A DNA stretch of 64,000 bases from Treponema sp. Lineage in GTDB: Bacteria > Spirochaetota > Spirochaetia > Treponematales > Treponemataceae. Position numbers and translations under genes: made by a program. Below are positions 1-64,000 of this stretch, piece by piece. Under the pieces are notes generated by a model. It searched no databases. It was not told the DNA's origin and saw nothing but the letters and a program-made list of their open reading frames with translations. The stretch's first letter is position 1. Every line of letters begins with the position of its first letter. The DNA lies in contig JAILON010000156.1 of assembly GCA_024690865.1 (NCBI GenBank), positions 1-64,000 of the forward strand. Direction: 5' to 3'.

Positions 1-1
1 C

Positions 2-922
2 TTGGAAAGTCCCCATATCATGCTCCTCGCCGACGACCCCTCGCACTCCCTTGTCGAGGGCACGGGCGAGCTTGTCAAAGGCGGTACGCCGCTCTACGAC
101 GGCGACCTGATGCTCGCGTCCGGCCACATCACGGGCTGGGCGGTGCGGGACGAGGCCGCGCTTGCCCATGTGCGCACGGCCCTTGCTGCGCTCAAGGAGG
201 CGGGCAGGGCGGAAGACGGGAGCAGCTTCCTCTTCGCGGTGGGCGACGGCAACCACTCGCTTGCGACGGCGAAGGCTGTCTGGGACGAGTACAAGGCGAA
301 GGCGGGGCTGAGCGGCGAGGCCTTGGAAAGCTGCCCCGTGCGCTACGCCCTCGTGGAAATCGTCAACATCTATGATTCTGGCCTGACCTTCGAGCCAATC
401 CACCGGGTCATCCTCGGCGACGAGGTGAACCCCGATGGGCTCATCGCATCGTTGGAAAAGTCCCTCGGCAGTCAGGGCGGGGAATCCGGCGATGGGGCCG
501 GAGCCAGCGGGAGCTGTGCTGGAACGCACCGTCGGGAAGTCGGAAGCCCTGCCGAGCTTGAGGCGGCGGTCAAGGCCTCCAAGGCATCCTTCGGATTCGT
601 CTACATCGGCAAGGACGGAAGGCAGCGCTTCACCCTGCTTGAGACCGGCATAACGGACCTTGCGGTCAGCCGCCTGCAGCCCGCGCTGGACGACTACCTT
701 GACGGCAAGGACGGCCTGGAGCTGGACTACATCCACGGCGCGGACGAGGTCTTCCGTCTGGGCGGGGAGCCGGGCGCGGTGTCCATCATGCTGCCTCCGA
801 TTGCAAAGGATTCCTTCTTCGCGACGATAGACGGACGCGGCCCCCTGCCGCGCAAGAGCTTTTCGATGGGGGAGGCGAGCGAGAAGCGCTTCTACCTGGA
901 ATGCCGGAGGCTGTTCGGCTAA
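2..922 (+). CDS. DUF1015 family protein, 3' part (truncated by window edge)
   Basis: The C-terminal 306 residues of a protein of the DUF1015 family, whose molecular function is not established. The sequence shows the family hallmark FAVGDGNHSLATAK followed by an acidic, Gly/Asp-rich C-terminal half. Family members are usually 400 residues or more and position 2 only offers an in-frame TTG, so the true start lies before the window. A short Gly/Ser-rich stretch (GESGDGAGASGSCAG) looks like one of the low-complexity insertions seen in other genes here. The next gene starts 88 bp downstream. Confidence 0.8.
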   Translation: MESPHIMLLADDPSHSLVEGTGELVKGGTPLYDGDLMLASGHITGWAVRDEAALAHVRTALAALKEAGRAEDGSSFLFAVGDGNHSLATAKAVWDEYKAKAGLSGEALESCPVRYALVEIVNIYDSGLTFEPIHRVILGDEVNPDGLIASLEKSLGSQGGESGDGAGASGSCAGTHRREVGSPAELEAAVKASKASFGFVYIGKDGRQRFTLLETGITDLAVSRLQPALDDYLDGKDGLELDYIHGADEVFRLGGEPGAVSIMLPPIAKDSFFATIDGRGPLPRKSFSMGEASEKRFYLECRRLFG

Positions 923-1010
923 GGGCGCAGTGTGCCAGGGGGCGACGGCCCTTTTCATAGCTGATGCCGGGATTTGCCGGCACGTTGCATGTAAGAGCAG
1001 GAAGAAGAAT

Positions 1011-1463
1011 ATGCAGATACGGAAAACGAATGCCGGCGACATTGATGCCCTGATGGAAATCCGGCTTGAGATGCTCAGGGTTGTGAACGGTTTGGACAAA
1101 AATGCGGAATTTGACTGGAAGCTCGTCGAATGTTCGCGGGGCTATTTCCTGTACGGGGACCAGACGACCGTCTTTGCGGATGACGGTGGCAAGATTGCCG
1201 GGTGCGCCTCGCTCAGCTACATTACGGTGATGCCGACATTTGACCATCCCACCGGGAAGCGTGCCCACCTGATGAACGTATACACCCGTGCGGAATACCG
1301 CAGGCAGGGCGTGGGCCGCCAGATGGTCCAGTTCCTGATTGACGAGGCGGTCTTGCGTGGCGTGACGGAAATCAGCCTGGATGCGACGCAGATGGGGCAT
1401 CCGCTGTACAAGGCCCTTGGGTTTAACGAGAATGCGGAGGGCATGAATCTCTCTCTGAAATGA
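1011..1463 (+). CDS. GNAT family N-acetyltransferase
   Basis: A 150-residue single-domain GNAT acetyltransferase that should transfer an acetyl group from acetyl-CoA to an unidentified amine substrate in the cytoplasm. Motif A for acetyl-CoA pyrophosphate binding is visible as YRRQGVGRQM, preceded by the beta-4 strand ahlMNVYT, and the C-terminal LYKALGF is the usual motif B region. I chose ATG 1011 (MQIRKTNAGD), which has an AGGAAG ribosome site about 8 nt upstream. The longer ORF from 930 only adds a non-homologous leader. The substrate cannot be told from sequence. Confidence 0.85.
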   Translation: MQIRKTNAGDIDALMEIRLEMLRVVNGLDKNAEFDWKLVECSRGYFLYGDQTTVFADDGGKIAGCASLSYITVMPTFDHPTGKRAHLMNVYTRAEYRRQGVGRQMVQFLIDEAVLRGVTEISLDATQMGHPLYKALGFNENAEGMNLSLK

Positions 1464-1558
1464 TGGGGCAGTTGCACGGGAGCCGTGCGGCTTCGGTGCA
1501 ACGGGCTTGTGTACAGGATTGACTGCGCGGGCCGTCGATTGCCGCCTTTTTAATTTAT

Positions 1559-1587
1559 TTGCAGGATAATAGAAAGTATGTTATAAT
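1559..1587 (+). promoter_or_regulatory. Sigma-70 promoter of the first chemoreceptor gene
   Basis: TTGCAG (-35), a 17-bp spacer and TATAAT (-10, 1582-1587). This leaves a leader of about 20 nt with a CAGGAG ribosome site before ATG 1616. The TTG that opens the ORF-track entry at 1559 is therefore the -35 box and not a start codon. Confidence 0.75.
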
Positions 1588-1615
1588 TACCCAACGTCAA
1601 CCGCAGGAGTTCTCT

Positions 1616-3700
1616 ATGAAAAAGTTGGGGCAGAAGCTTATCCTGAGCTATGCAGTTCTTGTATTGGTATCGATACTGATGGTCGCAATTCCCGTCCTGG
1701 GAACGCAGCGCAGCGTCCTGATGCAGGACATGATAGAGAAATCCATTGGGCAGATGGAATCCGCCTCCCAGTCCATAACGGCATTCCTGGACTCTCCTTC
1801 CACAATCGTGAAGGACATGGCCCTGTACATGGGGCGGACGGACAGCCTTGACCTAGAGGAAATCCAGCGGGACTTCGATGCACGGATAAAGGGATTCCCG
1901 TCCCTCTACTGCCTCTATTATACCGATTCCCTGCCGATGAGCAGGGGCGGCTCCTTCTATTCCAGCGACGGCTGGATTCCGGACATGGACTACGACAAGG
2001 ACTCCCGGGACTGGTACGCGGCAGCCCGGAAGGCCGGAGGCAAGGCGGCCCTCGTCGATCCCTACGTTGACGAGGATACGAAGAAGCTGGTCATGACGAT
2101 TTCCTGCGCCGTGCTCGGACGGAGCGGGAACTTCATGGGCGTCACGGGCATAGACATCCTGCTCGACGAGATGAATTCCATCGTGCACGGCAAGACCCTG
2201 ACCTCCGGCGGCACGACGTATATTCTGGACAGGAACGGCCTCTACCTGACGAATGACGATACCAGCAAGGTCCAGGCCGTGAATTTCTTTGACGAGCACC
2301 GGGATCTTTCCAAATTCAAGGACCGGATAAGCGACGACGTCTTCTTTGAGCCGGAGGCGTCCGGGGGCTACTACATCGCGGGGCAGGTCATCAACAAGAA
2401 CTCCGGCTGGATGATGGTGACGTTCGGCAGGACGTCCGAGCTGTACACGCAGGTAAACAAGATGATTCTCCTCATCGTCATCATGGCCCTGCTGGGGCTG
2501 GGAGCCTCCATCCTCATCGCCCTCCTGATGTCCTCCAAGATAGTCGAGCCGATAAAGACGGTCGATGTCGCCGTCAATGGAATCGCGCAGGGGAACGCGG
2601 ACCTGACCCGCCGGCTTGCGGTCAGGAGTTCCGACGAGGTCGGCGAGCTGGTCGAAGGATTCAACAACTTCATGGCGAAGCTGCAGGGCATCGTGCGCGA
2701 CGTGAAGGATTCCAAGGAGAACCTGTCCAACGTCAAGGCCGACCTGCAGGACAGCATAGACGGTACGGCGAGCGCGATTACGGAGATTCTTTCCAGCATC
2801 GAGAGCGTCGGCGGCCAGGTGGAAAACCAGTCCCGCTCGGTCTCGCAGACTTCCGCCGCCGTCACGGAGATTGCGGAGAACATCAACAGCCTGGGCCGCA
2901 TGATTGAGACCCAGTCCTACGGGGTGTCCCAGGCTTCCACCGCCGTGGAGCAGATGATAGGGAACATCGCGTCCGTGAACAGCAGCGTGGAGAAGATGGC
3001 CGCGTCCTTTGGCGCGCTTGAGGCCAACACGAGCGAGGGAATCCAGCGGCAGCAGCGCGTGTCCGAGCACGTCGCCGACATCGAGGCCCAGTCAAAGGCC
3101 CTGCAGGATGCCAACGTCGCGATTACGAGCGTTTCCAGCCAGACCAACCTCCTTGCCATGAACGCGGCCATCGAGGCTGCCCATGCGGGCGAGGCGGGCA
3201 AGGGCTTTTCCGTCGTCGCGGACGAAATCCGCAAGCTTTCCGAGACTTCCGCCGCCGAGTCCAAGAAGATCAGCGAGGAGCTCCGCAAAATCAGCGAGAG
3301 CATCCAGACCGTCGTCATCGCGGCGCGTGAGAGTTCGGAGAGCTTTGCCGGTGTCGGCGAGAAGATAGCCCAGACCGACCAGCTGGTGAACCAGATAAAG
3401 GCGGCGATGAGCGAGCAGCAGTCGGGGTCCCAGCAGATAGTCGAGGCCCTCAAGATAATGAACGACAGCACCTCGGAGGTCAAGGAGGCCTCCCACGAGA
3501 TGGCCGTCGGGAACCAGGCAATCCTTGCGGAAGTCCAGAAGCTCCAGGACGCGACGGTGGTAATCCGCGACGGCATGGCGGAGATGTCGGAGGGTGCGAA
3601 GGAGATGAACAAGACGGGGTCCGTCCTTTCTGACATTTCCGGGAAGGTGAGGGAGTCAATCAACAGGATCGGTGCCCAGATAGACCAGTTCCAGGTGTAG
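1616..3700 (+). CDS. Methyl-accepting chemotaxis protein (dCache sensor)
   Basis: A 694-residue transmembrane chemoreceptor that relays periplasmic ligand binding to the CheA/CheW array. An N-terminal membrane helix ([21 protein letters not shown]) is followed by a periplasmic sensor of about 270 residues that looks like a double Cache domain ([22 protein letters not shown]). A second membrane helix ([20 protein letters not shown]) leads to HAMP and a long coiled-coil signalling domain. The conserved hairpin tip is intact ([20 protein letters not shown]). The start ATG 1616 is set by CAGGAG and the TATAAT promoter. The ligand is unknown; Cache receptors often bind amino acids or small acids. 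It is related to the receptor at 21874-23949. Confidence 0.95.
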
Positions 3701-3757
3701 GGGCGGACAGTCTGTCTTTTTGATGACGCTGCGGTTCATACCTCCCCCCTCCTCCTA

Positions 3758-3837
3758 TCGTGCGTACACGACAGATTCACCTGTATCTTATCGTGCATAC
3801 ACGACAGTTTCAAGCGTTTTTGTCGTGCCTGCGCGAC
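3758..3837. repeat. Three-copy 33-bp palindromic tandem repeat
   Basis: Three short dyads spaced 33 and 32 bp apart: TCGTGCGTACACGA (3758), TCGTGCATACACGA (3791) and TCGTGCCTGCGCGA (3823), each followed by CAG. They occupy the gap between the convergent chemoreceptor and ATPase genes. No other gene or RNA is visible in 3701-3938. Confidence 0.8.
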
Positions 3838-3938
3838 AGGTATGGCCAGTGTTGTAATCTGCCCTCTACCTGTCCGTAATTCTCGGAGGCTGTCCCTGCT
3901 CCGTACGTCAGAACCGGGCGAATACGGACAGCTCCCGG

Positions 3939-5126
3939 TCATCCTTCCAAATCCCGCATCATCAGGAAGTCCGGCAGGCGGATGTGCTGCACGTTGCTTG
4001 TGGAGTAGTCCAGATCATCGTTCGTTATGATGATTTTGCGGTCAAGCTGGGTGAGCGAGTTGAATGCAGAAAATTCGCGTTCGTATGCCTTCTCTTCCGC
4101 TACGCTGTATGCTACCTGTACGTAGAACTTTTTGCCGTCCTTTTCGGCAATGAAGTCTATCTCGCGCCCATTGTTGTCATAGACTTTGACCGAGTAGTTC
4201 ATGTATGCAAGTTCGGTGTAGATGACGTTTTCCAGATTGTGGGTCAGGTCAAATCGACCGTCCGGGCATCGTATTGAATTCAGGGCGACATCGCTGTTGT
4301 AAAGCTTCCTGCTCTGTTCAAGCTCCTTTTTTGCCTTTGTGGAATAGCGCGGAATCTGGTCGATGATATAAGCATCTTCAAGATATCCTATCCATTTCTG
4401 AATTGTATTTGTGCTGCATGGAATCCCCTGTGCGTTCATATAGGCGGTTATGGAATGTGCGGAGTAAAGCCGGGCATTGGAAATCAGTATGAAATTTGCC
4501 AGTTTCCTGAATTCCTGCTCCTTACGGATTTTATAGCGGTTTATGATGTCGTTCGTTACAATCGTGTCGTCCAAATCGTTCAGGTATCGTTTCTGCTCGT
4601 CAAGGGTCGGGAATTCAAGTCGCTTGGGGAAGCCTCCCCATACGAGGTAGTCCATGACTGATGCTTTCCTGCCGAGCTGCCCGGCATATCCGGCAAGTTC
4701 CTTGTATACAAACGGGCGTATTCTGAACGAGACATAGCGGCCGGAAAGTTCCCTGGTGAACTCCCTGGACAGGAGCTTTGAGTTGGAACCGGTGATGAAG
4801 ACCGAACAGTTTTCGCGCCTGAGCGAGCGGCAGGCAAGCTGCCAGCCGTCAATCTCCTGAACTTCGTCCAGCAGCACGTAGCACAGTTCTTTCTTCCTGC
4901 GGGAGGAGACGTATCCGACTATGTCTTCCCATTTCTGGATGCTGGATGTGACGGCCCGGTCGTCAAAATCAAGGTAGATGACATTATCGCATTTCTGCCT
5001 CAGTTCCTCGACTATCTGCTCCATAATCACGGACTTGCCGCACCGGCGGACCCCCGTGATTATCTTGATGAGGTCACTGTCATAGAAGCCCCGTATTTCG
5101 CCTACATACTTTTCGCGCTTCAGCAT
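3939..5126 (-). CDS. AAA ATPase with DUF4143 C-terminus
   Basis: A 395-residue ATPase of the AAA_14/DUF4143 type. The N-terminal part shows a Walker A motif (ITGVRRCGKSVIM) and a Walker B-like strand (CYVLLDEVQEI) followed by a sensor (VFITGSNSKLL). The C-terminal DUF4143 part ends in a nuclease-like core (REIDFIAEKDGKKFYVQVAYSV) with the D...(Q/E)xK pattern. Such genes are common, often strain-variable, and of unproven role. I prefer the start MLKREKYVGE at 5126 because a TTGAGA-17-TACAAT promoter ends 7 nt before it; the ORF-track start at 5162 lies inside that promoter. Confidence 0.85.
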   Translation of the reverse strand: MLKREKYVGEIRGFYDSDLIKIITGVRRCGKSVIMEQIVEELRQKCDNVIYLDFDDRAVTSSIQKWEDIVGYVSSRRKKELCYVLLDEVQEIDGWQLACRSLRRENCSVFITGSNSKLLSREFTRELSGRYVSFRIRPFVYKELAGYAGQLGRKASVMDYLVWGGFPKRLEFPTLDEQKRYLNDLDDTIVTNDIINRYKIRKEQEFRKLANFILISNARLYSAHSITAYMNAQGIPCSTNTIQKWIGYLEDAYIIDQIPRYSTKAKKELEQSRKLYNSDVALNSIRCPDGRFDLTHNLENVIYTELAYMNYSVKVYDNNGREIDFIAEKDGKKFYVQVAYSVAEEKAYEREFSAFNSLTQLDRKIIITNDDLDYSTSNVQHIRLPDFLMMRDLEG

Positions 5127-5133
5127 ACAGAGT

Positions 5134-5162
5134 ATTGTAGCATACATAAGCCAAATTCTCAA
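5134..5162 (-). promoter_or_regulatory. Promoter of the DUF4143 ATPase gene, leaderless
   Basis: Read on the minus strand: TTGAGA (5162-5157), a 17-bp spacer, TACAAT (5139-5134), then 7 nt to ATG 5126. The transcript should start at or next to the start codon. The -35 box lies inside the first copy of the 40-bp repeat that follows, so that repeat could be an operator. Confidence 0.7.
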
Positions 5163-5245
5163 TGCTATTGCGAATTTGGACTGAAACAGGCTAAATTCTC
5201 AATAGCAGTGAGAATTTCGGACAAGCACGGATAAATTCTCAATAG
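5153..5245. repeat. Three-copy 40-bp repeat with dyad, overlapping a promoter
   Basis: AAATTCTCAAT recurs at 5153, 5193 and 5233, exactly 40 bp apart. The middle copy is a perfect inverted repeat AAATTCTCA-7 nt-TGAGAATTT (5193-5217) and the first copy is a degenerate version. Copy one covers the -35 box of the ATPase gene. Confidence 0.8.
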
Positions 5246-5351
5246 GGATAGTCAAATGGATGTGTCGGGCGTTCCGGCGGGCAATCAGGAAGGGGGATGC
5301 TATCTCAGACACAACTGAGGAGCGGGTCGCGGGCGGGGCGGGGCAGATTGT

Positions 5352-5436
5352 ACTTTCATGAGGGAACTTTCGGGCAGATGCAACACTTTTCAGGGGGAAC
5401 TTTTGCCCAGAACGTACACTTTTATGAGGATAACGG
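5352..5436. repeat. 33-bp tandem repeat upstream of the GH31 gene
   Basis: ACTTTCATGAGGGAAC, ACTTTTCAGGGGGAAC and ACTTTTATGAGGATAAC begin at 5352, 5385 and 5418, so the period is 33 bp. They lie 90-180 bp before the GH31 start. No gene is evident in 5246-5527; the two 65-aa ORFs there are made of the repeat. Confidence 0.75.
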
Positions 5437-5527
5437 TCCGATTTTCTCCCGTCAGCCGGAAACTCTCGTCACTCGCTCAGCACTCGCCCCCTAGCCGAGC
5501 CGTTGCACTTTGTGCTAGTATTTCCTT

Positions 5528-7543
5528 ATGTTCACAAAGGAAGACAACGCGATAATCTGGAAGAAGGGCTACGAGACCCTACGCATAGAGGGATGGGGGG
5601 CGGACTCGCTCCGTGTCCGCTGCACGATGAACACCGCCTTTTCAGGCGAGGACTGGGCACTGACGGAAAAGTCCGCTGCTGATGTAGCGGCCACCAAGCC
5701 CGGCGCCGCCAAAACGGTCATAACCGTCTCGGACGTGGAGGCTGAAATCAAGAACGGCAAACTGTCCGCCACGGTCAGCGCGAACGGCGTCCTCCGCTTC
5801 TACAAGGGCGGGAAGCTCATCCTACGGGAATACTACCGCAACTACGATGCCGCTGCGAGCAGGGAGAGCGTCTGCCTCAAGGTGGTCTCCCGCGAGTTCC
5901 ACCCGGTCATCGGCGGCAGCGAGTTCCGCCTGACCGTCCGCTTCGATGCGAACGAGGGCGAGAAGATATACGGCATGGGCCAGTACCAGCAGCCCAATCT
6001 TGACATGAAGGGCTGCGTCTTGGAGCTTGCCCAGCGCAACTCCCAGTCATCGATTCCCTTCTACCTTTCCAGCCTGGGCTACGGCTTCCTCTGGAACAAT
6101 CCGTCGGTGGGGCGTGCAACATTCGGCACGAACCGGACGGTCTGGGAATCCTCCTGCTGCGACGAGATGGACTACTGGATTACGGCGGCTGACAGCCCCG
6201 CCCAAATCATACGGAACTACACGGGGGCGACGGGCCGCCACCCGCTCATGGGCGAGGACTACCTGGGATTCTGGCAGTGCAAGCTCCGCTACCGGACGCA
6301 GGACGAGGTCCTGACCGTTGCGCGCAAGTACAAGGAGCTCGGCATCAAGCTCGATGTCATCGTCATCGACTTCTTCCACTGGATCCGGCAGGGCGACTGG
6401 GGATTCGACAAGGACTACTGGCCCGACCCCAAGGCGATGTGCGACGAGCTGCACGCGATGGGCACCAAGGTCATGGTCTCCGTCTGGCCGTCCGTTGACA
6501 AGAAGTGCTCCCACTTCCAGGAGATGTGGGATCGGGGCCTCCTCGTCCGCACGGACCGCGGCGTCATCCAGACCTACGACTTCAACGGCGATTGCGTGAC
6601 ATTCGACGCGACCAACCCCGAGGCGCGGGAGTTCATCTGGAATGTCTGCCGGGAAAGCTACCAGAAGTACGGCATCGACATGTTCTGGCTGGACAACGCC
6701 GAGCCCGACCTTTCCATATATGACTACGAGCTCTACCGCTACCAGATGGGGCCGGCCCTCAAGGTCAGCAACCTCTACCCCAAGTGCTACGCCCAGGCCT
6801 TCTGGGAGGGCATGAAAAAGTCCGGTATGGAAACGCCCGTCAACCTGGAGCGCTGCGCCTGGGCGGGCAGCCAGAAGTACGGGGTCATCCTCTGGAACGG
6901 CGACGTGCAGAGCAGCTGGGAGTGCCTTGAGGACTCCGTGGCGCAGGGACTGGGCATGGGGCTTTCCGGCATCGCCTGGTGGACGACGGATATCGGCGGC
7001 TTCATGTGGGGCAACGTGCACGACAAGGGCTTCATCGAACTTCTGGAACGCTGGTTCGAGTGGGCGGTCTTCACCCCGATCATGCGGCTGCACGGCGACC
7101 GCGACCCGCACGACATCTCGCCCCTGTCGGACAAGGACTACGGCGGCGGCTACCTCTTCACCGGCTCGCCAAACGAGATATGGTGCTACGGGGACGAGGC
7201 GCAGAAGATATTCGAAAAGAACATCAAGCTCCGCAAGTCGCTCAAAGGCTACGTTGCCTCGCTGATGAAGGAAGCCCACGAAAGCGGTGCGCCCCTCATG
7301 CGGACGATGTTCTACGAGTTCCCCGATGACGCGGAGTGCTGGATGCTCAGGGACCAGTACATGTTCGGCCCAGACTACCTGGTCGCCCCCGTTCTGCACG
7401 CGGGCGAGACGGAGCGCGAAGTCTACCTCCCCGCCGGCAGCTGGGAGGACTTCCACACGGGCGAGAAGCTTTCCGGCGGCCGCCGCGTCACGGTTGCCGC
7501 CCCGATTGACCGCATCCCGGTGTTCAAAAAGATAAGCAACTAG
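5528..7543 (+). CDS. GH31 alpha-glucosidase/alpha-xylosidase
   Basis: A 671-residue glycoside hydrolase family 31 enzyme that should release alpha-linked glucose or xylose from oligosaccharides with retention. After an N-terminal beta-sandwich (KIYGMGQYQQPNLDMKG) comes the TIM barrel. The nucleophile motif is FWLDNAEPD (Asp about 389) and the acid/base motif is WWTTDIGGF (Asp about 488). There is no signal peptide, so it probably acts in the cytoplasm on imported oligosaccharides. The WLDNAEP form is closer to the xylosidase/oligosaccharidase branch, but substrate choice is inference. There is no clear ribosome site; a TAGTAT box ends 6 nt before ATG. Confidence 0.9.
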   Translation: MFTKEDNAIIWKKGYETLRIEGWGADSLRVRCTMNTAFSGEDWALTEKSAADVAATKPGAAKTVITVSDVEAEIKNGKLSATVSANGVLRFYKGGKLILREYYRNYDAAASRESVCLKVVSREFHPVIGGSEFRLTVRFDANEGEKIYGMGQYQQPNLDMKGCVLELAQRNSQSSIPFYLSSLGYGFLWNNPSVGRATFGTNRTVWESSCCDEMDYWITAADSPAQIIRNYTGATGRHPLMGEDYLGFWQCKLRYRTQDEVLTVARKYKELGIKLDVIVIDFFHWIRQGDWGFDKDYWPDPKAMCDELHAMGTKVMVSVWPSVDKKCSHFQEMWDRGLLVRTDRGVIQTYDFNGDCVTFDATNPEAREFIWNVCRESYQKYGIDMFWLDNAEPDLSIYDYELYRYQMGPALKVSNLYPKCYAQAFWEGMKKSGMETPVNLERCAWAGSQKYGVILWNGDVQSSWECLEDSVAQGLGMGLSGIAWWTTDIGGFMWGNVHDKGFIELLERWFEWAVFTPIMRLHGDRDPHDISPLSDKDYGGGYLFTGSPNEIWCYGDEAQKIFEKNIKLRKSLKGYVASLMKEAHESGAPLMRTMFYEFPDDAECWMLRDQYMFGPDYLVAPVLHAGETEREVYLPAGSWEDFHTGEKLSGGRRVTVAAPIDRIPVFKKISN

Positions 7544-7557
7544 ACGGGGTACCGAGA

Positions 7558-7587
7558 AGGGCGGGCAGGACATCTCCTCCCCGCCCT
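7558..7587 (+). terminator. GC stem-loop after the GH31 gene
   Basis: AGGGCGGG and CCCGCCCT form an 8-bp stem with a 14-nt loop just 14 nt after the GH31 stop. No run of T follows, so it is at best a weak terminator or an mRNA-stabilising hairpin. Confidence 0.4.
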
Positions 7588-7629
7588 ATACCCCCTATAC
7601 CTCCGTATGTTTTTTCAGGACAAGCCTAC

Positions 7630-9645
7630 ATGAAAGATTCTTCAAAAGCGATTCCCGATGGGGACAAATTCCGTTCCCGTGCCATAAACGCCATTGTTGC
7701 CCTCTTCCTCATCGCCTCCATTCCGGGGGCGTTCGCAGGAAGCGGAAATGAATTTGACGAACGCTGGATGTACCTGCTGAACTTTGTTCGCAAGGATGAG
7801 TATATATTCGGGAAGAATATCTTTTTTACCTACGGCCCCTTGGGATTCCTCACCTGCGTCCGTGCGGTGAAGGACAGCCTCTTTGTTGGCTTGGCATGGT
7901 GGCTGGCCATATACGCCGCATTCGTCTACCTGATGATGCAGGTCAGACGTATCCTGCTGGACCGGAAGGTCCGTGTCCTGTGTCCTGCCGTTGCGCTTTT
8001 CCTCTTCCTGCTGCCGCAGAAGATGGTGGGCGACGTTCTGGTAAGCTTCTATGTCTGGCTGGCGGTCGCCCTCCTTGTCGCCTGCGATAAAGAAGACCGG
8101 AGGGGTATACTGTACGCAGTCATTGCGGACATCCTGCTGGCCCTGCTCTTCCTTTGGAAGATGTCGTCCTTCACCTCTTCGTTTGCCGTCTGCTTCGTTT
8201 CTGCTTTTATACTGCTGTTCATACGGAAGGAATGGAAAAAGGCGCTGCTGCTGTCGCTGTCGCTTCCAGCCGTCATCTGCGCCTACCTCATATACAACCC
8301 GTCCGTTTCCGATTTCCTGTGCTACTGCCGGGCTGCCGTTGAAATATCTGGCGGCTACAACGCCGTCATGGGCAACGTAATGACCCCGGATTCCTTTTCT
8401 GCATTCTTCGTCGTGTTTGGGGTTGCCGCCGGGCTAATCCTCGCCCTTTGCCTGTGGAACACGGACAAGAAGTCGTTTGCAATCTTCGTGCCCCTGTTTG
8501 TTCCGCTCTTTTTCTACTATAAATATGGGATTGTACGGCAGGGGGGATTTGCATTCTACCAGGGCGTGTGCATGTCCTTTTCCATCTTCTTCCTGTTCGG
8601 GCTTTTCGATTTTTTGTTTTCTCCGTCTGTGCAGCCGAAGCTTCACGGCTGGGGAAAGCTGTCCCTTGTTTACGTGCTTGCCCTGTGCGTCTTGGAATTT
8701 CCCAGCTTCCTCAGCAGCATTCCGCAGGTACTGAAGGATTCGACGCTGGGACTGCCTTCGCAAATAATAGACCGCTACCTGATTTCCGTCAGGAATGGGG
8801 CCGGAAAGACTTTGAATCCTGCCTTTAAGGAAATCGTGAATGGCGGTTCCGTTGCAATTTTCCCGGACGAGCTTTTCTATCTGGCAGACGGCAGTACGAA
8901 ATTCCGGGCCATGCCCATCATACAGAACTACACGGCCTACACCGCATGGCTGGACGAGAAGAATGCGGCTTTCTTTACGGACGGTGGAACTGGCGCGGCT
9001 GGCACTCTTGCTGGTGCGACGAGCGCGACCGCTGGAACGGCTGGTGGTGCGACGGGGGCGACCGCTGGCGCGGTTGCTGGTGCTCCGCCCGACTTCGTGC
9101 TGTTCGGCTTGGAGGGAATCGACATGCGGCTCCCCCTTGCCGAAACCCCGGCAACGTATTCCGCCATACGGGAAAACTATGAGCTTGTTGCAGGAACGGA
9201 CACCGAGCTGCTTTTTAAACGGAAAGACGGCGCCCCTGGCCGGAAGCATGAAAAGCGCGAGATTGTGCGCGGGCCGTGGAGCGGGAATGCCATAGACCGG
9301 CCGTCCAATGCGCGGTATATGTCGATTGACATGAAGTTGAGCCTGCTGGGAAAACTGGCGGAATTTTTCTGGAAGTCGCTTCCGGTGTTTATAGATATCG
9401 AGTTTGACGATGGATCGGTGAACGGCGGCCGTATCGTTCCACGTACGGCGACCAACCCGATTGCAGTGGACGAGCTGGTCGTTCCCTATTCCGGTGTGCA
9501 TCCTCGCGAGGATGGGGCGACCGTGGAACTGGCAAAAGTCATTTCCCAGGGGCCGGGCAAGCGGGCCGTGTCCGTGGATTTCCGGATGAAAGGGCTGCTT
9601 CGCCTGTATTACAAGGACATAACGGTGTGCTGGTGGACTGACTGA
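7630..9645 (+). CDS. Polytopic membrane protein of unknown function
   Basis: A 671-residue protein with about ten hydrophobic helices in the first 380 residues (for example AINAIVALFLIASIPGAFA, LFVGLAWWLAIYAAFVYLMM) and a large extramembrane C-terminal part. An early loop holds NIFFTYGPLGFL after a membrane-proximal GNEFDERW. The topology resembles membrane glycosyltransferases of the C type, with a large loop after the first helix, but no catalytic motif is certain. Residues about 452-488 are a Gly/Ala/Thr repeat. CAGGA sits 9 nt before ATG. I do not recognise the family. Confidence 0.75.
   Translation: MKDSSKAIPDGDKFRSRAINAIVALFLIASIPGAFAGSGNEFDERWMYLLNFVRKDEYIFGKNIFFTYGPLGFLTCVRAVKDSLFVGLAWWLAIYAAFVYLMMQVRRILLDRKVRVLCPAVALFLFLLPQKMVGDVLVSFYVWLAVALLVACDKEDRRGILYAVIADILLALLFLWKMSSFTSSFAVCFVSAFILLFIRKEWKKALLLSLSLPAVICAYLIYNPSVSDFLCYCRAAVEISGGYNAVMGNVMTPDSFSAFFVVFGVAAGLILALCLWNTDKKSFAIFVPLFVPLFFYYKYGIVRQGGFAFYQGVCMSFSIFFLFGLFDFLFSPSVQPKLHGWGKLSLVYVLALCVLEFPSFLSSIPQVLKDSTLGLPSQIIDRYLISVRNGAGKTLNPAFKEIVNGGSVAIFPDELFYLADGSTKFRAMPIIQNYTAYTAWLDEKNAAFFTDGGTGAAGTLAGATSATAGTAGGATGATAGAVAGAPPDFVLFGLEGIDMRLPLAETPATYSAIRENYELVAGTDTELLFKRKDGAPGRKHEKREIVRGPWSGNAIDRPSNARYMSIDMKLSLLGKLAEFFWKSLPVFIDIEFDDGSVNGGRIVPRTATNPIAVDELVVPYSGVHPREDGATVELAKVISQGPGKRAVSVDFRMKGLLRLYYKDITVCWWTD
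8985..9093 (+). repeat. In-frame Gly/Ala/Thr repeat inside the membrane-protein gene
   Basis: Degenerate repeats of GGTGCGACGGGGGCGACC type encode TGAAGTLAGATSATAGTAGG and related text. The block interrupts otherwise ordinary sequence (FFTDG before it, PPDFVLFGLEG after it) without breaking the frame. Confidence 0.75.
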
Positions 9646-9744
9646 CGGCGGTTCCGTAGTCTATCGTAAAGGCTGTCACCTCTGCCGGCCGGTAGTGGTG
9701 TATAGGCCGTCCGCTACGCTGGCTGAGGAGGGCCGGTAGTGATG

Positions 9745-9990
9745 CAGAGGCGACTCTGCCACATTGCCAGAGCGACTCTACCACATTGCCACAGTCACTC
9801 TGCCTTATTGTCCGAGCCGCTGTGCCTTATTGTCTGAGCCGCTGTGCCTTATTGCCAGAGCGGCCTGTCTTATTGCCAGAGCGGCCTGTCTTATTGCCAG
9901 AGCGGCTCTGCCTTATTGCCAGACTGGCTCTGCCTTGTTGTCAAAGCGACTCTGCTTTATTGCCAAAGCGGCTTTGCCTTATTGTCAGAT
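9745..9990. repeat. 22-bp tandem array, about 11 copies
   Basis: Degenerate copies of TATTGCCAGAGCGGCTCTGCC run without spacers between the membrane protein and lacZ. The core AGAGCGGCTCT is a perfect 11-nt palindrome in the best copies. A 22-bp unit shifts frame each copy, which creates the spurious ORFs at 9764 and 9786. The remainder of the 9646-10232 gap holds the lacZ promoter and operator. Confidence 0.85.
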
Positions 9991-9996
9991 TTCCCC

Positions 9997-10024
9997 TTGC
10001 TTTTTGCCGCAGATGGTTTATAAT
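9997..10024 (+). promoter_or_regulatory. Promoter of lacZ
   Basis: TTGCTT (9997-10002), 16-bp spacer, TATAAT (10019-10024). It gives a leader of about 200 nt before ATG 10233 and is followed at once by a perfect palindromic operator. Confidence 0.65.
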
Positions 10025-10029
10025 GTATG

Positions 10030-10043
10030 TGAAAACGTTTTCA
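10030..10043. promoter_or_regulatory. LacI/GalR-type operator of lacZ
   Basis: TGAAAACGTTTTCA is a perfect 14-bp palindrome with the central CG typical of LacI/GalR-family operators. It starts 6 nt after the -10 box and so covers the expected transcription start, where binding would repress. The regulator gene is not in this window. Confidence 0.65.
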
Positions 10044-10169
10044 GAGGGCGCGGTGCTGAGAGACTGTTGGTGCGGTGTCAAGAGCTTGTGGGCGCGGTTC
10101 CAGCGCGGTGCCGAGAGGCCTTTGTCGCGGTACCGGGCTATGGCCGGGCCAACGGCTGAGGACTTGTGA

Positions 10170-13523
<3,354 letters not shown>

Positions 13524-13642
13524 AGATGCCTGTCTGACAAGCGGGCCGATCCGGGGATGTATGGGGAAAAGGGCCGGAAACACGTTCGCGCCGGCCATGG
13601 GGCCTGCCCTGTGGCTGGCGGGCCTGTCATGGCTCTGTGGTG

Positions 13643-13668
13643 AAAAAAGGCCCGGGAAAAACGGGCCT
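13643..13668 (-). terminator. Rho-independent terminator of the 13726-15983 operon
   Basis: On the minus strand AGGCCCG-7 nt-CGGGCCT is followed directly by TTTTTT. It lies about 60 nt beyond the stop of the 183-aa gene and closes the minus-strand pair below. Confidence 0.75.
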
Positions 13669-13725
13669 GCGTCGAGAATAGTGGGCCTGCGGCGACAGAA
13701 CCGGGCCCGACGTCGGCACAGCGCC

Positions 13726-14277
13726 CTAGAGCTTTTCCCTGGCCCGCAGCTTGGTTGACAGGCTGTCCAGTTCCTTCTGGAAGTTGCCGTCCCGGTCGGT
13801 TCCGGCGATGGCCTTGTCGCACAGGAAGTCCAGCCGGGTCAGGGTCGTCAGTATGTCGTACTCCATCTTGGAGGCCTCGAGGTTTGCGGCAGGCTGCAGG
13901 GCCGTCGCCGAATTGACCATCTTCTTCAGGACCAGCTTTTCGTCTTCGTAGGAGCTGCCCAACAGGGTCGCCTTGTCGTTTATCTTGAATACGGCGGACT
14001 GTATGCGGCCCACCGACTGGAGGCGTTCCTTTTCGTCCCGTTCCAGCATGCGCCTGTTTTCCGCGCTCTTCGCGCTCAGGTCTGCCAGCAGGAAGAGCAG
14101 CAGCCATGCCGAACCGGAAAGCAGGCCCCTGTTCATCGGGAGGAATCCCGACCGGACGAACAGCACGATGGCGGCCAGCCCCAACAGGAAAAGCGTGAAG
14201 GGCATGATGCGGATGACGCTGCGGGCCAGGGGCCTCTTTGCCGGCTGCTTCGCGAGCCGTGTGTCCGTCATGCTCAT
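13726..14277 (-). CDS. Small two-helix membrane protein, unknown
   Basis: A 183-residue protein with two adjacent membrane helices (IMPFTLFLLGLAAIVLFV, GLLSGSAWLLLFLLADLSA) and a cytoplasmic, probably helical C-terminal part rich in Lys/Glu/Asp. Its ATG overlaps the TGA of the upstream diguanylate cyclase gene (ATGA), so the two are translationally coupled and probably work together. No known domain is recognised. The alternative start MTDTR two codons later is equally possible. Confidence 0.7.
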   Translation of the reverse strand: MSMTDTRLAKQPAKRPLARSVIRIMPFTLFLLGLAAIVLFVRSGFLPMNRGLLSGSAWLLLFLLADLSAKSAENRRMLERDEKERLQSVGRIQSAVFKINDKATLLGSSYEDEKLVLKKMVNSATALQPAANLEASKMEYDILTTLTRLDFLCDKAIAGTDRDGNFQKELDSLSTKLRAREKL

Positions 14278-15983
14278 ATTCTGCCTCCTGTCGCAGTTTC
14301 CGCCAGGGCGGCCTGGGACTTCATTCGTTTCTTCATATCGTACATGAGGCTGTCGGCCCGCTGCTGCGCCGTTATGAAGTCTTCCTTCGTGTGGGGCTTG
14401 AACATCGCCCAGCCGTATGCCACCGTAAACTTGTGGTCAGTCTCCTTTTGGTTCGCAACATGCCTGTCGAATTCTTTCAAAAGCTTTTCCACCTCGTCTT
14501 CATCCACCTCCTCCAGCAGGCAGATGAACTCGTCGCCACCAATCCTGTAGATGTTCCCCTTGTCCTCAAAGGTGTCCCGCATGCAGTCGCAGAATGCGTT
14601 TATCACCTTGTCCCCGACGAGGTGGCCCAGGGTATCGTTCAGCTTTTTCAAATTGTTCATGTCGAACAGGATGAGGCAGTAGATTTTCCCGGCATGCTCG
14701 CTGTAGTCGAATTTGTCTATGAGGTAGAACCAGGCCGTCTTGCTGGACACTCCGGTGTTGAAGTCCACGAGGGCAAGCTTTTCGTAGAGCTTGGCTTCCT
14801 TTACCTTTTCAAACTTTTCAACCGTCTTCTGGTACACCACGACCGTGAGCGAAAAGAACATGAAGAGGAGCCCGATGGTCAGCCACATGTCCATGAGGCT
14901 TTTGGACCGGAAGTTGCCCATGATGGTGATGGTTGCAAATATAAGGAGGCTTATTCCCATGGAGATGCAGAAGATGGGCTTGAGCAGCCTGTTAGAGAAT
15001 TTCATCGTGAATATGATGAGGATGACCAGGTAGACGCATATCGCCATGAACAGGATGTACAGGATGGTCGCGCTGCTGGTTATTTGCGTTATCCCCAGAA
15101 GCTGGAGGACCAGCAGCATGCTTGAAAAATACAGGATGACCCCGGTGAAGATGTTTGTCGCGCCCGTAAAGTGCGGGGGGGTCATGGAGCGGATGAAGAG
15201 CAGGGCGAAGTAGATGATGCAGAACTGGAGCATGTATTCCAGGCACCAGTGCAGGGCCTGGTTTCCGATGAAGAACTGGAGGATGCGGGATTCCTCCAGC
15301 TGCCAGACGCCCAGGCTCACCCCGGACAGGCCCAGGAAGATGAGCGTGAAGTCCAGCTTTTCGTTCCCCACCCGCGTGAGCGTGGACAGGCCCAGGAGCA
15401 GGACGATGATGCCGAAGATGGCCAGTATGATGCCCAGGTGCAGCTTGTCCAGCCGGTTCCGCAGGAGCCGGTACAATATCGCGGCCCTGTCCCCGAAGTA
15501 GACCTCGTTGTACTCGCCTTCCCGCCCCTTTATCAGGGCCTCCATCTCCAGGCACAGGGTGCTTTTGGCTGTGTCGGGCAGGTTCACCACGTGGTAGATG
15601 GAGCGGAAGCTTTTGAGCCAGGGCGGATTGCCCTGTATCCGGTAGCTGTAGAGGTCAAGGCCGTTTATGAGCAGGCGGGCGTTCTGGTGGTGGGTGAAGA
15701 AGCAGATCGTCTTCTTTTCATAGGACACGTAGTTGTGGTACAGGCGGGACTTGCCGTCGGGGTCGCAGGGAATCTTCACGGGGAGGGTAGGCACGTAGAC
15801 CTTCTGCCCGTCCCCGTCTATGTAGTACCAGCCGGTGTTGTAGTTCTGGGCCGGCCGTTGGAACAGCTTTACGTGGGGGGCTTTCTTGGAATAGGTCAAA
15901 ACGTAGGCGCATACGGTGCATACCGTCAGGAGGAGTAGGACTATTGCTATATTGAGGATATCCGCAGCCTTCGGTTTTCCCAT
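14274..15983 (-). CDS. Diguanylate cyclase with 7TM (7TMR-DISM-like) sensor
   Basis: A 569-residue membrane enzyme that should make cyclic di-GMP from GTP. An N-terminal helix (ILNIAIVLLLLTVCTVCAYVL) is followed by a periplasmic beta-rich domain of about 150 residues, about seven further helices, and a C-terminal GGDEF domain with the active-site motif RIGGDEF near residue 481. The arrangement fits the 7TMR-DISM receptor class, where the extracellular domain often binds carbohydrate-like ligands. The product-inhibition RxxD motif is not seen before GGDEF. A TTGTCG-17-TATAAT promoter ends 9 nt before ATG. The HD-GYP protein at 20024-21829 would degrade the product. Confidence 0.92.
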   Translation of the reverse strand: MGKPKAADILNIAIVLLLLTVCTVCAYVLTYSKKAPHVKLFQRPAQNYNTGWYYIDGDGQKVYVPTLPVKIPCDPDGKSRLYHNYVSYEKKTICFFTHHQNARLLINGLDLYSYRIQGNPPWLKSFRSIYHVVNLPDTAKSTLCLEMEALIKGREGEYNEVYFGDRAAILYRLLRNRLDKLHLGIILAIFGIIVLLLGLSTLTRVGNEKLDFTLIFLGLSGVSLGVWQLEESRILQFFIGNQALHWCLEYMLQFCIIYFALLFIRSMTPPHFTGATNIFTGVILYFSSMLLVLQLLGITQITSSATILYILFMAICVYLVILIIFTMKFSNRLLKPIFCISMGISLLIFATITIMGNFRSKSLMDMWLTIGLLFMFFSLTVVVYQKTVEKFEKVKEAKLYEKLALVDFNTGVSSKTAWFYLIDKFDYSEHAGKIYCLILFDMNNLKKLNDTLGHLVGDKVINAFCDCMRDTFEDKGNIYRIGGDEFICLLEEVDEDEVEKLLKEFDRHVANQKETDHKFTVAYGWAMFKPHTKEDFITAQQRADSLMYDMKKRMKSQAALAETATGGRI

Positions 15984-15992
15984 ATATACTTT

Positions 15993-16021
15993 ATTATAGC
16001 CTATTCTGGCATTGCCGACAA
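15993..16021 (-). promoter_or_regulatory. Promoter of the diguanylate cyclase gene
   Basis: Minus strand: TTGTCG (16021-16016), 17-bp spacer, TATAAT (15998-15993), then 9 nt to ATG 15983. The leader can be only a few nucleotides long. Confidence 0.7.
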
Positions 16022-16119
16022 GAGCATTGAAGGGGCGGCCTGCGCCCGTTGGGACACTGGCGGCGGGCCGCGGAGCCCCAATGCGCCTGGATGTCGTGGT
16101 GCCGCCGCTCCATCCGTTT

Positions 16120-18927
16120 CTAGGACAGCGCGAGCAGCTGCTCCACGGTGCGGAAGAGGGCGTCCACGTCGATGGGCTTGGACAGGTGGGCGTTCATGCC
16201 GGCCTTCGCGCTTGCCATCTTGTCCTCCTCGAAGGCGTTCGCCGAAAGCGCGACGATCGGAACCGCGCGGGCGTCGTCCCTGTCCAGCGCGCGGATGGCC
16301 CGGGCCGCCTCTATGCCGTCCATCTCGGGCATCCGTATGTCCATGAGGACGAGCCCGTAGTGACCCGGCGGGGATGCCGTGAACTTCTCAAGCCCCAGCC
16401 TGCCGTTTTCCGCGCTGTCCACGTTGCAGCCCTTCTTCTGCAGGAGGTTGGTGACGATGAAGGTGTTTATCTCGTTGTCCTCGCACAGCAGGACGTTCAG
16501 GCCGGAAAAGTCGTACTCCTTGCTCTTGAGCGAGCCGTTGTCCTTGTGGTTGCGCTCGTAGTCCTCCTTCGTTATGGTCGTCTCGGGGAAGTCCAGCGTG
16601 AAGGTGGAGCCCCTGCCCAGCTCGCTTTCGACCGAGATGCTGCCTCCCAGCCGGTCCATGATTATCTTGGTGATGGCGAGGCCCAGGCCGCTTCCGCCCT
16701 CCTTTGCCGAAAAGGAGTTCTTTTCGCGTTCAAAGGGGCGGAACATGCGCCGCTTTATGAAGTCCTGGCTCATCCCCTCGCCGTGGTCGGCGATGGTGGC
16801 CCTGAGGCGGACCTCGTGGGACTTCACGTAGTCCTCTACGGCGACCTCCACGGTGCTGCCGGCGGGGCTGTATTTGATGGCGTTGCCGATGATGTTGACG
16901 AAGACCTGGCGGACGCGCATGGGGTCCACGGAGATGTAGGGATAGGAAATCCTGCTGTCGAAGTCTATCTTGATGTTCTTGGCCGCCGCCCTGCCGTGCA
17001 TGACCGAAAGGATGCTGTCGTAGAGGGTCTCCGCCATGACGGGCTCCGGCTGGAGCTCCAGTGACTTGCCCTCGGAGTACTGGCGGATGTTGAGTATGTC
17101 GTTGACCAGCTCCTGCATATAGGCGACGGAGGTGATTATGTCGGGGTAGTAGCGTGGGTCGCTTTCGCTCTTGCCCAGGTAGGCGAAGCCGCTGATGGCG
17201 GTGAGGGGGGTGCGGAAGTCGTGGGACATGTCCGCGAGGAACACGTCCTTGTTCCGGTTGCTTATCTCCAGCTGCCTGTTGAATCTCTGCTGGAGAATGA
17301 TGATGACCGTCATGGCAAGTATGAGCAGCAGGCCGATGGTGAACAGGTACCAGTTCTCCATGAGGATCTGCCGGAGGGATATGCGCTTGGTTCCCAAGGA
17401 GTCGTTCACTTCCATCTGGGTGTACAGCTTTTCGCTGGAAATGCCGGCCGCGCTCTTGTTCAGTATGCCGAGCAGCGCCCTGTCCACGTTCGCAGGCAGG
17501 GCCAGCGAAATTTTGTACGAGATGACGGGATCCGTTAGGACGGAAAGTTCGTTCTTGAACTTGCTCTGCCGCATGACGGACTGGATTTGGAAGCTCTTTA
17601 CCATGGCGGCGTCAACTTCGCCCCTCATGACGGCGGCAAGGCATGCCTCGTCCGATGGATATTCCCTGCCGGTGAAGCCCTTCTTGCTGGTCAGGTAGCA
17701 GAGCGTGTGGCAGTAGGACGGGTAGGCGACGCGGGAAATCACCGTCGGCGTGTCCTGCTTGGTCACCAGCAGGGCGGTGCTTGAGGTGGTTACGTCGGAG
17801 AACAGGAGATTCTCGTTGTCCGTGTAGAAGCTGACTTCGGGGAGTATCCCGATTGCATAGCCCGTGCTGTCGGCTTCCACCGCATTCGCCACTGCGTCGA
17901 ACCCCTTGCAGGTTATCATGTTGAACTTGAGGCCTGTCCGCTCGGAGATGTTTTCCAGCATGGCGGGGAAGTAGCCCGTGAGCGCCTCGTTGTGGCAGCA
18001 GGCAATCATCGGTATGTCGTCGCGGGTGTAGACGTTCAGGACGGGTGCGTCCTGCATGAACTCGTATTCCTCCCGGCTGAGTGCGACGTTCATAACGTCC
18101 TGGCCCGAGAAGTATTTTTCGTTGAGCCGCTGCAGGATGAAGGGGTCGTCCAGCAGGCAGTTGGCGTATCCCCTCAGGAGCGCTGCCTTCAGGTCCTCCC
18201 TGCCTGCGCGTATGGACAGCTGCCGATCCGACATTCCGAATTTCGCTATGACCATCAGTCCGCTTTTGTCCTCGTAGTTGTCCAGCACGGCCAGGTCCGC
18301 ACTGCCGTCCAGCAGGGCCTCCTTGTTGGCGGCGGAAGAGCTGCAGTAGAGCTTTTTTGTCGTGAAGCCCCATTCCTGTTCAAATTTTTCCACCCTGCTT
18401 TTCGTGCTGTGTTTTTTGGACAGGGCGAGCGTCATTCCGTCCATGGCGGAAAATTCGTTGGAAAAGAAGCGGGTGTCGTTCTCCCGTGCGCAGATCATCC
18501 TGATTACCGGGCCTATGCTCCTGTGCAGGGACTCCATCTCCTCCGAAATGTCCTCCCTGTCGAACACCGTGGTCAGGTCCACTTCCCCTTCTGCAACCAG
18601 CCGCCTCAATTCGTCGCGGCTTGAGACCTCCCTGTACTCCAGCTGGATGTTCCCCTTTTCCGCAATCTCCTCCAGCAGCTTCAGGTCGTAGCCTGTCCTA
18701 TGGCCGTTCCCGTCCAGCTCGGCGAAGCCTTTCCTCTGGAGCCAGCCCACGGTGCCTTTCACGGGTTCCGCCTCCTGGGGCCTGTTCAGGATGGGCATGT
18801 CGGGCAGGGCTTTTGCCCCGGTGGGCAGAATTTCCTCATCGGCGGGGGAGACTCCGTGGGCAAAGGCCGTGGCCAGAAGGAGCAACGAGGCAAACTGAAT
18901 ACTTTTCATAATGGTGCGGAACCGCAT
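16120..18927 (-). CDS. Hybrid sensor histidine kinase with tandem solute-binding domains
   Basis: A 935-residue BvgS/EvgS-like hybrid kinase. A signal-type hydrophobic N-terminus (FASLLLLATAFAHG) precedes two periplasmic SBP_bac_3-like domains (GYDLKLLEEIAEKGNIQLEY; VLNVYTRDDIPMIACCHNEA). One membrane helix follows (WYLFTIGLLLILAMTVIIIL), then HisKA with the phospho-His motif DMSHDFRTPL, HATPase (FVNIIGNAIKYSPAG, GSGLGLAI) and a C-terminal receiver (LVLMDIRMPEMDG). No HPt domain is fused, so an external phosphotransfer protein is needed. The ligand is probably an amino acid or other small polar molecule. I chose ATG 18927, which lies 7 nt after a TATAAT box. Confidence 0.92.
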   Translation of the reverse strand: MRFRTIMKSIQFASLLLLATAFAHGVSPADEEILPTGAKALPDMPILNRPQEAEPVKGTVGWLQRKGFAELDGNGHRTGYDLKLLEEIAEKGNIQLEYREVSSRDELRRLVAEGEVDLTTVFDREDISEEMESLHRSIGPVIRMICARENDTRFFSNEFSAMDGMTLALSKKHSTKSRVEKFEQEWGFTTKKLYCSSSAANKEALLDGSADLAVLDNYEDKSGLMVIAKFGMSDRQLSIRAGREDLKAALLRGYANCLLDDPFILQRLNEKYFSGQDVMNVALSREEYEFMQDAPVLNVYTRDDIPMIACCHNEALTGYFPAMLENISERTGLKFNMITCKGFDAVANAVEADSTGYAIGILPEVSFYTDNENLLFSDVTTSSTALLVTKQDTPTVISRVAYPSYCHTLCYLTSKKGFTGREYPSDEACLAAVMRGEVDAAMVKSFQIQSVMRQSKFKNELSVLTDPVISYKISLALPANVDRALLGILNKSAAGISSEKLYTQMEVNDSLGTKRISLRQILMENWYLFTIGLLLILAMTVIIILQQRFNRQLEISNRNKDVFLADMSHDFRTPLTAISGFAYLGKSESDPRYYPDIITSVAYMQELVNDILNIRQYSEGKSLELQPEPVMAETLYDSILSVMHGRAAAKNIKIDFDSRISYPYISVDPMRVRQVFVNIIGNAIKYSPAGSTVEVAVEDYVKSHEVRLRATIADHGEGMSQDFIKRRMFRPFEREKNSFSAKEGGSGLGLAITKIIMDRLGGSISVESELGRGSTFTLDFPETTITKEDYERNHKDNGSLKSKEYDFSGLNVLLCEDNEINTFIVTNLLQKKGCNVDSAENGRLGLEKFTASPPGHYGLVLMDIRMPEMDGIEAARAIRALDRDDARAVPIVALSANAFEEDKMASAKAGMNAHLSKPIDVDALFRTVEQLLALS

Positions 18928-18934
18928 ACAGACC

Positions 18935-18963
18935 ATTATACTGTACTTCCCGCCAATATGGAA
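18935..18963 (-). promoter_or_regulatory. Promoter of the hybrid kinase gene, leaderless
   Basis: Minus strand: a weak TTCCAT at 18963-18958, 17-bp spacer, consensus TATAAT at 18940-18935, then 7 nt to ATG 18927. The -10 box is strong and the -35 poor. Confidence 0.55.
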
Positions 18964-18994
18964 GAAAAATCATTTTTTTTGGATTACACGGTAT

Positions 18995-19186
18995 AAAAAC
19001 GTATAGCCTTGACGCTACGGCCCAACGGGCGAGGCGGTTGCCGCTGGGTGTCCCCATACGCTCGCCGATATTGCATCTATATCATGCGTATATTCAGCCC
19101 ATGCGGACAGGCCCACAATGTCCATGAGGCAATCAAATGCTCGCTATGGGGCCTACGCCCGTTGGGCCCCCGCTCCATACGTTTTT
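18995..19186. repeat. About 190-bp element with nested inverted repeats
   Basis: The ends AAAAACGTAT (18995-19004) and ATACGTTTTT (19177-19186) are exact inverted copies. Inside them GGCCCAACGGGCG (19019-19031) and CGCCCGTTGGGCC (19156-19168) are also exact inverted copies. The element fills the gap between the divergent kinase and pgsA genes and contains no gene. It could be a MITE-like element, a cruciform, or the residue of a palindromic repeat. Confidence 0.6.
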
Positions 19187-19238
19187 ATGGAGGTTTTTCC
19201 CGTGAAAACTGATTTCCGTAATCGAAAAGCCGGTCTGC

Positions 19239-19267
19239 TAGACAATAACGGAGAAAAGGCTTATACT
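19239..19267 (+). promoter_or_regulatory. Promoter of pgsA, leaderless
   Basis: TAGACA (19239-19244), 17-bp spacer, TATACT (19262-19267), then GAGGCA and ATG 19274. Only 6 nt separate the -10 box from the start codon. Confidence 0.65.
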
Positions 19268-19273
19268 GAGGCA

Positions 19274-19879
19274 ATGAAAACGTCAAACAAGTTTACTTTG
19301 ACGCGGATTGTCATCGCGCCCGTTTTTTTCATCCTGTACTTCATACCCATGTGGTTTGACATAAAAAACGGAAGCGTCCGGGGCGTTCTGGCCTGCATCC
19401 TTGTTCCCCTGCTGGGCTTTGCGGAGTACACGGACTACCTTGACGGCCACTTTGCCCGTAGCCACGGCGAGGTAAGCGACTTCGGCAAGATGTTCGACCC
19501 CTTCGCGGACGTGTTCCTGCACCTGTCCACCTTCACCTGCTTCGTGTTTTCGGGCTATATGCCGCCCCTCCTCTTCGTCCTGATACTGTACCGGGAATTC
19601 AGCCAGAACTTCCTGCGCATGGTGGCCGCGAAGCAGGGGACGGCGATTGCGGCCCGCAAAGGTGGCAAGCTCAAGACCGTCGGCTACGTCGTGGCCTGCT
19701 TCTTCTCGCTCGCTCAGGTGTGCCTCGTGCACACGGGCCTTGCCGCCGCCTGGGGCATGGACATGGGCCTGCTCAGGAATGTCGGGGTCGCCCTCTATGC
19801 CGCCTGCACCGTGCTCGCCTACATTTCGTTCATAGACTACCTGAGGCACTTCGGTTCAATCCTGAAGGATGCCGCCTGA
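19274..19879 (+). CDS. pgsA: CDP-diacylglycerol--glycerol-3-phosphate 3-phosphatidyltransferase
   Basis: A 201-residue integral membrane enzyme that joins CDP-diacylglycerol and glycerol-3-phosphate to phosphatidylglycerol phosphate. The CDP-alcohol phosphotransferase signature D-G-x2-A-R-x8-G-x3-D-x3-D is complete in YLDGHFARSHGEVSDFGKMF followed by DPFAD. Several hydrophobic helices flank it. The start is MKTSNKFTLTR at 19274, set by the promoter 6 nt upstream; the ORF-track start at 19118 runs through the inverted-repeat element. PgsA is the best fit, but another CDP-alcohol transferase cannot be fully excluded. The last codons lie at the start of a downstream repeat. Confidence 0.88.
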   Translation: MKTSNKFTLTRIVIAPVFFILYFIPMWFDIKNGSVRGVLACILVPLLGFAEYTDYLDGHFARSHGEVSDFGKMFDPFADVFLHLSTFTCFVFSGYMPPLLFVLILYREFSQNFLRMVAAKQGTAIAARKGGKLKTVGYVVACFFSLAQVCLVHTGLAAAWGMDMGLLRNVGVALYAACTVLAYISFIDYLRHFGSILKDAA

Positions 19880-20000
19880 CCTGAAGGGGACGCCGTACCC
19901 GCCTGACGGGCGGGATTTCGTGCCTGACCTGAAGGGTGCGCCCTCTCTACTCTTTGACCTTGACGGGTGCCGTGACCCACTGGGGGCCGGGCGTACCCTC
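19865..20000. repeat. Imperfect repeats starting on the pgsA stop codon
   Basis: GCCGCCTGACCTGAAGGGGACGCC at the end of pgsA recurs about 50 bp on as GTGCCTGACCTGAAGGGTGCGCC, and a shortened copy is CCGCCTGACGGGCGG. The first copy contains the pgsA stop codon. Nothing else is seen between pgsA and the HD-GYP gene. Confidence 0.6.
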
Positions 20001-20023
20001 CATACCGGCCGCCTGACGGGCGG

Positions 20024-21829
20024 CTACAGGTCCCTGTTTTTCATCTGTCTGATTATATCCTGTATTTCCGGGGTTATGGCTTCGAAGGCCGTGACCACGG
20101 CAGGGTCGAAGTGCGTCCCCGACTGGTAGTGGATGATGTCGTATGCCTCCGCCAGCGTGAACGCCTTTTTGTAGGGGCGTTCGCTCAAAAGCGCGTCGAA
20201 CACGTCCGCCACCGCCATGATGCGTGAGCTGACGGGAATCTTCGTACCGGAAATCCTCGTGGGGTAGCCCGATCCGTTCCACCACTCGTGGTGGTAGAGG
20301 GCGATGTCGTGGGCCATGCCGCTGTACAGCGAGTCCCCGCTGTCCTTGAGCGCGGTGTCCAGGAAGTCCGCCCCCTTTACCGTGTGGGATTCCATGCGGA
20401 GCCGTTCTTCCGGGGTGAGCGGGCCGTTCTTGTTCAGTATCTTTTCGTCCACATACACCTTGCCGATGTCGTGGAGCGGGGCGACGCACGAAATGGTATG
20501 TATGAAGGACTCGTCTATCACGTCGGTGTATGTACCCTCGCGCAAAAGCTCCCGTGCGATTGCCTCCGTGTAGTAGGAGGTGCGCGTCAAATGCCCCTTG
20601 CTGGAAAGGTCGTGGTGTTCGGCCAGGTATGCCAGCGAGAATGCCATCTGGTCGCGCATCTTGCGTATCTGGTCGGTCTTGCGGCTTACGTCGTCCTCCA
20701 GGGTCATCTTGTAGTTGTGCAGCAGGGTGACGTCGTCAAGCGACAGCACGAAGCCGATGACCTGGTCCTTGTTCATGACGCGGCGGACCCTGGGCTGGAA
20801 GGTCTTGTCGTTCACGAACACGAGGTTGTCGTCGGAAATCAGCAGCTTGTTGTTCCTCTGCAGCCCGGAGTCCATCTGGTCGCCGTCGAACGAAATGAGG
20901 GATTCGAAGGGGCGGATGAGGTAGTCGGGGAAAGCCGACATGACCCGCTGGCCTATCACGTCCCGGTCCACGAAGGAAAAGAGCTCCTGTATCGCGGAGT
21001 TTATGTTGGTGATGCGGAAGGTATCGTTGACGACGATGGCGGGAGTCGCCATCTTGTCGAAGAAAGTGTCGCTCGCCATGGAGTTGACGTTGTAGAAGCG
21101 CCGGTAGACCACCAGGTAGATGGACATGCAGTCCGAGACTATGATTCCCCAGGGCACGATGGGCAGGGACTCCTGTCCAAATACGAAGAGGAAGAGCCGC
21201 TCGTACAGGAAGCAGATGGTCGGTATGACCAGGGACGCGAAAAGCACCGTCAGGTCGCGCAGCTTCAGGATCCGCTTGTACAGGATGACGTGGACGTACA
21301 TGTATGCGAGCAGGACCGCGTACATGATGAGCGTCGCGACGAAGAGGCAGTAGCCCCAGTTGTTCTGCGAGCGCAGGAACACCAGTCCCCGCCGCATCTG
21401 GATGTAGTAGTTCTTGAAGAACCAGCGGCCGGTGAAGCCCAGCCAGGACATGGGGTTGCCGGGCAGGGGAATGCTCTTGAAGTTGAAATTCAAGACCATC
21501 ACCAGGATGAGGAGCGAGGACATGAGGTATATGATGAAGAACCAGCGGGGAATCTTTACCTTAAAGTAGCCGTAGACCATGAGGAGCACGATGAACTGCA
21601 TGAACAGGCCGATGTACTTTATCTTCGTGGTGAACACGAGCGCGGTTTCCACCGCCGCCGACTGCAGGTTGCCCAAGTAGCCCAGGCTGGTCAATATGGC
21701 GAAGAATGAAAAGGACAGGGAGATTTCGTAGTCCTTTGCTTCCCTGTGGTTCGCCACGACGGCAAAGCATGCTATGGAAAGCAGCACGGCTATGTTGCTG
21801 GCAAAATTTTCTACTGCGAACAAAGACAT
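20024..21829 (-). CDS. HD-GYP domain protein with membrane sensor and PAS domain
   Basis: A 601-residue membrane protein that should hydrolyse cyclic di-GMP. About seven helices (for example FFIIYLMSSLLILVMVLNF) resemble the N-terminal sensor of membrane histidine kinases. A PAS-like domain (AIVVNDTFRITNINSAIQEL) and a short coiled coil follow, then the HD-GYP domain with LHDIGKVYVDEKILNKNGPL and HHEWWNGSGYP. The metal-binding HD pair and the GYP signature are intact, so it should be active. It opposes the diguanylate cyclase at 14274-15983. TATAAT ends 7 nt before ATG 21829. Confidence 0.92.
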   Translation of the reverse strand: MSLFAVENFASNIAVLLSIACFAVVANHREAKDYEISLSFSFFAILTSLGYLGNLQSAAVETALVFTTKIKYIGLFMQFIVLLMVYGYFKVKIPRWFFIIYLMSSLLILVMVLNFNFKSIPLPGNPMSWLGFTGRWFFKNYYIQMRRGLVFLRSQNNWGYCLFVATLIMYAVLLAYMYVHVILYKRILKLRDLTVLFASLVIPTICFLYERLFLFVFGQESLPIVPWGIIVSDCMSIYLVVYRRFYNVNSMASDTFFDKMATPAIVVNDTFRITNINSAIQELFSFVDRDVIGQRVMSAFPDYLIRPFESLISFDGDQMDSGLQRNNKLLISDDNLVFVNDKTFQPRVRRVMNKDQVIGFVLSLDDVTLLHNYKMTLEDDVSRKTDQIRKMRDQMAFSLAYLAEHHDLSSKGHLTRTSYYTEAIARELLREGTYTDVIDESFIHTISCVAPLHDIGKVYVDEKILNKNGPLTPEERLRMESHTVKGADFLDTALKDSGDSLYSGMAHDIALYHHEWWNGSGYPTRISGTKIPVSSRIMAVADVFDALLSERPYKKAFTLAEAYDIIHYQSGTHFDPAVVTAFEAITPEIQDIIRQMKNRDL

Positions 21830-21836
21830 TTTCGCA

Positions 21837-21842
21837 ATTATA
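21837..21842 (-). promoter_or_regulatory. -10 box of the HD-GYP gene, leaderless
   Basis: TATAAT on the minus strand (21842-21837) is followed by 7 nt (TGCGAAA) and ATG 21829. No good -35 is seen at 16-18 bp. It lies in the 44-bp gap after the chemoreceptor stop. Confidence 0.55.
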
Positions 21843-21873
21843 GCCTCTTTTGCGTGATTTGCCTAGGGCACGG

Positions 21874-23949
21874 CTAGACCTTGAACTGGTCTATCTGGCT
21901 GCCAATCTTGGCAATGGAGTCCTTGACCTGCTGCACCATCGCGCCCAGGGAGTTGCCGGTGTCGCTTATCTTGCGCGTGCCTTCCGAGACCCCGTTCATG
22001 TCCTTCATGAGCCCGTTCGTCGCCTGCCTGAGCCGGGTCACCTGGTCCATCGCGGCCTTGTTGTCGCCTTCCATCTGGCCGGAGGCCTCGCGCACCTGGA
22101 TCATGCTGTCGTTCATGGACCGGAGGGCCTCGCGTATCTGCCGGGATCCAGCGTTCTGCTCCTCCATCGCGGCCTTAATCTGGATGACGAGCTCGTCGGT
22201 CTCGTCTATCTTGCCGGACACGGAGTCGAATGCCGAGCTGGACTCGGTGGAGGCCGACACGACCTCGGAAATCGAATCCTTGATGTTCTTGAGCTGGTCG
22301 CCTATCGTCTTGGACTGGGAGGACGAGGTTTCGGAGAGCTTTCGTATCTCGTCCGCGACGACCGCGAAGCCCTTTCCCGCCTCGCCCGCGTGGGCCGCCT
22401 CAATCGCGGCGTTCATGGCGAGCAGGTTGGTCTGCTCCGCAATGCTGGAGATGGCGAGGTTTGCCTCCTGCAGCATGTCGGACTGGGCCTCGATCTGCTT
22501 TATCTTCTCGTTGACGGCGGACTGCTTGGCGATTCCGTTCTTGGCGTTGTCGCGCAGGCCCTCGAAGGAGTCCGCCATCTTGTCCACGCTCTGGTTGACG
22601 CTCGCGATGTTGCCAATCATCTGCTCGACCGCGCTGGACGCGTCGCTCACGCCGTCGGACTGCCTGCCTATCATGTCGCCCAGGGTTCCGATCGTCGTGG
22701 ACACCTGCTGGACGGTCTTTGCCGTCCCGTTGACGGACACAATCTGGTTCTCAAGCTGCTCCTGCATGGAGTCTATGCTCTGTATGACCTGCGCTATCGA
22801 AGTTTCCGTCAGGTCCGTCGTCTCGTGCAGGCGGTCCCCGCTCGTCGCGAGGGCGGTGTCGGACTCCTTGACCGTCCTCATGATGCCCTGGAGCTTTTCG
22901 ATGAAGCGGTTCAAGCTGTCCACCATCTCGTCGATGACTGTCAGGAAGGGTGTCGTCCTGAGCTCCACGCGCTGGGTCAGGTCGGCGTTGCCGGAGGAGA
23001 GGGCCTCCACCGCGTCCCTGAGCGTGGACACGCTGTAAATCATGTTCGTGCTGAGGGCGATGACCGCGATGATGAAGATGATGACCAGGCAGACCGCGAG
23101 GGGGCCGGTGGCGTACTGTATGGCGGAGGCAATGGTGTACTCCTTGGCGAACACCATGTGCCAGTTTATCAGCGAGAGGGGGGCCATGATGAACTCGTGC
23201 TTGGTCGAGTGCTGCGCGATGATATCCTGTGGACGCATCTCCAGCCCCTCCAGGTCGGGGAGCATGCGGGTGACGGGGGTGCTGGAAGCGAGCAGGGACT
23301 GGTCCTGAGCCCCGGTTATCTCAAGCTTGTCGTTGTAGATGTACAGCGACACGTCGTCGGACAGTCCAACATACATCGATTGTATGAAGCTGTTGAGCGG
23401 GATTCCCGTGCCGGCGATGCCGACGGGCTTGCCCTCGCTGTTGCGGATGACGGCGTTGACCCAGAGGAAGGTGTCCCCCAGGTCCGGGTTGTAGTTGATG
23501 TTGAAGTTGTAGACGTCCGTCTCGTACATCGTCATGTTGTACCAGTAGTTCTCCGGCTTGTTGGGGTCCATGACGTAAGCTTCCTTCATGTCCTGGTAGA
23601 AGATGTGGTCCTTGTCGTTGACGAAGAAGAGGGACTTGGACAGGTAGGAGTCCATGAAGCTGCCCAGCTCGGCGAAGGCAGTCTCCTTCAGCACCGGGTC
23701 GTCGGGGTTCTCCATGTATTTCACGATGGAAGGGGTCTTTATCATCTGGACGACCAGTCCCAGCTGCGCGTTCAGGCTGGAGTTGAATTTGAGCGTCTCC
23801 AGCTCCGCATGGTGGGCCAGCGTCTCCTGCGCGTCGCTGCGGAATCGTATCCTCGTGGCACCCACCGTCACGCCTATGACCACAATCAATGATATGATTG
23901 CCGTTATGAAAAGCCTTGCCTTGAGCTGGGCCCTGGTCTTCTTTGCCAT
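21874..23949 (-). CDS. Methyl-accepting chemotaxis protein (dCache sensor)
   Basis: A 691-residue chemoreceptor. A first membrane helix ([21 protein letters not shown]) is followed by a periplasmic double-Cache region of about 270 residues ([36 protein letters not shown]). A second helix ([21 protein letters not shown]) leads to HAMP and the signalling coiled coil with the intact tip [21 protein letters not shown]. Many segments are near-identical to the receptor at 1616-3700 ([15 protein letters not shown]), so the two are paralogues. The start [10 protein letters not shown] at 23949 is set by AAAGGAG 7 nt upstream. Confidence 0.95.
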
Positions 23950-24088
23950 GGTGAAACTCCTTTTCTCTCTGTTGTTCCTGCACAAAAGCCCAGGAAATCC
24001 CTTGCCGCGTGCCTGTGTGCCGGTCAGATTGTATCATGGACCCGATGGTCTATATGTTTATCGGCCGGATGGGCAGTATGGCGCAAAC

Positions 24089-24122
24089 AAAAAAAGGCTT
24101 CCTGTCTAGGAAGCCTTTTTTA
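24089..24122 (-). terminator. Rho-independent terminator after tRNA-Val
   Basis: AAAAAAAGGCTTCC-TGTCTA-GGAAGCCTTTTTTT forms a long perfect stem with T runs on both strands. It follows the tRNA on the minus strand by 2 nt and could also act on the plus strand. Confidence 0.9.
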
Positions 24123-24123
24123 A

Positions 24124-24197
24124 TGCGCGACATAGGAATCGAACCTATGACCCCAAGCGTGTCATGCTTGTACTCTAACCAACTGAGCTAGTCGCGC
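24124..24197 (-). tRNA. tRNA-Val (GAC anticodon)
   Basis: The minus strand folds into a full cloverleaf: acceptor GCGCGAC/GTCGCGC, D stem GCTC/GAGT, anticodon arm CAAGC-ATGACAC-GCTTG with anticodon GAC, and T arm ATAGG-TTCGATT-CCTAT. GAC reads valine codons GUC and GUU. The discriminator base is A and CCA is not encoded. Confidence 0.95.
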
Positions 24198-24227
24198 AGT
24201 CACCGTTCATCAAAACGATAATACGAC

Positions 24228-24255
24228 TATATAAGTAAACCGCCCCCTTTGTCAA
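24228..24255 (-). promoter_or_regulatory. Promoter of tRNA-Val
   Basis: Minus strand: consensus TTGACA (24255-24250), 16-bp spacer, TATATA (24233-24228). It would give a tRNA precursor with a 5' leader of roughly 25 nt. Confidence 0.8.
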
Positions 24256-24283
24256 GGGGACGGCCCAAAATTACTAAATTTTC

Positions 24284-25555
24284 TTACGCCTTAAATCCGT
24301 CCAGGCCGGAGAAGTCCAGCGTGGCGAAGTAGTCCTCCACGGTCTCCTTCCGGCGGATTTCGACGACGCTGCCGTCCTCGCGGAGGAGGAGCTCGCCGCA
24401 GCGGAGCTTGCCGTTGTAGTTGAAGCCCATCGCCCGTCCGTGCGCGCCCGCGTCGTGGATGATGATGAGGTCGCCCCTGTCGATTTTGGGCAGCTCGCGC
24501 TGGACGGCGAACTTGTCGCAGTTCTCGCAGAGGCTTCCCGTCACGTCGTACACATGGTCCTTGGGCGCGTCCTCCTTGCCGCTGACCGTAAGCTCGTGGT
24601 AGGCCCCGTACATGCCGGGCCGCATCAGGTCGGCCATGCAGGCGTCCGTGCCGACGTACTCCCGCCAGATGTGCTTCTCGTGTATCGCCGTCGTGACGAG
24701 CCAGCCGTATGGCCCGGTTATCGGGCGGCCGCACTCCCAGCATATCGCGAGCGGGTCAAGGCCCGCCGGGACGATTATCTTGTCGTAGAGCTTCCGTATT
24801 TCGCGGGAGACGTAGTCCAAATCGACCTTCTGCTGGCCGGGCTTGTAGGGGATGCCGAGTCCGCCGCCCAGATCGACGAATTCAATCCGCACCCCGGTCT
24901 TCTCCTTGACCTCGGCGGCCAGCTCAAAGACGATGCGGGCCGTGTCCGCGAAGAAGTCCGGGTTCAGCTCGTTGGAGGCGACCATCGTGTGCAGGCCGAA
25001 CCGCTTGACCCCCTCCTTCTTGCAGCGCCCGTATGCCTCTATCATCTGCTCGCGCGTCAGTCCGTACTTGGCCTCCTCGGGCTTGCCGATTATCGCGTTG
25101 CCGCCTGCCTTGAGGGGACCGGGGTTGTAGCGGAAGCAGATAGTCTCGGGCATCTTGCCCCCGAGCGCCTCCTTGAGGAAGTCGATGTGGGTGATGTCGT
25201 CCAGGTTGATGATGTCGCCCCGCTCGTATGCGTAGCGGAACTCCGCCGCCGGGGTGTCGTTGCTCGTGAACATCACGTAGTCGCCCGTAATGCCGGACTT
25301 GTCGCAGAGCATCAGTTCGGGCAGACTGGAGCAGTCGCCGCCGCAGCCCTCGCTTTTCAAAATCTTCAATATATATGGGTTGGGCAGGGCCTTGACCGCG
25401 AAGTATTCCCTGAACGAGGGGAAGTTGCTGAATGCCTTGGTGAAGTGTCTCATGTTCTCGCGGATGCCCTTCTCGTCGTATATGTAGAAGGGGGTGGGGA
25501 ACTTCTTGACGAGGGCCGTAAGCTCCTCGTGGGAAAGGGGAAAGTCTTTGCTCAT
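24284..25555 (-). CDS. lysA: Diaminopimelate decarboxylase-like PLP enzyme
   Basis: A 423-residue fold-type III PLP decarboxylase, best matching diaminopimelate decarboxylase, the last step of lysine synthesis. The PLP lysine is in YFAVKALPNP (K55), the glycine-rich phosphate loop in FVDLGGGLGIPYKPG, and the C-terminal Cys-containing dimer motif appears as SLCENCDKFA. The ending HDAGAHGRAMGFNYNG matches the LysA C-terminal motif. I chose the start MSKDFPLS at 25555, with TTGAGG-17-TATACT ending 9 nt upstream; the ORF-track start at 25621 lies before this promoter. A related amino acid decarboxylase is less likely. Confidence 0.88.
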   Translation of the reverse strand: MSKDFPLSHEELTALVKKFPTPFYIYDEKGIRENMRHFTKAFSNFPSFREYFAVKALPNPYILKILKSEGCGGDCSSLPELMLCDKSGITGDYVMFTSNDTPAAEFRYAYERGDIINLDDITHIDFLKEALGGKMPETICFRYNPGPLKAGGNAIIGKPEEAKYGLTREQMIEAYGRCKKEGVKRFGLHTMVASNELNPDFFADTARIVFELAAEVKEKTGVRIEFVDLGGGLGIPYKPGQQKVDLDYVSREIRKLYDKIIVPAGLDPLAICWECGRPITGPYGWLVTTAIHEKHIWREYVGTDACMADLMRPGMYGAYHELTVSGKEDAPKDHVYDVTGSLCENCDKFAVQRELPKIDRGDLIIIHDAGAHGRAMGFNYNGKLRCGELLLREDGSVVEIRRKETVEDYFATLDFSGLDGFKA

Positions 25556-25564
25556 AGTGAGGGG

Positions 25565-25593
25565 AGTATAGCACCTTTCGGCCTGTCCCTCAA
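25565..25593 (-). promoter_or_regulatory. Promoter of lysA
   Basis: Minus strand: TTGAGG (25593-25588), 17-bp spacer, TATACT (25570-25565), then 9 nt to ATG 25555. The mRNA would have an almost absent leader. Confidence 0.7.
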
Positions 25594-25637
25594 GCGGGCG
25601 CGCATCCCTTATGGGACGCAAGGAGCTGGCAGCGGGG

Positions 25638-26582
25638 CTATGCCTGTTGGGGCTCCAGCGCCTGTATTTCCTCGATGGACAGGCCGATTGCTTTGGATAT
25701 CTGCTCGTTAGTCAACAGTCCCATCTTCAGCAGGTTGCGGGCGTCCTCCATCTTGGCATCGTCCCTGCCATCGAGGTACGCATCGCGGCGCCTGTTGCGG
25801 TCGTACTCCTCTTGGTCAAATTCTGTAAGGCTCATGTTAAGCACCTCCATTTTCTGGTTCTTGAAGTATCCATCAAGCAGATTTTCTTTTATGGCGTAGT
25901 CCAAAGCCTCTTCAACGGCTTTTCGGGCAGGCATTTTTAACTTCAAGTTCTGCTTGACCCTGTTCACGTAGCTACAGTAATCATACAACGCCCTGCACTT
26001 TTTTTGTAGTGCCTCGTTGTGATTTCTGCCAATATTTATGATTTTTGCCGTCCACTCGAAGCCTTCGGCGCTTCTTGCGGGCTCGAATGCGTCCGAGAGC
26101 CTTTGATAGGAAACATCAGGGAGCTTCCTGTCCCCATTGTAAAATACGATGAAGCTGGGGACAGGAATCTTGACCTGCCTTGAGCCCAACAAATCTTCTC
26201 CCTTTGCGGACAGGTCCATTTGGTACAGCTGTGCAAAATACATGAGCCCCCGCAGGGGCATGTTCGGATTATACGTCGATTGCTGTTCATACAGATTCAT
26301 CTGGCTTCCGATGAGGAAAGAGATGTCGTTTTTCATCGTTATGTAGATAACGTTTTCAATCGTCGTGAGCGAAAGCGCGTCGGGGTCGGTATACCCGGTC
26401 CCATTGAGGGCATTGTACAAGTCCAACCTCCAGCGTTTGCTCTGTTCTGTGTCCCGTCCAAAGACGGCCTTGAACAGCCTGTCCTTGTATTCTCGGTTGG
26501 GCATGAAGCTGTTGCGGGAGGAAACCTGTGGATGAACCGTTTCCGCCGGGGCGTAGTCCCCAAAACTTTCCATGTCCTGCAT
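25638..26582 (-). CDS. Rpn-family/PD-(D/E)XK nuclease transposase-like protein
   Basis: A 314-residue protein of the recombination-promoting nuclease (Rpn)/PD-(D/E)XK transposase-like family, which occurs in many copies in spirochaete genomes. The N-terminal half has the family pattern DRLFKAVFGRDT, NDISFLIGSQMNLYEQQSTY and PVPSFIVFYNG, where the D...ExQ residues form the nuclease core. The C-terminal part is a charged helical tail ending in GLLTNEQISKAIGLSIEEI. Such proteins act in recombination or as phase-variable, possibly phage-related factors; the exact role is unsettled. A GGAGG site precedes ATG 26582. A 22-bp palindromic array lies 190 bp upstream. Confidence 0.8.
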   Translation of the reverse strand: MQDMESFGDYAPAETVHPQVSSRNSFMPNREYKDRLFKAVFGRDTEQSKRWRLDLYNALNGTGYTDPDALSLTTIENVIYITMKNDISFLIGSQMNLYEQQSTYNPNMPLRGLMYFAQLYQMDLSAKGEDLLGSRQVKIPVPSFIVFYNGDRKLPDVSYQRLSDAFEPARSAEGFEWTAKIINIGRNHNEALQKKCRALYDYCSYVNRVKQNLKLKMPARKAVEEALDYAIKENLLDGYFKNQKMEVLNMSLTEFDQEEYDRNRRRDAYLDGRDDAKMEDARNLLKMGLLTNEQISKAIGLSIEEIQALEPQQA

Positions 26583-26768
26583 ACTTTGTTCCTCCGTATT
26601 TGTTCTTTTGGCATACCGAGCTTAAGCTGTACCCACGCACAGATGCCTTTATGTATACATCTCCAGAGAAAAATCAATTTTGTACACTTTGGTAGGAAAA
26701 TTGTAACATTCTTACCGTATTTTTTGCCACAAAGGAAAATAGAGATGTGCCGGTCTGTAACAAAAAAA

Positions 26769-26856
26769 TTACCGTATTGTAAATTTTCCGTTACAATATT
26801 GTAAATTTCTCGTTACAATATTGTAAATTTTCTGTTGCAATATTGCAAAACTTTCT
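26769..26856. repeat. Four-copy 22-bp array with TTACAATATTGTAA palindrome
   Basis: Units start at 26769, 26791, 26813 and 26835, exactly 22 bp apart. The two central copies hold the perfect 14-bp palindrome TTACAATATTGTAA and the outer two are degenerate (TTACCGTATTGTAA, TTGCAATATTGCAA). The block is strikingly AT-rich for this chromosome and lies between divergent rpn-type and fabF genes. The rest of 26583-27074 holds the fabF promoters and no gene. Confidence 0.85.
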
Positions 26857-26962
26857 TTTCAGCGCGGTGAGCCTGCGGGAAGGGCGAATTTTCCCGGGGC
26901 TGCGCCCATGCGTCTTCTTTCCCTCGCCCAGGCGCCTCTTGGTGCAGCGGCTTTCTTTCTCC

Positions 26963-27002
26963 TTGACAAGAGTTTGACATTTTGCAATAATTTGTCAGAA
27001 TA
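26963..27002 (+). promoter_or_regulatory. Two overlapping promoters of fabF-fabZ
   Basis: TTGACA (26963)-17-AATAAT (26986-26991) and TTGACA (26974)-17-AGAATA (26997-27002). Both would give a leader of about 70-80 nt to ATG 27075, which has GAGAGGTG as ribosome site. Confidence 0.65.
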
Positions 27003-27074
27003 GATGGGGCGGTTCCTATGGTCCACGGGGCCTGGGAGGCCGGCCCGGTTTACAGACATTCGAGAGGTGTAGTT

Positions 27075-28319
27075 ATGCGTAGAGTCGTTGTTACTGGGAT
27101 GGGCTGTGTTTCGCCGGTTGGAAACACTGTTGACGAGACTTGGGCCGCCATCAGGTCCGGCAAGAGCGGAATCGCAACGATTACGCGCTATGACAATACG
27201 CCTTTCAAGGTGAAATATGCCGCCGAGGTGAAGGGCTTTGACGCGGGCAACTATATGGACGGCAAAGAGGCGCGCAAGCTCGCCATTTACAGCCGCTATG
27301 CGATTGCCGCCGCCAAGATGGCGCTGGAAGATTCCGACCTGATGGGCAAGAAGGACATCCTTGAGGACACCGCCGTGTACCTGGGCGTCGGAATCGGCGG
27401 CCTTGAGGTGACCGAGGCTTCCATGACCAGTTATGTGGAGTCGGGCAAGACCCGCATGCCCCCGCTGACGGTCCCCGAGCTCATCCCCAACGAGGGTGCG
27501 GGCAACATCTGCCTTGCCTTCGGCATCCACGGGGCTTCCCATACGATAGCGACGGCCTGTGCGTCAGGTACCGACGCAATCGGCGACGCCTTGGACCAGG
27601 TCCGCAGCGGCCGCTACGACGTTGTCCTTGCCGGCGGTGCCGAATGTACCCAGTGCGGATTCGCCAACCTGGGCTTTACCCTCCTGCACGCGCTTTCTTC
27701 CAAGTGGGCCGATGCCCCCGAGAAGTCCAGCCGCCCCTTCGACAAGCAGCGCGACGGTTTCGTCATGGGCGAGGGCAGCACGATCCTCGTCCTTGAGGAG
27801 TACGAGCACGCAAAGGCCCGTGGCGCCAAGATATACGCGGAGCTGGCCGGATACGGCGGTTCCAGCGACGGCTACCACCTGACCGCCCCCGATCCGAGCG
27901 GCATCCCCGGTGCCAAGTGCATGACGCTTGCGATGAAGGACGCCGACGTGAAGCCCGAGGACGTGACCTACTACAATGCGCACGGAACTTCCACCAAGCT
28001 GAACGATTCCGGCGAGACCAAGATGCTGCACCTGGCCTTTGGCGAGGCGGCAAAGAAGCTCCACATCTCTTCCACAAAGAGCATGACCGGCCACTGCTTG
28101 GGCAACGCCGGTTCCCTTGAGGCCTTGGTCTGCGTCAAGGCGATTCAGGACGGCTTTATCCCCGCGACGATCAACCTGGACGAGGTGGACGTGGAGGGCG
28201 GCTGTGACCTGGACTACACCCCGAACAAGGGGCTTGAGATGCCGGTCAATGTTGCGATGAGCGCGAACTTCGGCTTCGGCGGCCACAACGGCTGCATCGT
28301 GTTCAAGAAGGTACAGTAA
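27075..28319 (+). CDS. fabF: Beta-ketoacyl-ACP synthase II
   Basis: A 414-residue condensing enzyme of type II fatty acid synthesis that elongates acyl-ACP with malonyl-ACP. The catalytic triad is present: Cys162 in ATACASG, His in YNAHGTST and His in STKSMTGHCLG. The C-terminal glycine motif NFGFGGHN is intact. The start MRRVVVTGMG at 27075 replaces the ORF-track start because the preceding 19 residues are not family-like and GAGAGGTG precedes it. fabZ starts 1 nt after its stop codon, so the pair forms an elongation operon. Confidence 0.95.
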   Translation: MRRVVVTGMGCVSPVGNTVDETWAAIRSGKSGIATITRYDNTPFKVKYAAEVKGFDAGNYMDGKEARKLAIYSRYAIAAAKMALEDSDLMGKKDILEDTAVYLGVGIGGLEVTEASMTSYVESGKTRMPPLTVPELIPNEGAGNICLAFGIHGASHTIATACASGTDAIGDALDQVRSGRYDVVLAGGAECTQCGFANLGFTLLHALSSKWADAPEKSSRPFDKQRDGFVMGEGSTILVLEEYEHAKARGAKIYAELAGYGGSSDGYHLTAPDPSGIPGAKCMTLAMKDADVKPEDVTYYNAHGTSTKLNDSGETKMLHLAFGEAAKKLHISSTKSMTGHCLGNAGSLEALVCVKAIQDGFIPATINLDEVDVEGGCDLDYTPNKGLEMPVNVAMSANFGFGGHNGCIVFKKVQ

Positions 28320-28320
28320 T

Positions 28321-28761
28321 ATGGCGGTGACGACTGATATCCAGAGCCTGCTCCCCCACAGGAAGCCCTTCCTGTTCGTGGACAGCATAGAGAGTTTTGA
28401 CGACGGGGGCTGCGTCTGCACCCGGAAGTTCACCGAGGAGGACTTCTTCTTTGCGGGGCACTTCCCGGAGTACCCGGTGGTCCCCGGGGTCATATTGATT
28501 GAGACGATGGCCCAGGGCGGCGGGGCTGCCCTGAGCTACCAGAAGAAGTTCGCCGAGGGCAGCCTCTTCTTCCTCGCGACGGTGGACAAGGTGAAGTTCC
28601 GCCATCAGGTCCGCCCGGGCGACACGGTGCGCATGGAGGTGACGAACCTCCGCGTGTCTCCCAAGATGGTCAAGCAGGCGGGCAAGGCCTACGTCGGCGA
28701 CACTTTGTGTGCCGAGGCTGAGTGGATGTGTTTGGTCGGCTCCGCTGACGCCGTGAAATAA
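28321..28761 (+). CDS. fabZ: 3-hydroxyacyl-ACP dehydratase
   Basis: A 146-residue hot-dog-fold dehydratase that turns 3-hydroxyacyl-ACP into trans-2-enoyl-ACP. The N-terminal LLPHRKPFLFVD and the catalytic motif AGHFPEYPVVPGVILIE (His47, Glu61) are complete. It directly follows fabF and is followed 16 nt later by an unknown gene that may belong to the same transcript. Confidence 0.95.
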   Translation: MAVTTDIQSLLPHRKPFLFVDSIESFDDGGCVCTRKFTEEDFFFAGHFPEYPVVPGVILIETMAQGGGAALSYQKKFAEGSLFFLATVDKVKFRHQVRPGDTVRMEVTNLRVSPKMVKQAGKAYVGDTLCAEAEWMCLVGSADAVK

Positions 28762-28777
28762 GGCGGAATGGTGACGA

Positions 28778-29302
28778 ATGAAGCTTGAGAAGCGTTTTTA
28801 CGTGGAGTCCAACAGGCTCCATTATATAGAAGGAAACAGGGAATTCCCGCTTTCCGACGGCAGGTTGAATGCCGCGGACTGCGTGAAAGCCTTTGCCGCT
28901 GGCGGAAGCCTGCCTGCCGACTTATCCAGGCTGCTCCTCTTGGAACTGCCCTGGACGCTGGTGGGCTGCGACGAATCCTCTTACAACGAGGAGTTCCTTG
29001 CGTCCTTCCGGGACTTCCTGAAGGCCCTGGAGGAGAAGGGGGGCTATGCGGCGATCGTTCCTGTGGCGGACAGGCAGCCTGCCGCGGGGGAGGGGGAGGA
29101 CTTCATCGCCTCCTTCAAGCACTGCGCCCGGCGGATCAAGGACTGCGCCTCGGTGGTCGGTTTTGTCGTCCCTGCCGGAGTTCCCGGCGTGGAGGCGGCC
29201 CCGTTCATGGAGGAGCTGTCCGCAAAGCACGGGCACTATGTCTTCTTCAGCGGCGATTCCTCGCTCCTGGGGAACCCGGAGCTTGTGGGGCTTCCCGCCT
29301 GA
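28778..29302 (+). CDS. Hypothetical protein in the fab operon
   Basis: A 174-residue soluble protein with no recognised family. It opens with MKLEKRFYVESNRLHYIEGN and alternates predicted strands and helices (LSRLLLLELPWTLVGCDESS, GHYVFFSGDSSLLGNPELVGL). There is no signal peptide or membrane helix. Its position 16 nt after fabZ suggests co-transcription. The last 20 bp, including the stop codon, are repeated 70 bp further downstream. Confidence 0.6.
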   Translation: MKLEKRFYVESNRLHYIEGNREFPLSDGRLNAADCVKAFAAGGSLPADLSRLLLLELPWTLVGCDESSYNEEFLASFRDFLKALEEKGGYAAIVPVADRQPAAGEGEDFIASFKHCARRIKDCASVVGFVVPAGVPGVEAAPFMEELSAKHGHYVFFSGDSSLLGNPELVGLPA

Positions 29303-29389
29303 CCAATTCTGCCCATCTGACCGAGGCTGGGGCCGCTCGTTGGGGCAGTTTTTCCGCTTCCAGACGGGTTTGTGGGGCTTCCCGCCTGA
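29281..29389. repeat. Duplicated gene end (GTGGGGCTTCCCGCCTGA)
   Basis: The last codons and stop of the preceding gene, TTGTGGGGCTTCCCGCCTGA, recur at 29370-29389 outside any gene. A run of four CAAAAACTT-type 9-bp units follows at about 29412-29452. Confidence 0.75.
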
Positions 29390-29450
29390 TTTTCTGCATT
29401 GCTCAAAAATCTCCAAAAACTTCAAAAACTTCAAAAACTTCAAAAACTTC

Positions 29451-29479
29451 AAAAGGGCTCCCCTATGGGGGGCTTTTTT
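29451..29479 (+). terminator. Rho-independent terminator of the fab operon
   Basis: AAAAGGGCTCCCC-TAT-GGGGGGCTTTTTT pairs along its whole length with a few G-U pairs and ends in T6. It closes the fabF-fabZ-unknown transcript. Confidence 0.8.
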
Positions 29480-29661
29480 CTTAGAAAACGGTAAGAAAAC
29501 GCATATTTTTCAAATATATGCTTGAACAATTCTTTTCTTTGTGCAAAAATCGAGCCCATAAAGTGATTGTGCCCGGCACGGGGCGACTGTGTTGCAATAT
29601 AAAGGGGTCCGTGAGACGAGGACCTTTTTAAAAGCCTCCTGCCGGACCGGAGAGGATTTTT

Positions 29662-30501
29662 ATGGATAGAAAAAATAACCTGCTCAAGATGATGTTGGGA
29701 ACCATGTCTGTGGCCCTGCTGTTTGCAGCGGTCGCCATGTTCGTTTCCGTGTACCTGCCCGACAGCGGTGAGAGCGTTCCCGTTGGAACGGCCCGCTTGG
29801 CCGACGAAGCAAAGCCGTTTGATGTTCCCGCGGATCCCTTGTTGGAAGGAGAGGGTGAGGTTGCCCTTGACGCCGGCAGGAACGATGAGATTGATTTCAT
29901 CGCCGAAGCCACCGAGACCAATGTGGGCGGCGGGCTTGACTTCGTGAACTACGAGCCCGTGGACGACACGGAGCTGGTCCTGTACCGCAACCAGGACACG
30001 AAGAGCTATGTGGAGTGGTTCTATACCCAGGTGACGGGCAGCCGCGAGATAGCCCTGGCCGTCCTTGAAGCTGCCTCCCAGTTCAATGTTTCCCCGTCCC
30101 TGGCCTTTGCCCTTGCCTATACGGAAAGCAGGTACAAGGTCGATGCGCACCATACGAACGTGAACGGCAGCGTTGACCGCGGCCTGTTCCAGTTGAACAG
30201 CTACACCTTCCCCAATTTGACCGAGGAGCAGTTCTACGATGCGTCGACTTCCGCCTATTACGGGATGTCCCACCTGAACTACTGCCTGGAGGCTTCCACC
30301 AGCCAGGTTGCGGGGCTTGCCATGTACAACGCGGGACGCAACAAGGTGAACGGGGACAGGACTCCCCAGTCTACGCTGAACTACATATCGAAGATCTTGG
30401 AGTACAAGGAGAAGCTGGACGGGAATTTTTCCAACGAGATCCTGGCCTTCTACTCTGATGGAAACGGCGGTTCGTCAGGCCGCTACCTGGCAAAGTACTA
30501 G
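29662..30501 (+). CDS. Membrane-anchored lytic transglycosylase (SLT domain)
   Basis: A 279-residue murein-cleaving enzyme of the SLT/Slt70-like family. An N-terminal anchor helix (MLGTMSVALLFAAVAMFVSVYL) is followed by a low-complexity acidic linker of about 80 residues and the SLT domain. The catalytic Glu lies in ALAYTESRYKVDA, followed by RGLFQLNSYTFPN and GLAMYNAGRNKVN, which match the family motifs. It acts at the outer face of the inner membrane. GGAGAGG lies upstream of ATG 29662. Confidence 0.88.
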   Translation: MDRKNNLLKMMLGTMSVALLFAAVAMFVSVYLPDSGESVPVGTARLADEAKPFDVPADPLLEGEGEVALDAGRNDEIDFIAEATETNVGGGLDFVNYEPVDDTELVLYRNQDTKSYVEWFYTQVTGSREIALAVLEAASQFNVSPSLAFALAYTESRYKVDAHHTNVNGSVDRGLFQLNSYTFPNLTEEQFYDASTSAYYGMSHLNYCLEASTSQVAGLAMYNAGRNKVNGDRTPQSTLNYISKILEYKEKLDGNFSNEILAFYSDGNGGSSGRYLAKY

Positions 30502-30616
30502 CGGAGCAGTTCTAGGAAGTCCTTGACACCTTTGTTGCGGGGGCTTTTGGAACGGGCTCTAGCCGTGCCTCGGGCTCTAGCCGTGTCTGTGTATTTTCCA
30601 TATACTGTAAAACAGT

Positions 30617-31153
30617 ATGGAAGGAAACAAATTCAAATTCTGTCCCCAGTGCGGCGGTAGGAACATAGAGACGCACGGGGGCGGCTACAAGTGGGTCTGC
30701 CCCGACTGCGGCTTCGACCTGTACAACAACGTTGCCAGTGCGGTCGGAGTCATCATCGTCAATCCCGAGGGAAAGGTGCTCTTTGAACGGCGGGCCAAGG
30801 ATCCCCGCAAGGGGACGCTGGCCGTTCCGGGCGGATTCACGACGAAGGACGAGAGTGCGGAGGAGTCCGTTGCCCGCGAGTGCCTGGAGGAAACGGGCGT
30901 CGTCCCAAAGGACATACGCTACCTGTGTTCCTGTCCCAACGACTATCCCTACAAGGGAATCGATTACAAAACCTGCGACCTCTTCTTTACGGCCCGGCTT
31001 GACGGGGATGTGGCGCTCCATGCCCAGGAGCAGGAGGTCAGCGCCTTCGAATGGATTCCAATCGCCAGCCATGCGGATGTGGACGCGCTGGACCTGGGCT
31101 TTCCTTCCGCGCGCTATTCCCTGCACAAATGGGTTGACGAGAGGAAATGCTAA
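30617..31153 (+). CDS. Nudix hydrolase with N-terminal zinc ribbon
   Basis: A 178-residue hydrolase. A zinc ribbon with two CxxC knuckles (CPQCGG and CPDCGF) precedes the Nudix domain. The Nudix box G-x5-E-x7-REUxEExGU is complete in GGFTTKDESAEESVARECLE followed by ETGV. The zinc ribbon and length recall NudC-like NADH pyrophosphatases, but the NudC-specific SQPWPFPxS motif is absent, so the substrate is open. A TATACT box sits 10 nt before ATG. Duplicated GGGCTCTAGCCGTG lies just upstream. Confidence 0.85.
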   Translation: MEGNKFKFCPQCGGRNIETHGGGYKWVCPDCGFDLYNNVASAVGVIIVNPEGKVLFERRAKDPRKGTLAVPGGFTTKDESAEESVARECLEETGVVPKDIRYLCSCPNDYPYKGIDYKTCDLFFTARLDGDVALHAQEQEVSAFEWIPIASHADVDALDLGFPSARYSLHKWVDERKC

Positions 31154-31196
31154 GGCGGGCCCGTTAGTTTTCCGAAACAGAGAGAGGGGATGTTTT

Positions 31197-32549
31197 ATGA
31201 GATACGGAAAATGGGTTGCTGTCCTTGCCTTTGTGCTGATTCCTTCATGTGCCTTTGCAAAGTCGAAGTCCAAGTTCAAGTTTTCTACGAAATCTTCTGC
31301 CCAAAAGGAGGCGGCCAAGGCCGAGGCGGCCGCGGTTGAAGAGACGAAAGTTGAGGCGGCTGCGGCCGTGGAAAGCGGCGTGGCGGACATCCCGACGGCC
31401 GGAGCTGCAGAAGACGGGGAAGTCATCGAGGTGGGCATACAGCTTCCCCCTGCCGACGTGGAGGCTGGCCTTGCCGGAGAGGCGCCGGAACTGGAGGCTT
31501 CCCCGGTCGTGAACCTTGACTGGGACGGGCAGGTCGTTGAAGTTTCTGCCGGGGAGCTGCCCGAGCGCAAGATCTTGGAAATCTGGGGCGCGGACCATCC
31601 TTCCGCCGTGAAGTACCGCGAACGCTACGTGAACGGACAGAACAAGAAGTGGCTTGTCGAATCTCTGGAGCGTTCCGTTCCCTACCGTCCCTACATCGTC
31701 CAGAAGCTCAAGGAATACAATCTCCCCCTCCTCCTGCAGTACCTTCCCATCGTTGAATCCTATTACAACCCCTATGCGGTCTCCTATGCCGGTGCGACCG
31801 GAATCTGGCAGTTCATGACGAATTCGATGGGCTCCCGCCTGACCAAGAACACCTGGTACGACGACAGGCGCGATCCCTGGAAGAGCACCGATGCCGCCGT
31901 TGCGAAGCTGGCCGAAAACTACAGCTACTTCGGTGACTGGGCAATCGCGATTGCCGCCTACAACTGCGGGGTGGGCGCGATGAACAAGGTCGTCAAGAAG
32001 AACAAGGACAAGGACTTTTGGTACCTTGCCGAAAAGAAGCTGCTTCCCTCCCAGTCGGTGGAGTACGTGCCCAAGCTGCTTGCGATTGCCGACCTGATAG
32101 AGAACGCCGAATACTACGGGGTCACGGATATTGCCGAGGCCGCCGCGATTGCCGACCTGGACTCGGTGGATGAGTATGACTTCCTCACGACCAGCAAGAT
32201 GTACAGCCTGGAGCAGATTGCTTCGGTTACGGGGCTGGACGGTTCCCTGGTCCGCAGGCTCAATCCTTCCCTCCTGCGCAGCTGCACCCCCGCGCGTGAA
32301 AAGTTTTCCGTCCGCCTGCCTGCCGGGACGCTGACCGAGGAGCTGACCGAGGAGGCGGTGAATACCGCGCTCGCCGCCCTGGGTACGCCTGCCGATGCAA
32401 TAGTCTACACGGTCAAGGAGGGCGACACCCTCTGGGGTATCAGCCGCCGCTACAGCCTGTCCGTGAAGGACCTGTGCGATGCGAACGACATCCTGGAAAA
32501 ATCCATCCTGAGCATACGGCAGAAGCTCATCATCCCGATTTTCGACTAG
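31197..32549 (+). CDS. Lytic transglycosylase with LysM domain (MltD-like)
   Basis: A 450-residue secreted murein transglycosylase. A signal peptide (WVAVLAFVLIPSCAFA) is followed by an Ala/Glu-rich linker, the SLT domain with the catalytic Glu in LPIVESYYNPYAVSYAGATG and IAAYNCGVGAMN, and a C-terminal LysM domain (YTVKEGDTLWGISRRYSLSV). This is the MltD layout with one LysM. The start is ATG 31197, preceded by AGAGGGGA; the ORF-track start at 30732 runs through the Nudix gene in another frame. Confidence 0.9.
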   Translation: MRYGKWVAVLAFVLIPSCAFAKSKSKFKFSTKSSAQKEAAKAEAAAVEETKVEAAAAVESGVADIPTAGAAEDGEVIEVGIQLPPADVEAGLAGEAPELEASPVVNLDWDGQVVEVSAGELPERKILEIWGADHPSAVKYRERYVNGQNKKWLVESLERSVPYRPYIVQKLKEYNLPLLLQYLPIVESYYNPYAVSYAGATGIWQFMTNSMGSRLTKNTWYDDRRDPWKSTDAAVAKLAENYSYFGDWAIAIAAYNCGVGAMNKVVKKNKDKDFWYLAEKKLLPSQSVEYVPKLLAIADLIENAEYYGVTDIAEAAAIADLDSVDEYDFLTTSKMYSLEQIASVTGLDGSLVRRLNPSLLRSCTPAREKFSVRLPAGTLTEELTEEAVNTALAALGTPADAIVYTVKEGDTLWGISRRYSLSVKDLCDANDILEKSILSIRQKLIIPIFD

Positions 32550-32581
32550 GGCTTTTTCCTCCGCTCCCCGAAATCTTCCAA

Positions 32582-32610
32582 TTGACCAGAACGGCAATTC
32601 CGTATAGAAT
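32582..32610 (+). promoter_or_regulatory. Promoter of ptsI, leaderless
   Basis: TTGACC (32582-32587), 17-bp spacer, TAGAAT (32605-32610), then GGAAAA and ATG 32617. Only 6 nt lie between the -10 box and the start codon. Confidence 0.75.
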
Positions 32611-32616
32611 GGAAAA

Positions 32617-34326
32617 ATGAACATAGTTCTGGGCGTGTCGGCCTCAACGGGAATAGGAATAGGAAAGGCTTTTGTCCTGCCGGAAGCGCAGGAAAGGGTA
32701 ATCCCGAGGCGTTCTATAGATGAGATGGAGATAGACAACGGTTGGACCCGTTTCACCGACGCCTGCACGCAGGTCCAGGTGCAGATAGATGCCCAGCTGT
32801 CCGTCCTGGCAAAGGACAGCCTGCAGCACGTCCTGTTTGAAACCTACCAGCTCATGCTGGCCGACCCTGTGTTCACCCAGGAGCTCCGCGAGCTGTTCGT
32901 GGCCGAGCGCATCAACATAGAGTACGCGCTGGAAAAGAAAATCATCGAATATGCCGACCGCCTGCGCAACAGCGGAAACGACTACCTGTCCGAACGGGCG
33001 CAGGACATAGAGGACGTGTTCGGGAAAGTCCAGGACTGCCTCCTGAACTATCATCCCTTCAACATCGAGGAGGTTCCCGACAACGTCGTCCTCGTTTCCT
33101 CCGCCATCCGTCCCAGCGACACCTTCATACTGAACAAGCGGAAGATTTTGGGCCTCGCGCTGACCGAAGGCGGAACGTCCAGCCATGTCGCGATCCTTGC
33201 CCGCAGCTTCGGCATTCCCGCCGTCGTCGGACTGGAAAAGATTTCCGAACAGGTAAAGGCGGGCGACGAGGTGATTGTTGACGGCGTATTGGGCGAGGTC
33301 ATACTCAGCCCGGACGGAGCCACCGTTTCCGACTATGGCAAGCGGATAGAAAAGGAAAAGGCCTACCTGAGCATGCTGGCCGAATACCGGGACAAGGAGG
33401 CCAGGACCAAGGACGGAACCCTCTTCAAGCTGATGGCAAACATCGGTACGCCGGAGGAAGCCGACACCGCCCTCGAGGAGGGGGCCGACGGAATCGGCCT
33501 CTTCCGTACCGAGTTCCTCTTCATGAACGCCCTGTCGATGATAGGGGGGGCGGGCGGCGTTCCTACGTCCAACTCCGTCACCGAAGACGCGCAGTTCGAG
33601 GCATACAAGTATGTCCTGCAGAAGATGGGCGACCGGCCCGTGACGATACGGACGCTGGACGCGGGCGGCGACAAGCTCATAGACATGAAGAACATGCCCG
33701 ACATCCATGAGCACAATCCCCTGATGGGACTCAGGGCAATCCGCCTGTCCCTCTATTATCCCCAGGTCTTCCGTACCCAGCTGCGGGCCCTGTACCGGGC
33801 GAGCGTCTACGGCAACCTGCGCATCATGCTCCCCCTCATTACGGACGTGGCGCAGGTGGACACGATAAAGGGCATAGCCCGCGGCGTGCAGCTGAGCCTC
33901 AAGGAGGAGGGCATCCCCTACCGGGAGGACGTTCCCATCGGCATCATGGTGGAGACTGCCGCCGCCGCCATCACTTCGGACTGCCTTGCCAAGAATTCCG
34001 CGTTCTTTTCAATCGGGACGAACGACCTTATCCAGTACACGCTCGGAATAGACCGGGAGAATCCCACCGTCGCCCCCCTCTACAACGAGTACAATCTTGC
34101 GGTCATCCGCCTGCTGCACCTGATTATCCACAATGCCTGGAAGTACGATGTGCCCCTGTCCGTCTGCGGGGAAATGGCGGGCCGCAAGGAGAGCGCGATA
34201 ATCCTCGCCGGAATGGGAATCAGGACCTTGAGCATGGCCCCCCGCCAGATACCGATCATCAAGTCCACGCTGGCAAGCTTTTCCATAAAGGAGCTGGAAA
34301 ACATTTCCAGCAGGGCAATCATCTAG
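32617..34326 (+). CDS. ptsI: Phosphoenolpyruvate-protein phosphotransferase (PTS enzyme I)
   Basis: A 569-residue enzyme I, which takes phosphate from PEP and passes it to HPr. The phospho-histidine motif GGTSSHVAILARS (His190) and the C-terminal PEP-binding barrel (GLFRTEFLF, MLPLITDVAQV, IGTNDLIQYTLGIDREN, VCGEMAG) are all intact. No HPr or sugar-specific EII gene is near, so in this window it cannot be tied to a transported sugar; regulatory PTS systems occur in spirochaetes. The next gene begins directly after its stop codon. Confidence 0.95.
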   Translation: MNIVLGVSASTGIGIGKAFVLPEAQERVIPRRSIDEMEIDNGWTRFTDACTQVQVQIDAQLSVLAKDSLQHVLFETYQLMLADPVFTQELRELFVAERINIEYALEKKIIEYADRLRNSGNDYLSERAQDIEDVFGKVQDCLLNYHPFNIEEVPDNVVLVSSAIRPSDTFILNKRKILGLALTEGGTSSHVAILARSFGIPAVVGLEKISEQVKAGDEVIVDGVLGEVILSPDGATVSDYGKRIEKEKAYLSMLAEYRDKEARTKDGTLFKLMANIGTPEEADTALEEGADGIGLFRTEFLFMNALSMIGGAGGVPTSNSVTEDAQFEAYKYVLQKMGDRPVTIRTLDAGGDKLIDMKNMPDIHEHNPLMGLRAIRLSLYYPQVFRTQLRALYRASVYGNLRIMLPLITDVAQVDTIKGIARGVQLSLKEEGIPYREDVPIGIMVETAAAAITSDCLAKNSAFFSIGTNDLIQYTLGIDRENPTVAPLYNEYNLAVIRLLHLIIHNAWKYDVPLSVCGEMAGRKESAIILAGMGIRTLSMAPRQIPIIKSTLASFSIKELENISSRAII

Positions 34327-35097
34327 ATGGAACGGCGAACGTCCGCGCTTGCCCTGGTCCTGCTCCTGCTGGCCGGCCTGTTTCCCGCTGCGGCGGCTAC
34401 CAAGCCCAACCGCGCGTCCTTCCCCTTCAACGGCCTCATCAGCGACGGCGACCTGGAAAAGCTGACGGCGGGCGAAATCGTCATCCGCAACATCAGGGAC
34501 CGGAAGAACATGTGCATGCCGCGGGGGGTCTGCCCCTATGCGGATGAAATCCTGGGCATGTTCACCGAGCTGAACCCCGGCTACCTTGCGGAAATCCTGT
34601 ATATGTTCCCGGTGGAAGGCAACAGCGACGCTTCCATAATCGGGCAGTCCGACGCGATTTTTTCCGACTGGCCCCTCTACAAGGAGGTCATCTACACGGA
34701 CGAGGACACGGGCAAGAGCAAGCACCTCTTCCCGGAGGCGGAGCTGGTGAAGCGGACCGACCGCTACCGCTGGAAGTCCATTTGGACGCACGTCAAGATG
34801 GACTTCCTTGCCCCCTACGATACCGAGCTTATCATCAAGACGACGGACGACACCTTCTTCTTCAGCCAGATAAACCAGGAGGCGATGAAGTACAAGTTCG
34901 TCACCGCCGTCAAGCCCAAGAACATGCAGGCCGCCATCTGCTGCTTCAAGTACCGGGACAACTGGTTCGTGTATGCGCTGGGCGGGGTCAAGGCCCCGGT
35001 CATTCCCTTTGTACGCAACAAGATAGACCACCAGTTCATCGGAAGGATCGAAGACTTCACGGTGTTCTACATAAACAGGTTCGACATAAAGAGGTGA
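34327..35097 (+). CDS. Secreted protein of unknown function
   Basis: A 256-residue protein with a signal peptide (ALALVLLLLAGLFPAAAA). The mature part is mixed alpha/beta (SDGDLEKLTAGEIVIRNI, ELNPGYLAEILYMFPVEG, KHLFPEAELVKRTDRYRW) with no catalytic motif that I recognise. It begins on the base after the ptsI stop codon and so is likely translated from the same mRNA, although a role in PTS is not implied by the sequence. Confidence 0.7.
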   Translation: MERRTSALALVLLLLAGLFPAAAATKPNRASFPFNGLISDGDLEKLTAGEIVIRNIRDRKNMCMPRGVCPYADEILGMFTELNPGYLAEILYMFPVEGNSDASIIGQSDAIFSDWPLYKEVIYTDEDTGKSKHLFPEAELVKRTDRYRWKSIWTHVKMDFLAPYDTELIIKTTDDTFFFSQINQEAMKYKFVTAVKPKNMQAAICCFKYRDNWFVYALGGVKAPVIPFVRNKIDHQFIGRIEDFTVFYINRFDIKR

Positions 35098-35101
35098 ACG
35101 T

Positions 35102-35407
35102 ATGATGAATCCTTCGTTGCTGCTCGCGTGCGGAATCGCATTCGTCGTGGTCGGCCTGCTGTTTGCGGCGGCAGGCTTCTACCTGAAGCTCCCTTCTTCC
35201 GTCCAAAAGGCCCCGATCAGTGCGGTCGCAGGAATCATCTTCTATATTATTGGCGCGATGACGGTCGTCGTTGGGGCATTCGCACTTGCCTTCCATGGGA
35301 GGGCGACGAAAACGGCTGTAGAAATTGTCCTCCTCATCTACCTGGCGGCAGTCATCGTGCTGCTCCTCGTGTTCACCCGCCTGGTGAAGGAGCCCGGCAC
35401 ACAGTAG
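35102..35407 (+). CDS. Small three-helix membrane protein
   Basis: A 101-residue protein made of three membrane helices (LLACGIAFVVVGLLFAAAGFYL, IIFYIIGAMTVVVGAFALAF, IVLLIYLAAVIVLLLVF) with short loops. It starts 4 nt after the preceding stop, so it belongs to the ptsI transcript. ATG 35105 is an equally good start. The family is not recognised. Confidence 0.65.
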   Translation: MMNPSLLLACGIAFVVVGLLFAAAGFYLKLPSSVQKAPISAVAGIIFYIIGAMTVVVGAFALAFHGRATKTAVEIVLLIYLAAVIVLLLVFTRLVKEPGTQ

Positions 35408-35459
35408 GGCCGGCGGCGCTTTTTGGGGAGGGCGACGCTTTCCGCGGGGCCGGAAGTCT

Positions 35460-35625
35460 TACGGCCGGGCCTGTATTTTCTTCCGGGCGCGCCGGCGGTT
35501 TTGCTGGCCCGGCGGCGTTTTCTTTCGGGTGCACCGGTGTTTTTGCTGGCCCGGCGGGCCTGTATTTTCTTTCGGGGGCGCTGGCGGTTTTGCTGGCCCG
35601 GTGGGCCTGTATTTTCTTTCTGGGG
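35460..35625. repeat. GC-rich 42-47-bp repeat before the cyclase gene
   Basis: Degenerate copies of GGCGGTTTTGCTGGCCCGG plus GGGCCTGTATTTTCTTTC recur, with the TTTTGCTGGCCCGG core at 35499, 35541 and 35588. The copies fill the gap between the small membrane protein and the cyclase promoter and generate spurious ORFs on both strands. Confidence 0.8.
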
Positions 35626-35626
35626 A

Positions 35627-35655
35627 ATGACAGACCGGGAATTTTGTGTTAAACT
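35627..35655 (+). promoter_or_regulatory. Promoter of the cyclase gene, leaderless
   Basis: ATGACA (35627-35632), 17-bp spacer, TAAACT (35650-35655), then GGAAGA and ATG 35662. The GGAAG could serve as a weak ribosome site if the transcript started earlier. Confidence 0.55.
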
Positions 35656-35661
35656 GGAAGA

Positions 35662-38600
35662 ATGAGAGACAAGCTTTCCAGATTGGCTGTTCCCGCGTTC
35701 CGGCTTTTTGCGGCGGCCGTGTTTTTTATGAGCTTCCACCTGCCCCTGGCTGCCCAGGAACAGGTTGTGACGTCCACGGCGGTCAGCTTCCTGGGCGACT
35801 TCGTGAGCAGGAGCTGGAGCGCTTCGGACGGGCTTCCTGGAAACAACATCACCGACATACTTCAGGCCCGCAGCGGCTACATGTACTTCGGTACATATAC
35901 CGGCCTGGTCCGCTTTGACGGAATAGACTTCCTGACGATAAACCGCAGCCTTGACTCCAAGTACGACTTCGTTTCGGCCCGAAAGGTCTTTGAGGATTCC
36001 ACCGGGAACCTTTGGGTCGGTTCCAACGACGAGGGTGCCTTCCGCCTGGGCACGGACGGATCCGTCTTTCGGCTGGACATGTCCACCGGACTTCCCAACA
36101 ATTCGATACGTGCCTTTACCGAGGACCAGAGCGGCAACGTCTGGATTGGTACGGCCTCCGGCGTGGTCTACTGTACTCCCGAGGGCGAGCTGAAGGTCCC
36201 GGAAGGCCTCGACCGCTATGGCGAGCAGAACATCCTCGTGCAGAGCCTCTACTGCGACACGGCGGGCCGCATCTGGCTTTCCAGTTTGACCCCCGGCAGC
36301 ACCTACGTCTATTCGACGGGATCCTTCAGTCGCTTCAAGGGCTTCCAGTCCCTGCCCGCAGATTCCGCCGTCAGCTGCATCATGCAGGAGCAGTCCGGGG
36401 CATTCTGGTACGGCATAGCCCCCCACTATGCAATCAGGTCGGACGGCAAGGGGGGCGAGCAGTTCTACGACCTGTCCTTTGGCGAAATGGAAAGCACGAT
36501 AGTGGGCGACATCTTCCAGGACAGCACGGGCAACATCTGGTTTTCAATGGACCGCGGGCTTGCCATCATGCACCACGGGCAGCTGTGCCTGTACAATACC
36601 CAACAGGGGCTCGTGGACAACAATGTGAACTGCGTCTTTGAGGACAAGGAAGGAAACATCTGGATCTGTACCGATCGCGGCGGCCTGGAAAAGCTGACCT
36701 TGAGCAAGTTCCGTACGGTTGCCACGGAAAGCACGGTCAATGCCATAGTCGAGGACGTCCAGCGCAAGCTTGCCTGGTTGGGAACCGACACCGGCCTTTT
36801 GTGCTACAGCTATGCGGACAACAGTTTCCATGAGAACGGGCTGACCGAGGCGTGCAGGAACTGCCGCATCAGGCACGTCGCTTTTGACCGCGAAGGCCGC
36901 CTCCTTGTCAGCACCTACGGCCAGCAGGGGCAGTTCCGCCTTACGGTGACGGGTGGCCGGAATGCGGATGGCCTGGAATGTTCCGTCGAACGATGGGGCA
37001 GGGAAGAAGGTTTGGGCCACTACAAGACCCGCGTCGCACTGCAGACTTCGGACGGGGACCTCTACATAGGAACTACTTCCGGCCTGAGCATCATCGACCA
37101 CGAAACGGATGAAATCCAGACGCTCCATCTGTCCGACGGACTTCCCAACGAATACATCATGGCCCTGTACGAGGACGACGACGGCAGCATCTGGGGCGGT
37201 ACGGACGGAGGCGGTGTGTTCCAGCTCAGGGACAGAAAGGTCGTCCGTACCTATTCGAACGAGACGGGGCTTGCCGGCAACGTCATCTTCAAGATAAGCA
37301 GGCTGGACGACGGCGCGCTGTGGATATGCACGGGAACCGGCTTGTCCCGCCTGTCCGAGGAAGGCTTCTTCAACTTCGACACGACGAACGGCTTGGGCGA
37401 CGACGGCGTCTTCCAGATAATGACCGACTATACGGACACGGCCTGGTTCACTTCCAACCTCGGCGTCTTTTCCGCCAAGTTCTCCCAGATGAAGGAGATG
37501 GTGGAGGGGACGGCGGACCGTCTGGACTGCCGGCTCTACGGGCGGTCCGACGGCCTGCGTTCGGGCGGCGTTACGTCCACTTCCCTCAGCATGAAGGATT
37601 CGGAAGGACGGATGTGGTTCACGATGATAGACGGCTTCGCGGTCTACGATCCGGTCAAGGTGATAAACAAGGCACAGCCCCTGATACAGATTCAGAGCGT
37701 CAGCATAGACAACGAGGCGCAGGACGAGACGGCGGAACGGATCGTCATACCGCCTGAAGGAAAGCGCCTCCGCATAAAGTTTACGGGGCTCAGCTTCGTG
37801 TCGCCGGAACAGATGCAGTTCAGCTACAGGCTGGAGGGCTTTGAGAATGAGTATTCCCCCTGGTCGTCCATCAGGGAAGTCTCCTTTACCAACCTCAAGC
37901 CCGGCAAGTACCTGTTCTACGTGATGGCCAAGAATTCCGAGGAGGAGCCGAGCGCGATAGAAAAGCCCCTCATCCTCATAAAGAGACCCTACATCTGGCA
38001 GCTCTGGTGGTTCTGGTTCCAGATAGCCCTGTTCATCATCCTTGCGGTCGCCTTGATCATCTGGAACCGCTACCGGAAGATGAAGCGCTACCAGCAGAAG
38101 CTTGAGAACGAAGTTGCCAAGCAGACCAAGGAGCTGCGCAAGCAGGCGGAAGAGCTGGAGCTGTCCAACAAGGAACTTGCCGTAGCCAAAGACAAGGCGG
38201 AGGAGCTGCTTCTGAACATACTGCCCCAGCCTATTGCCCAGGAGCTGACCGAACATCCGGGAAGCCTCATTGCAAAGCAGTATCCCAATGCATGCGTCCT
38301 CTTTGCCGATTTGGTGGGCTTTACCAAAATGTCGGACAGCATGGCGGCTGGCGACATCGTGGACATATTGAACTCGCTCTTTACCCGCTTTGATCTGAGG
38401 GCCAAGGACTGCGGTGTTGAAAAGATAAAGACAATCGGGGACTGCTACATGGCGGCGACCGGACTTTCAGAAAGCAGTGACAACGGCGGCGTGACGCAGA
38501 TGCTCAAGATGGCCCAGGGAATGATGCAGGACGTGGTGGAATTCAATGCGTCCAAGGGGCTGCACCTGAGAATCCGCGTGGGCGTGAACTGCGGCAACCT

Positions 38601-39645
38601 CGTCGCAGGCGTCATCGGAAAGACCAAGTTCATTTATGACATCTGGGGCGACACCGTGAATGTCGCCAGCCGCATGGAAAGCACCGGTACCCCCGGCTGT
38701 ATCCACGTTACCGAGGCCGTGTGGGAACAGAGCCATGGGGAGTTCAGCTATGGGAAGCCGTTTGAGATAGAAGTGAAGGGCAAGGGGCTGATGAAGACCT
38801 ACTTGCTGGGAGAACCGGCGGAAGAGCCTGTGCCGCCGAAGTCCGGGCCGGTGGACACGTCCGGCGCGGCAGATATATCCGACCTGGCGGCCCCCGGTGC
38901 AGACGATGCGGATAGGGTGGCCGGCGCTGTGGCCGACAGTGCGGACGTGGGGGCCGGCGCCGACGATGCGGATAGGGGGGCCGGCGCCGACAATGCGGAC
39001 GTGGGGGCCGGCGCCGACGATGCGGATAGGGGGGCTGGCGCCGACAATGCGGACATGGGGGACCGCACCGTGGCCGACACTGTGGCCCCGGAGGCGGCGG
39101 CACCCGCTGCGACAGCTTCCGGCACTTCATTGGTGGCGGCGGTATCGACGGTAGAGGCCGCACCCGCCGCGTCCGCAGAGCTATTGTCGTCTGCCGAAGC
39201 GGAAGCTTCCGCGGACGAGCCGCCGGACGGCTATACGCCCATATCCTTGGATGAGATATTTGCCGCCAGGGAGAAGGAGAAAGATGCTGCACGGACCGCA
39301 GGGGCGGAGGTACAAACGCCTGCAGCAACACAAATGCCTGCGGCAGACCCGGTGCCCGTTGATGTGGCCGCCAGCACGGTGTTTGGCCCCACGTCGGGTT
39401 TCCAGGCCCAGCCACGGGCGGAACAGGAGCAGGAACCGAATCAACCCCAGCCGCAGGCGGAGCAGGAACTGGAACCGAATCAACCCCAGCCACGGGCGGA
39501 GCAGGAAATCCGCCCCGTTCACCGGACGGGCAAGGGCCTGCTTGCCACCTGCATGCAGAGGAATGAGGAAGACGGAAAAGAAGGGGCCGGGGTACACGGT
39601 TCGGATGAAACAGGTGGAATAGATTCAAAGAACGGAGGGCAGTAA
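35662..39645 (+). CDS. Adenylate/guanylate cyclase with beta-propeller sensor
   Basis: A 1327-residue one-component receptor cyclase. A signal peptide (FRLFAAAVFFMSFHLPLAA) precedes two-component-regulator-type propeller repeats (GLPGNNITDILQARSGYMYF, DSTGNLWVGSNDEG, GLPNEYIMALYEDDDGSIWG), a Y_Y_Y domain (FTGLSFVSPEQMQFSYRLEG), a membrane helix (WFQIALFIILAVALIIW), a coiled coil and a class III cyclase domain. The cyclase shows VLFADLVGFTKMSD, IKTIGDCYMAATGL and DIWGDTVNVASRME, that is the metal Asp pair and transition-state Asn/Arg. It should make cAMP. The last 300 residues or so are low-complexity repeats. The sensor layout matches hybrid kinases that detect glycans in other phyla, here on a cyclase. 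Confidence 0.93.
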   Translation: MRDKLSRLAVPAFRLFAAAVFFMSFHLPLAAQEQVVTSTAVSFLGDFVSRSWSASDGLPGNNITDILQARSGYMYFGTYTGLVRFDGIDFLTINRSLDSKYDFVSARKVFEDSTGNLWVGSNDEGAFRLGTDGSVFRLDMSTGLPNNSIRAFTEDQSGNVWIGTASGVVYCTPEGELKVPEGLDRYGEQNILVQSLYCDTAGRIWLSSLTPGSTYVYSTGSFSRFKGFQSLPADSAVSCIMQEQSGAFWYGIAPHYAIRSDGKGGEQFYDLSFGEMESTIVGDIFQDSTGNIWFSMDRGLAIMHHGQLCLYNTQQGLVDNNVNCVFEDKEGNIWICTDRGGLEKLTLSKFRTVATESTVNAIVEDVQRKLAWLGTDTGLLCYSYADNSFHENGLTEACRNCRIRHVAFDREGRLLVSTYGQQGQFRLTVTGGRNADGLECSVERWGREEGLGHYKTRVALQTSDGDLYIGTTSGLSIIDHETDEIQTLHLSDGLPNEYIMALYEDDDGSIWGGTDGGGVFQLRDRKVVRTYSNETGLAGNVIFKISRLDDGALWICTGTGLSRLSEEGFFNFDTTNGLGDDGVFQIMTDYTDTAWFTSNLGVFSAKFSQMKEMVEGTADRLDCRLYGRSDGLRSGGVTSTSLSMKDSEGRMWFTMIDGFAVYDPVKVINKAQPLIQIQSVSIDNEAQDETAERIVIPPEGKRLRIKFTGLSFVSPEQMQFSYRLEGFENEYSPWSSIREVSFTNLKPGKYLFYVMAKNSEEEPSAIEKPLILIKRPYIWQLWWFWFQIALFIILAVALIIWNRYRKMKRYQQKLENEVAKQTKELRKQAEELELSNKELAVAKDKAEELLLNILPQPIAQELTEHPGSLIAKQYPNACVLFADLVGFTKMSDSMAAGDIVDILNSLFTRFDLRAKDCGVEKIKTIGDCYMAATGLSESSDNGGVTQMLKMAQGMMQDVVEFNASKGLHLRIRVGVNCGNLVAGVIGKTKFIYDIWGDTVNVASRMESTGTPGCIHVTEAVWEQSHGEFSYGKPFEIEVKGKGLMKTYLLGEPAEEPVPPKSGPVDTSGAADISDLAAPGADDADRVAGAVADSADVGAGADDADRGAGADNADVGAGADDADRGAGADNADMGDRTVADTVAPEAAAPAATASGTSLVAAVSTVEAAPAASAELLSSAEAEASADEPPDGYTPISLDEIFAAREKEKDAARTAGAEVQTPAATQMPAADPVPVDVAASTVFGPTSGFQAQPRAEQEQEPNQPQPQAEQELEPNQPQPRAEQEIRPVHRTGKGLLATCMQRNEEDGKEGAGVHGSDETGGIDSKNGGQ
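38889..39064 (+). repeat. In-frame repeat in the cyclase C-terminus
   Basis: A degenerate unit GATGCGGATAGGGGGGCCGGCGCCGAC encodes repeated ADDADRGAGADNADVGAG. A second repeat (about 39415-39510) encodes EPNQPQPQAEQE copies. Both lie behind the cyclase domain, in a tail without a recognised fold. Confidence 0.85.
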
Positions 39646-39648
39646 AAG

Positions 39649-40857
39649 ATGCTGGAAGGAAATAGGAGTATGAAAATTTCGGATGCGGTCAGATACGTCG
39701 GCGCGGACGATCACGACATAGACTTGTTCGAGGGACAGTTCTGCGTTCCGCTCGGCATGGCATATAACTCATACGTCATACTGGACGACAAGGTTGCCGT
39801 CATGGACAGCGTGGACGCGGCCTTTGGTGACCAGTGGCTTTCCAACATACGGAAGGAACTGGGCGGGCGCGTGCCGGACTACCTTGTGGTCCAGCACATG
39901 GAGATGGACCATTCGGCCAGCATACAGAAGTTCGCGGAAGCCTACCCCAAGGTGGTAATCGTTTCTTCCAAGATGGCCTTCACGATGATGAAGAGCTACT
40001 TCGGAGACGAGTTTGCTTCGGCACTGGCCGCCCGACAGCTGGTCGTCGGCGAAGCTTCCGTGCTGGAGCTGGGGAAACATACGCTTTCGTTCATCGCTGC
40101 CCCAAACGTCCACTGGCCCGAGGTGCTGATGAGCTATGAGAAAAACGAAAAAATACTTTTCAGCGCGGACGCGTTCGGCAAGTTCGGTGCGAACGACAGG
40201 GAAGATCCAGAAGGATGGACCTGCGAGGCCCGGCGCTACTATTTCGGCATCGTCGGCAAGTTTGGTCCTCAGGTCCAGGCCGTGCTCAAGAAGGCCGCCG
40301 CTCTGGACATACAGAAGATCTGCCCCCTGCATGGTCCCGTGCTGGACGCGGACATCGGGGAATACCTCAAGCTCTATGACATCTGGTCAAGCTACGGTGT
40401 GGAAAGCGAGGGCGTGATGATTGCCTACACGTCGGTCTATGGCAATACGAAGAAGGCCGTGGAAAAGCTTGCCGAAATTTTGCGGCAGCAGGGTTGCCCC
40501 AAGGTTGTCGTGGCCGACCTTGCCCGCGAAGACACGTATGAAAATGTGGAGAACGCATTCCGCTACGGCAAGCTCGTCCTCGCTTCCACGACCTACAACG
40601 GAGGGGTATTCCCCGCCATGAGGGAATTCATAGAGCACTTGACCGAGCGGAACTACCAGAACAGGAAAATCGCCTTCGTCGAAAACGGCAGCTGGGCACC
40701 GGTGGTGGCAAAGGCGATGCGGGCTCTGTTTGACAGGGGACTGGCGGAAGGTTGCAAGAACCTGACGTTTGCGGAAAACAAGGTCTCCATAAAGATTTCG
40801 ATGACGGAAAAGAACATCGCCGAGCTGGAAGCACTGGCGCAGGAGATTTTGGCATAA
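39649..40857 (+). CDS. FprA-type flavodiiron protein
   Basis: A 402-residue A-type flavoprotein that reduces O2 to water or NO to N2O, protecting anaerobes. The N-terminal metallo-beta-lactamase-like domain carries the diiron ligands HMEMDH and the later histidine positions (PNVHWPE, CPLHGP). The C-terminal flavodoxin domain has the FMN loop YTSVYGNTKKA and STTYNGGVFPAM. No rubredoxin is fused. It starts 4 nt after the cyclase stop codon; ATG 39670 (MKISDAVRYV) is an alternative. It could be co-transcribed with the cyclase gene. Confidence 0.92.
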   Translation: MLEGNRSMKISDAVRYVGADDHDIDLFEGQFCVPLGMAYNSYVILDDKVAVMDSVDAAFGDQWLSNIRKELGGRVPDYLVVQHMEMDHSASIQKFAEAYPKVVIVSSKMAFTMMKSYFGDEFASALAARQLVVGEASVLELGKHTLSFIAAPNVHWPEVLMSYEKNEKILFSADAFGKFGANDREDPEGWTCEARRYYFGIVGKFGPQVQAVLKKAAALDIQKICPLHGPVLDADIGEYLKLYDIWSSYGVESEGVMIAYTSVYGNTKKAVEKLAEILRQQGCPKVVVADLAREDTYENVENAFRYGKLVLASTTYNGGVFPAMREFIEHLTERNYQNRKIAFVENGSWAPVVAKAMRALFDRGLAEGCKNLTFAENKVSIKISMTEKNIAELEALAQEILA

Positions 40858-40884
40858 AAAAATTACCATGGCCGAAAAGACCGT

Positions 40885-41073
40885 CTATGCGCTGATCAGC
40901 TCGTGCTCGGCACAATGAATTCCCCTGTCGATGTCTTTTGCACGGCTTTCGAGGACTGACAAGGCATCGCTCTCCCTTTCGGTCTGCAAGGATTTCACAA
41001 GCGCGGCCAAAAGATTGAGCTTCTCCGTGAACGTAAGCTGCGGAATTGCGGTTATATTCGCTTCATACGACAT
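40885..41073 (-). CDS. Small helical protein, possibly antitoxin-like
   Basis: A 62-residue protein. The segment LTFTEKLNLLAALVKSLQTE resembles the short helical addiction-module antitoxin-like proteins (LSxxEKLxLIxxLxxSL), but no toxin partner is next to it. AAGGAGG lies 7 nt before ATG 41073, while it is only 1 nt from ATG 41079, so I choose MSYEANIT. It sits between two convergent larger genes. Confidence 0.45.
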   Translation of the reverse strand: MSYEANITAIPQLTFTEKLNLLAALVKSLQTERESDALSVLESRAKDIDRGIHCAEHELISA

Positions 41074-41164
41074 AAACATTCCTCCTTACATACTCCGGTG
41101 AGGGCCGTACAAGGTTCCAGTGGCGGCCGTATAGTTCCCAAGGGAAGCCTTTCGACTCCCCAGA

Positions 41165-41262
41165 AAAAACTGGTTTACACCGAACTGGTTTACACCGCTC
41201 CGGTGGCAGCCCTACAGACCCCCGCGGACAGCCTTACAAGGCCCCAGGGATGGCCTACAGGG
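41165..41262. repeat. Repeats starting on the iorA stop codon
   Basis: Read on the minus strand, GGGCCCTGTAGGCCATCCCT at the end of iorA (its TAG included) is followed by GGGGCCTTGTAAGGCTGTCC and GGGTCTGTAGGGCTGCC, a period of about 22-24 bp. Two copies of TGGTTTACACCG follow at about 41170-41200. Confidence 0.6.
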
Positions 41263-42994
41263 CCCCGAACTTGCACAGCTGCGAGCAGACCCCGCAGCCG
41301 ACGCACTGGGTCGGGTCGATGACCGCCTTCTTGTCGCGGAAGCTGAGGGCGGGACAGCCAATCTTCATGCAGGACTTGCAGCTGCGGCACTTGTCCGCGT
41401 CCACCTTAAGAGGCTCCTTGTGCTTGACGTACTTGAGCAGGGCGCAGGGGCGGCGGCTGATGATGACGGACGGCTCGGGGGCGGCAAGCTCCTCCTTCAC
41501 CGCCGTGTCGGTCGCCGCAAGGTCGTAGGGGTCCACGACGCGGACGCGGTTTATCCCCATCGCATGGCACAAAGCCTCCAGGTCAATCTTGCCCGCCGGG
41601 TCGCCCTTGATGTTGTAGCCGGTCGTCGGGTTCTGCTGGTGGCCGGTCATGCCGGTAATCGAGTTGTCCAGTATGATGACCGTCGAATTGCTCTGGTTGT
41701 AGGCGATGTTCGCAAGCCCCGTCATGCCGGAGTGCACGAAGGTGGAATCCCCGATGACGGCGACGGTCTTCCCTTCGCTTTCGCTTCCCAGCGCCTTGTT
41801 GAATCCGTGAATCGAGCTGATTGACGCACCCATGCATTCGACCGCGTCTATCGAATTGAGCGGGGCGGAAGCTCCGAGCGTGTAGCAGCCGATGTCTCCC
41901 ATGACGGTACATTTGTTTTTCCCGAGCGTGTAGAAGAGGCCCCGGTGCGGGCAGCCCGCGCACATGACCGGCGGGCGGACGGGCAGATCCCCTATTTCTG
42001 CGCAGCCTTCGGACGCTTTCAGGCCCAGGTCCGCCCCCAGCTTGTCCCGGAGCAGGTTCTGCGAGAACTCACCGACCGCCGGGAAGAGGGACTTGCCTTC
42101 GACCGCAAGGCCGAGCGACTTGCAGTAGCTTTCGATAACCGGATCCAGTTCCTCTATGACGACGAGGCGGTCAACCTTGGCGGCGAACTCGCGTATCATC
42201 TTTTCCGGCAGGGGGTAGCACATCCCTATCTTGAGGATGGAGGCTTCCGTGCCGAACGCCTCCTTGGCGTACTGGTAGCAGGTGGAATCCGTGATGATGC
42301 CGAGTTTGGTTCCGCCCATCTCCACGCGGTTCAGGCCGGAAGTCTCGGCGAGCTGTGCCAGGCGGGCGGTCCGCTCCTCCACGAAGGGGTGCCGCCTGCG
42401 GGCATTGGCGGGGGCCATGACGTACTTGCCCGCGTCCTTCTTGTAGGGCCGGGCGGGGGGCGTCATGCGCTCGCCGGTCTCGACGATGCTCTGGGAGTGG
42501 GCCACGCGCGTGCACATCTTGAGCAGGACGGGCGTGTCGTATTCCTCGGAAATCTCGTATGCTTTCTTGGTGAACGCGAGGGCCTCGGCGGAGTCGGACG
42601 GCTCCAGCATGGGAATTTTGGCGGCAATCGCATAGTGGCGGGAATCCTGCTCGTTCTGGGACGAGTGCATGCCCGGGTCGTCCGCGACATTGATGACGAG
42701 ACCCGCATTGACCCCGGTGTATGAAATCGTGAACATGGGGTCGGCGGCGACGTTCAGGCCTACGTGCTTCATCGCGCAGAAGCTCCGCTTGCCCGCAAGG
42801 CTCGCGCCGAAGGCAACCTCAAGGGCGACCTTCTCGTTGGGCGCCCACTCGCAGTAAATCTCCTTGTATTTGACGGCCTCCTCGGTCGTCTCCGTGCTGG
42901 GGGTTCCCGGATAGGAACTGGCTAGGCAGACCCCAGCCTCATACAGTCCGCGCGCCAGCGCCTTGTTGCCCAACATCAGCTCTTTCATCGTCAT
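41255..42994 (-). CDS. iorA: Indolepyruvate:ferredoxin oxidoreductase, alpha subunit
   Basis: A 579-residue TPP- and Fe-S-dependent subunit that oxidatively decarboxylates aryl pyruvates from aromatic amino acid breakdown, reducing ferredoxin. The N-terminal pyrimidine domain (MLGNKALARGLYEAGVCLAS, YPGTPSTE), the TPP domain (MGDIGCYTLGASAPLNSID) and two C-terminal 4Fe-4S motifs (CRSCKSCMKIGC, CVGCGVCSQLC) are complete. The active enzyme needs IorB, which is not in this window, so it must be encoded elsewhere. AAGGAGAATGACG precedes ATG 42994. Confidence 0.92.
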   Translation of the reverse strand: MTMKELMLGNKALARGLYEAGVCLASSYPGTPSTETTEEAVKYKEIYCEWAPNEKVALEVAFGASLAGKRSFCAMKHVGLNVAADPMFTISYTGVNAGLVINVADDPGMHSSQNEQDSRHYAIAAKIPMLEPSDSAEALAFTKKAYEISEEYDTPVLLKMCTRVAHSQSIVETGERMTPPARPYKKDAGKYVMAPANARRRHPFVEERTARLAQLAETSGLNRVEMGGTKLGIITDSTCYQYAKEAFGTEASILKIGMCYPLPEKMIREFAAKVDRLVVIEELDPVIESYCKSLGLAVEGKSLFPAVGEFSQNLLRDKLGADLGLKASEGCAEIGDLPVRPPVMCAGCPHRGLFYTLGKNKCTVMGDIGCYTLGASAPLNSIDAVECMGASISSIHGFNKALGSESEGKTVAVIGDSTFVHSGMTGLANIAYNQSNSTVIILDNSITGMTGHQQNPTTGYNIKGDPAGKIDLEALCHAMGINRVRVVDPYDLAATDTAVKEELAAPEPSVIISRRPCALLKYVKHKEPLKVDADKCRSCKSCMKIGCPALSFRDKKAVIDPTQCVGCGVCSQLCKFGAL

Positions 42995-43015
42995 TCTCCT
43001 TACAAAGTCCTTCTA

Positions 43016-43113
43016 TTATAACACGCGGCGGCCTGTAGGGGAAGGGGTAGCGTAGCTTCGAACCAAGGGGTAGCGAAGCTTCAAACCAACCGGTAGCGAA
43101 GCTTCGAACCAAG
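43016..43113. repeat. Repeat with CGAAGCTTCG palindrome, three copies
   Basis: GGTAGCGAAGCTTCGAACCAAGGG occurs three times within 75 bp, with the perfect 10-bp palindrome CGAAGCTTCG in the third copy. The preceding CACGCGGCGG plus the first copy is repeated at 44417-44466. Confidence 0.8.
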
Positions 43114-43185
43114 GGGGAACAGAACAGGGCAGGTAGCGGAAACCATACGGCTCCGCTGCCCGCCCCGCACGCTTTACATCACAGC

Positions 43186-44280
43186 TTATTTATTCAGGTA
43201 CTCGACGACCAGCTGGCCCATCTTCTTGGTGCCGACGAGCTTGCCGGCCGCCTTCACCGCGTCAATGTTCTTGCCCGCGATGTCTCCCGTGCGCCATCCG
43301 TCGGACAGCACCTTGTCCACCGCGCCCTCAATCGCCTTGGCCTCCGCCTCCGCGCCGAAGCTGAAGCGGAGCAGCATGGCGGCAGAAAGAATCGTCGCAA
43401 GGGGATTTGCGAGGTCCTTGCCCGCGATGTCCGGGGCAGACCCGTGAATCGGCTCGTAGAGGCCCGGGCCCTTGCCGTCGCCGAGCGAGGCGGACGCGAG
43501 CATGCCGATGGAGCCGGTCACCTGCGCGGCCTCGTCGGTCAGGATGTCGCCGAACATGTTGCTCGTCGCGATGACATCGAACTGGCGGGGATTCTTGACC
43601 AGCTGCATGGCAGCGTTGTCGATGTAGAGGAAGTCCAGCGTCACGTCCGCGTAATCCTTGTGCACGGTCTCGGCGACCTTGCGCCAGAGGCGGCTGGAGT
43701 TCAGTATGTTCGCCTTGTCCACGACGGTGAGGTGCTTCTTCCGCTTCTGGGCGAACTCGAAGCCCATCTTCACGATGCGCTCAATCTCTTCCCAGCTGTA
43801 GCGTTCGGTGTCCCAGGCGGACTTGCCGTCGGGAGCGGTTCCGCGCTCGCCGAAGTAGATGCCGCCCGTCAGCTCGCGGACGACGAGGATGTCCAGTCCG
43901 TCACCGGCAATCTCGTCCTTGAGGGGGCATGCGTCCTTGAGCTGCTTCCACATGACAGCCGGACGCAGGTTTGCGTAGACCTTCATGCCGCCGCGCAGGC
44001 CGAGCAGTGCCTTTTCCGGGCGGATCTCCGGGGCGACGTCGTCCCACTTGGGGCCGCCGACTGCACCGAGCAGGGCCGCATCGCTCTTGAGGCAGATGTC
44101 CAGCTGGTCTTGGGGAAGGGGCTTGCCCCACTTGTCAATCGCGGCACCACCCGCGATTACGGTTGTATAGTTGAACTTGTGTCCGAATTTCGTCGCCACG
44201 GCATTGAGCACGTTGACGGCCTCTGCCACCACGTCCGGTCCGATTCCATCGCCGGGGATAAGCGCAATGTTCTTTTCCAT
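43186..44280 (-). CDS. leuB: 3-isopropylmalate dehydrogenase
   Basis: A 364-residue NAD-dependent beta-decarboxylating dehydrogenase for leucine synthesis. It shows [14 protein letters not shown], the substrate-binding [42 protein letters not shown] and [16 protein letters not shown], the usual LeuB signatures. It is alone here: no leuA, leuC or leuD nearby. CAGGAG lies about 10 nt before ATG 44280. Together with iorA it forms a minus-strand block facing away from the sulfur operon. Confidence 0.95.
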
Positions 44281-44416
44281 AAGATAAGCTCCTGGCCGGT
44301 GCGGAACACAGTCTGTGAGTGACGTTCGTGCGGTGCACCGGCACTTGAATTATATGGCAGCTGCAAAGCCCACCGAGTTTTGCACCTGTACTTCAGTTTC
44401 TATAGTGGGAATTATA

Positions 44417-44466
44417 TCACGCGGCGGGATTCTATGGAAGGGGTAGCGCAGCTTCGAACCAAGGGG
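44417..44466. repeat. Dispersed copy of the 43.0-kb repeat
   Basis: CACGCGGCGG, TATGGAAGGGGTAGCGCAGCTTCGAACCAAGGGGG matches 43021-43077 apart from a few bases. The two copies flank leuB in the same orientation. The remainder of 44281-44600 shows no gene. Confidence 0.7.
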
Positions 44467-44606
44467 GTCGGCCGGTGCAAGGCACGAGGCCCCGAAGTAG
44501 ACGCCCGCGGCAGGGCTCGCCGCTTCGATCTATTGGGGACAGGGGGGGCGCAGACGGCCGGAGGGAAAGACGCTACTACTGACAGAAAAAATCTTCACAA
44601 AACCTA

Positions 44607-44635
44607 TTGACAAACTGGGAAAACACCTGTATAAA
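44607..44635 (+). promoter_or_regulatory. Promoter of the sulfur/Mar-like operon
   Basis: Consensus TTGACA (44607-44612), 17-bp spacer, TATAAA (44630-44635). The leader is about 55 nt and contains a candidate operator before the GGCGGAGG ribosome site of metY. Confidence 0.8.
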
Positions 44636-44650
44636 TAAGCTATCAACAAA

Positions 44651-44670
44651 ACCTATTATAACACTAGGTA
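44651..44670. promoter_or_regulatory. Candidate operator of the sulfur operon
   Basis: ACCTATTATAACACTAGGTA has inverted ends ACCTA/TAGGT and lies just after the expected transcription start. Its 11-mer AACACTAGGTA (44660-44670) recurs, inverted, before the NifB-like gene at 47015-47025. The shape recalls Rrf2-family sites, but that is an inference. Confidence 0.5.
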
Positions 44671-44695
44671 TAAAACAGTACAGGCGGAGGAAATT

Positions 44696-45979
44696 ATGGC
44701 CAATTACAAGTTCGAGACTTTGCAGCTTCACGTAGGGCAGGAGAGCGCGGATCCTGCGACCGATGCCCGCGCGGTACCGATTTACCAGACGACATCCTAT
44801 GTCTTCCACAACAGCAAGCATGCCGCTGACCGCTTTGGCCTTGCCGATGCGGGGAATATCTATGGAAGGCTCACGAATTCCACGCAGGACGTGCTGGAGA
44901 AGCGTCTTGCTGCCTTGGAAGGCGGGTCCGCTGCCCTCGCGCTCGCTTCCGGCGCCGCCGCCATCACCTATACGATAGAGGCCCTCGCGGCGAACGGCGG
45001 CCACATCGTCGCCCAGAAGACGATTTACGGCGGAAGCTACAACCTGTTGGCCCACACCCTGCCGCAGTACGGAATCACGACGACCTTCGTGGACGCGCAC
45101 AACTTGGCCGAGGTCGAGGGCGCGATCAAGGACAACACGAGGGCGATTTACCTGGAGACCCTGGGCAACCCCAACTCCGACATCCCGGACATCGACGCGA
45201 TTGCGCAGATTGCCCACAAGCACGGCCTGCCCCTCGTCATCGACAACACCTTCGGCACGCCCTACCTCATCCGCCCGATTGAGCACGGAGCTGACATCGT
45301 CGTGCACTCTGCGACCAAGTTCATCGGCGGCCACGGAACGACGCTCGGCGGCATCATCGTGGAAAGTGGCAAATTCGACTGGAAGAAGAGCGGCAAGTAT
45401 CCGGGCATCGCCGCCCCTAACCCAAGCTACCACGGGGTATCCTTTTACGATGCGGTCGGCCCCGCTGCGTTCGTCACCTACATCCGCGCGATTTTGCTCC
45501 GCGACACGGGCGCGACGATTTCTCCCTTCAATGCGTTCCTCTTGCTGCAGGGAGTGGAGACCCTCTCGCTCAGGCTGGACAGGCACGCGGAGAACACCAA
45601 GAAGGTCGTCGAGTACCTGAGCAAGCACCCGCAGGTCGCCAAGGTGAACCATCCGTCGCTTCCCAACCACCCCGACCACGCCTTGTACCAGAAGTACTTC
45701 CCCAACGGCGGAGCTTCAATCTTCACCTTTGAGATTAAGGGCGGCAAGGATGCGGCTTGGAAGTTCATCGACAACCTCAAGATTTTCAGCCTGCTCGCGA
45801 ACGTCGCGGACGTGAAGAGCCTGGTCATTCACCCGGCGACGACGACCCACAGTCAGCTGAACGACGAGGAGCTCGCCGACCAGGGAATCACGCAGAGCAC
45901 GATTCGCCTTTCAATCGGAACAGAGCACATCGACGACATCATCGCCGACCTGGAGAACGGCTTCAAGGCGGCAAAATAA
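44696..45979 (+). CDS. metY: O-acetylhomoserine sulfhydrylase
   Basis: A 427-residue PLP enzyme of the Cys/Met metabolism family that replaces the acetyl group of O-acetylhomoserine with sulfide (homocysteine) or methanethiol (methionine). The PLP lysine is K208 in [13 protein letters not shown], and [20 protein letters not shown] plus the C-terminal [18 protein letters not shown] are typical. The length and the large loop fit MetY rather than MetB or MetC. It is the first gene of the nitrogenase-like operon, which fits capture of methanethiol released by a methylthio-alkane reductase. GGCGGAGG precedes ATG. Confidence 0.95.
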
Positions 45980-46019
45980 TAGTAATATATAGAAGATAAT
46001 CGAGATATAGGAGCAGATT

Positions 46020-46958
46020 ATGGCAGACATCAAACAGAGTTCATTGGAATTGATTGGAAAGACCCCCCTCCTGCAGCTGAACGGCTACAGCAAGAAGGCG
46101 GGAGTTACCGGGGCGACGATTCTTGCGAAGCTTGAGTACCTGAACCCGGCGGGAAGCGTCAAGGACAGGATTGCCCTTGCGATGATTGAGGACGCGGAGG
46201 CCAAGGGCTTGCTCAAACCCGGGGCTACTATAATAGAGCCGACTTCCGGCAATACGGGGATAGGGCTTGCCGCCGTCGCGGCCGCCAAGGGCTACCGTGC
46301 CATCCTGACCCTGCCCGAGACGATGAGCGTGGAGCGGCGCAACCTGCTCAAGGCTTACGGTGCCGAGATTGTCCTGACCGAGGGCGCGAAGGGCATGAAG
46401 GGAGCGATTGCCAAGGCGGAGGAGCTTCACGCCGCCACGCCGGGCAGCTTTATCCCCGGACAGTTCGTCAATCCCGCCAATCCCGCTGCCCACAAGAAGA
46501 CGACCGGGCCGGAAATCTGGGAGCAGACCGACGGCAAGGTGGATTTCTTTATCGCGGGTGTCGGCACGGGTGGAACGCTGACCGGCGTGGGCGAGTACCT
46601 GAAGGAGAAGAATCCGAACGTCAAGATTATCGCGGTTGAGCCTGCGACCAGCCCCGTCCTTTCCAAGGGAACTGCGGGCGCGCACAAGATTCAGGGAATC
46701 GGTGCGGGATTCGTCCCCGACGTTCTGAACACCAAGGTCTACGATGAGATTATCGCGATTGAGAACGATGATGCCTTTACCGAAGGCCGCCTGTTTGCCC
46801 AGAGCGAGGGGATCCTCGTCGGCATCTCTTCCGGTGCCGCGCTCAAGGCCGCCCGTATCATCGCGGAACGCCCCGAGAACAAGGGCAAGAACATCGTCGT
46901 CCTGCTGCCCGATTCCGGAGACAGGTATCTGAGCACCCCGCTGTTCAGCGGAAACTAA
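46020..46958 (+). CDS. cysK: Cysteine synthase (O-acetylserine sulfhydrylase)
   Basis: A 312-residue fold-type II PLP enzyme that makes cysteine from O-acetylserine and sulfide. The PLP lysine K48 lies in [11 protein letters not shown], the substrate loop in [18 protein letters not shown] and the phosphate-binding loop in [10 protein letters not shown]. Family length is normal. It starts 40 nt after metY with a TAGGAG site. A second paralogue lies inside the same operon at 49246-50247. Confidence 0.93.
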
Positions 46959-46980
46959 GTCGGACTGATACGGTGTTTTG

Positions 46981-46999
46981 ACGGGGCGTTGTGCCCCGT
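46981..46999 (+). other. Stem-loop in the cysK-NifB gap
   Basis: ACGGGGC-GTTGT-GCCCCGT is a perfect 7-bp stem 22 nt after the cysK stop. It lacks a strong T run (CATTTC follows), so it may be an mRNA processing or partial termination site. Confidence 0.5.
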
Positions 47000-47014
47000 T
47001 CATTTCGGACTAAT

Positions 47015-47025
47015 TACCTAGTGTT
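47015..47025. promoter_or_regulatory. Second copy of the AACACTAGGTA motif
   Basis: TACCTAGTGTT is the exact reverse complement of the 11-mer in the metY leader. It lies 25 nt before the start codon of the NifB-like gene. An internal promoter with the same regulator is plausible. Confidence 0.5.
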
Positions 47026-47049
47026 TTGCTAATGTAAAAGGAGCAGGTC

Positions 47050-47925
47050 GTGGCAAAAGCGTTTAAGGACATAGCGAGCAATCACCCTTGTTTTGCGAGG
47101 GGACCGGCACAGGCGGGCAGGATACACCTTCCTGTCTGCCCCGGATGCAACATAGCCTGCCGCTTCTGCGAGCGGAGCCTGAACACGACGGAAAACCGCC
47201 CCGGTGTAACCGGCAGGGTAATCAGCCCGGAAGAGAGCGTGGGTATCGTCCGCAAGGCACTGGAGATAAGCCCGGACATAAAGGTCTGCGGCATCGCGGG
47301 GCCGGGGGACACGCTTGCGAGCGACAATGCGATACGGACATTCCGCCTGGTGGGGCAGGACTTCCCCCAGCTCATCAAGTGCATGAGCACAAACGGCCTC
47401 CTGCTTGCGGAGCGGGCAGATGAGGTCATCGCCGCCGGGGTGGACACGCTTACCGTCACGGTGAATGCCGTCCGCCCGGAGATTGAGGCTCAGCTGAACG
47501 ATTACATCATCTGGCAGGGGAGGAAGATAGAGGGCGTAGAGGGGGCACGGATTCTCATAGAGAACCAGCTTGCGGGCATACGGAAGATTGCTGCGGCGGG
47601 CATAACCGTCAAGGTGAACACGGTGCTGGTGCCCCGCATAAACGGCGGACATATCGAGGAGATTGCCCGCACCGTGGCGGAAGCAGGGGCAGCCCGCTAC
47701 AACATCATCCCCCTGATTCCGACGGCAAAGCTGAAGGACGAGCCTGCACCGACCTGTGCCGAGATACACGCGGCGCGGGCAGCGGCGGGCAAGTACATCG
47801 AGCTTTTCCTGCACTGCAACCACTGCCGTGCGGATGCCGTGGGCGTGCCGGGACGGACGGAATATTCCCGCCTCCTGTATGCGGGATTCGGCAGCAGCGT
47901 CAAGGAGAACTTCTCGCATGGCTGA
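47050..47925 (+). CDS. NifB-like radical SAM protein (MarB-like)
   Basis: A 291-residue radical SAM enzyme of the NifB class, which fuses Fe-S clusters into the carbide-containing precursor of nitrogenase-type cofactors. The SAM cluster motif C-x3-C-x2-C (C33, C37, C40) stands in HLPVCPGCNIACRFCER, and SRPGVTG-like ENRPGVTG and CGIAGPGDTLA follow, as in NifB. It lacks the fused NifX-like C-terminal domain of classical NifB; that domain is encoded by the next gene. The start is GTG 47050 behind AAAAGGAG. Assigned by neighbours to maturation of the NifDK-like proteins below. Confidence 0.88.
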   Translation: MAKAFKDIASNHPCFARGPAQAGRIHLPVCPGCNIACRFCERSLNTTENRPGVTGRVISPEESVGIVRKALEISPDIKVCGIAGPGDTLASDNAIRTFRLVGQDFPQLIKCMSTNGLLLAERADEVIAAGVDTLTVTVNAVRPEIEAQLNDYIIWQGRKIEGVEGARILIENQLAGIRKIAAAGITVKVNTVLVPRINGGHIEEIARTVAEAGAARYNIIPLIPTAKLKDEPAPTCAEIHAARAAAGKYIELFLHCNHCRADAVGVPGRTEYSRLLYAGFGSSVKENFSHG

Positions 47926-48292
47926 CGAAGCGCACGCAACATACCGGGTCGCCGTGGCAAGTTCCGACGGGGAGACGGTGAACCAGCACTACGGCAGGGC
48001 GGAGAAGTTCTTCATATACGTCGTGGACGATGATGAGGGCTACGATGTGTGCGAGGAACGGGATGTTTCTCCCGTGTGCATGGGAGGGAGCCACGTCAAG
48101 TCTGCAATGGACGAGAGCGTCAGGCGTTTTGCCGACTGCCGCTATGTGGTGGCGAGCAGGATTGGAGCCGGTGCGGCGCAGGCGCTGACCGCAGCCGGAA
48201 TTGTCGGGATGGAACTGCCCGGCAGTATTGAAGAAGCTATTGTGAAGGTCTGGAAGTATAACCGCGTTCAGGGCCTGTTTAACATAGAATAA
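47918..48292 (+). CDS. NifX/NifB-C-terminal-like cofactor-binding protein
   Basis: A 124-residue protein of the dinitrogenase iron-molybdenum cofactor family (NifX/NafY type), which binds and carries cofactor precursors. It shows VAVASSDGETVNQHYGRAEKFFIY, where the His is the usual cluster-contact position, and the C-terminal GMELPGSIEEAIVKVW. ATG 47918 overlaps the NifB-like gene by 8 bp, so the two make up a split NifB. The ORF-track start at 47756 runs through the upstream gene. Confidence 0.88.
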   Translation: MADEAHATYRVAVASSDGETVNQHYGRAEKFFIYVVDDDEGYDVCEERDVSPVCMGGSHVKSAMDESVRRFADCRYVVASRIGAGAAQALTAAGIVGMELPGSIEEAIVKVWKYNRVQGLFNIE

Positions 48293-48303
48293 AACTTGTG
48301 TAA

Positions 48304-49164
<861 letters not shown>

Positions 49165-49245
49165 TCACATCGACTTAGTATATGAAGTGATGCGCCACGT
49201 GGTGCTATGTACCACAATGGCGCTCGGATATAGGAGATATAATGT

Positions 49246-50247
49246 ATGAGTGGTGGTATACATACATCGATTGCGGAGCTGGTCGGGAAGACTCCGCTGC
49301 TTGAGCTGGTGAACTATGAGAAGAAGCATGGTCTGAACGCCCGCATTCTGGTAAAGCTTGAGTATTTCAATCCCAACCAGAGCGTCAAGGACAGGATCGC
49401 GCTCGCCATGGTGGAGGATGCCGAAAAGAAGGGCTTCCTTAAGCCGGGCTATACCATTGTGGAGACGACGAGCGGAAATACGGGTATAGGGCTTGCCGCG
49501 ATAGCCGCGAGCAAGGGCTATAAGTTCCGCGTCTACATACAGGATCAGGTGAGCGAGGAGCGCTTCAAGGTCATACAGGCCCTCGGCGGGAAGACGATAA
49601 AGCTGTCCGAGGAACCCGTCGTCGCGAAAGCCCTTCAGGAAACGAACGGGGACTTCGTTGCGGCCATAAAGGCGTTGAAAGAACAGGTCCTCAACAAGGA
49701 AAAGGATATATTCTTTGTTGACCAGTGCTCCAACCCGGCGAATCCCGCTGTGCACGAGGCGACGACCGGACCTGAGATCTGGGAGGACACGGACGGGAAG
49801 GTCGATATCCTCGTGGCAAACGTCGGGACCGGCGGTACGGTTTCCGGTACGGGAAAGTATCTGAAAAGCAAGAATCCCGGCGTCAAGGTCGTGGCCATCC
49901 AGCCCGGCAAGAATTCGCTCCCGAGCGAGAGCAATCCCAAGCCGGAGGAGATAACCGGCGTGCACCCCTTCGAGGGGATTCCCAAGGAGCGCGTTCCTTC
50001 GACGATGAACCTGGGCATCTACGACGAGAAGCTTGAGGTGGAAACCATAGAGGCGTACCGGGCCGCGCGGGAAGCCGCGAAGACCGACGGCATATTGGTT
50101 GGCACGTCATCCGGCGCCGCCATCCATGCGGCGACGGTACTTGCCCAATGGCCGGAGAACAAGGGAAAGACAATCGTGGCCATCCTGCCTGATACGGGAT
50201 TGCGCTACCTTTCAACAAACCTGTTCAACGAATCATACCAAGGATAG
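49246..50247 (+). CDS. Second cysteine synthase-like PLP enzyme
   Basis: A 333-residue fold-type II PLP protein with K48 in [29 protein letters not shown] and GTGGTVSGTGKYL. It differs from the 46020 paralogue in ASN-type positions (ETTSGNTG, IQDQVSEERFKV) and is longer. Because it is placed between the NifH- and NifD-like genes, it may use a dedicated sulfur donor or make a modified cysteine; that is inference. TAGGAG lies 10 nt before ATG 49246. Confidence 0.88.
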   Translation: MSGGIHTSIAELVGKTPLLELVNYEKKHGLNARILVKLEYFNPNQSVKDRIALAMVEDAEKKGFLKPGYTIVETTSGNTGIGLAAIAASKGYKFRVYIQDQVSEERFKVIQALGGKTIKLSEEPVVAKALQETNGDFVAAIKALKEQVLNKEKDIFFVDQCSNPANPAVHEATTGPEIWEDTDGKVDILVANVGTGGTVSGTGKYLKSKNPGVKVVAIQPGKNSLPSESNPKPEEITGVHPFEGIPKERVPSTMNLGIYDEKLEVETIEAYRAAREAAKTDGILVGTSSGAAIHAATVLAQWPENKGKTIVAILPDTGLRYLSTNLFNESYQG

Positions 50248-50261
50248 AAAAGGAGAGAATT

Positions 50262-51743
50262 GTGGCTGTGAATTTGAATTCTTCCAATGTTGCGACCCGC
50301 GAGAACAGGATCGGGTCCATAACGGGCTATATCGGCAATCTGAAGGACCTGGCGGAAAAGTCCGAATGCGGGACGCTCAAGGGCTGCTCCCGCTGCTTCT
50401 CCCAGTCCAGCTCCTGCCTTTCCATGTGTGCGCTGGGCCAGCTGTCGGCCATCCGCGACATCGCGATAGTCCACCACGGGCCCGCGGGATGCTCCGTGGC
50501 GGCCGCCGGGTCATACTACCTGGACAAGGTAATGGCGAAGAAGCGCGGTGTCACGACCAATACCGTCTACGTCGGCACCGACATGAACGAGAACGATACG
50601 ATCTTCGGTTCCACGGCGCAGCTGCGGAAAATCATCCTTGAGGTGAACAAGCGCTACTCGCCTAAGGCAATCTTTGTCGCCAGCTCCTGTGCGACGGGAA
50701 TCATCGGCGAGGACATAGACAGCGTCGTTGATGACGTGAAGTCGGAGATAGACATTCCGGTCATCGCCGTCCACTGCGAGGGATTCAAGTCCCGCATCTG
50801 GGCAACGGGATTCGACATTTCCGACCATGCGGTGCTGTCCGGCATCGTGCAGCCGCCCAAGCAGAAGCGCAACACGATAAACTTCAAGAACTTCTACGAG
50901 AGCGCACGGCCTGAGATCATCGAGATGTTCAAGAACTTCGACCTGGAGCCGATTTTCTTGTACTGCAACTCGACGGTCGAGGAGCTGTCCCACATCTCCG
51001 AGTCCCTTGCAACGACCTGCATCTGCGGTACCCTGGGGAACTACCTGGGAAACGGCCTTGAGGAAAAGTACGGCGTGCCCTACGTGCGCAGCATCAACCA
51101 GTGCGGCATCGTCGGATTTGAAACATGGCTCCGTGAAATCGGGAAGGTCACGGGACGCAGCGACAAGATAGAGAAGTACATTGCGGAGCAGCGGGCCATC
51201 TACATCCCCCAGATTGAGGAAATCAAGAAGGAGCTCAAGGGCCTCCGCGCCGTCATCGGCATGGGACCGGGCTACACCTTCGAGGTAAGCCGCGTCCTGA
51301 ACGAGCTTGGCATCGAGGTCGTGTGGGCGCTCGCCTGGCACTACGACAAGAAGTACGAGAACGGCGACGTGCCTCCTTCGATGAAGTACCTCCTGGAGAA
51401 CAACATCAACTTCGAGGCGAGCGTTTCCGACCAGCAGAACTACGAGGTGATGAACATACTGCACAAGTACAAGCCGGACCTCTACCTGTCTCGCCACCCC
51501 GGTTCCACCGTGTGGGCAATCAAGAACGGAACGAGCGCGGTCTATGTCGCCGACGAGTACATGATTTTCGGCTACAAGCATACGCTTGAGTTTGCCAAGT
51601 CGATTCTGGACAGCATCCGCAACAGGAGCTTCGAGCAGAACCTTGCCAAGCGGGTCAAGCTGCCCTACACGGACTGGTGGTACCAGCAGAATATCGACAC
51701 GTTCTTTGAGGACGAAAAGAAAAAGTCCGCCGCGGCGGTTTGA
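50262..51743 (+). CDS. NifD-like catalytic subunit (MarD-like)
   Basis: A 493-residue homologue of the nitrogenase alpha subunit. P-cluster cysteines equivalent to NifD C62, C88 and C154 appear at C52, C77 (HHGPAGC) and C143 (ASSCATGIIGED). The cofactor ligand Cys275 of NifD matches C255 in CGTLGNYLGNGLEEKYG, aligned without gaps. The N2-reducing residues Gln191 and His195 are replaced by Trp180 and Phe184 (EGFKSRIWATGFD), and the His442 position appears to be non-His (VADEYMIFGYKH). So it should hold a P-cluster and a NifB-derived cofactor, but not reduce N2. Neighbours suggest methylthio-alkane reduction. The start is GTG behind AAGGAGAG. Confidence 0.88.
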   Translation: MAVNLNSSNVATRENRIGSITGYIGNLKDLAEKSECGTLKGCSRCFSQSSSCLSMCALGQLSAIRDIAIVHHGPAGCSVAAAGSYYLDKVMAKKRGVTTNTVYVGTDMNENDTIFGSTAQLRKIILEVNKRYSPKAIFVASSCATGIIGEDIDSVVDDVKSEIDIPVIAVHCEGFKSRIWATGFDISDHAVLSGIVQPPKQKRNTINFKNFYESARPEIIEMFKNFDLEPIFLYCNSTVEELSHISESLATTCICGTLGNYLGNGLEEKYGVPYVRSINQCGIVGFETWLREIGKVTGRSDKIEKYIAEQRAIYIPQIEEIKKELKGLRAVIGMGPGYTFEVSRVLNELGIEVVWALAWHYDKKYENGDVPPSMKYLLENNINFEASVSDQQNYEVMNILHKYKPDLYLSRHPGSTVWAIKNGTSAVYVADEYMIFGYKHTLEFAKSILDSIRNRSFEQNLAKRVKLPYTDWWYQQNIDTFFEDEKKKSAAAV

Positions 51744-51760
51744 TGGGGGAATGAGATAAA

Positions 51761-53065
51761 ATGGCGAAACTACTTGACAAACAGCGATATAAATGTGCCC
51801 TTGCCGCAATGCAGACCGTGCAGGCCATCACGAGGGCCATTCCGGTTCTGCATGCGGGACCGGGATGTGCGCAGAAGCTTGCCAACGGTATTGGAAGCTC
51901 CGGCTACTTCTCCCCGAACATCTTTCCCTGCACGAGCATCAACGAGAAGGATGTCGTCTTCGGCGGAACCAAGAAGCTTGCGAGCACGATAGACAACGCG
52001 CTCAAGGTGATAGACGCCGACCTCTACGTCGTGCTGACCGGATGCATTCCTGAAATCGTGGGCGACGACACCGGAGAGGTCGTGAGCCAGTTCGCGGATG
52101 CGGAAAAGCCCGTCATCTATGCGAGCACGGCGGGCTTCAAGGGAAACAACTACAAGGGACACGAGCAGGTCGTCGATGCGATAATCAGCCAGTACCTCAA
52201 GAAGGTACCGGACAGTGAGAAAGTGCCGGGCCTTGTGAACATCTGGGCGGACGTTCCTTATCAGGACCAGTTCTGGCTGGGAAACCTGCGCGAGCTGGAG
52301 AAGCTCGTCGCGGAGCTGGGCCTGACGCCCAACACGATTTTCGGATATGACCGGGGCTTGAAGAACATCGACCTTGTTCCCAAGGCCCAGTTCAACCTGC
52401 TCGTTTCCCCCTGGGTCGGACTCAAGAACGTGCAGAAGATGGAAAAGAAGCTGGGCATTCCCTACCTGCACTATCCGGTGCTTCCCGTCGGAGCTACGGA
52501 GACCAGCAAGTTCCTCCGCGCCGTCGGCAAGTTTGCGAAAGTCCCCTCTGAGAAGGTCGAGGCCGTCATCACGGAGCACGAGAAGTACTTCTACTACCTC
52601 ATCGAACGCTATGCCGACCTTTTCCTGGAGAACCGCGTCATCAACAAGCAGTTCTCGGTCGTTGCGGACGCGCAGTATGCCCTTGGCTTTACGAAGTTCC
52701 TCGTGAACGACTTGGGCCTCTTCCCCGCGAAGCAGTTCGTCACCGACGACACGCCAAAGGAGTATCAGGAGGCAATCGCGGCGGAGTTCAAGAAGCTCAA
52801 CTACGGCATACAGGCGGAAGTGGAGTTCACCGGCGACAGCTACCTGATACATAATGGCATCAAGGAGCACGACTATCACGGATACCCCCTGGTGCTGGGA
52901 AGCTACTTTGACAAGGAGGTTACCGAAGATCTGAAGGGCAACTTCCTGAACGTCGCCTGGCCTTTCCAGAACAGGGTCGTCATGGACAGCTTCTATGCGG
53001 GCTATACGGGAGGCATACGGCTCATAGAGGACATCTATACCGTCGCCGTACAGCGCTTCAACTAG
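51761..53065 (+). CDS. NifK-like subunit (MarK-like)
   Basis: A 434-residue homologue of the nitrogenase beta subunit, expected to pair with the NifD-like protein and share the P-cluster. The three P-cluster cysteines are present: C36 in HAGPGC, C57 in FPCTSINEKDVVFGG and C95 in LTGCIPEIVGDD. The N-terminal extension of Azotobacter NifK is missing. A GGGAATGAG site precedes ATG 51761, 17 nt after the upstream stop, consistent with coupled translation. Confidence 0.9.
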   Translation: MAKLLDKQRYKCALAAMQTVQAITRAIPVLHAGPGCAQKLANGIGSSGYFSPNIFPCTSINEKDVVFGGTKKLASTIDNALKVIDADLYVVLTGCIPEIVGDDTGEVVSQFADAEKPVIYASTAGFKGNNYKGHEQVVDAIISQYLKKVPDSEKVPGLVNIWADVPYQDQFWLGNLRELEKLVAELGLTPNTIFGYDRGLKNIDLVPKAQFNLLVSPWVGLKNVQKMEKKLGIPYLHYPVLPVGATETSKFLRAVGKFAKVPSEKVEAVITEHEKYFYYLIERYADLFLENRVINKQFSVVADAQYALGFTKFLVNDLGLFPAKQFVTDDTPKEYQEAIAAEFKKLNYGIQAEVEFTGDSYLIHNGIKEHDYHGYPLVLGSYFDKEVTEDLKGNFLNVAWPFQNRVVMDSFYAGYTGGIRLIEDIYTVAVQRFN

Positions 53066-53156
53066 TACGGACAGACGGTCCGGGCCGTTTGTCCGTGCGT
53101 GCGGGGTGCATGTGCTGGCACCGGTACTCCCGCAGAATGATTCGGAGTGTTCTACT

Positions 53157-53339
53157 ATGGCACAAGAGACTTTTGAACTGAACAAGGGACAGGGCGAGTC
53201 CTATCCCGAGGAATTCAAAAAACTTGCCGAATACGTCAAGTCAATCAAGTTCGGTTCCGTGACCGTCCAGATTCAGGACGGTAGGATCATACAGATTGAC
53301 AAGAACGAGAAGTTCAGGTTCGACAAGAAAGAACGATGA
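53157..53339 (+). CDS. YezD-family small protein (DUF2292)
   Basis: A 60-residue protein with the pattern LAEYVKSIKFGSVTVQIQDG followed by RIIQIDKNEKFRF, as in the YezD/DUF2292 family. These small proteins recur next to sulfur-assimilation genes in Firmicutes and other bacteria; their biochemical role is not known. The start is ATG 53157 with GGAG 9 nt upstream; the ORF-track start at 53106 is not supported. A strong terminator follows 40 nt after the stop, so this is probably the last gene of the first transcript. Confidence 0.8.
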   Translation: MAQETFELNKGQGESYPEEFKKLAEYVKSIKFGSVTVQIQDGRIIQIDKNEKFRFDKKER

Positions 53340-53378
53340 AATTTTTGAGCATGGTGCTGGGACTGACCAGAAAACTGG

Positions 53379-53430
53379 AGGTTCCTGAAGAGGACGGCGT
53401 ATGCTGTCCCACTTCAGGAACCTTTTTTTA
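53379..53430 (+). terminator. Strong terminator or attenuator between yezD and the transporter
   Basis: AGGTTCCTGAAG (53379-53390) pairs perfectly with CTTCAGGAACCT (53412-53423) and T7 follows. The loop holds an inner GGAC/GTCC pair. It lies 24 nt before the ribosome site of the binding-protein gene, so it either ends the first operon or controls read-through into the transporter. Confidence 0.9.
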
Positions 53431-53453
53431 TTTTCATTTCTATGGAGGAAACT

Positions 53454-54275
53454 ATGAAAAAGACTGTGATCATCAACAAACTGCTGCTTGCTTTTTCCGC
53501 GGTCGTGCTTGCCGCAGGACTTTTCGGCTGCAAGAAAGCAGGAAATGATTCAAAGGGTGTCAAGACGATTATCGTCGGTACGGGAACGGCGTACAATCCC
53601 TACTGCTATCTTGACGAGAACGGAAATCTCGTCGGCTACGAGAAGGACGTGCTGGATGCCATAGACGAGCTTTTGCCCCAGTACACGTTCAAGTACGAGA
53701 CCTTTGACTTCGCAAACATCCTGCTCGCCCTGAGCGGCGGAAAGATAGACATCGGCGCACACCAGTACGAGGAAAGCGAGGAGCGGCGCAAGAACTACCT
53801 GTTCAGCACGGAGTCCTACAACTCCTTCATCACCCACATCATCGTCCTCAAGGACAGGACGGACATCAATGACTTCGAGGACTTGCCCGGCAAGACGGTC
53901 CACCTGAGCATCGGCTCAAACACTGCGGCTACGGTTTTGAAATACAACGAGGACGCCTCCCCCGACAAGCAGATAAACACCTTCCTTGCGAAGTCCCTGC
54001 AGTCGGAGCAGATTGTTGCCGGACTGAAGAACGGGCAGTTTGACGCGACCTTCTTTCCGCTGCTTGACTTGGACAAGTACAACCGCGAGTACGGAAACAT
54101 CCTCAAGGCCGTCGGCAAGCCGCTCAACTCCTCGTTCTCCTACCTCATCTTCCAGAAGGGAAACACGGAGCTGCAGGAAGCCGTGGACGGGGCCTTGCGT
54201 CAGCTGAAAGCTTCCGGAAAACTCTCGGAGCTGGCCATAAAGGACCTGGGCCGCGACACGACCCAGGGCGAGTAA
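53454..54275 (+). CDS. Polar amino acid ABC transporter, binding lipoprotein
   Basis: A 273-residue SBP_bac_3 family substrate-binding lipoprotein. The lipobox is AAGLFGC after a classic signal (MKKTVIINKLLLAFSAVVL). The mature part shows NPYCYLDENGNLVGYEKDVL, FDFANILLALSGGKIDIGAH and the C-terminal QLKASGKLSELAIKDLG typical of cystine/polar amino acid binders. The start MKKTVII follows GGAGG (53444). Its place after the nitrogenase-like operon suggests an organosulfur amino acid or cystine as ligand, comparable to TcyJK systems; that is inference. Confidence 0.92.
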   Translation: MKKTVIINKLLLAFSAVVLAAGLFGCKKAGNDSKGVKTIIVGTGTAYNPYCYLDENGNLVGYEKDVLDAIDELLPQYTFKYETFDFANILLALSGGKIDIGAHQYEESEERRKNYLFSTESYNSFITHIIVLKDRTDINDFEDLPGKTVHLSIGSNTAATVLKYNEDASPDKQINTFLAKSLQSEQIVAGLKNGQFDATFFPLLDLDKYNREYGNILKAVGKPLNSSFSYLIFQKGNTELQEAVDGALRQLKASGKLSELAIKDLGRDTTQGE

Positions 54276-54298
54276 ACGCGGACAAAGGGTGACGGTAT

Positions 54299-54991
54299 AT
54301 GGGTGAGTTTTTTTCCTGGCAGCGGGTCTTTGAGAATTTTCCGCGCCTTGTAGCCAAGCTTCCGATAACGTTTGAAATCGTACTGGTTGCCTTTGCCGTC
54401 GGGCTTACGCTCGGCATCATACTCTCGTTTGTCGAGCTGAAGCGGATTCCCGTCTTGACGCAGCTTCTGGACGTGTTCATCTCGTTCGAGCGCGGTACCC
54501 CCCTGCTCGTACAGATGCTCGTCATGTATTACGGGCTGCCGCTCGTCCTGGAGGGGCTGTTCGGAATCGACACCCGGAGCTGGGAAAAGCTCACCTTCGT
54601 CATCATAACCTATACGCTCAACCAGGCCGCTTTCTTGAGCCAGGATTTCCGGGGGGCCATCCTGTCCATCCCGGCCGGCCAGAAGGAGGCGGCCCTGGCC
54701 TGCGGGCTGACCCCGCTTCAGACGGCGGTCCGCATAGTGCTGCCGCAGTCCGTCCGCATCGCCGTTCCCAGCATCGGGCTTGAACTCATCGGGCTGTTCC
54801 AGAACACCTCGCTCGTGTCCATGGTTGGCGTCATAGACATACTGGGTCGTGCGCAGTCGCTCGGAAACCTGACGAGCCATACCTTTGAAAGCTACCTGAT
54901 CGTGGCGTTTGTCTTTGTCGTCATCAGCCTCCTGCTCACGGCCCTCAACAAGGCAATCAATGCCCGCCTCAAATCGGAGGTCATAAAATGA
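54299..54991 (+). CDS. Amino acid ABC transporter permease 1
   Basis: A 230-residue HisM-type permease with about five membrane helices (ITFEIVLVAFAVGLTLGIIL) and the EAA coupling loop EAALACGLTPLQTAVRIVLPQ. It should pair with the permease encoded next; the two genes overlap by 4 bp (ATGA). It starts 23 nt after the binding-protein gene. Confidence 0.93.
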   Translation: MGEFFSWQRVFENFPRLVAKLPITFEIVLVAFAVGLTLGIILSFVELKRIPVLTQLLDVFISFERGTPLLVQMLVMYYGLPLVLEGLFGIDTRSWEKLTFVIITYTLNQAAFLSQDFRGAILSIPAGQKEAALACGLTPLQTAVRIVLPQSVRIAVPSIGLELIGLFQNTSLVSMVGVIDILGRAQSLGNLTSHTFESYLIVAFVFVVISLLLTALNKAINARLKSEVIK

Positions 54992-55662
54992 GTTTCAACC
55001 TTTCATACCTGTGGGACTGCCTTGTATCCGGAGCCCATTATATCCACATATCCCTGCTGCTTGCAATCGTTCCCCTTGCGGTCGGAACGGTGTTCGGAAC
55101 GCTCATAGCCCTGTCGCGTATTTTCCATGTGCGCTTCGTGGCCCGCTTCTTTGACATCTTTATTCCCATATACAACGGGATCCCCGTAATCGTCACCCTG
55201 TTCATCTACAACCTGATCTATTTGATTTACTGCAAGCCGTCGACGGGCGGCATCATGTACGTGGCCTTGTTCACCTTCTGCCTGGGCAGCACCATGCGGC
55301 TTGCGGAAACGATACGAGGGGCGTTCCTCTCCGTACCCAAGGGCCAGTACGAGGCATGCTATTCCGCAGGGCTTACGGTGTTCCAGTCCCTGCGCCGGGT
55401 GATAATCCCGCAGGTCATTCCTGCGGCGATACCCCCCTTCACGAACATGACCGTGGGTGCGATAAAGAATTCTTCGATCGTCCTTGCGATAGGCATAACG
55501 GATGTCCTAAACGGGGCGACGATGCCGTGCGCCAACACCTACAGCTTTTTGGAAGGCTATGTTGCCGCGGCAATCATATACTGGCTGCTGAACCTTGTGG
55601 CGGAGAATCTGCTGGGGCTTGCCGAAAAGCGCCTGCTGAAATATAAGGGAGGAAAAATTTGA
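54988..55662 (+). CDS. Amino acid ABC transporter permease 2
   Basis: A 224-residue HisQ-type permease with the coupling loop [20 protein letters not shown] and about five helices ([20 protein letters not shown]). It overlaps both neighbours by 4 bp, so the three inner-membrane and ATPase genes are translationally coupled. Two different permeases with one binding protein is the TcyLM-like arrangement. Confidence 0.93.
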
Positions 55663-56414
55663 TGATCAAGATAGAGAACGTGAAAAAATCATTCGGGCAC
55701 CTGAAGGTGCTGCAGGACGTGTCGCTGAGCGTCAACAGCGGCGACGTGGTCGTCATACTGGGGCCGAGCGGTTCGGGGAAGACGACCCTGCTCCGTTCCA
55801 TCAATTTTTTGGAGAAGGCCGACGCCGGGCGCCTTACGATTGGAAGCACGAGCGTGGATCTGCATTCTGCCCGCAAGAAAGAGATCCTTGAGGTGCGGCG
55901 CAAGACCGCGATGGTCTTCCAGAACTACAACCTCTTCGCAAACAAGACCGCGCTCGAGAACGTGACGGAAGGCCTTGTCACCGCGCGGAAAGTCCCCAAG
56001 GCGCAGGCCGTGGAGCGTGCCCTTGCCGAACTCAAGAAGGTGGGGCTTTCCGACAAGGCGGACTACTATCCCAGCCAGCTTTCCGGCGGCCAGCAGCAGC
56101 GCGTTGGAATCGCACGGGCAGTCGCTCTGGATGCGGAGGTAATCCTCTTTGACGAGCCCACGTCCGCCCTGGACCCGGAACTGGTCGGGGAGACCCTGCA
56201 GATTATCAAGAACGTCGCCAAGGAGGGCCACACGATGATAGTCGTGACCCACGAGATGTCCTTCGCGGAGGAGGCCGCCGACAAGGTCGTGTTCATGGAC
56301 GGGGGCTTCATCGTGGAGGAGGGGACTCCCAAGGAGATTTTCTACAGTCCCAAGGAGGAGCGCACCAAGAGATTCCTGCACCGCATCCTGCCCGTCGGCG
56401 AGTACATCATATAA
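55659..56414 (+). CDS. Amino acid ABC transporter ATP-binding protein
   Basis: A 251-residue ABC ATPase with Walker [11 protein letters not shown], signature [14 protein letters not shown], Walker [15 protein letters not shown] and switch His VVTHEM, all intact. The family is the polar amino acid transporter type (HisP/GlnQ/TcyN). It completes the importer encoded from 53454. Confidence 0.95.
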
Positions 56415-56428
56415 GCAAAGGAGGGGGT

Positions 56429-57805
56429 ATGGAAAAAAGTCCTGGGCGGCTGGGAGTGGACATGACGCGGGGCGCTATCCTGCCGCAGATTGTCCGCTTC
56501 GCCCTGCCCCTGCTTGCCGGGAACATCTTCCAGCAGCTGTACAACACGACCGACTGCCTCATCGTCGGCCGCTTCCTGGGACGGGATGCCCTTGCCGCAG
56601 TCGGCTCCACGGGCCAGCTCGTCTTTGGTGTCATCGGATTTTTCAACGGGCTTGCGACGGGTGCGCAGGTCATCATCTCGCAGAGCTTCGGTTCAAAAGA
56701 CAAGGCTGCGCTCAAGTCTGCCATACATACGGCCGTGCTGTTCTCGGTTTTCATAAGCGTCTTCCTCAGCATATTCGGTATCCTCATATCCGGCTTCATG
56801 CTGCGCCTTATCCACGTGCCCCCTGCCGTCCTTGAGCTGGCCAGCTCCTACCTGCGGATTTTCTTTGCGGGAATCGCATTCCTGGTACTGTACAACATCG
56901 GTTCAGGAATCCTCCGCGCACTGGGAGACTCCAGGCATCCCCTGTATTTCCTTGTGTTCAGTTCAATCGTAAACATCATCCTTGACCTCATTTTCGTGAT
57001 TGTCTTGAAACTGGGCATCCGGGGAGCGGCATTCGCCACGGTCATCTCGGAGCTTGTTTCCATAATCCCCGTCTTCTTCGTGCTGCTGACGGCGGAAGAA
57101 GACGTCCGGATCCGCCTGAAAGATTTGCGGATAAGCGTTTCCTTCCTTGCGAAGGTCGTGAAAATAGGTCTGCCCGGCGCAATCACATCATCGCTCATTG
57201 CCTTTTCCAACACCTTCATGCAGCGCTACGTGAATTCCTTTGGGGAGGCATGCATAGCGGGATTTGCCGTGTTCTCGCGCTTCGACAACTTCATGATCAT
57301 GCCCATGATAAGCATCTCCTTTTCCGTCACGACTTTCGTCAGCCAGAACTTCGGCGCGAACGAACTGTGCAGGGTACGGCGCGGGGTACGGATTTCCCTG
57401 CTTCTGGACATCTGTTTGATCGGGGCCATCTCAAGCCTGTCCTTCGCATTCGCCCGCCTTTTCACCATGCTTTTCATAAGCGATGCGGAATCCGTCCGCT
57501 ACGGCTCGCTGTTCATACGCTTCGCGACGCCCTTCTACGTCCTGTGCGCGACGACGATGCTGTACAGCCAGGCCCTGCACGGGCTTGGGGAATCCATTAT
57601 CCCTACGGCGATAACTTTCGGCGGCTTTGTCATCCTGCGGCAGACCTATCTTTTTGTGAGTACGCATCTTTCCGGCCGTTTCACATTCGTAGCCCTCGCG
57701 TACCCAATCGTCTGGATTTTCACCGCGCTCGTGATGGTCCTGTACTACAGGCGGACGCTGGAACGGCACAGGCGTGGCCAGCCTGTCTGCAAGTCCGTGG
57801 ATTGA
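56429..57805 (+). CDS. MATE family efflux transporter
   Basis: A 458-residue multidrug and toxin extrusion family exporter with twelve membrane helices in two halves; the first half opens with RFALPLLAGNIFQQLYNTTD and the second with IGLPGAITSSLIAFSNTFMQ. It starts 14 nt after the ABC ATPase gene behind AAAGGAGGGGG, so it is probably on the same transcript. A substrate cannot be assigned; export of a by-product of the sulfur pathway is only a thought. Its last codons (CKSVD, stop) form copy one of a downstream tandem array. Confidence 0.93.
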   Translation: MEKSPGRLGVDMTRGAILPQIVRFALPLLAGNIFQQLYNTTDCLIVGRFLGRDALAAVGSTGQLVFGVIGFFNGLATGAQVIISQSFGSKDKAALKSAIHTAVLFSVFISVFLSIFGILISGFMLRLIHVPPAVLELASSYLRIFFAGIAFLVLYNIGSGILRALGDSRHPLYFLVFSSIVNIILDLIFVIVLKLGIRGAAFATVISELVSIIPVFFVLLTAEEDVRIRLKDLRISVSFLAKVVKIGLPGAITSSLIAFSNTFMQRYVNSFGEACIAGFAVFSRFDNFMIMPMISISFSVTTFVSQNFGANELCRVRRGVRISLLLDICLIGAISSLSFAFARLFTMLFISDAESVRYGSLFIRFATPFYVLCATTMLYSQALHGLGESIIPTAITFGGFVILRQTYLFVSTHLSGRFTFVALAYPIVWIFTALVMVLYYRRTLERHRRGQPVCKSVD

Positions 57806-58045
57806 CTGTACACAAGTCCGTGGATTGACTATACACAAGTCCGTGGATTGACTGTACACAAGTCTGTGGACTGCCTATACACAAGTCCGTGGACTGCCTA
57901 TACACAAGTCCGTGGATTGACTGTACACAAGTCCGTGGACTGCCTATACACACAAGTCTGTGGATTGACTGTACACAAGTCCGTGGACTGCCTGTACAAC
58001 AAGTCCGTGGACTGCCTGTACACAAGTCCGTGGATAGGCAGTCAC
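57790..58045. repeat. 23-bp tandem array, 11 copies, starting in the MATE stop codon
   Basis: CAAGTCCGTGGATTGACTGTACA recurs at 57790, 57813, 57836, 57859, 57882, 57905, 57928, 57953, 57976, 58000 and 58023. The spacing is 23 bp with two or three one- or two-base slips. GTCCGTGGAC is a small dyad in several copies. The first copy encodes the last residues and the TGA of the MATE gene. There are no unique spacers, so it is not a CRISPR. Confidence 0.92.
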
Positions 58046-58255
58046 GCTCCAACATCCTCTTCAGATCGCGTATCCTTCTCTCGTGGTTACCCAAGGGCTT
58101 CTCCAACTTGGCGACATACCTGTTGATGTCCTCGCTTCCAGACGTTGCCTCTTCGCCCGCCTTTGTACTTTCTTCGTGTTGCCGGTCGCCGTCTCCGCGT
58201 CATCTGCCTCACGGGTTTCCTGTCCAGATTCTCCCGCCCGAAGCAGTTTCTTCAT
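58046..58255 (-). pseudogene. Possible frameshifted small coiled-coil gene
   Basis: On the minus strand an ORF starts at ATG 58255 (MKKLLRAGESGQETREADDA) after AGAGGAC. Near KKVQRR a -1 or +2 shift would join it to a frame reading EDINRYVAKLEKPLGNHERR and IRDLKRMLERD before it runs into the 23-bp array. Both halves look protein-like, the joint is broken, and the array has replaced the end. The call is tentative; no family is recognised. Confidence 0.3.
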
Positions 58256-58351
58256 GTTATTTTGTCCTCTGTTATTTATAAATAGAAACCATTGCAATTA
58301 GCATTGGTACATATCAATTTTCTTCGGCCAATTAGAATATAGCGGAATTGC

Positions 58352-58552
58352 ATGGGAAACTCAAGGATTATTCCGGAGTTTTTTACGGTTTTTACGGTTT
58401 TTCTTCGGTGTGTTCTGTACGATTACCCTGAGTCGCGGATTGCTTGTAAGGCCAAGGCCGGATGCCCGCCGTGTTCCTCCGTTTGCTTGAAAATTCCATA
58501 CATCCGTGCGTTGCTGGAAGTCCTGCACGACAAGCGCTTCCGGGAGGAATAG
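58352..58552 (+). pseudogene. Remnant related to the downstream 730-aa gene
   Basis: A 66-residue ORF whose end, YIRALLEVLHDKRFREE, matches 10 of 17 residues of YVRAALEVLYDSKFQSE in the protein encoded at 58616-60805. The rest of the ORF is unlike it. It looks like a decayed partial duplicate, or a former start of the island, lying 60 bp before the active promoter. It could also be a small protein that shares one helix. Confidence 0.4.
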
Positions 58553-58579
58553 GGGAGGCACAACGAGACGGGTTTTACC

Positions 58580-58608
58580 TTGAAACCCCAACAAAGCTGT
58601 GTTATAAT
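58580..58608 (+). promoter_or_regulatory. Consensus promoter of the accessory island, leaderless
   Basis: TTGAAA (58580-58585), exactly 17 bp, TATAAT (58603-58608), then 7 nt to ATG 58616. It is among the closest matches to the sigma-70 consensus in the window and leaves no room for a ribosome site. The ORF-track start TTG 58580 is the -35 box itself. Confidence 0.85.
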
Positions 58609-58615
58609 TTGCCGT

Positions 58616-60805
58616 ATGACAGAAACAAGCCCTCTCAAGTCTACCACGATTGTAAAAAGCGTAGCCCGATACTTCTATGCAGCGATTCTGGACAATTTTG
58701 ACGCTAAGTCCAGCATATTGGAAAAGTACATGACAGGAGGAGGCGACATCGACATCCAGAAGATGATTGACGTCGCAAAGTCAGATGAAGCCGCACGGGA
58801 GAAGATTCTGAAATTCGTCCCTGCCGACCTGCTTGATGCCAACCAAGAGACATTGGATGCAGTCAACGAGGCATTCAGGGACATCTACGAAAAGTCATTG
58901 AAAGGAGGCTATGTCCGCGCGGCTCTAGAGGTTCTGTACGACTCCAAGTTCCAATCGGAATTCAATAAAATGACGGACGGCTGGTTGAGCAAAGTCCAAG
59001 AAAGGGTGGAAAATCTGCCTTTCAACCCTGTCTTGGCATTTCTGAACGCAGTCGGCGGCAGCACGTTGCATCCCAGTGACTATTCCGCCGTCACGCCAAG
59101 AAAGGCTGCCAAAGAAGGAAACAAAGAAAAGGTGAACAATCCGTATACCGCATACAAAGTCTACGCCCAAGGCACATATTCCAAGCTGCTTATCTGCCAT
59201 AAGGCAGCAGGATTGCTTGCGCCGGAAGACAGGAACAATCTGGACAAACTGCAGGCAAAGTTCCTCGATGTGATATTCAATGAAAAAGAGATACGTTATT
59301 ATACAACAAAGGACGGGGACACCGTTGAGATAGTCCCCCGTGAGAGCATACAAAATTTCGTAAACTCAGATATTGATGAAAACAAAGAGAAGCTTTATGA
59401 CGATTGGATGCGGAACTCCTATATTTTGCAGTATCAGGAGGAAGCGATAGACAGGATTCTGCAGAGGTTCAATGACTATGTTCCCTACGAGCTTGATTCA
59501 GAAATCAAGAAAATAAGATCGGACGATAAAATATCCATACGCAAGAAAATTGCAAATGAATGCCGAATCATTTATTTTTCTTGGAAAAAGAAAAATAACT
59601 TGGACAAGCTTGGCACATATGCGTCAGGTTCCATGCTGGATTCGAATGAAAAAGATTTCATCAGAAGGTATTTCAATTCAGTTGCGGACTGGCTTGACAG
59701 CCTGGACGATGACATGCGCGACATATTCAACGAGCAGACGGACTGCCGGTTTTTCACAAGGAAAAAATCCTTGAAAGAAAAGAAAGAAAGCTTGGAATGG
59801 CTTGTCGGATCCAATCAGATTCCAGACGACATGCCGGAAGATATACGTGAAAAGCTGGAGAAACTGCCTCGAAACACTGTTTGGCAGGGGATAATTAACA
59901 AATATAATGGAGAAACCCAGCAGCAGAACGATATCCTGCGGAATAATATAGAAAATCCTGTCCATAGCCACAAAGACGCTTATGGTAGCGAAACAAGAAA
60001 AGAGGAGCTTATCCATGGATATTTCAATCGTCTGCACCAGAGACGCAAAGAACTTGATGATTCTTTCATAACGGAATTCGACAGGCAGACAAAAAGATTG
60101 TTCACCTCTATGGAAGAGTCTTTGAATATAAAGCAAGAGGCACTGGACCTGCTTGTCCACGACAAGGCCGCATGCAGCTATCTTCCAGAAGATATGCGCA
60201 TTCTGATAGAGAGCTATGAAAAGGAAAAGGCCGAACTTTATGCGATATCCAAGACGCTCGTCCTTCCTGATGCGCTCACGCAGCCAAGGCAAAACCTCTT
60301 AAGCAATCTTTCGGAACCTGCCCACTGTTTGTTCAGCCTCATTGACAAGGATTTCTATGAAGCTCCCTCTTTTTGCAGCGGAGTTTATAATCTTATTTCG
60401 GGGTTTGATTCAAACACCTCCGGGCCTCGTTTGAGAGGAACCAAACTAAGCAAGGTGCTGAAAGACAGCATGCATGCCCTGCTTCCGAGCAACAAGGCAA
60501 AGAAAGATTTTGATGCGTATTTGAACGAGAAAGAAAACACCTGCCCTGACACGAATATCCCTTGGAAAGAATTGGCTGAAAAATTTCTCCCGAAGCCTAA
60601 GAACAATAATCTGGAAGGCAGTATAAACAGGTTAAAGATGCTGTATGCCATTGCGATGCTTGACAAGGGGCACAGCTGGGAGGGCTCGTTCAACTGGTAC
60701 AAGCGCGAGCTGGACGAATCGTCTGACATAGAGCTGGAGAAACAGATGTTCAGGAAAAAAATGGATTCGATTAATAAAAGATTCAGGCAGAGGATGGGGT
60801 GCTAA
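58616..60805 (+). CDS. Unknown 730-aa protein with internal duplication
   Basis: A 729-residue, mostly helical, charged protein with no family that I recognise, no signal peptide and no membrane helix. Two modules of about 70 residues are repeats of each other: one near 346 (IRRYFNSVADWLDSLDDDMR then RFFTRKKSLKEKKESLEWLV, MPEDIREKLE) and one near 464 (IHGYFNRLHQRRKELDDSFI then RLFTSMEESLNIKQEALDLL, LPEDMRILIE). The start is ATG 58616, 7 nt after TATAAT. Codon use is AT-richer than in neighbouring housekeeping genes. The next gene starts 1 nt after its stop, so it is part of a three-gene operon. Confidence 0.75.
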   Translation: MTETSPLKSTTIVKSVARYFYAAILDNFDAKSSILEKYMTGGGDIDIQKMIDVAKSDEAAREKILKFVPADLLDANQETLDAVNEAFRDIYEKSLKGGYVRAALEVLYDSKFQSEFNKMTDGWLSKVQERVENLPFNPVLAFLNAVGGSTLHPSDYSAVTPRKAAKEGNKEKVNNPYTAYKVYAQGTYSKLLICHKAAGLLAPEDRNNLDKLQAKFLDVIFNEKEIRYYTTKDGDTVEIVPRESIQNFVNSDIDENKEKLYDDWMRNSYILQYQEEAIDRILQRFNDYVPYELDSEIKKIRSDDKISIRKKIANECRIIYFSWKKKNNLDKLGTYASGSMLDSNEKDFIRRYFNSVADWLDSLDDDMRDIFNEQTDCRFFTRKKSLKEKKESLEWLVGSNQIPDDMPEDIREKLEKLPRNTVWQGIINKYNGETQQQNDILRNNIENPVHSHKDAYGSETRKEELIHGYFNRLHQRRKELDDSFITEFDRQTKRLFTSMEESLNIKQEALDLLVHDKAACSYLPEDMRILIESYEKEKAELYAISKTLVLPDALTQPRQNLLSNLSEPAHCLFSLIDKDFYEAPSFCSGVYNLISGFDSNTSGPRLRGTKLSKVLKDSMHALLPSNKAKKDFDAYLNEKENTCPDTNIPWKELAEKFLPKPKNNNLEGSINRLKMLYAIAMLDKGHSWEGSFNWYKRELDESSDIELEKQMFRKKMDSINKRFRQRMGC

Positions 60806-60806
60806 G

Positions 60807-61574
60807 ATGACAAGGGACGAGAAATTCGCAATTCTGGACAGCATAAAGCTGGAGAACGATTTTTACCCGGTGGTTGAGCAGGACTGCCGCGAGGAGAACG
60901 CCGCCCTTATAGAAAACATGGAGCGCATCTTTGACCTGAGGGACGGCAGGGACTACACCTGCCTGTTCGCCGTCGCGGACCTGCTCGCGGACAAGGACAA
61001 GGCGGAGGCCGTCAAGGACTACCTTCTGGCGGAGAACTCGTATAAAAAAGAGGATGTCGTGCCGCCCGAGTGGGAGGACAAGCTCCTTGTCTCCACCGCG
61101 ATGGAGGACAACCCCCTGTTTTTCTCCATGGCGTGGAACTGGACCTGCCTCACCGAGGCGCGGGTCAGCGGGACTGCGTCGGGGACCGGCTCCGACACCG
61201 CGGAGACCGGAGGCTACGTGCTGATCCTCAAGCCGGAGGATGCCTATGAGGTGCAGTACCAGGCCGCGGCAAAGGCGGGCTTCGCCAAGTTCGGCATGGA
61301 GCACCCGATCGGCAAATACGGAAAGCTCGGACAGGAAGGATGCAGCGACGACAGGCTCAAGGGACTTTTCTTCTATATGACACTCTCTGATGAGTATCAG
61401 GAGAAGCCCGTCTCCCTGAACATTGAGTTTGAATGCCTTGCCGACAACGAGATTCGCAGGGTTTCTTTGGACAAGGCCGCAGCCGAGAAGAAGGAGCGCA
61501 TCAAGTCCAAGACGGTAAAGGCTGACATAAGCAAGGGAATAAGAATCCTGAAGGTCGAGCTGCGGGAAAAATGA
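60807..61574 (+). CDS. Unknown 255-aa protein of the island
   Basis: A soluble acidic protein without a recognised domain. The N-terminal half is helical (NMERIFDLRDGRDYTCLFAV, LLADKDKAEAVKDYLLAEN) and the C-terminal half beta-rich (GGYVLILKPEDAYEVQYQAA, KGLFFYMTLSDEYQEKPVSL). A short VSGTASGTGSDTAETGG stretch looks like one of the local low-complexity insertions. Its stop overlaps the start of the next gene (ATGA), so the product is made together with the STAND-like ATPase and may be its partner. GC content is higher than in the flanking genes. Confidence 0.7.
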   Translation: MTRDEKFAILDSIKLENDFYPVVEQDCREENAALIENMERIFDLRDGRDYTCLFAVADLLADKDKAEAVKDYLLAENSYKKEDVVPPEWEDKLLVSTAMEDNPLFFSMAWNWTCLTEARVSGTASGTGSDTAETGGYVLILKPEDAYEVQYQAAAKAGFAKFGMEHPIGKYGKLGQEGCSDDRLKGLFFYMTLSDEYQEKPVSLNIEFECLADNEIRRVSLDKAAAEKKERIKSKTVKADISKGIRILKVELREK

Positions 61575-64000
61575 GCAGATTGTATGTTCCCGTGATAATA
61601 AACGGCGACGTGTCCCTTTTTGACGTCGAGTGCAACGAACATGAGGACGGGCTTCTCATAAACGGGAACTCGCCGGATGAAGACGCGGGCATACAAACGC
61701 TTGCCGATAAGGCAGCGAGCTTCCAGAAGTCGTTCTGCGGCTGGGGTGATGCCAGCGCCCAGATCCTGATTTCAGACAGGGACAGGGAAGCCGATGCCGA
61801 AATCCAGTTTGATGATTCGACGCAGTCGGTAACGCTCGGCGTTCTTGTCGAGCTGTACCGCTGCCTGAATCACGGTTCCTACAAGGACAAGTGGGACTAT
61901 ATCGTTGCGACGGGCGACTGGTCCCCGAAAAGCAATTCCGTGGACTCCGTCGATAAAATTACCCATAAGTTTGAGGCCGTAAAGGAGCTTGCCAGAGAGG
62001 ATCCTTCCAAGAGAATCATTTTTGTGTACGTTGACAGCGGCCTGCCTCTTGAGACGGGGTACAGCAAGGAGTTTTCGAACGTTTTCGTCTCCGGCTTCAA
62101 ATCCGGCGCGGACTTCAGGGAAATCAAGGCAGAAATCCTTGCCCCCGAGTTTTCCGAGGAGCAGGAGGAGCTCCTCAAAAAGGCCGACAATTTTTCTGAC
62201 TCCAATTTTTTTGAGACTACAGCATACTTGGAACTAAAATCCAAAATCAAAAACTGCAAAGGCATCTTTATAGATGGACGGAGTGATTCAGGAAAGACAA
62301 TTCTTGCCAGTGCGCTTGTCCGCTATGCCATGGCGATAGGGATTGCTTACGCTCCTCTGTGGATTCGGGTAAATAATCACGAGCTGTCAGAACGCCTCAA
62401 GCAAAAGCATGGAAAAAAACAGACGGTCATCGAATACCTAAAAGAACAGGTTGCCTTAAAAGGAACTGTCTGCCATGATGAGAAATACCTTCTTGTCATA
62501 GATAATATCGAATTCGATTTTGCGGATGAAATTCTTTCTGCGCTCCAAGATTTTATCCGTAACAATGAATGGGTCAGCTTGACGCTCGTAACCTGCTGGA
62601 ACAGGCCTCGTAAGAAAGATGTTTTTGACGAGCTTGGTTTTAAGGAGTATTCCCTGTCGAGCCTGCAGAAAGAAGACTTTCTTGGAATCTATCAGATGAT
62701 AGTGCGGGAAGATTTTTCTTCAGCACTGCAGAGGGCGACAAAGGAAGAACTCGTTGAGCTTGAGAATTTGCTGTATAACAGGCTTAGCACTAAGCCTGGC
62801 AGCATCAAGATGACATTGAATGCGCTTAATGAAATGTCCGTTACCGACTTAATTGATAAGATGCGTGACATTGATTCCATAGGCGGGGATAGCGATGTTT
62901 TCTTTTTCAATTTGAGCTTTGAGCGGTTGGGGCTCTTCGCACAGATTGTCCTTTATGTATTCACGTCTTTTTTTGTTTTCTCGAGCGAGAGCTGTACCGA
63001 CTTAAATTATGAGGATTTTGTACAGGCAATCACTCGCCGCAAACTCGTTGATGGGGATTTACTCTCGCAGGCTTCAGTGAAAAAGGCCTTCAAGCAGATT
63101 GAGGCAAACTATTTTGTCCAGGAAAGCGCCAGTGGTTATGCGATGAAAAGCGACACCCTGCACCACATACTTTTTCAGAACAGTACCAACGATTTCGCCG
63201 CAAAGATGGAACAAATATGCAATTTCAAAGATTTGCGCTGGAGGGCCGCCATATCGTTTGCCTGGCTTGATGATTTGAAAAATTCTCTCAACGATGACCC
63301 TCAAAAGGCAAGCGAAATGCTTTGGTTCGCATCTGTATGTTCAAAGAGTTTGGATGTATTGAGAATAATCGCAGAGAATAAACTTTGTGGTTTAGATTAT
63401 ACGGTAGAAGGAGGAAATGCCCTTCATTATATTGCGCAGGTCAGTACAAACATCAGTTTTCTTGATTATCTTCTGCATTCTGGCAAGCAAGTTGAATTGA
63501 AGGGGAAGAATGGCGATACGGTACTGCACCGCGCAAGCTTGAACGAAAATACAACTGATATGCTCAAATATGTCCTCGATAATAAAGTGTATCAGGATAT
63601 TGACGAACGAGACATTGACGGATACTCGGCATTCCTCAGCGTCGCAGCAACCGCAAAAACCGCAAATTCCCTTAAACTTCTGGAAGAATATGGATGTAAC
63701 ATTTTTTTGCGCAATAATGATGGGTTCAGTGCCCTGCATCTTGCTGCTACGAATGAACATATAGGAATTATCAAATACATAATCGAGAATAAACTTTTCA
63801 AGTCTATCGAAGAAAAAGTTAATGACGAAAACGAACGCGATGGCGGGGCGACAGCCTTTCTGCTGGCGTTAAAATACAACACAAACATAGATGTGATAAA
63901 ATTTCTCTTGGACCAGAAGGTTGACTATACCGCGATGGATAACGACGGCAGGTATTCTTTGATATATGCGGCATACAACAAAAATGCAGATGTAATAAAA
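61571..64000 (+). CDS. STAND-like ATPase with Lon-like N-domain and ankyrin repeats (3' end outside window)
   Basis: At least 810 residues, open at the window edge and missing from the ORF track. Residues about 70-165 resemble the Lon (S16) protease fold: Ser86 in STQSVTLGVLVELYR, IVATGDWS for MTGE, then SVDKITHKFEAVKE with Lys133 at the catalytic Lys spacing. A P-loop ATPase follows (Walker A IDGRSDSGKTILAS, 236-243; Walker B KYLLVIDN, 307-312; LTLVTCWNRP sensor), a helical part, and from about 600 ankyrin repeats (GNALHYIAQ, NGDTVLHRASLNENTTDMLK, DGFSALHLAATNEHIGIIKY). This is the layout of STAND sensors: effector domain, switch ATPase, ligand-sensing repeats. Defence or conflict function is inferred. 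Confidence 0.75.
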   Translation, partial: MSRLYVPVIINGDVSLFDVECNEHEDGLLINGNSPDEDAGIQTLADKAASFQKSFCGWGDASAQILISDRDREADAEIQFDDSTQSVTLGVLVELYRCLNHGSYKDKWDYIVATGDWSPKSNSVDSVDKITHKFEAVKELAREDPSKRIIFVYVDSGLPLETGYSKEFSNVFVSGFKSGADFREIKAEILAPEFSEEQEELLKKADNFSDSNFFETTAYLELKSKIKNCKGIFIDGRSDSGKTILASALVRYAMAIGIAYAPLWIRVNNHELSERLKQKHGKKQTVIEYLKEQVALKGTVCHDEKYLLVIDNIEFDFADEILSALQDFIRNNEWVSLTLVTCWNRPRKKDVFDELGFKEYSLSSLQKEDFLGIYQMIVREDFSSALQRATKEELVELENLLYNRLSTKPGSIKMTLNALNEMSVTDLIDKMRDIDSIGGDSDVFFFNLSFERLGLFAQIVLYVFTSFFVFSSESCTDLNYEDFVQAITRRKLVDGDLLSQASVKKAFKQIEANYFVQESASGYAMKSDTLHHILFQNSTNDFAAKMEQICNFKDLRWRAAISFAWLDDLKNSLNDDPQKASEMLWFASVCSKSLDVLRIIAENKLCGLDYTVEGGNALHYIAQVSTNISFLDYLLHSGKQVELKGKNGDTVLHRASLNENTTDMLKYVLDNKVYQDIDERDIDGYSAFLSVAATAKTANSLKLLEEYGCNIFLRNNDGFSALHLAATNEHIGIIKYIIENKLFKSIEEKVNDENERDGGATAFLLALKYNTNIDVIKFLLDQKVDYTAMDNDGRYSLIYAAYNKNADVIK

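Follow-up and report, generated by a model that had tools for sequence, protein, structure and literature searches.

Known nitrogenase-like systems of sulfur metabolism

The closest described system is methylthio-alkane reductase (MAR), the MarBHDK system of Rhodospirillum rubrum (R. rubrum; PDB 9fmg, 9d9u), which cleaves carbon-sulfur bonds and so scavenges sulfur. In its catalytic subunit (RrMarD), Trp195 and Phe199 stand for Gln191 and His195 of nitrogenase (Lago-Maciel 2025, PMC12552129). Cys270 and His429 bind the [Fe8S9C] cluster, His429 being located on a MarD-specific loop I, and the pair Arg428-His429 has been described as a possible hallmark of the MAR family (PMC12552129). His194 and His375 lie near the belt sulfide S2B; they were described in R. 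rubrum and not proposed as family-defining. Specificity has been ascribed mainly to wider channels, not to hydrophobicity, and MAR does not reduce N2 (PMC12552129). RrMarD His194 is thought to contact the substrate site.

Related genes have been described in other anaerobes. MarHDK-like genes of Clostridia were tied to methyl-sulfur metabolism and called IV-A (PMC10418091), and N2 fixation was reported for NfaDK of Endomicrobium proavitum, which is without a His442 equivalent and without NifEN. Group IV nifDK genes adjoining a cysteine synthase gene in a termite-gut spirochaete were mentioned as possibly sulfur-related (PMC13067680). A connection between MAR and the rumen was not found in the literature searched.

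A MarD-like gene cluster in Treponema

The gene analyzed here lies in a 64,000-nucleotide stretch of DNA from a rumen/gut Treponema sp. (the window) and encodes a MarD-like subunit. Its cluster has the order cysK-marB-nifX-marH-cysK-marD-marK, with metY ahead and a cystine-type ABC transporter after it:

44696..45979, plus strand: metY, O-acetylhomoserine sulfhydrylase (TIGR01326, 634 bits, above cut-off)
46020..46958, plus strand: cysK, cysteine synthase A (TIGR01139, 453 bits, above cut-off)
47050..47925, plus strand: marB, NifB-type radical SAM protein without NifX domain (TIGR01290, 6e-72 over the radical-SAM part)
47918..48292, plus strand: NifX/NifB-C-terminal-type cluster-binding protein (C-terminal part of TIGR01290, TIGR02663)
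48316..49164, plus strand: marH-like gene, NifH-type reductase with Cys97 and Cys132 for a [4Fe-4S] cluster (TIGR01287, 461 bits, above cut-off)
49246..50247, plus strand: divergent gene of the cysK type, located between marH and marD (TIGR01139 at 309 bits, under the cut-off of 351; nearest in PDB to cysteine synthases)
50262..51743, plus strand: marD-like gene, catalytic alpha subunit, 493 aa, GTG start
51761..53065, plus strand: marK-like gene, 434 aa, with P-cluster Cys12, Cys36 and Cys95 (phmmer to R. rubrum MarK, 2.6e-110)
53442..56414, plus strand: amino-acid/cystine-type ABC transporter with substrate-binding protein, two permeases and ATPase (PRK11260 and PRK11264 best, below cut-off)

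The marD-like open reading frame (50262-51743) is preceded by AAGGAG ahead of its GTG start and was judged real. By phmmer its product matches RrMarD (9fmg) at 1.2e-88 and NifD at 4.9e-33. An AlphaFold2 model of the protein (mean pLDDT 88.9) has 9fmg_A as its top Foldseek match (6.4e-43, TM 0.87/0.92), NifD scoring about 1e-24. Both by sequence and by fold, R. rubrum MAR is the nearest solved relative, with 35% identity between the window D subunit and the D subunit of this one characterized MAR. The curated NCBIfam cut-offs for nitrogenase are far from being reached (160 bits against 486 for TIGR01862 and 137 against 654 for TIGR01282).

The marB product contains the motifs HPC, CxxxCxxC, ENRPG, AGPGD and CxxCRADAVG. 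In the window, NifB is encoded by two genes, one for the radical-SAM part and one of the NifX type, which overlap by 8 bases (47050-48292), and NifX-like genes recur next to additional DK pairs in relatives. A gap of 376 bases separates marK from the ABC transporter, which is a probable uptake partner. Further downstream, past a MATE gene, a short coding-like motif is repeated in several frames at 57720-58281 ('SPRTCVQSIHGL' / 'VHKSVDCLYT'); it looks like a tandem DNA repeat, not a gene.

Active-site and cluster-ligand residues

The original prediction had placed Trp180 and Phe184 of the window protein at NifD Gln191 and His195. Segment EGFKSRIWATGFD aligns without gaps with EGFRGVSQSLGHH of S. 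fredii (Sinorhizobium fredii) NifD and with EGYKGVSQSAGHH of C. pasteurianum (Clostridium pasteurianum) NifD (HMMER); in the same comparison, CEGFKSRIWATGFD faces CEGFRGVSQSLGHH of S. fredii and CEGYKGVSQSAGHH of C. pasteurianum. Trp180 therefore corresponds to Gln191 and Phe184 to His195, as had been proposed. No Gln/His pair occurs at 180/184 in these alignments, and the fold match to MAR agrees with this. The Trp/Phe replacement is already published for MAR and the observation as originally stated is therefore not new; the new element is a gut branch that is large and divergent and is linked with the synthesis of cysteine. The residues concerned are:

50415..50417, plus strand: Cys52, P-cluster ligand 1 (NifD Cys62), by alignment
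50490..50492, plus strand: Cys77, P-cluster ligand 2 (NifD Cys88), by alignment
50688..50690, plus strand: Cys143, P-cluster ligand 3 (NifD Cys154), by alignment
50796..50813, plus strand: Ile179-Trp180-Ala-Thr-Gly-Phe184, matching RrMarD His194, Trp195 and Phe199 (NifD Gln191, His195), by alignment and PMC12552129
51024..51026, plus strand: Cys255, cofactor ligand (RrMarD Cys270, NifD Cys275), by alignment; invariant among aligned homologues
51339..51341, plus strand: His360 (RrMarD His375, near belt sulfide S2B), by alignment; invariant in window-type sequences
51492..51497, plus strand: Arg411-His412 of loop I (RrMarD Arg428-His429), predicted to contact a belt sulfide and to provide the axial ligand of the cluster, by alignment

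The cofactor Cys (C255, equivalent to Cys275) and all six P-cluster Cys that had been assigned to the two subunits were recovered by alignment (C52, C77 and C143 in D; C12, C36 and C95 in K), the K-subunit positions each being kept in 152-153 of 154 aligned K homologues, with gaps in the remainder. W180, C255, H360 and H412 have no exception among 86 aligned window-type sequences. A MarD-type subunit that keeps its P-cluster and carbide-cofactor ligands and has Trp/Phe where nitrogenase has the pair needed for N2 reduction, as originally put forward, agrees with the cryo-EM structure of MAR (PMC12552129) and with the NifB motifs of the linked radical-SAM gene. As to a cluster cavity, checked by fold only, the predicted fold is that of MarD.

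Two of the earlier claims stand in part. The site of His442 is indeed replaced, its column being occupied by A430, but a ligand in loop I had been overlooked: H412, preceded by R411, aligns with the MAR ligand His429. Loss of the axial ligand was rejected on this account, and the alignment places the putative axial His in loop I, relocated and not missing. The proposed hydrophobic pocket looks more hydrophobic than that of nitrogenase and, at position 194, also than that of RrMarD, but Q60, H360 and R411 are retained and the pocket is therefore not purely hydrophobic. A preference for thioethers arising from this hydrophobicity, also put forward earlier, is at most a supposition, the R. rubrum work giving more weight to channel width.

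The window system and R. rubrum MarBHDK have in common the six P-cluster Cys, the equivalents of Cys270, Arg428-His429, Trp195, Phe199, Gln74 and His375, the overall fold, linked NifB-type and NifH-type genes and the lack of NifEN. They differ in that the window protein belongs to a sister subclade, has Ile179 at RrMarD His194 and Gly59 at Cys73, is shorter in the region between C45 and F46, and is encoded together with a separate NifX gene and two cysK-type genes. The fold, the P-cluster Cys and the cofactor Cys275 are shared with Mo-nitrogenase NifDK, from which the window protein differs by the absence of Val70, Gln191, His195 and His442.

The presence of every cofactor and P-cluster Cys would also fit an N2-fixing Group IV nitrogenase of the kind claimed for E. 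proavitum NfaDK, since E. proavitum reportedly fixes N2 without a His442 equivalent or NifEN and the Clostridial MarHDK-like genes carry the IV-A label. Like the window, these Group IV-A systems (E. proavitum, Heliophilum, type I MGC clusters) comprise NifEN-less HDK sets with conserved cluster Cys, and the Clostridial genes are likewise associated with sulfur genes. However, nitrogenase Gln191, His195 and Val70 are all replaced in the window protein, MAR shares its residues at these sites and is inactive in N2 reduction (PMC12552129), NifEN was not found and the neighbourhood is one of sulfur metabolism, so that N2 fixation appears very improbable. A bona fide nitrogenase was rejected on residues, absent NifEN and profile scores.

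Least probable of all, with hardly any weight left to it, is an enzyme of the isethionate reductase (Isr) type. IsrBHDK of Rhodobacter capsulatus is the nearest other characterized Group IV sulfur enzyme and, like the window system, a nitrogenase-like HDK set predicted or known to serve sulfur assimilation by C-S cleavage (PMC11423573). Unlike the window protein, which has all three, IsrD is without the P-cluster and cofactor Cys equivalent to Cys62, Cys154 and Cys275, and its radical-SAM partner IsrB is unrelated and not NifB-like, whereas the window MarB is (PMC11423573). An Isr identity of the window D subunit was rejected as contradicted by this Cys pattern.

Survey of D homologues

D homologues were taken from 80 genome-scan loci, from 296 Spirochaetota and from 399 genomes of the phylum to which a Lachnospiraceae carrier belongs, together with named NifD/NifE references and a T. 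saccharophilum plasmid, and were made non-redundant at 95% (n=118). The comparison of the marker positions over these homologues, which the original prediction had suggested, bears out their association: Trp, Phe, the loop-I Arg-His and His375 co-occur in 75 of the 118 sequences, which exceeds chance, and one further homologue has Trp/Phe with Arg-Ala instead of Arg-His. Among these 76 Trp/Phe sequences, the position of RrMarD His194 is occupied by Ile (60), Val (9) or Thr (3) in 72 and by His in 4. Judged from the alignment, it is at position 194 that the window clade departs most clearly from the characterized R. rubrum enzyme. The exchange of His194 for Ile in the window suggests a changed substrate range.

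In the tree, the Trp/Phe sequences and RrMarD form one clade of 44 rows (support 100/99), which splits into two sister subclades containing RrMarD (99/96) and the window (98/98), respectively; the window-type clade itself has a support of 100/100. Within the MAR clade, the window protein stands out as divergent: one pocket residue is altered, the operon is coupled to cysK, and the distribution in the gut is wide.

In a separate group (25/118), Trp is replaced by Cys and His375 by Thr, and loop I is four residues shorter and without Arg-His. The second DK pair of the window genome (L002 1429-2874, G000:C91) belongs to this type; its D subunit retains the cofactor Cys and every P-cluster Cys, with Cys in place of Trp195, Thr in place of His375 and the shorter loop I. 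In the Cys type and in a related Asn-His type, a conserved His ('THVLD'/'HILD') lies two residues before the position of nitrogenase His442 and could be an alternative axial ligand. In a third type, from Bacillota (L137, L138, L140, L152, L153, L154), position 195 is occupied by Trp, Gln, Ser or Met and position 199 by Tyr, and loop I contains His but not Arg ('GH..GN'); this type possibly represents the Nfa/IV-A group. An IsrD-like protein in a spirochaete of the same order (L102 9382-10797, G212) is without the cofactor Cys and the equivalent of Cys66 and has Pro at Cys154. Internal TAG/TAA stops in some relatives were considered and rejected: the reading frames extend to C-termini of the usual kind, and what looked like a stop is the terminator met by the alignment. 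A pattern-based scan of viral contigs confirmed no MarD relatives.

Gene neighbourhood and distribution

In 73 of the 79 relatives for which flanking sequence exists, a cysK-like gene lies immediately 5' of marD. The neighbours in 80 relatives include cysK, PatB C-S lyase, MetY, NifS and regulators of the CymR/IscR and LysR types, and the transporters near the cluster are of the SsuA/TauC and cystine types. That the coupling is to cysK, and not to metY alone, is a hint that methanethiol may not be the product.

Two DK pairs and one NifB (marB) were found in the window genome, which is 91% complete with 7.7% contamination, and consequently no NifEN is present among the genes found there. Sulfite reductase was not detected in this genome either, although 11 of 14 control genomes were positive. 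Such absences are weakened by the incompleteness of the assembly.

Relatives with 83-93% identity occur in gut Treponema, Lachnospiraceae, Ruminococcus and Butyrivibrio, many of them rumen or gut MAGs. The carriers at this level of identity include the isolates Treponema sp. C6A8, Lachnospiraceae bacterium 3-1, Butyrivibrio hungatei NK4A153 and Ruminococcaceae KHP2, for which MAG misbinning is no explanation. Treponema and Bacillota D sequences are interleaved in the tree, which is read as transfer between phyla; the mar operons have apparently moved in this way.

The 382-kb plasmid pTS2 of T. saccharophilum (L159) carries one marB/nifX/nifH set and, after it, two DK pairs that differ from each other and are separated by an ABC transporter; a type I-C CRISPR-Cas locus adjoins. 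Several further genomes have three D types.

Proposed function

The window system is predicted to be an L-cluster C-S reductase for sulfur scavenging, with a probability of roughly 0.8. From the computed ligand positions, fold, clade, gene linkage and undetected sulfite reductase we infer the identity of the cluster and the C-S chemistry. MarB would make the [Fe8S9C] L-cluster, which the NifX-like protein may carry. In MarD, Cys255 and the loop-I His412 would bind this cluster, and Arg411 would sit next to a belt sulfide; the cluster would contain neither homocitrate nor Mo, and NifEN would not be needed. MarH is expected to deliver electrons in an ATP-driven manner by way of a P-cluster held by three Cys per subunit. 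Trp180 and His360 would line the substrate site, and Arg411 and Gln60 would also belong to the active site. There, an organosulfur compound, which the adjoining ABC transporter probably imports, would undergo reductive cleavage of a C-S bond, and the released thiol or sulfide would be passed on to MetY and the two CysK-type enzymes.

Which compound is cleaved can be read in two ways. In the first, the window encodes a canonical MAR with the substrates of R. rubrum (2-methylthioethanol, dimethyl sulfide, ethyl methyl sulfide), which feeds methanethiol to MetY and gives off ethylene, methane or ethane. The identical ligands and hallmark residues, the nearby metY and the common clade with RrMarD are in line with this. 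It is nevertheless rather unlikely in view of the separate subclade, the 35% identity, the exchanges of His194 for Ile and Cys73 for Gly and the cysK-type gene directly 5' of marD in nearly all relatives; moreover, related genomes contain several DK types accompanied by different transporters, which suggests that substrates are divided among them.

In the second, a reductase of the same chemistry acts on another substrate and frees sulfide or a different thiol, from which CysK makes cysteine. Its chances come close to even. Two cysK-type genes in the cluster, the lack of a detected sulfite reductase as sulfide source, cystine- and SsuA/TauC-type transporters close by and the altered pocket residue 194 argue for it; CysK enzymes, however, can also take other nucleophiles, and metY and PatB are linked as well. 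Given the CysK linkage and the loss of His194, a substrate or product differing from those of R. rubrum is plausible.

A more far-reaching proposal, made tentatively and with the odds somewhat against it, regards the window subclade (Ile/Val at 194, cysK-linked) as a functionally distinct C-S reductase of gut anaerobes that yields sulfide or thiol for cysteine. It would belong to a larger set of MarDK-like paralogues which share a MarB/MarH core, divide organosulfur substrates among themselves and use at least three designs of the axial-ligand loop for the same cluster.

Significance

Near-identical MAR-type operons extend over rumen and gut Treponema, Lachnospiraceae, Ruminococcus and Butyrivibrio, here in a lineage without detectable sulfite reductase. 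If methylated sulfides are cleaved there, gut bacteria could make methane, ethane or ethylene without methanogens and could control the supply of methanethiol or sulfide. The finding also makes it more pressing to ask whether the Group IV-A nitrogenase reported for E. proavitum really fixes N2 and shares this active site. Finally, the variation at position 194 and in the axial-His loop offers a natural set for learning how the scaffold, not the cluster, sets N2 versus C-S reactivity.
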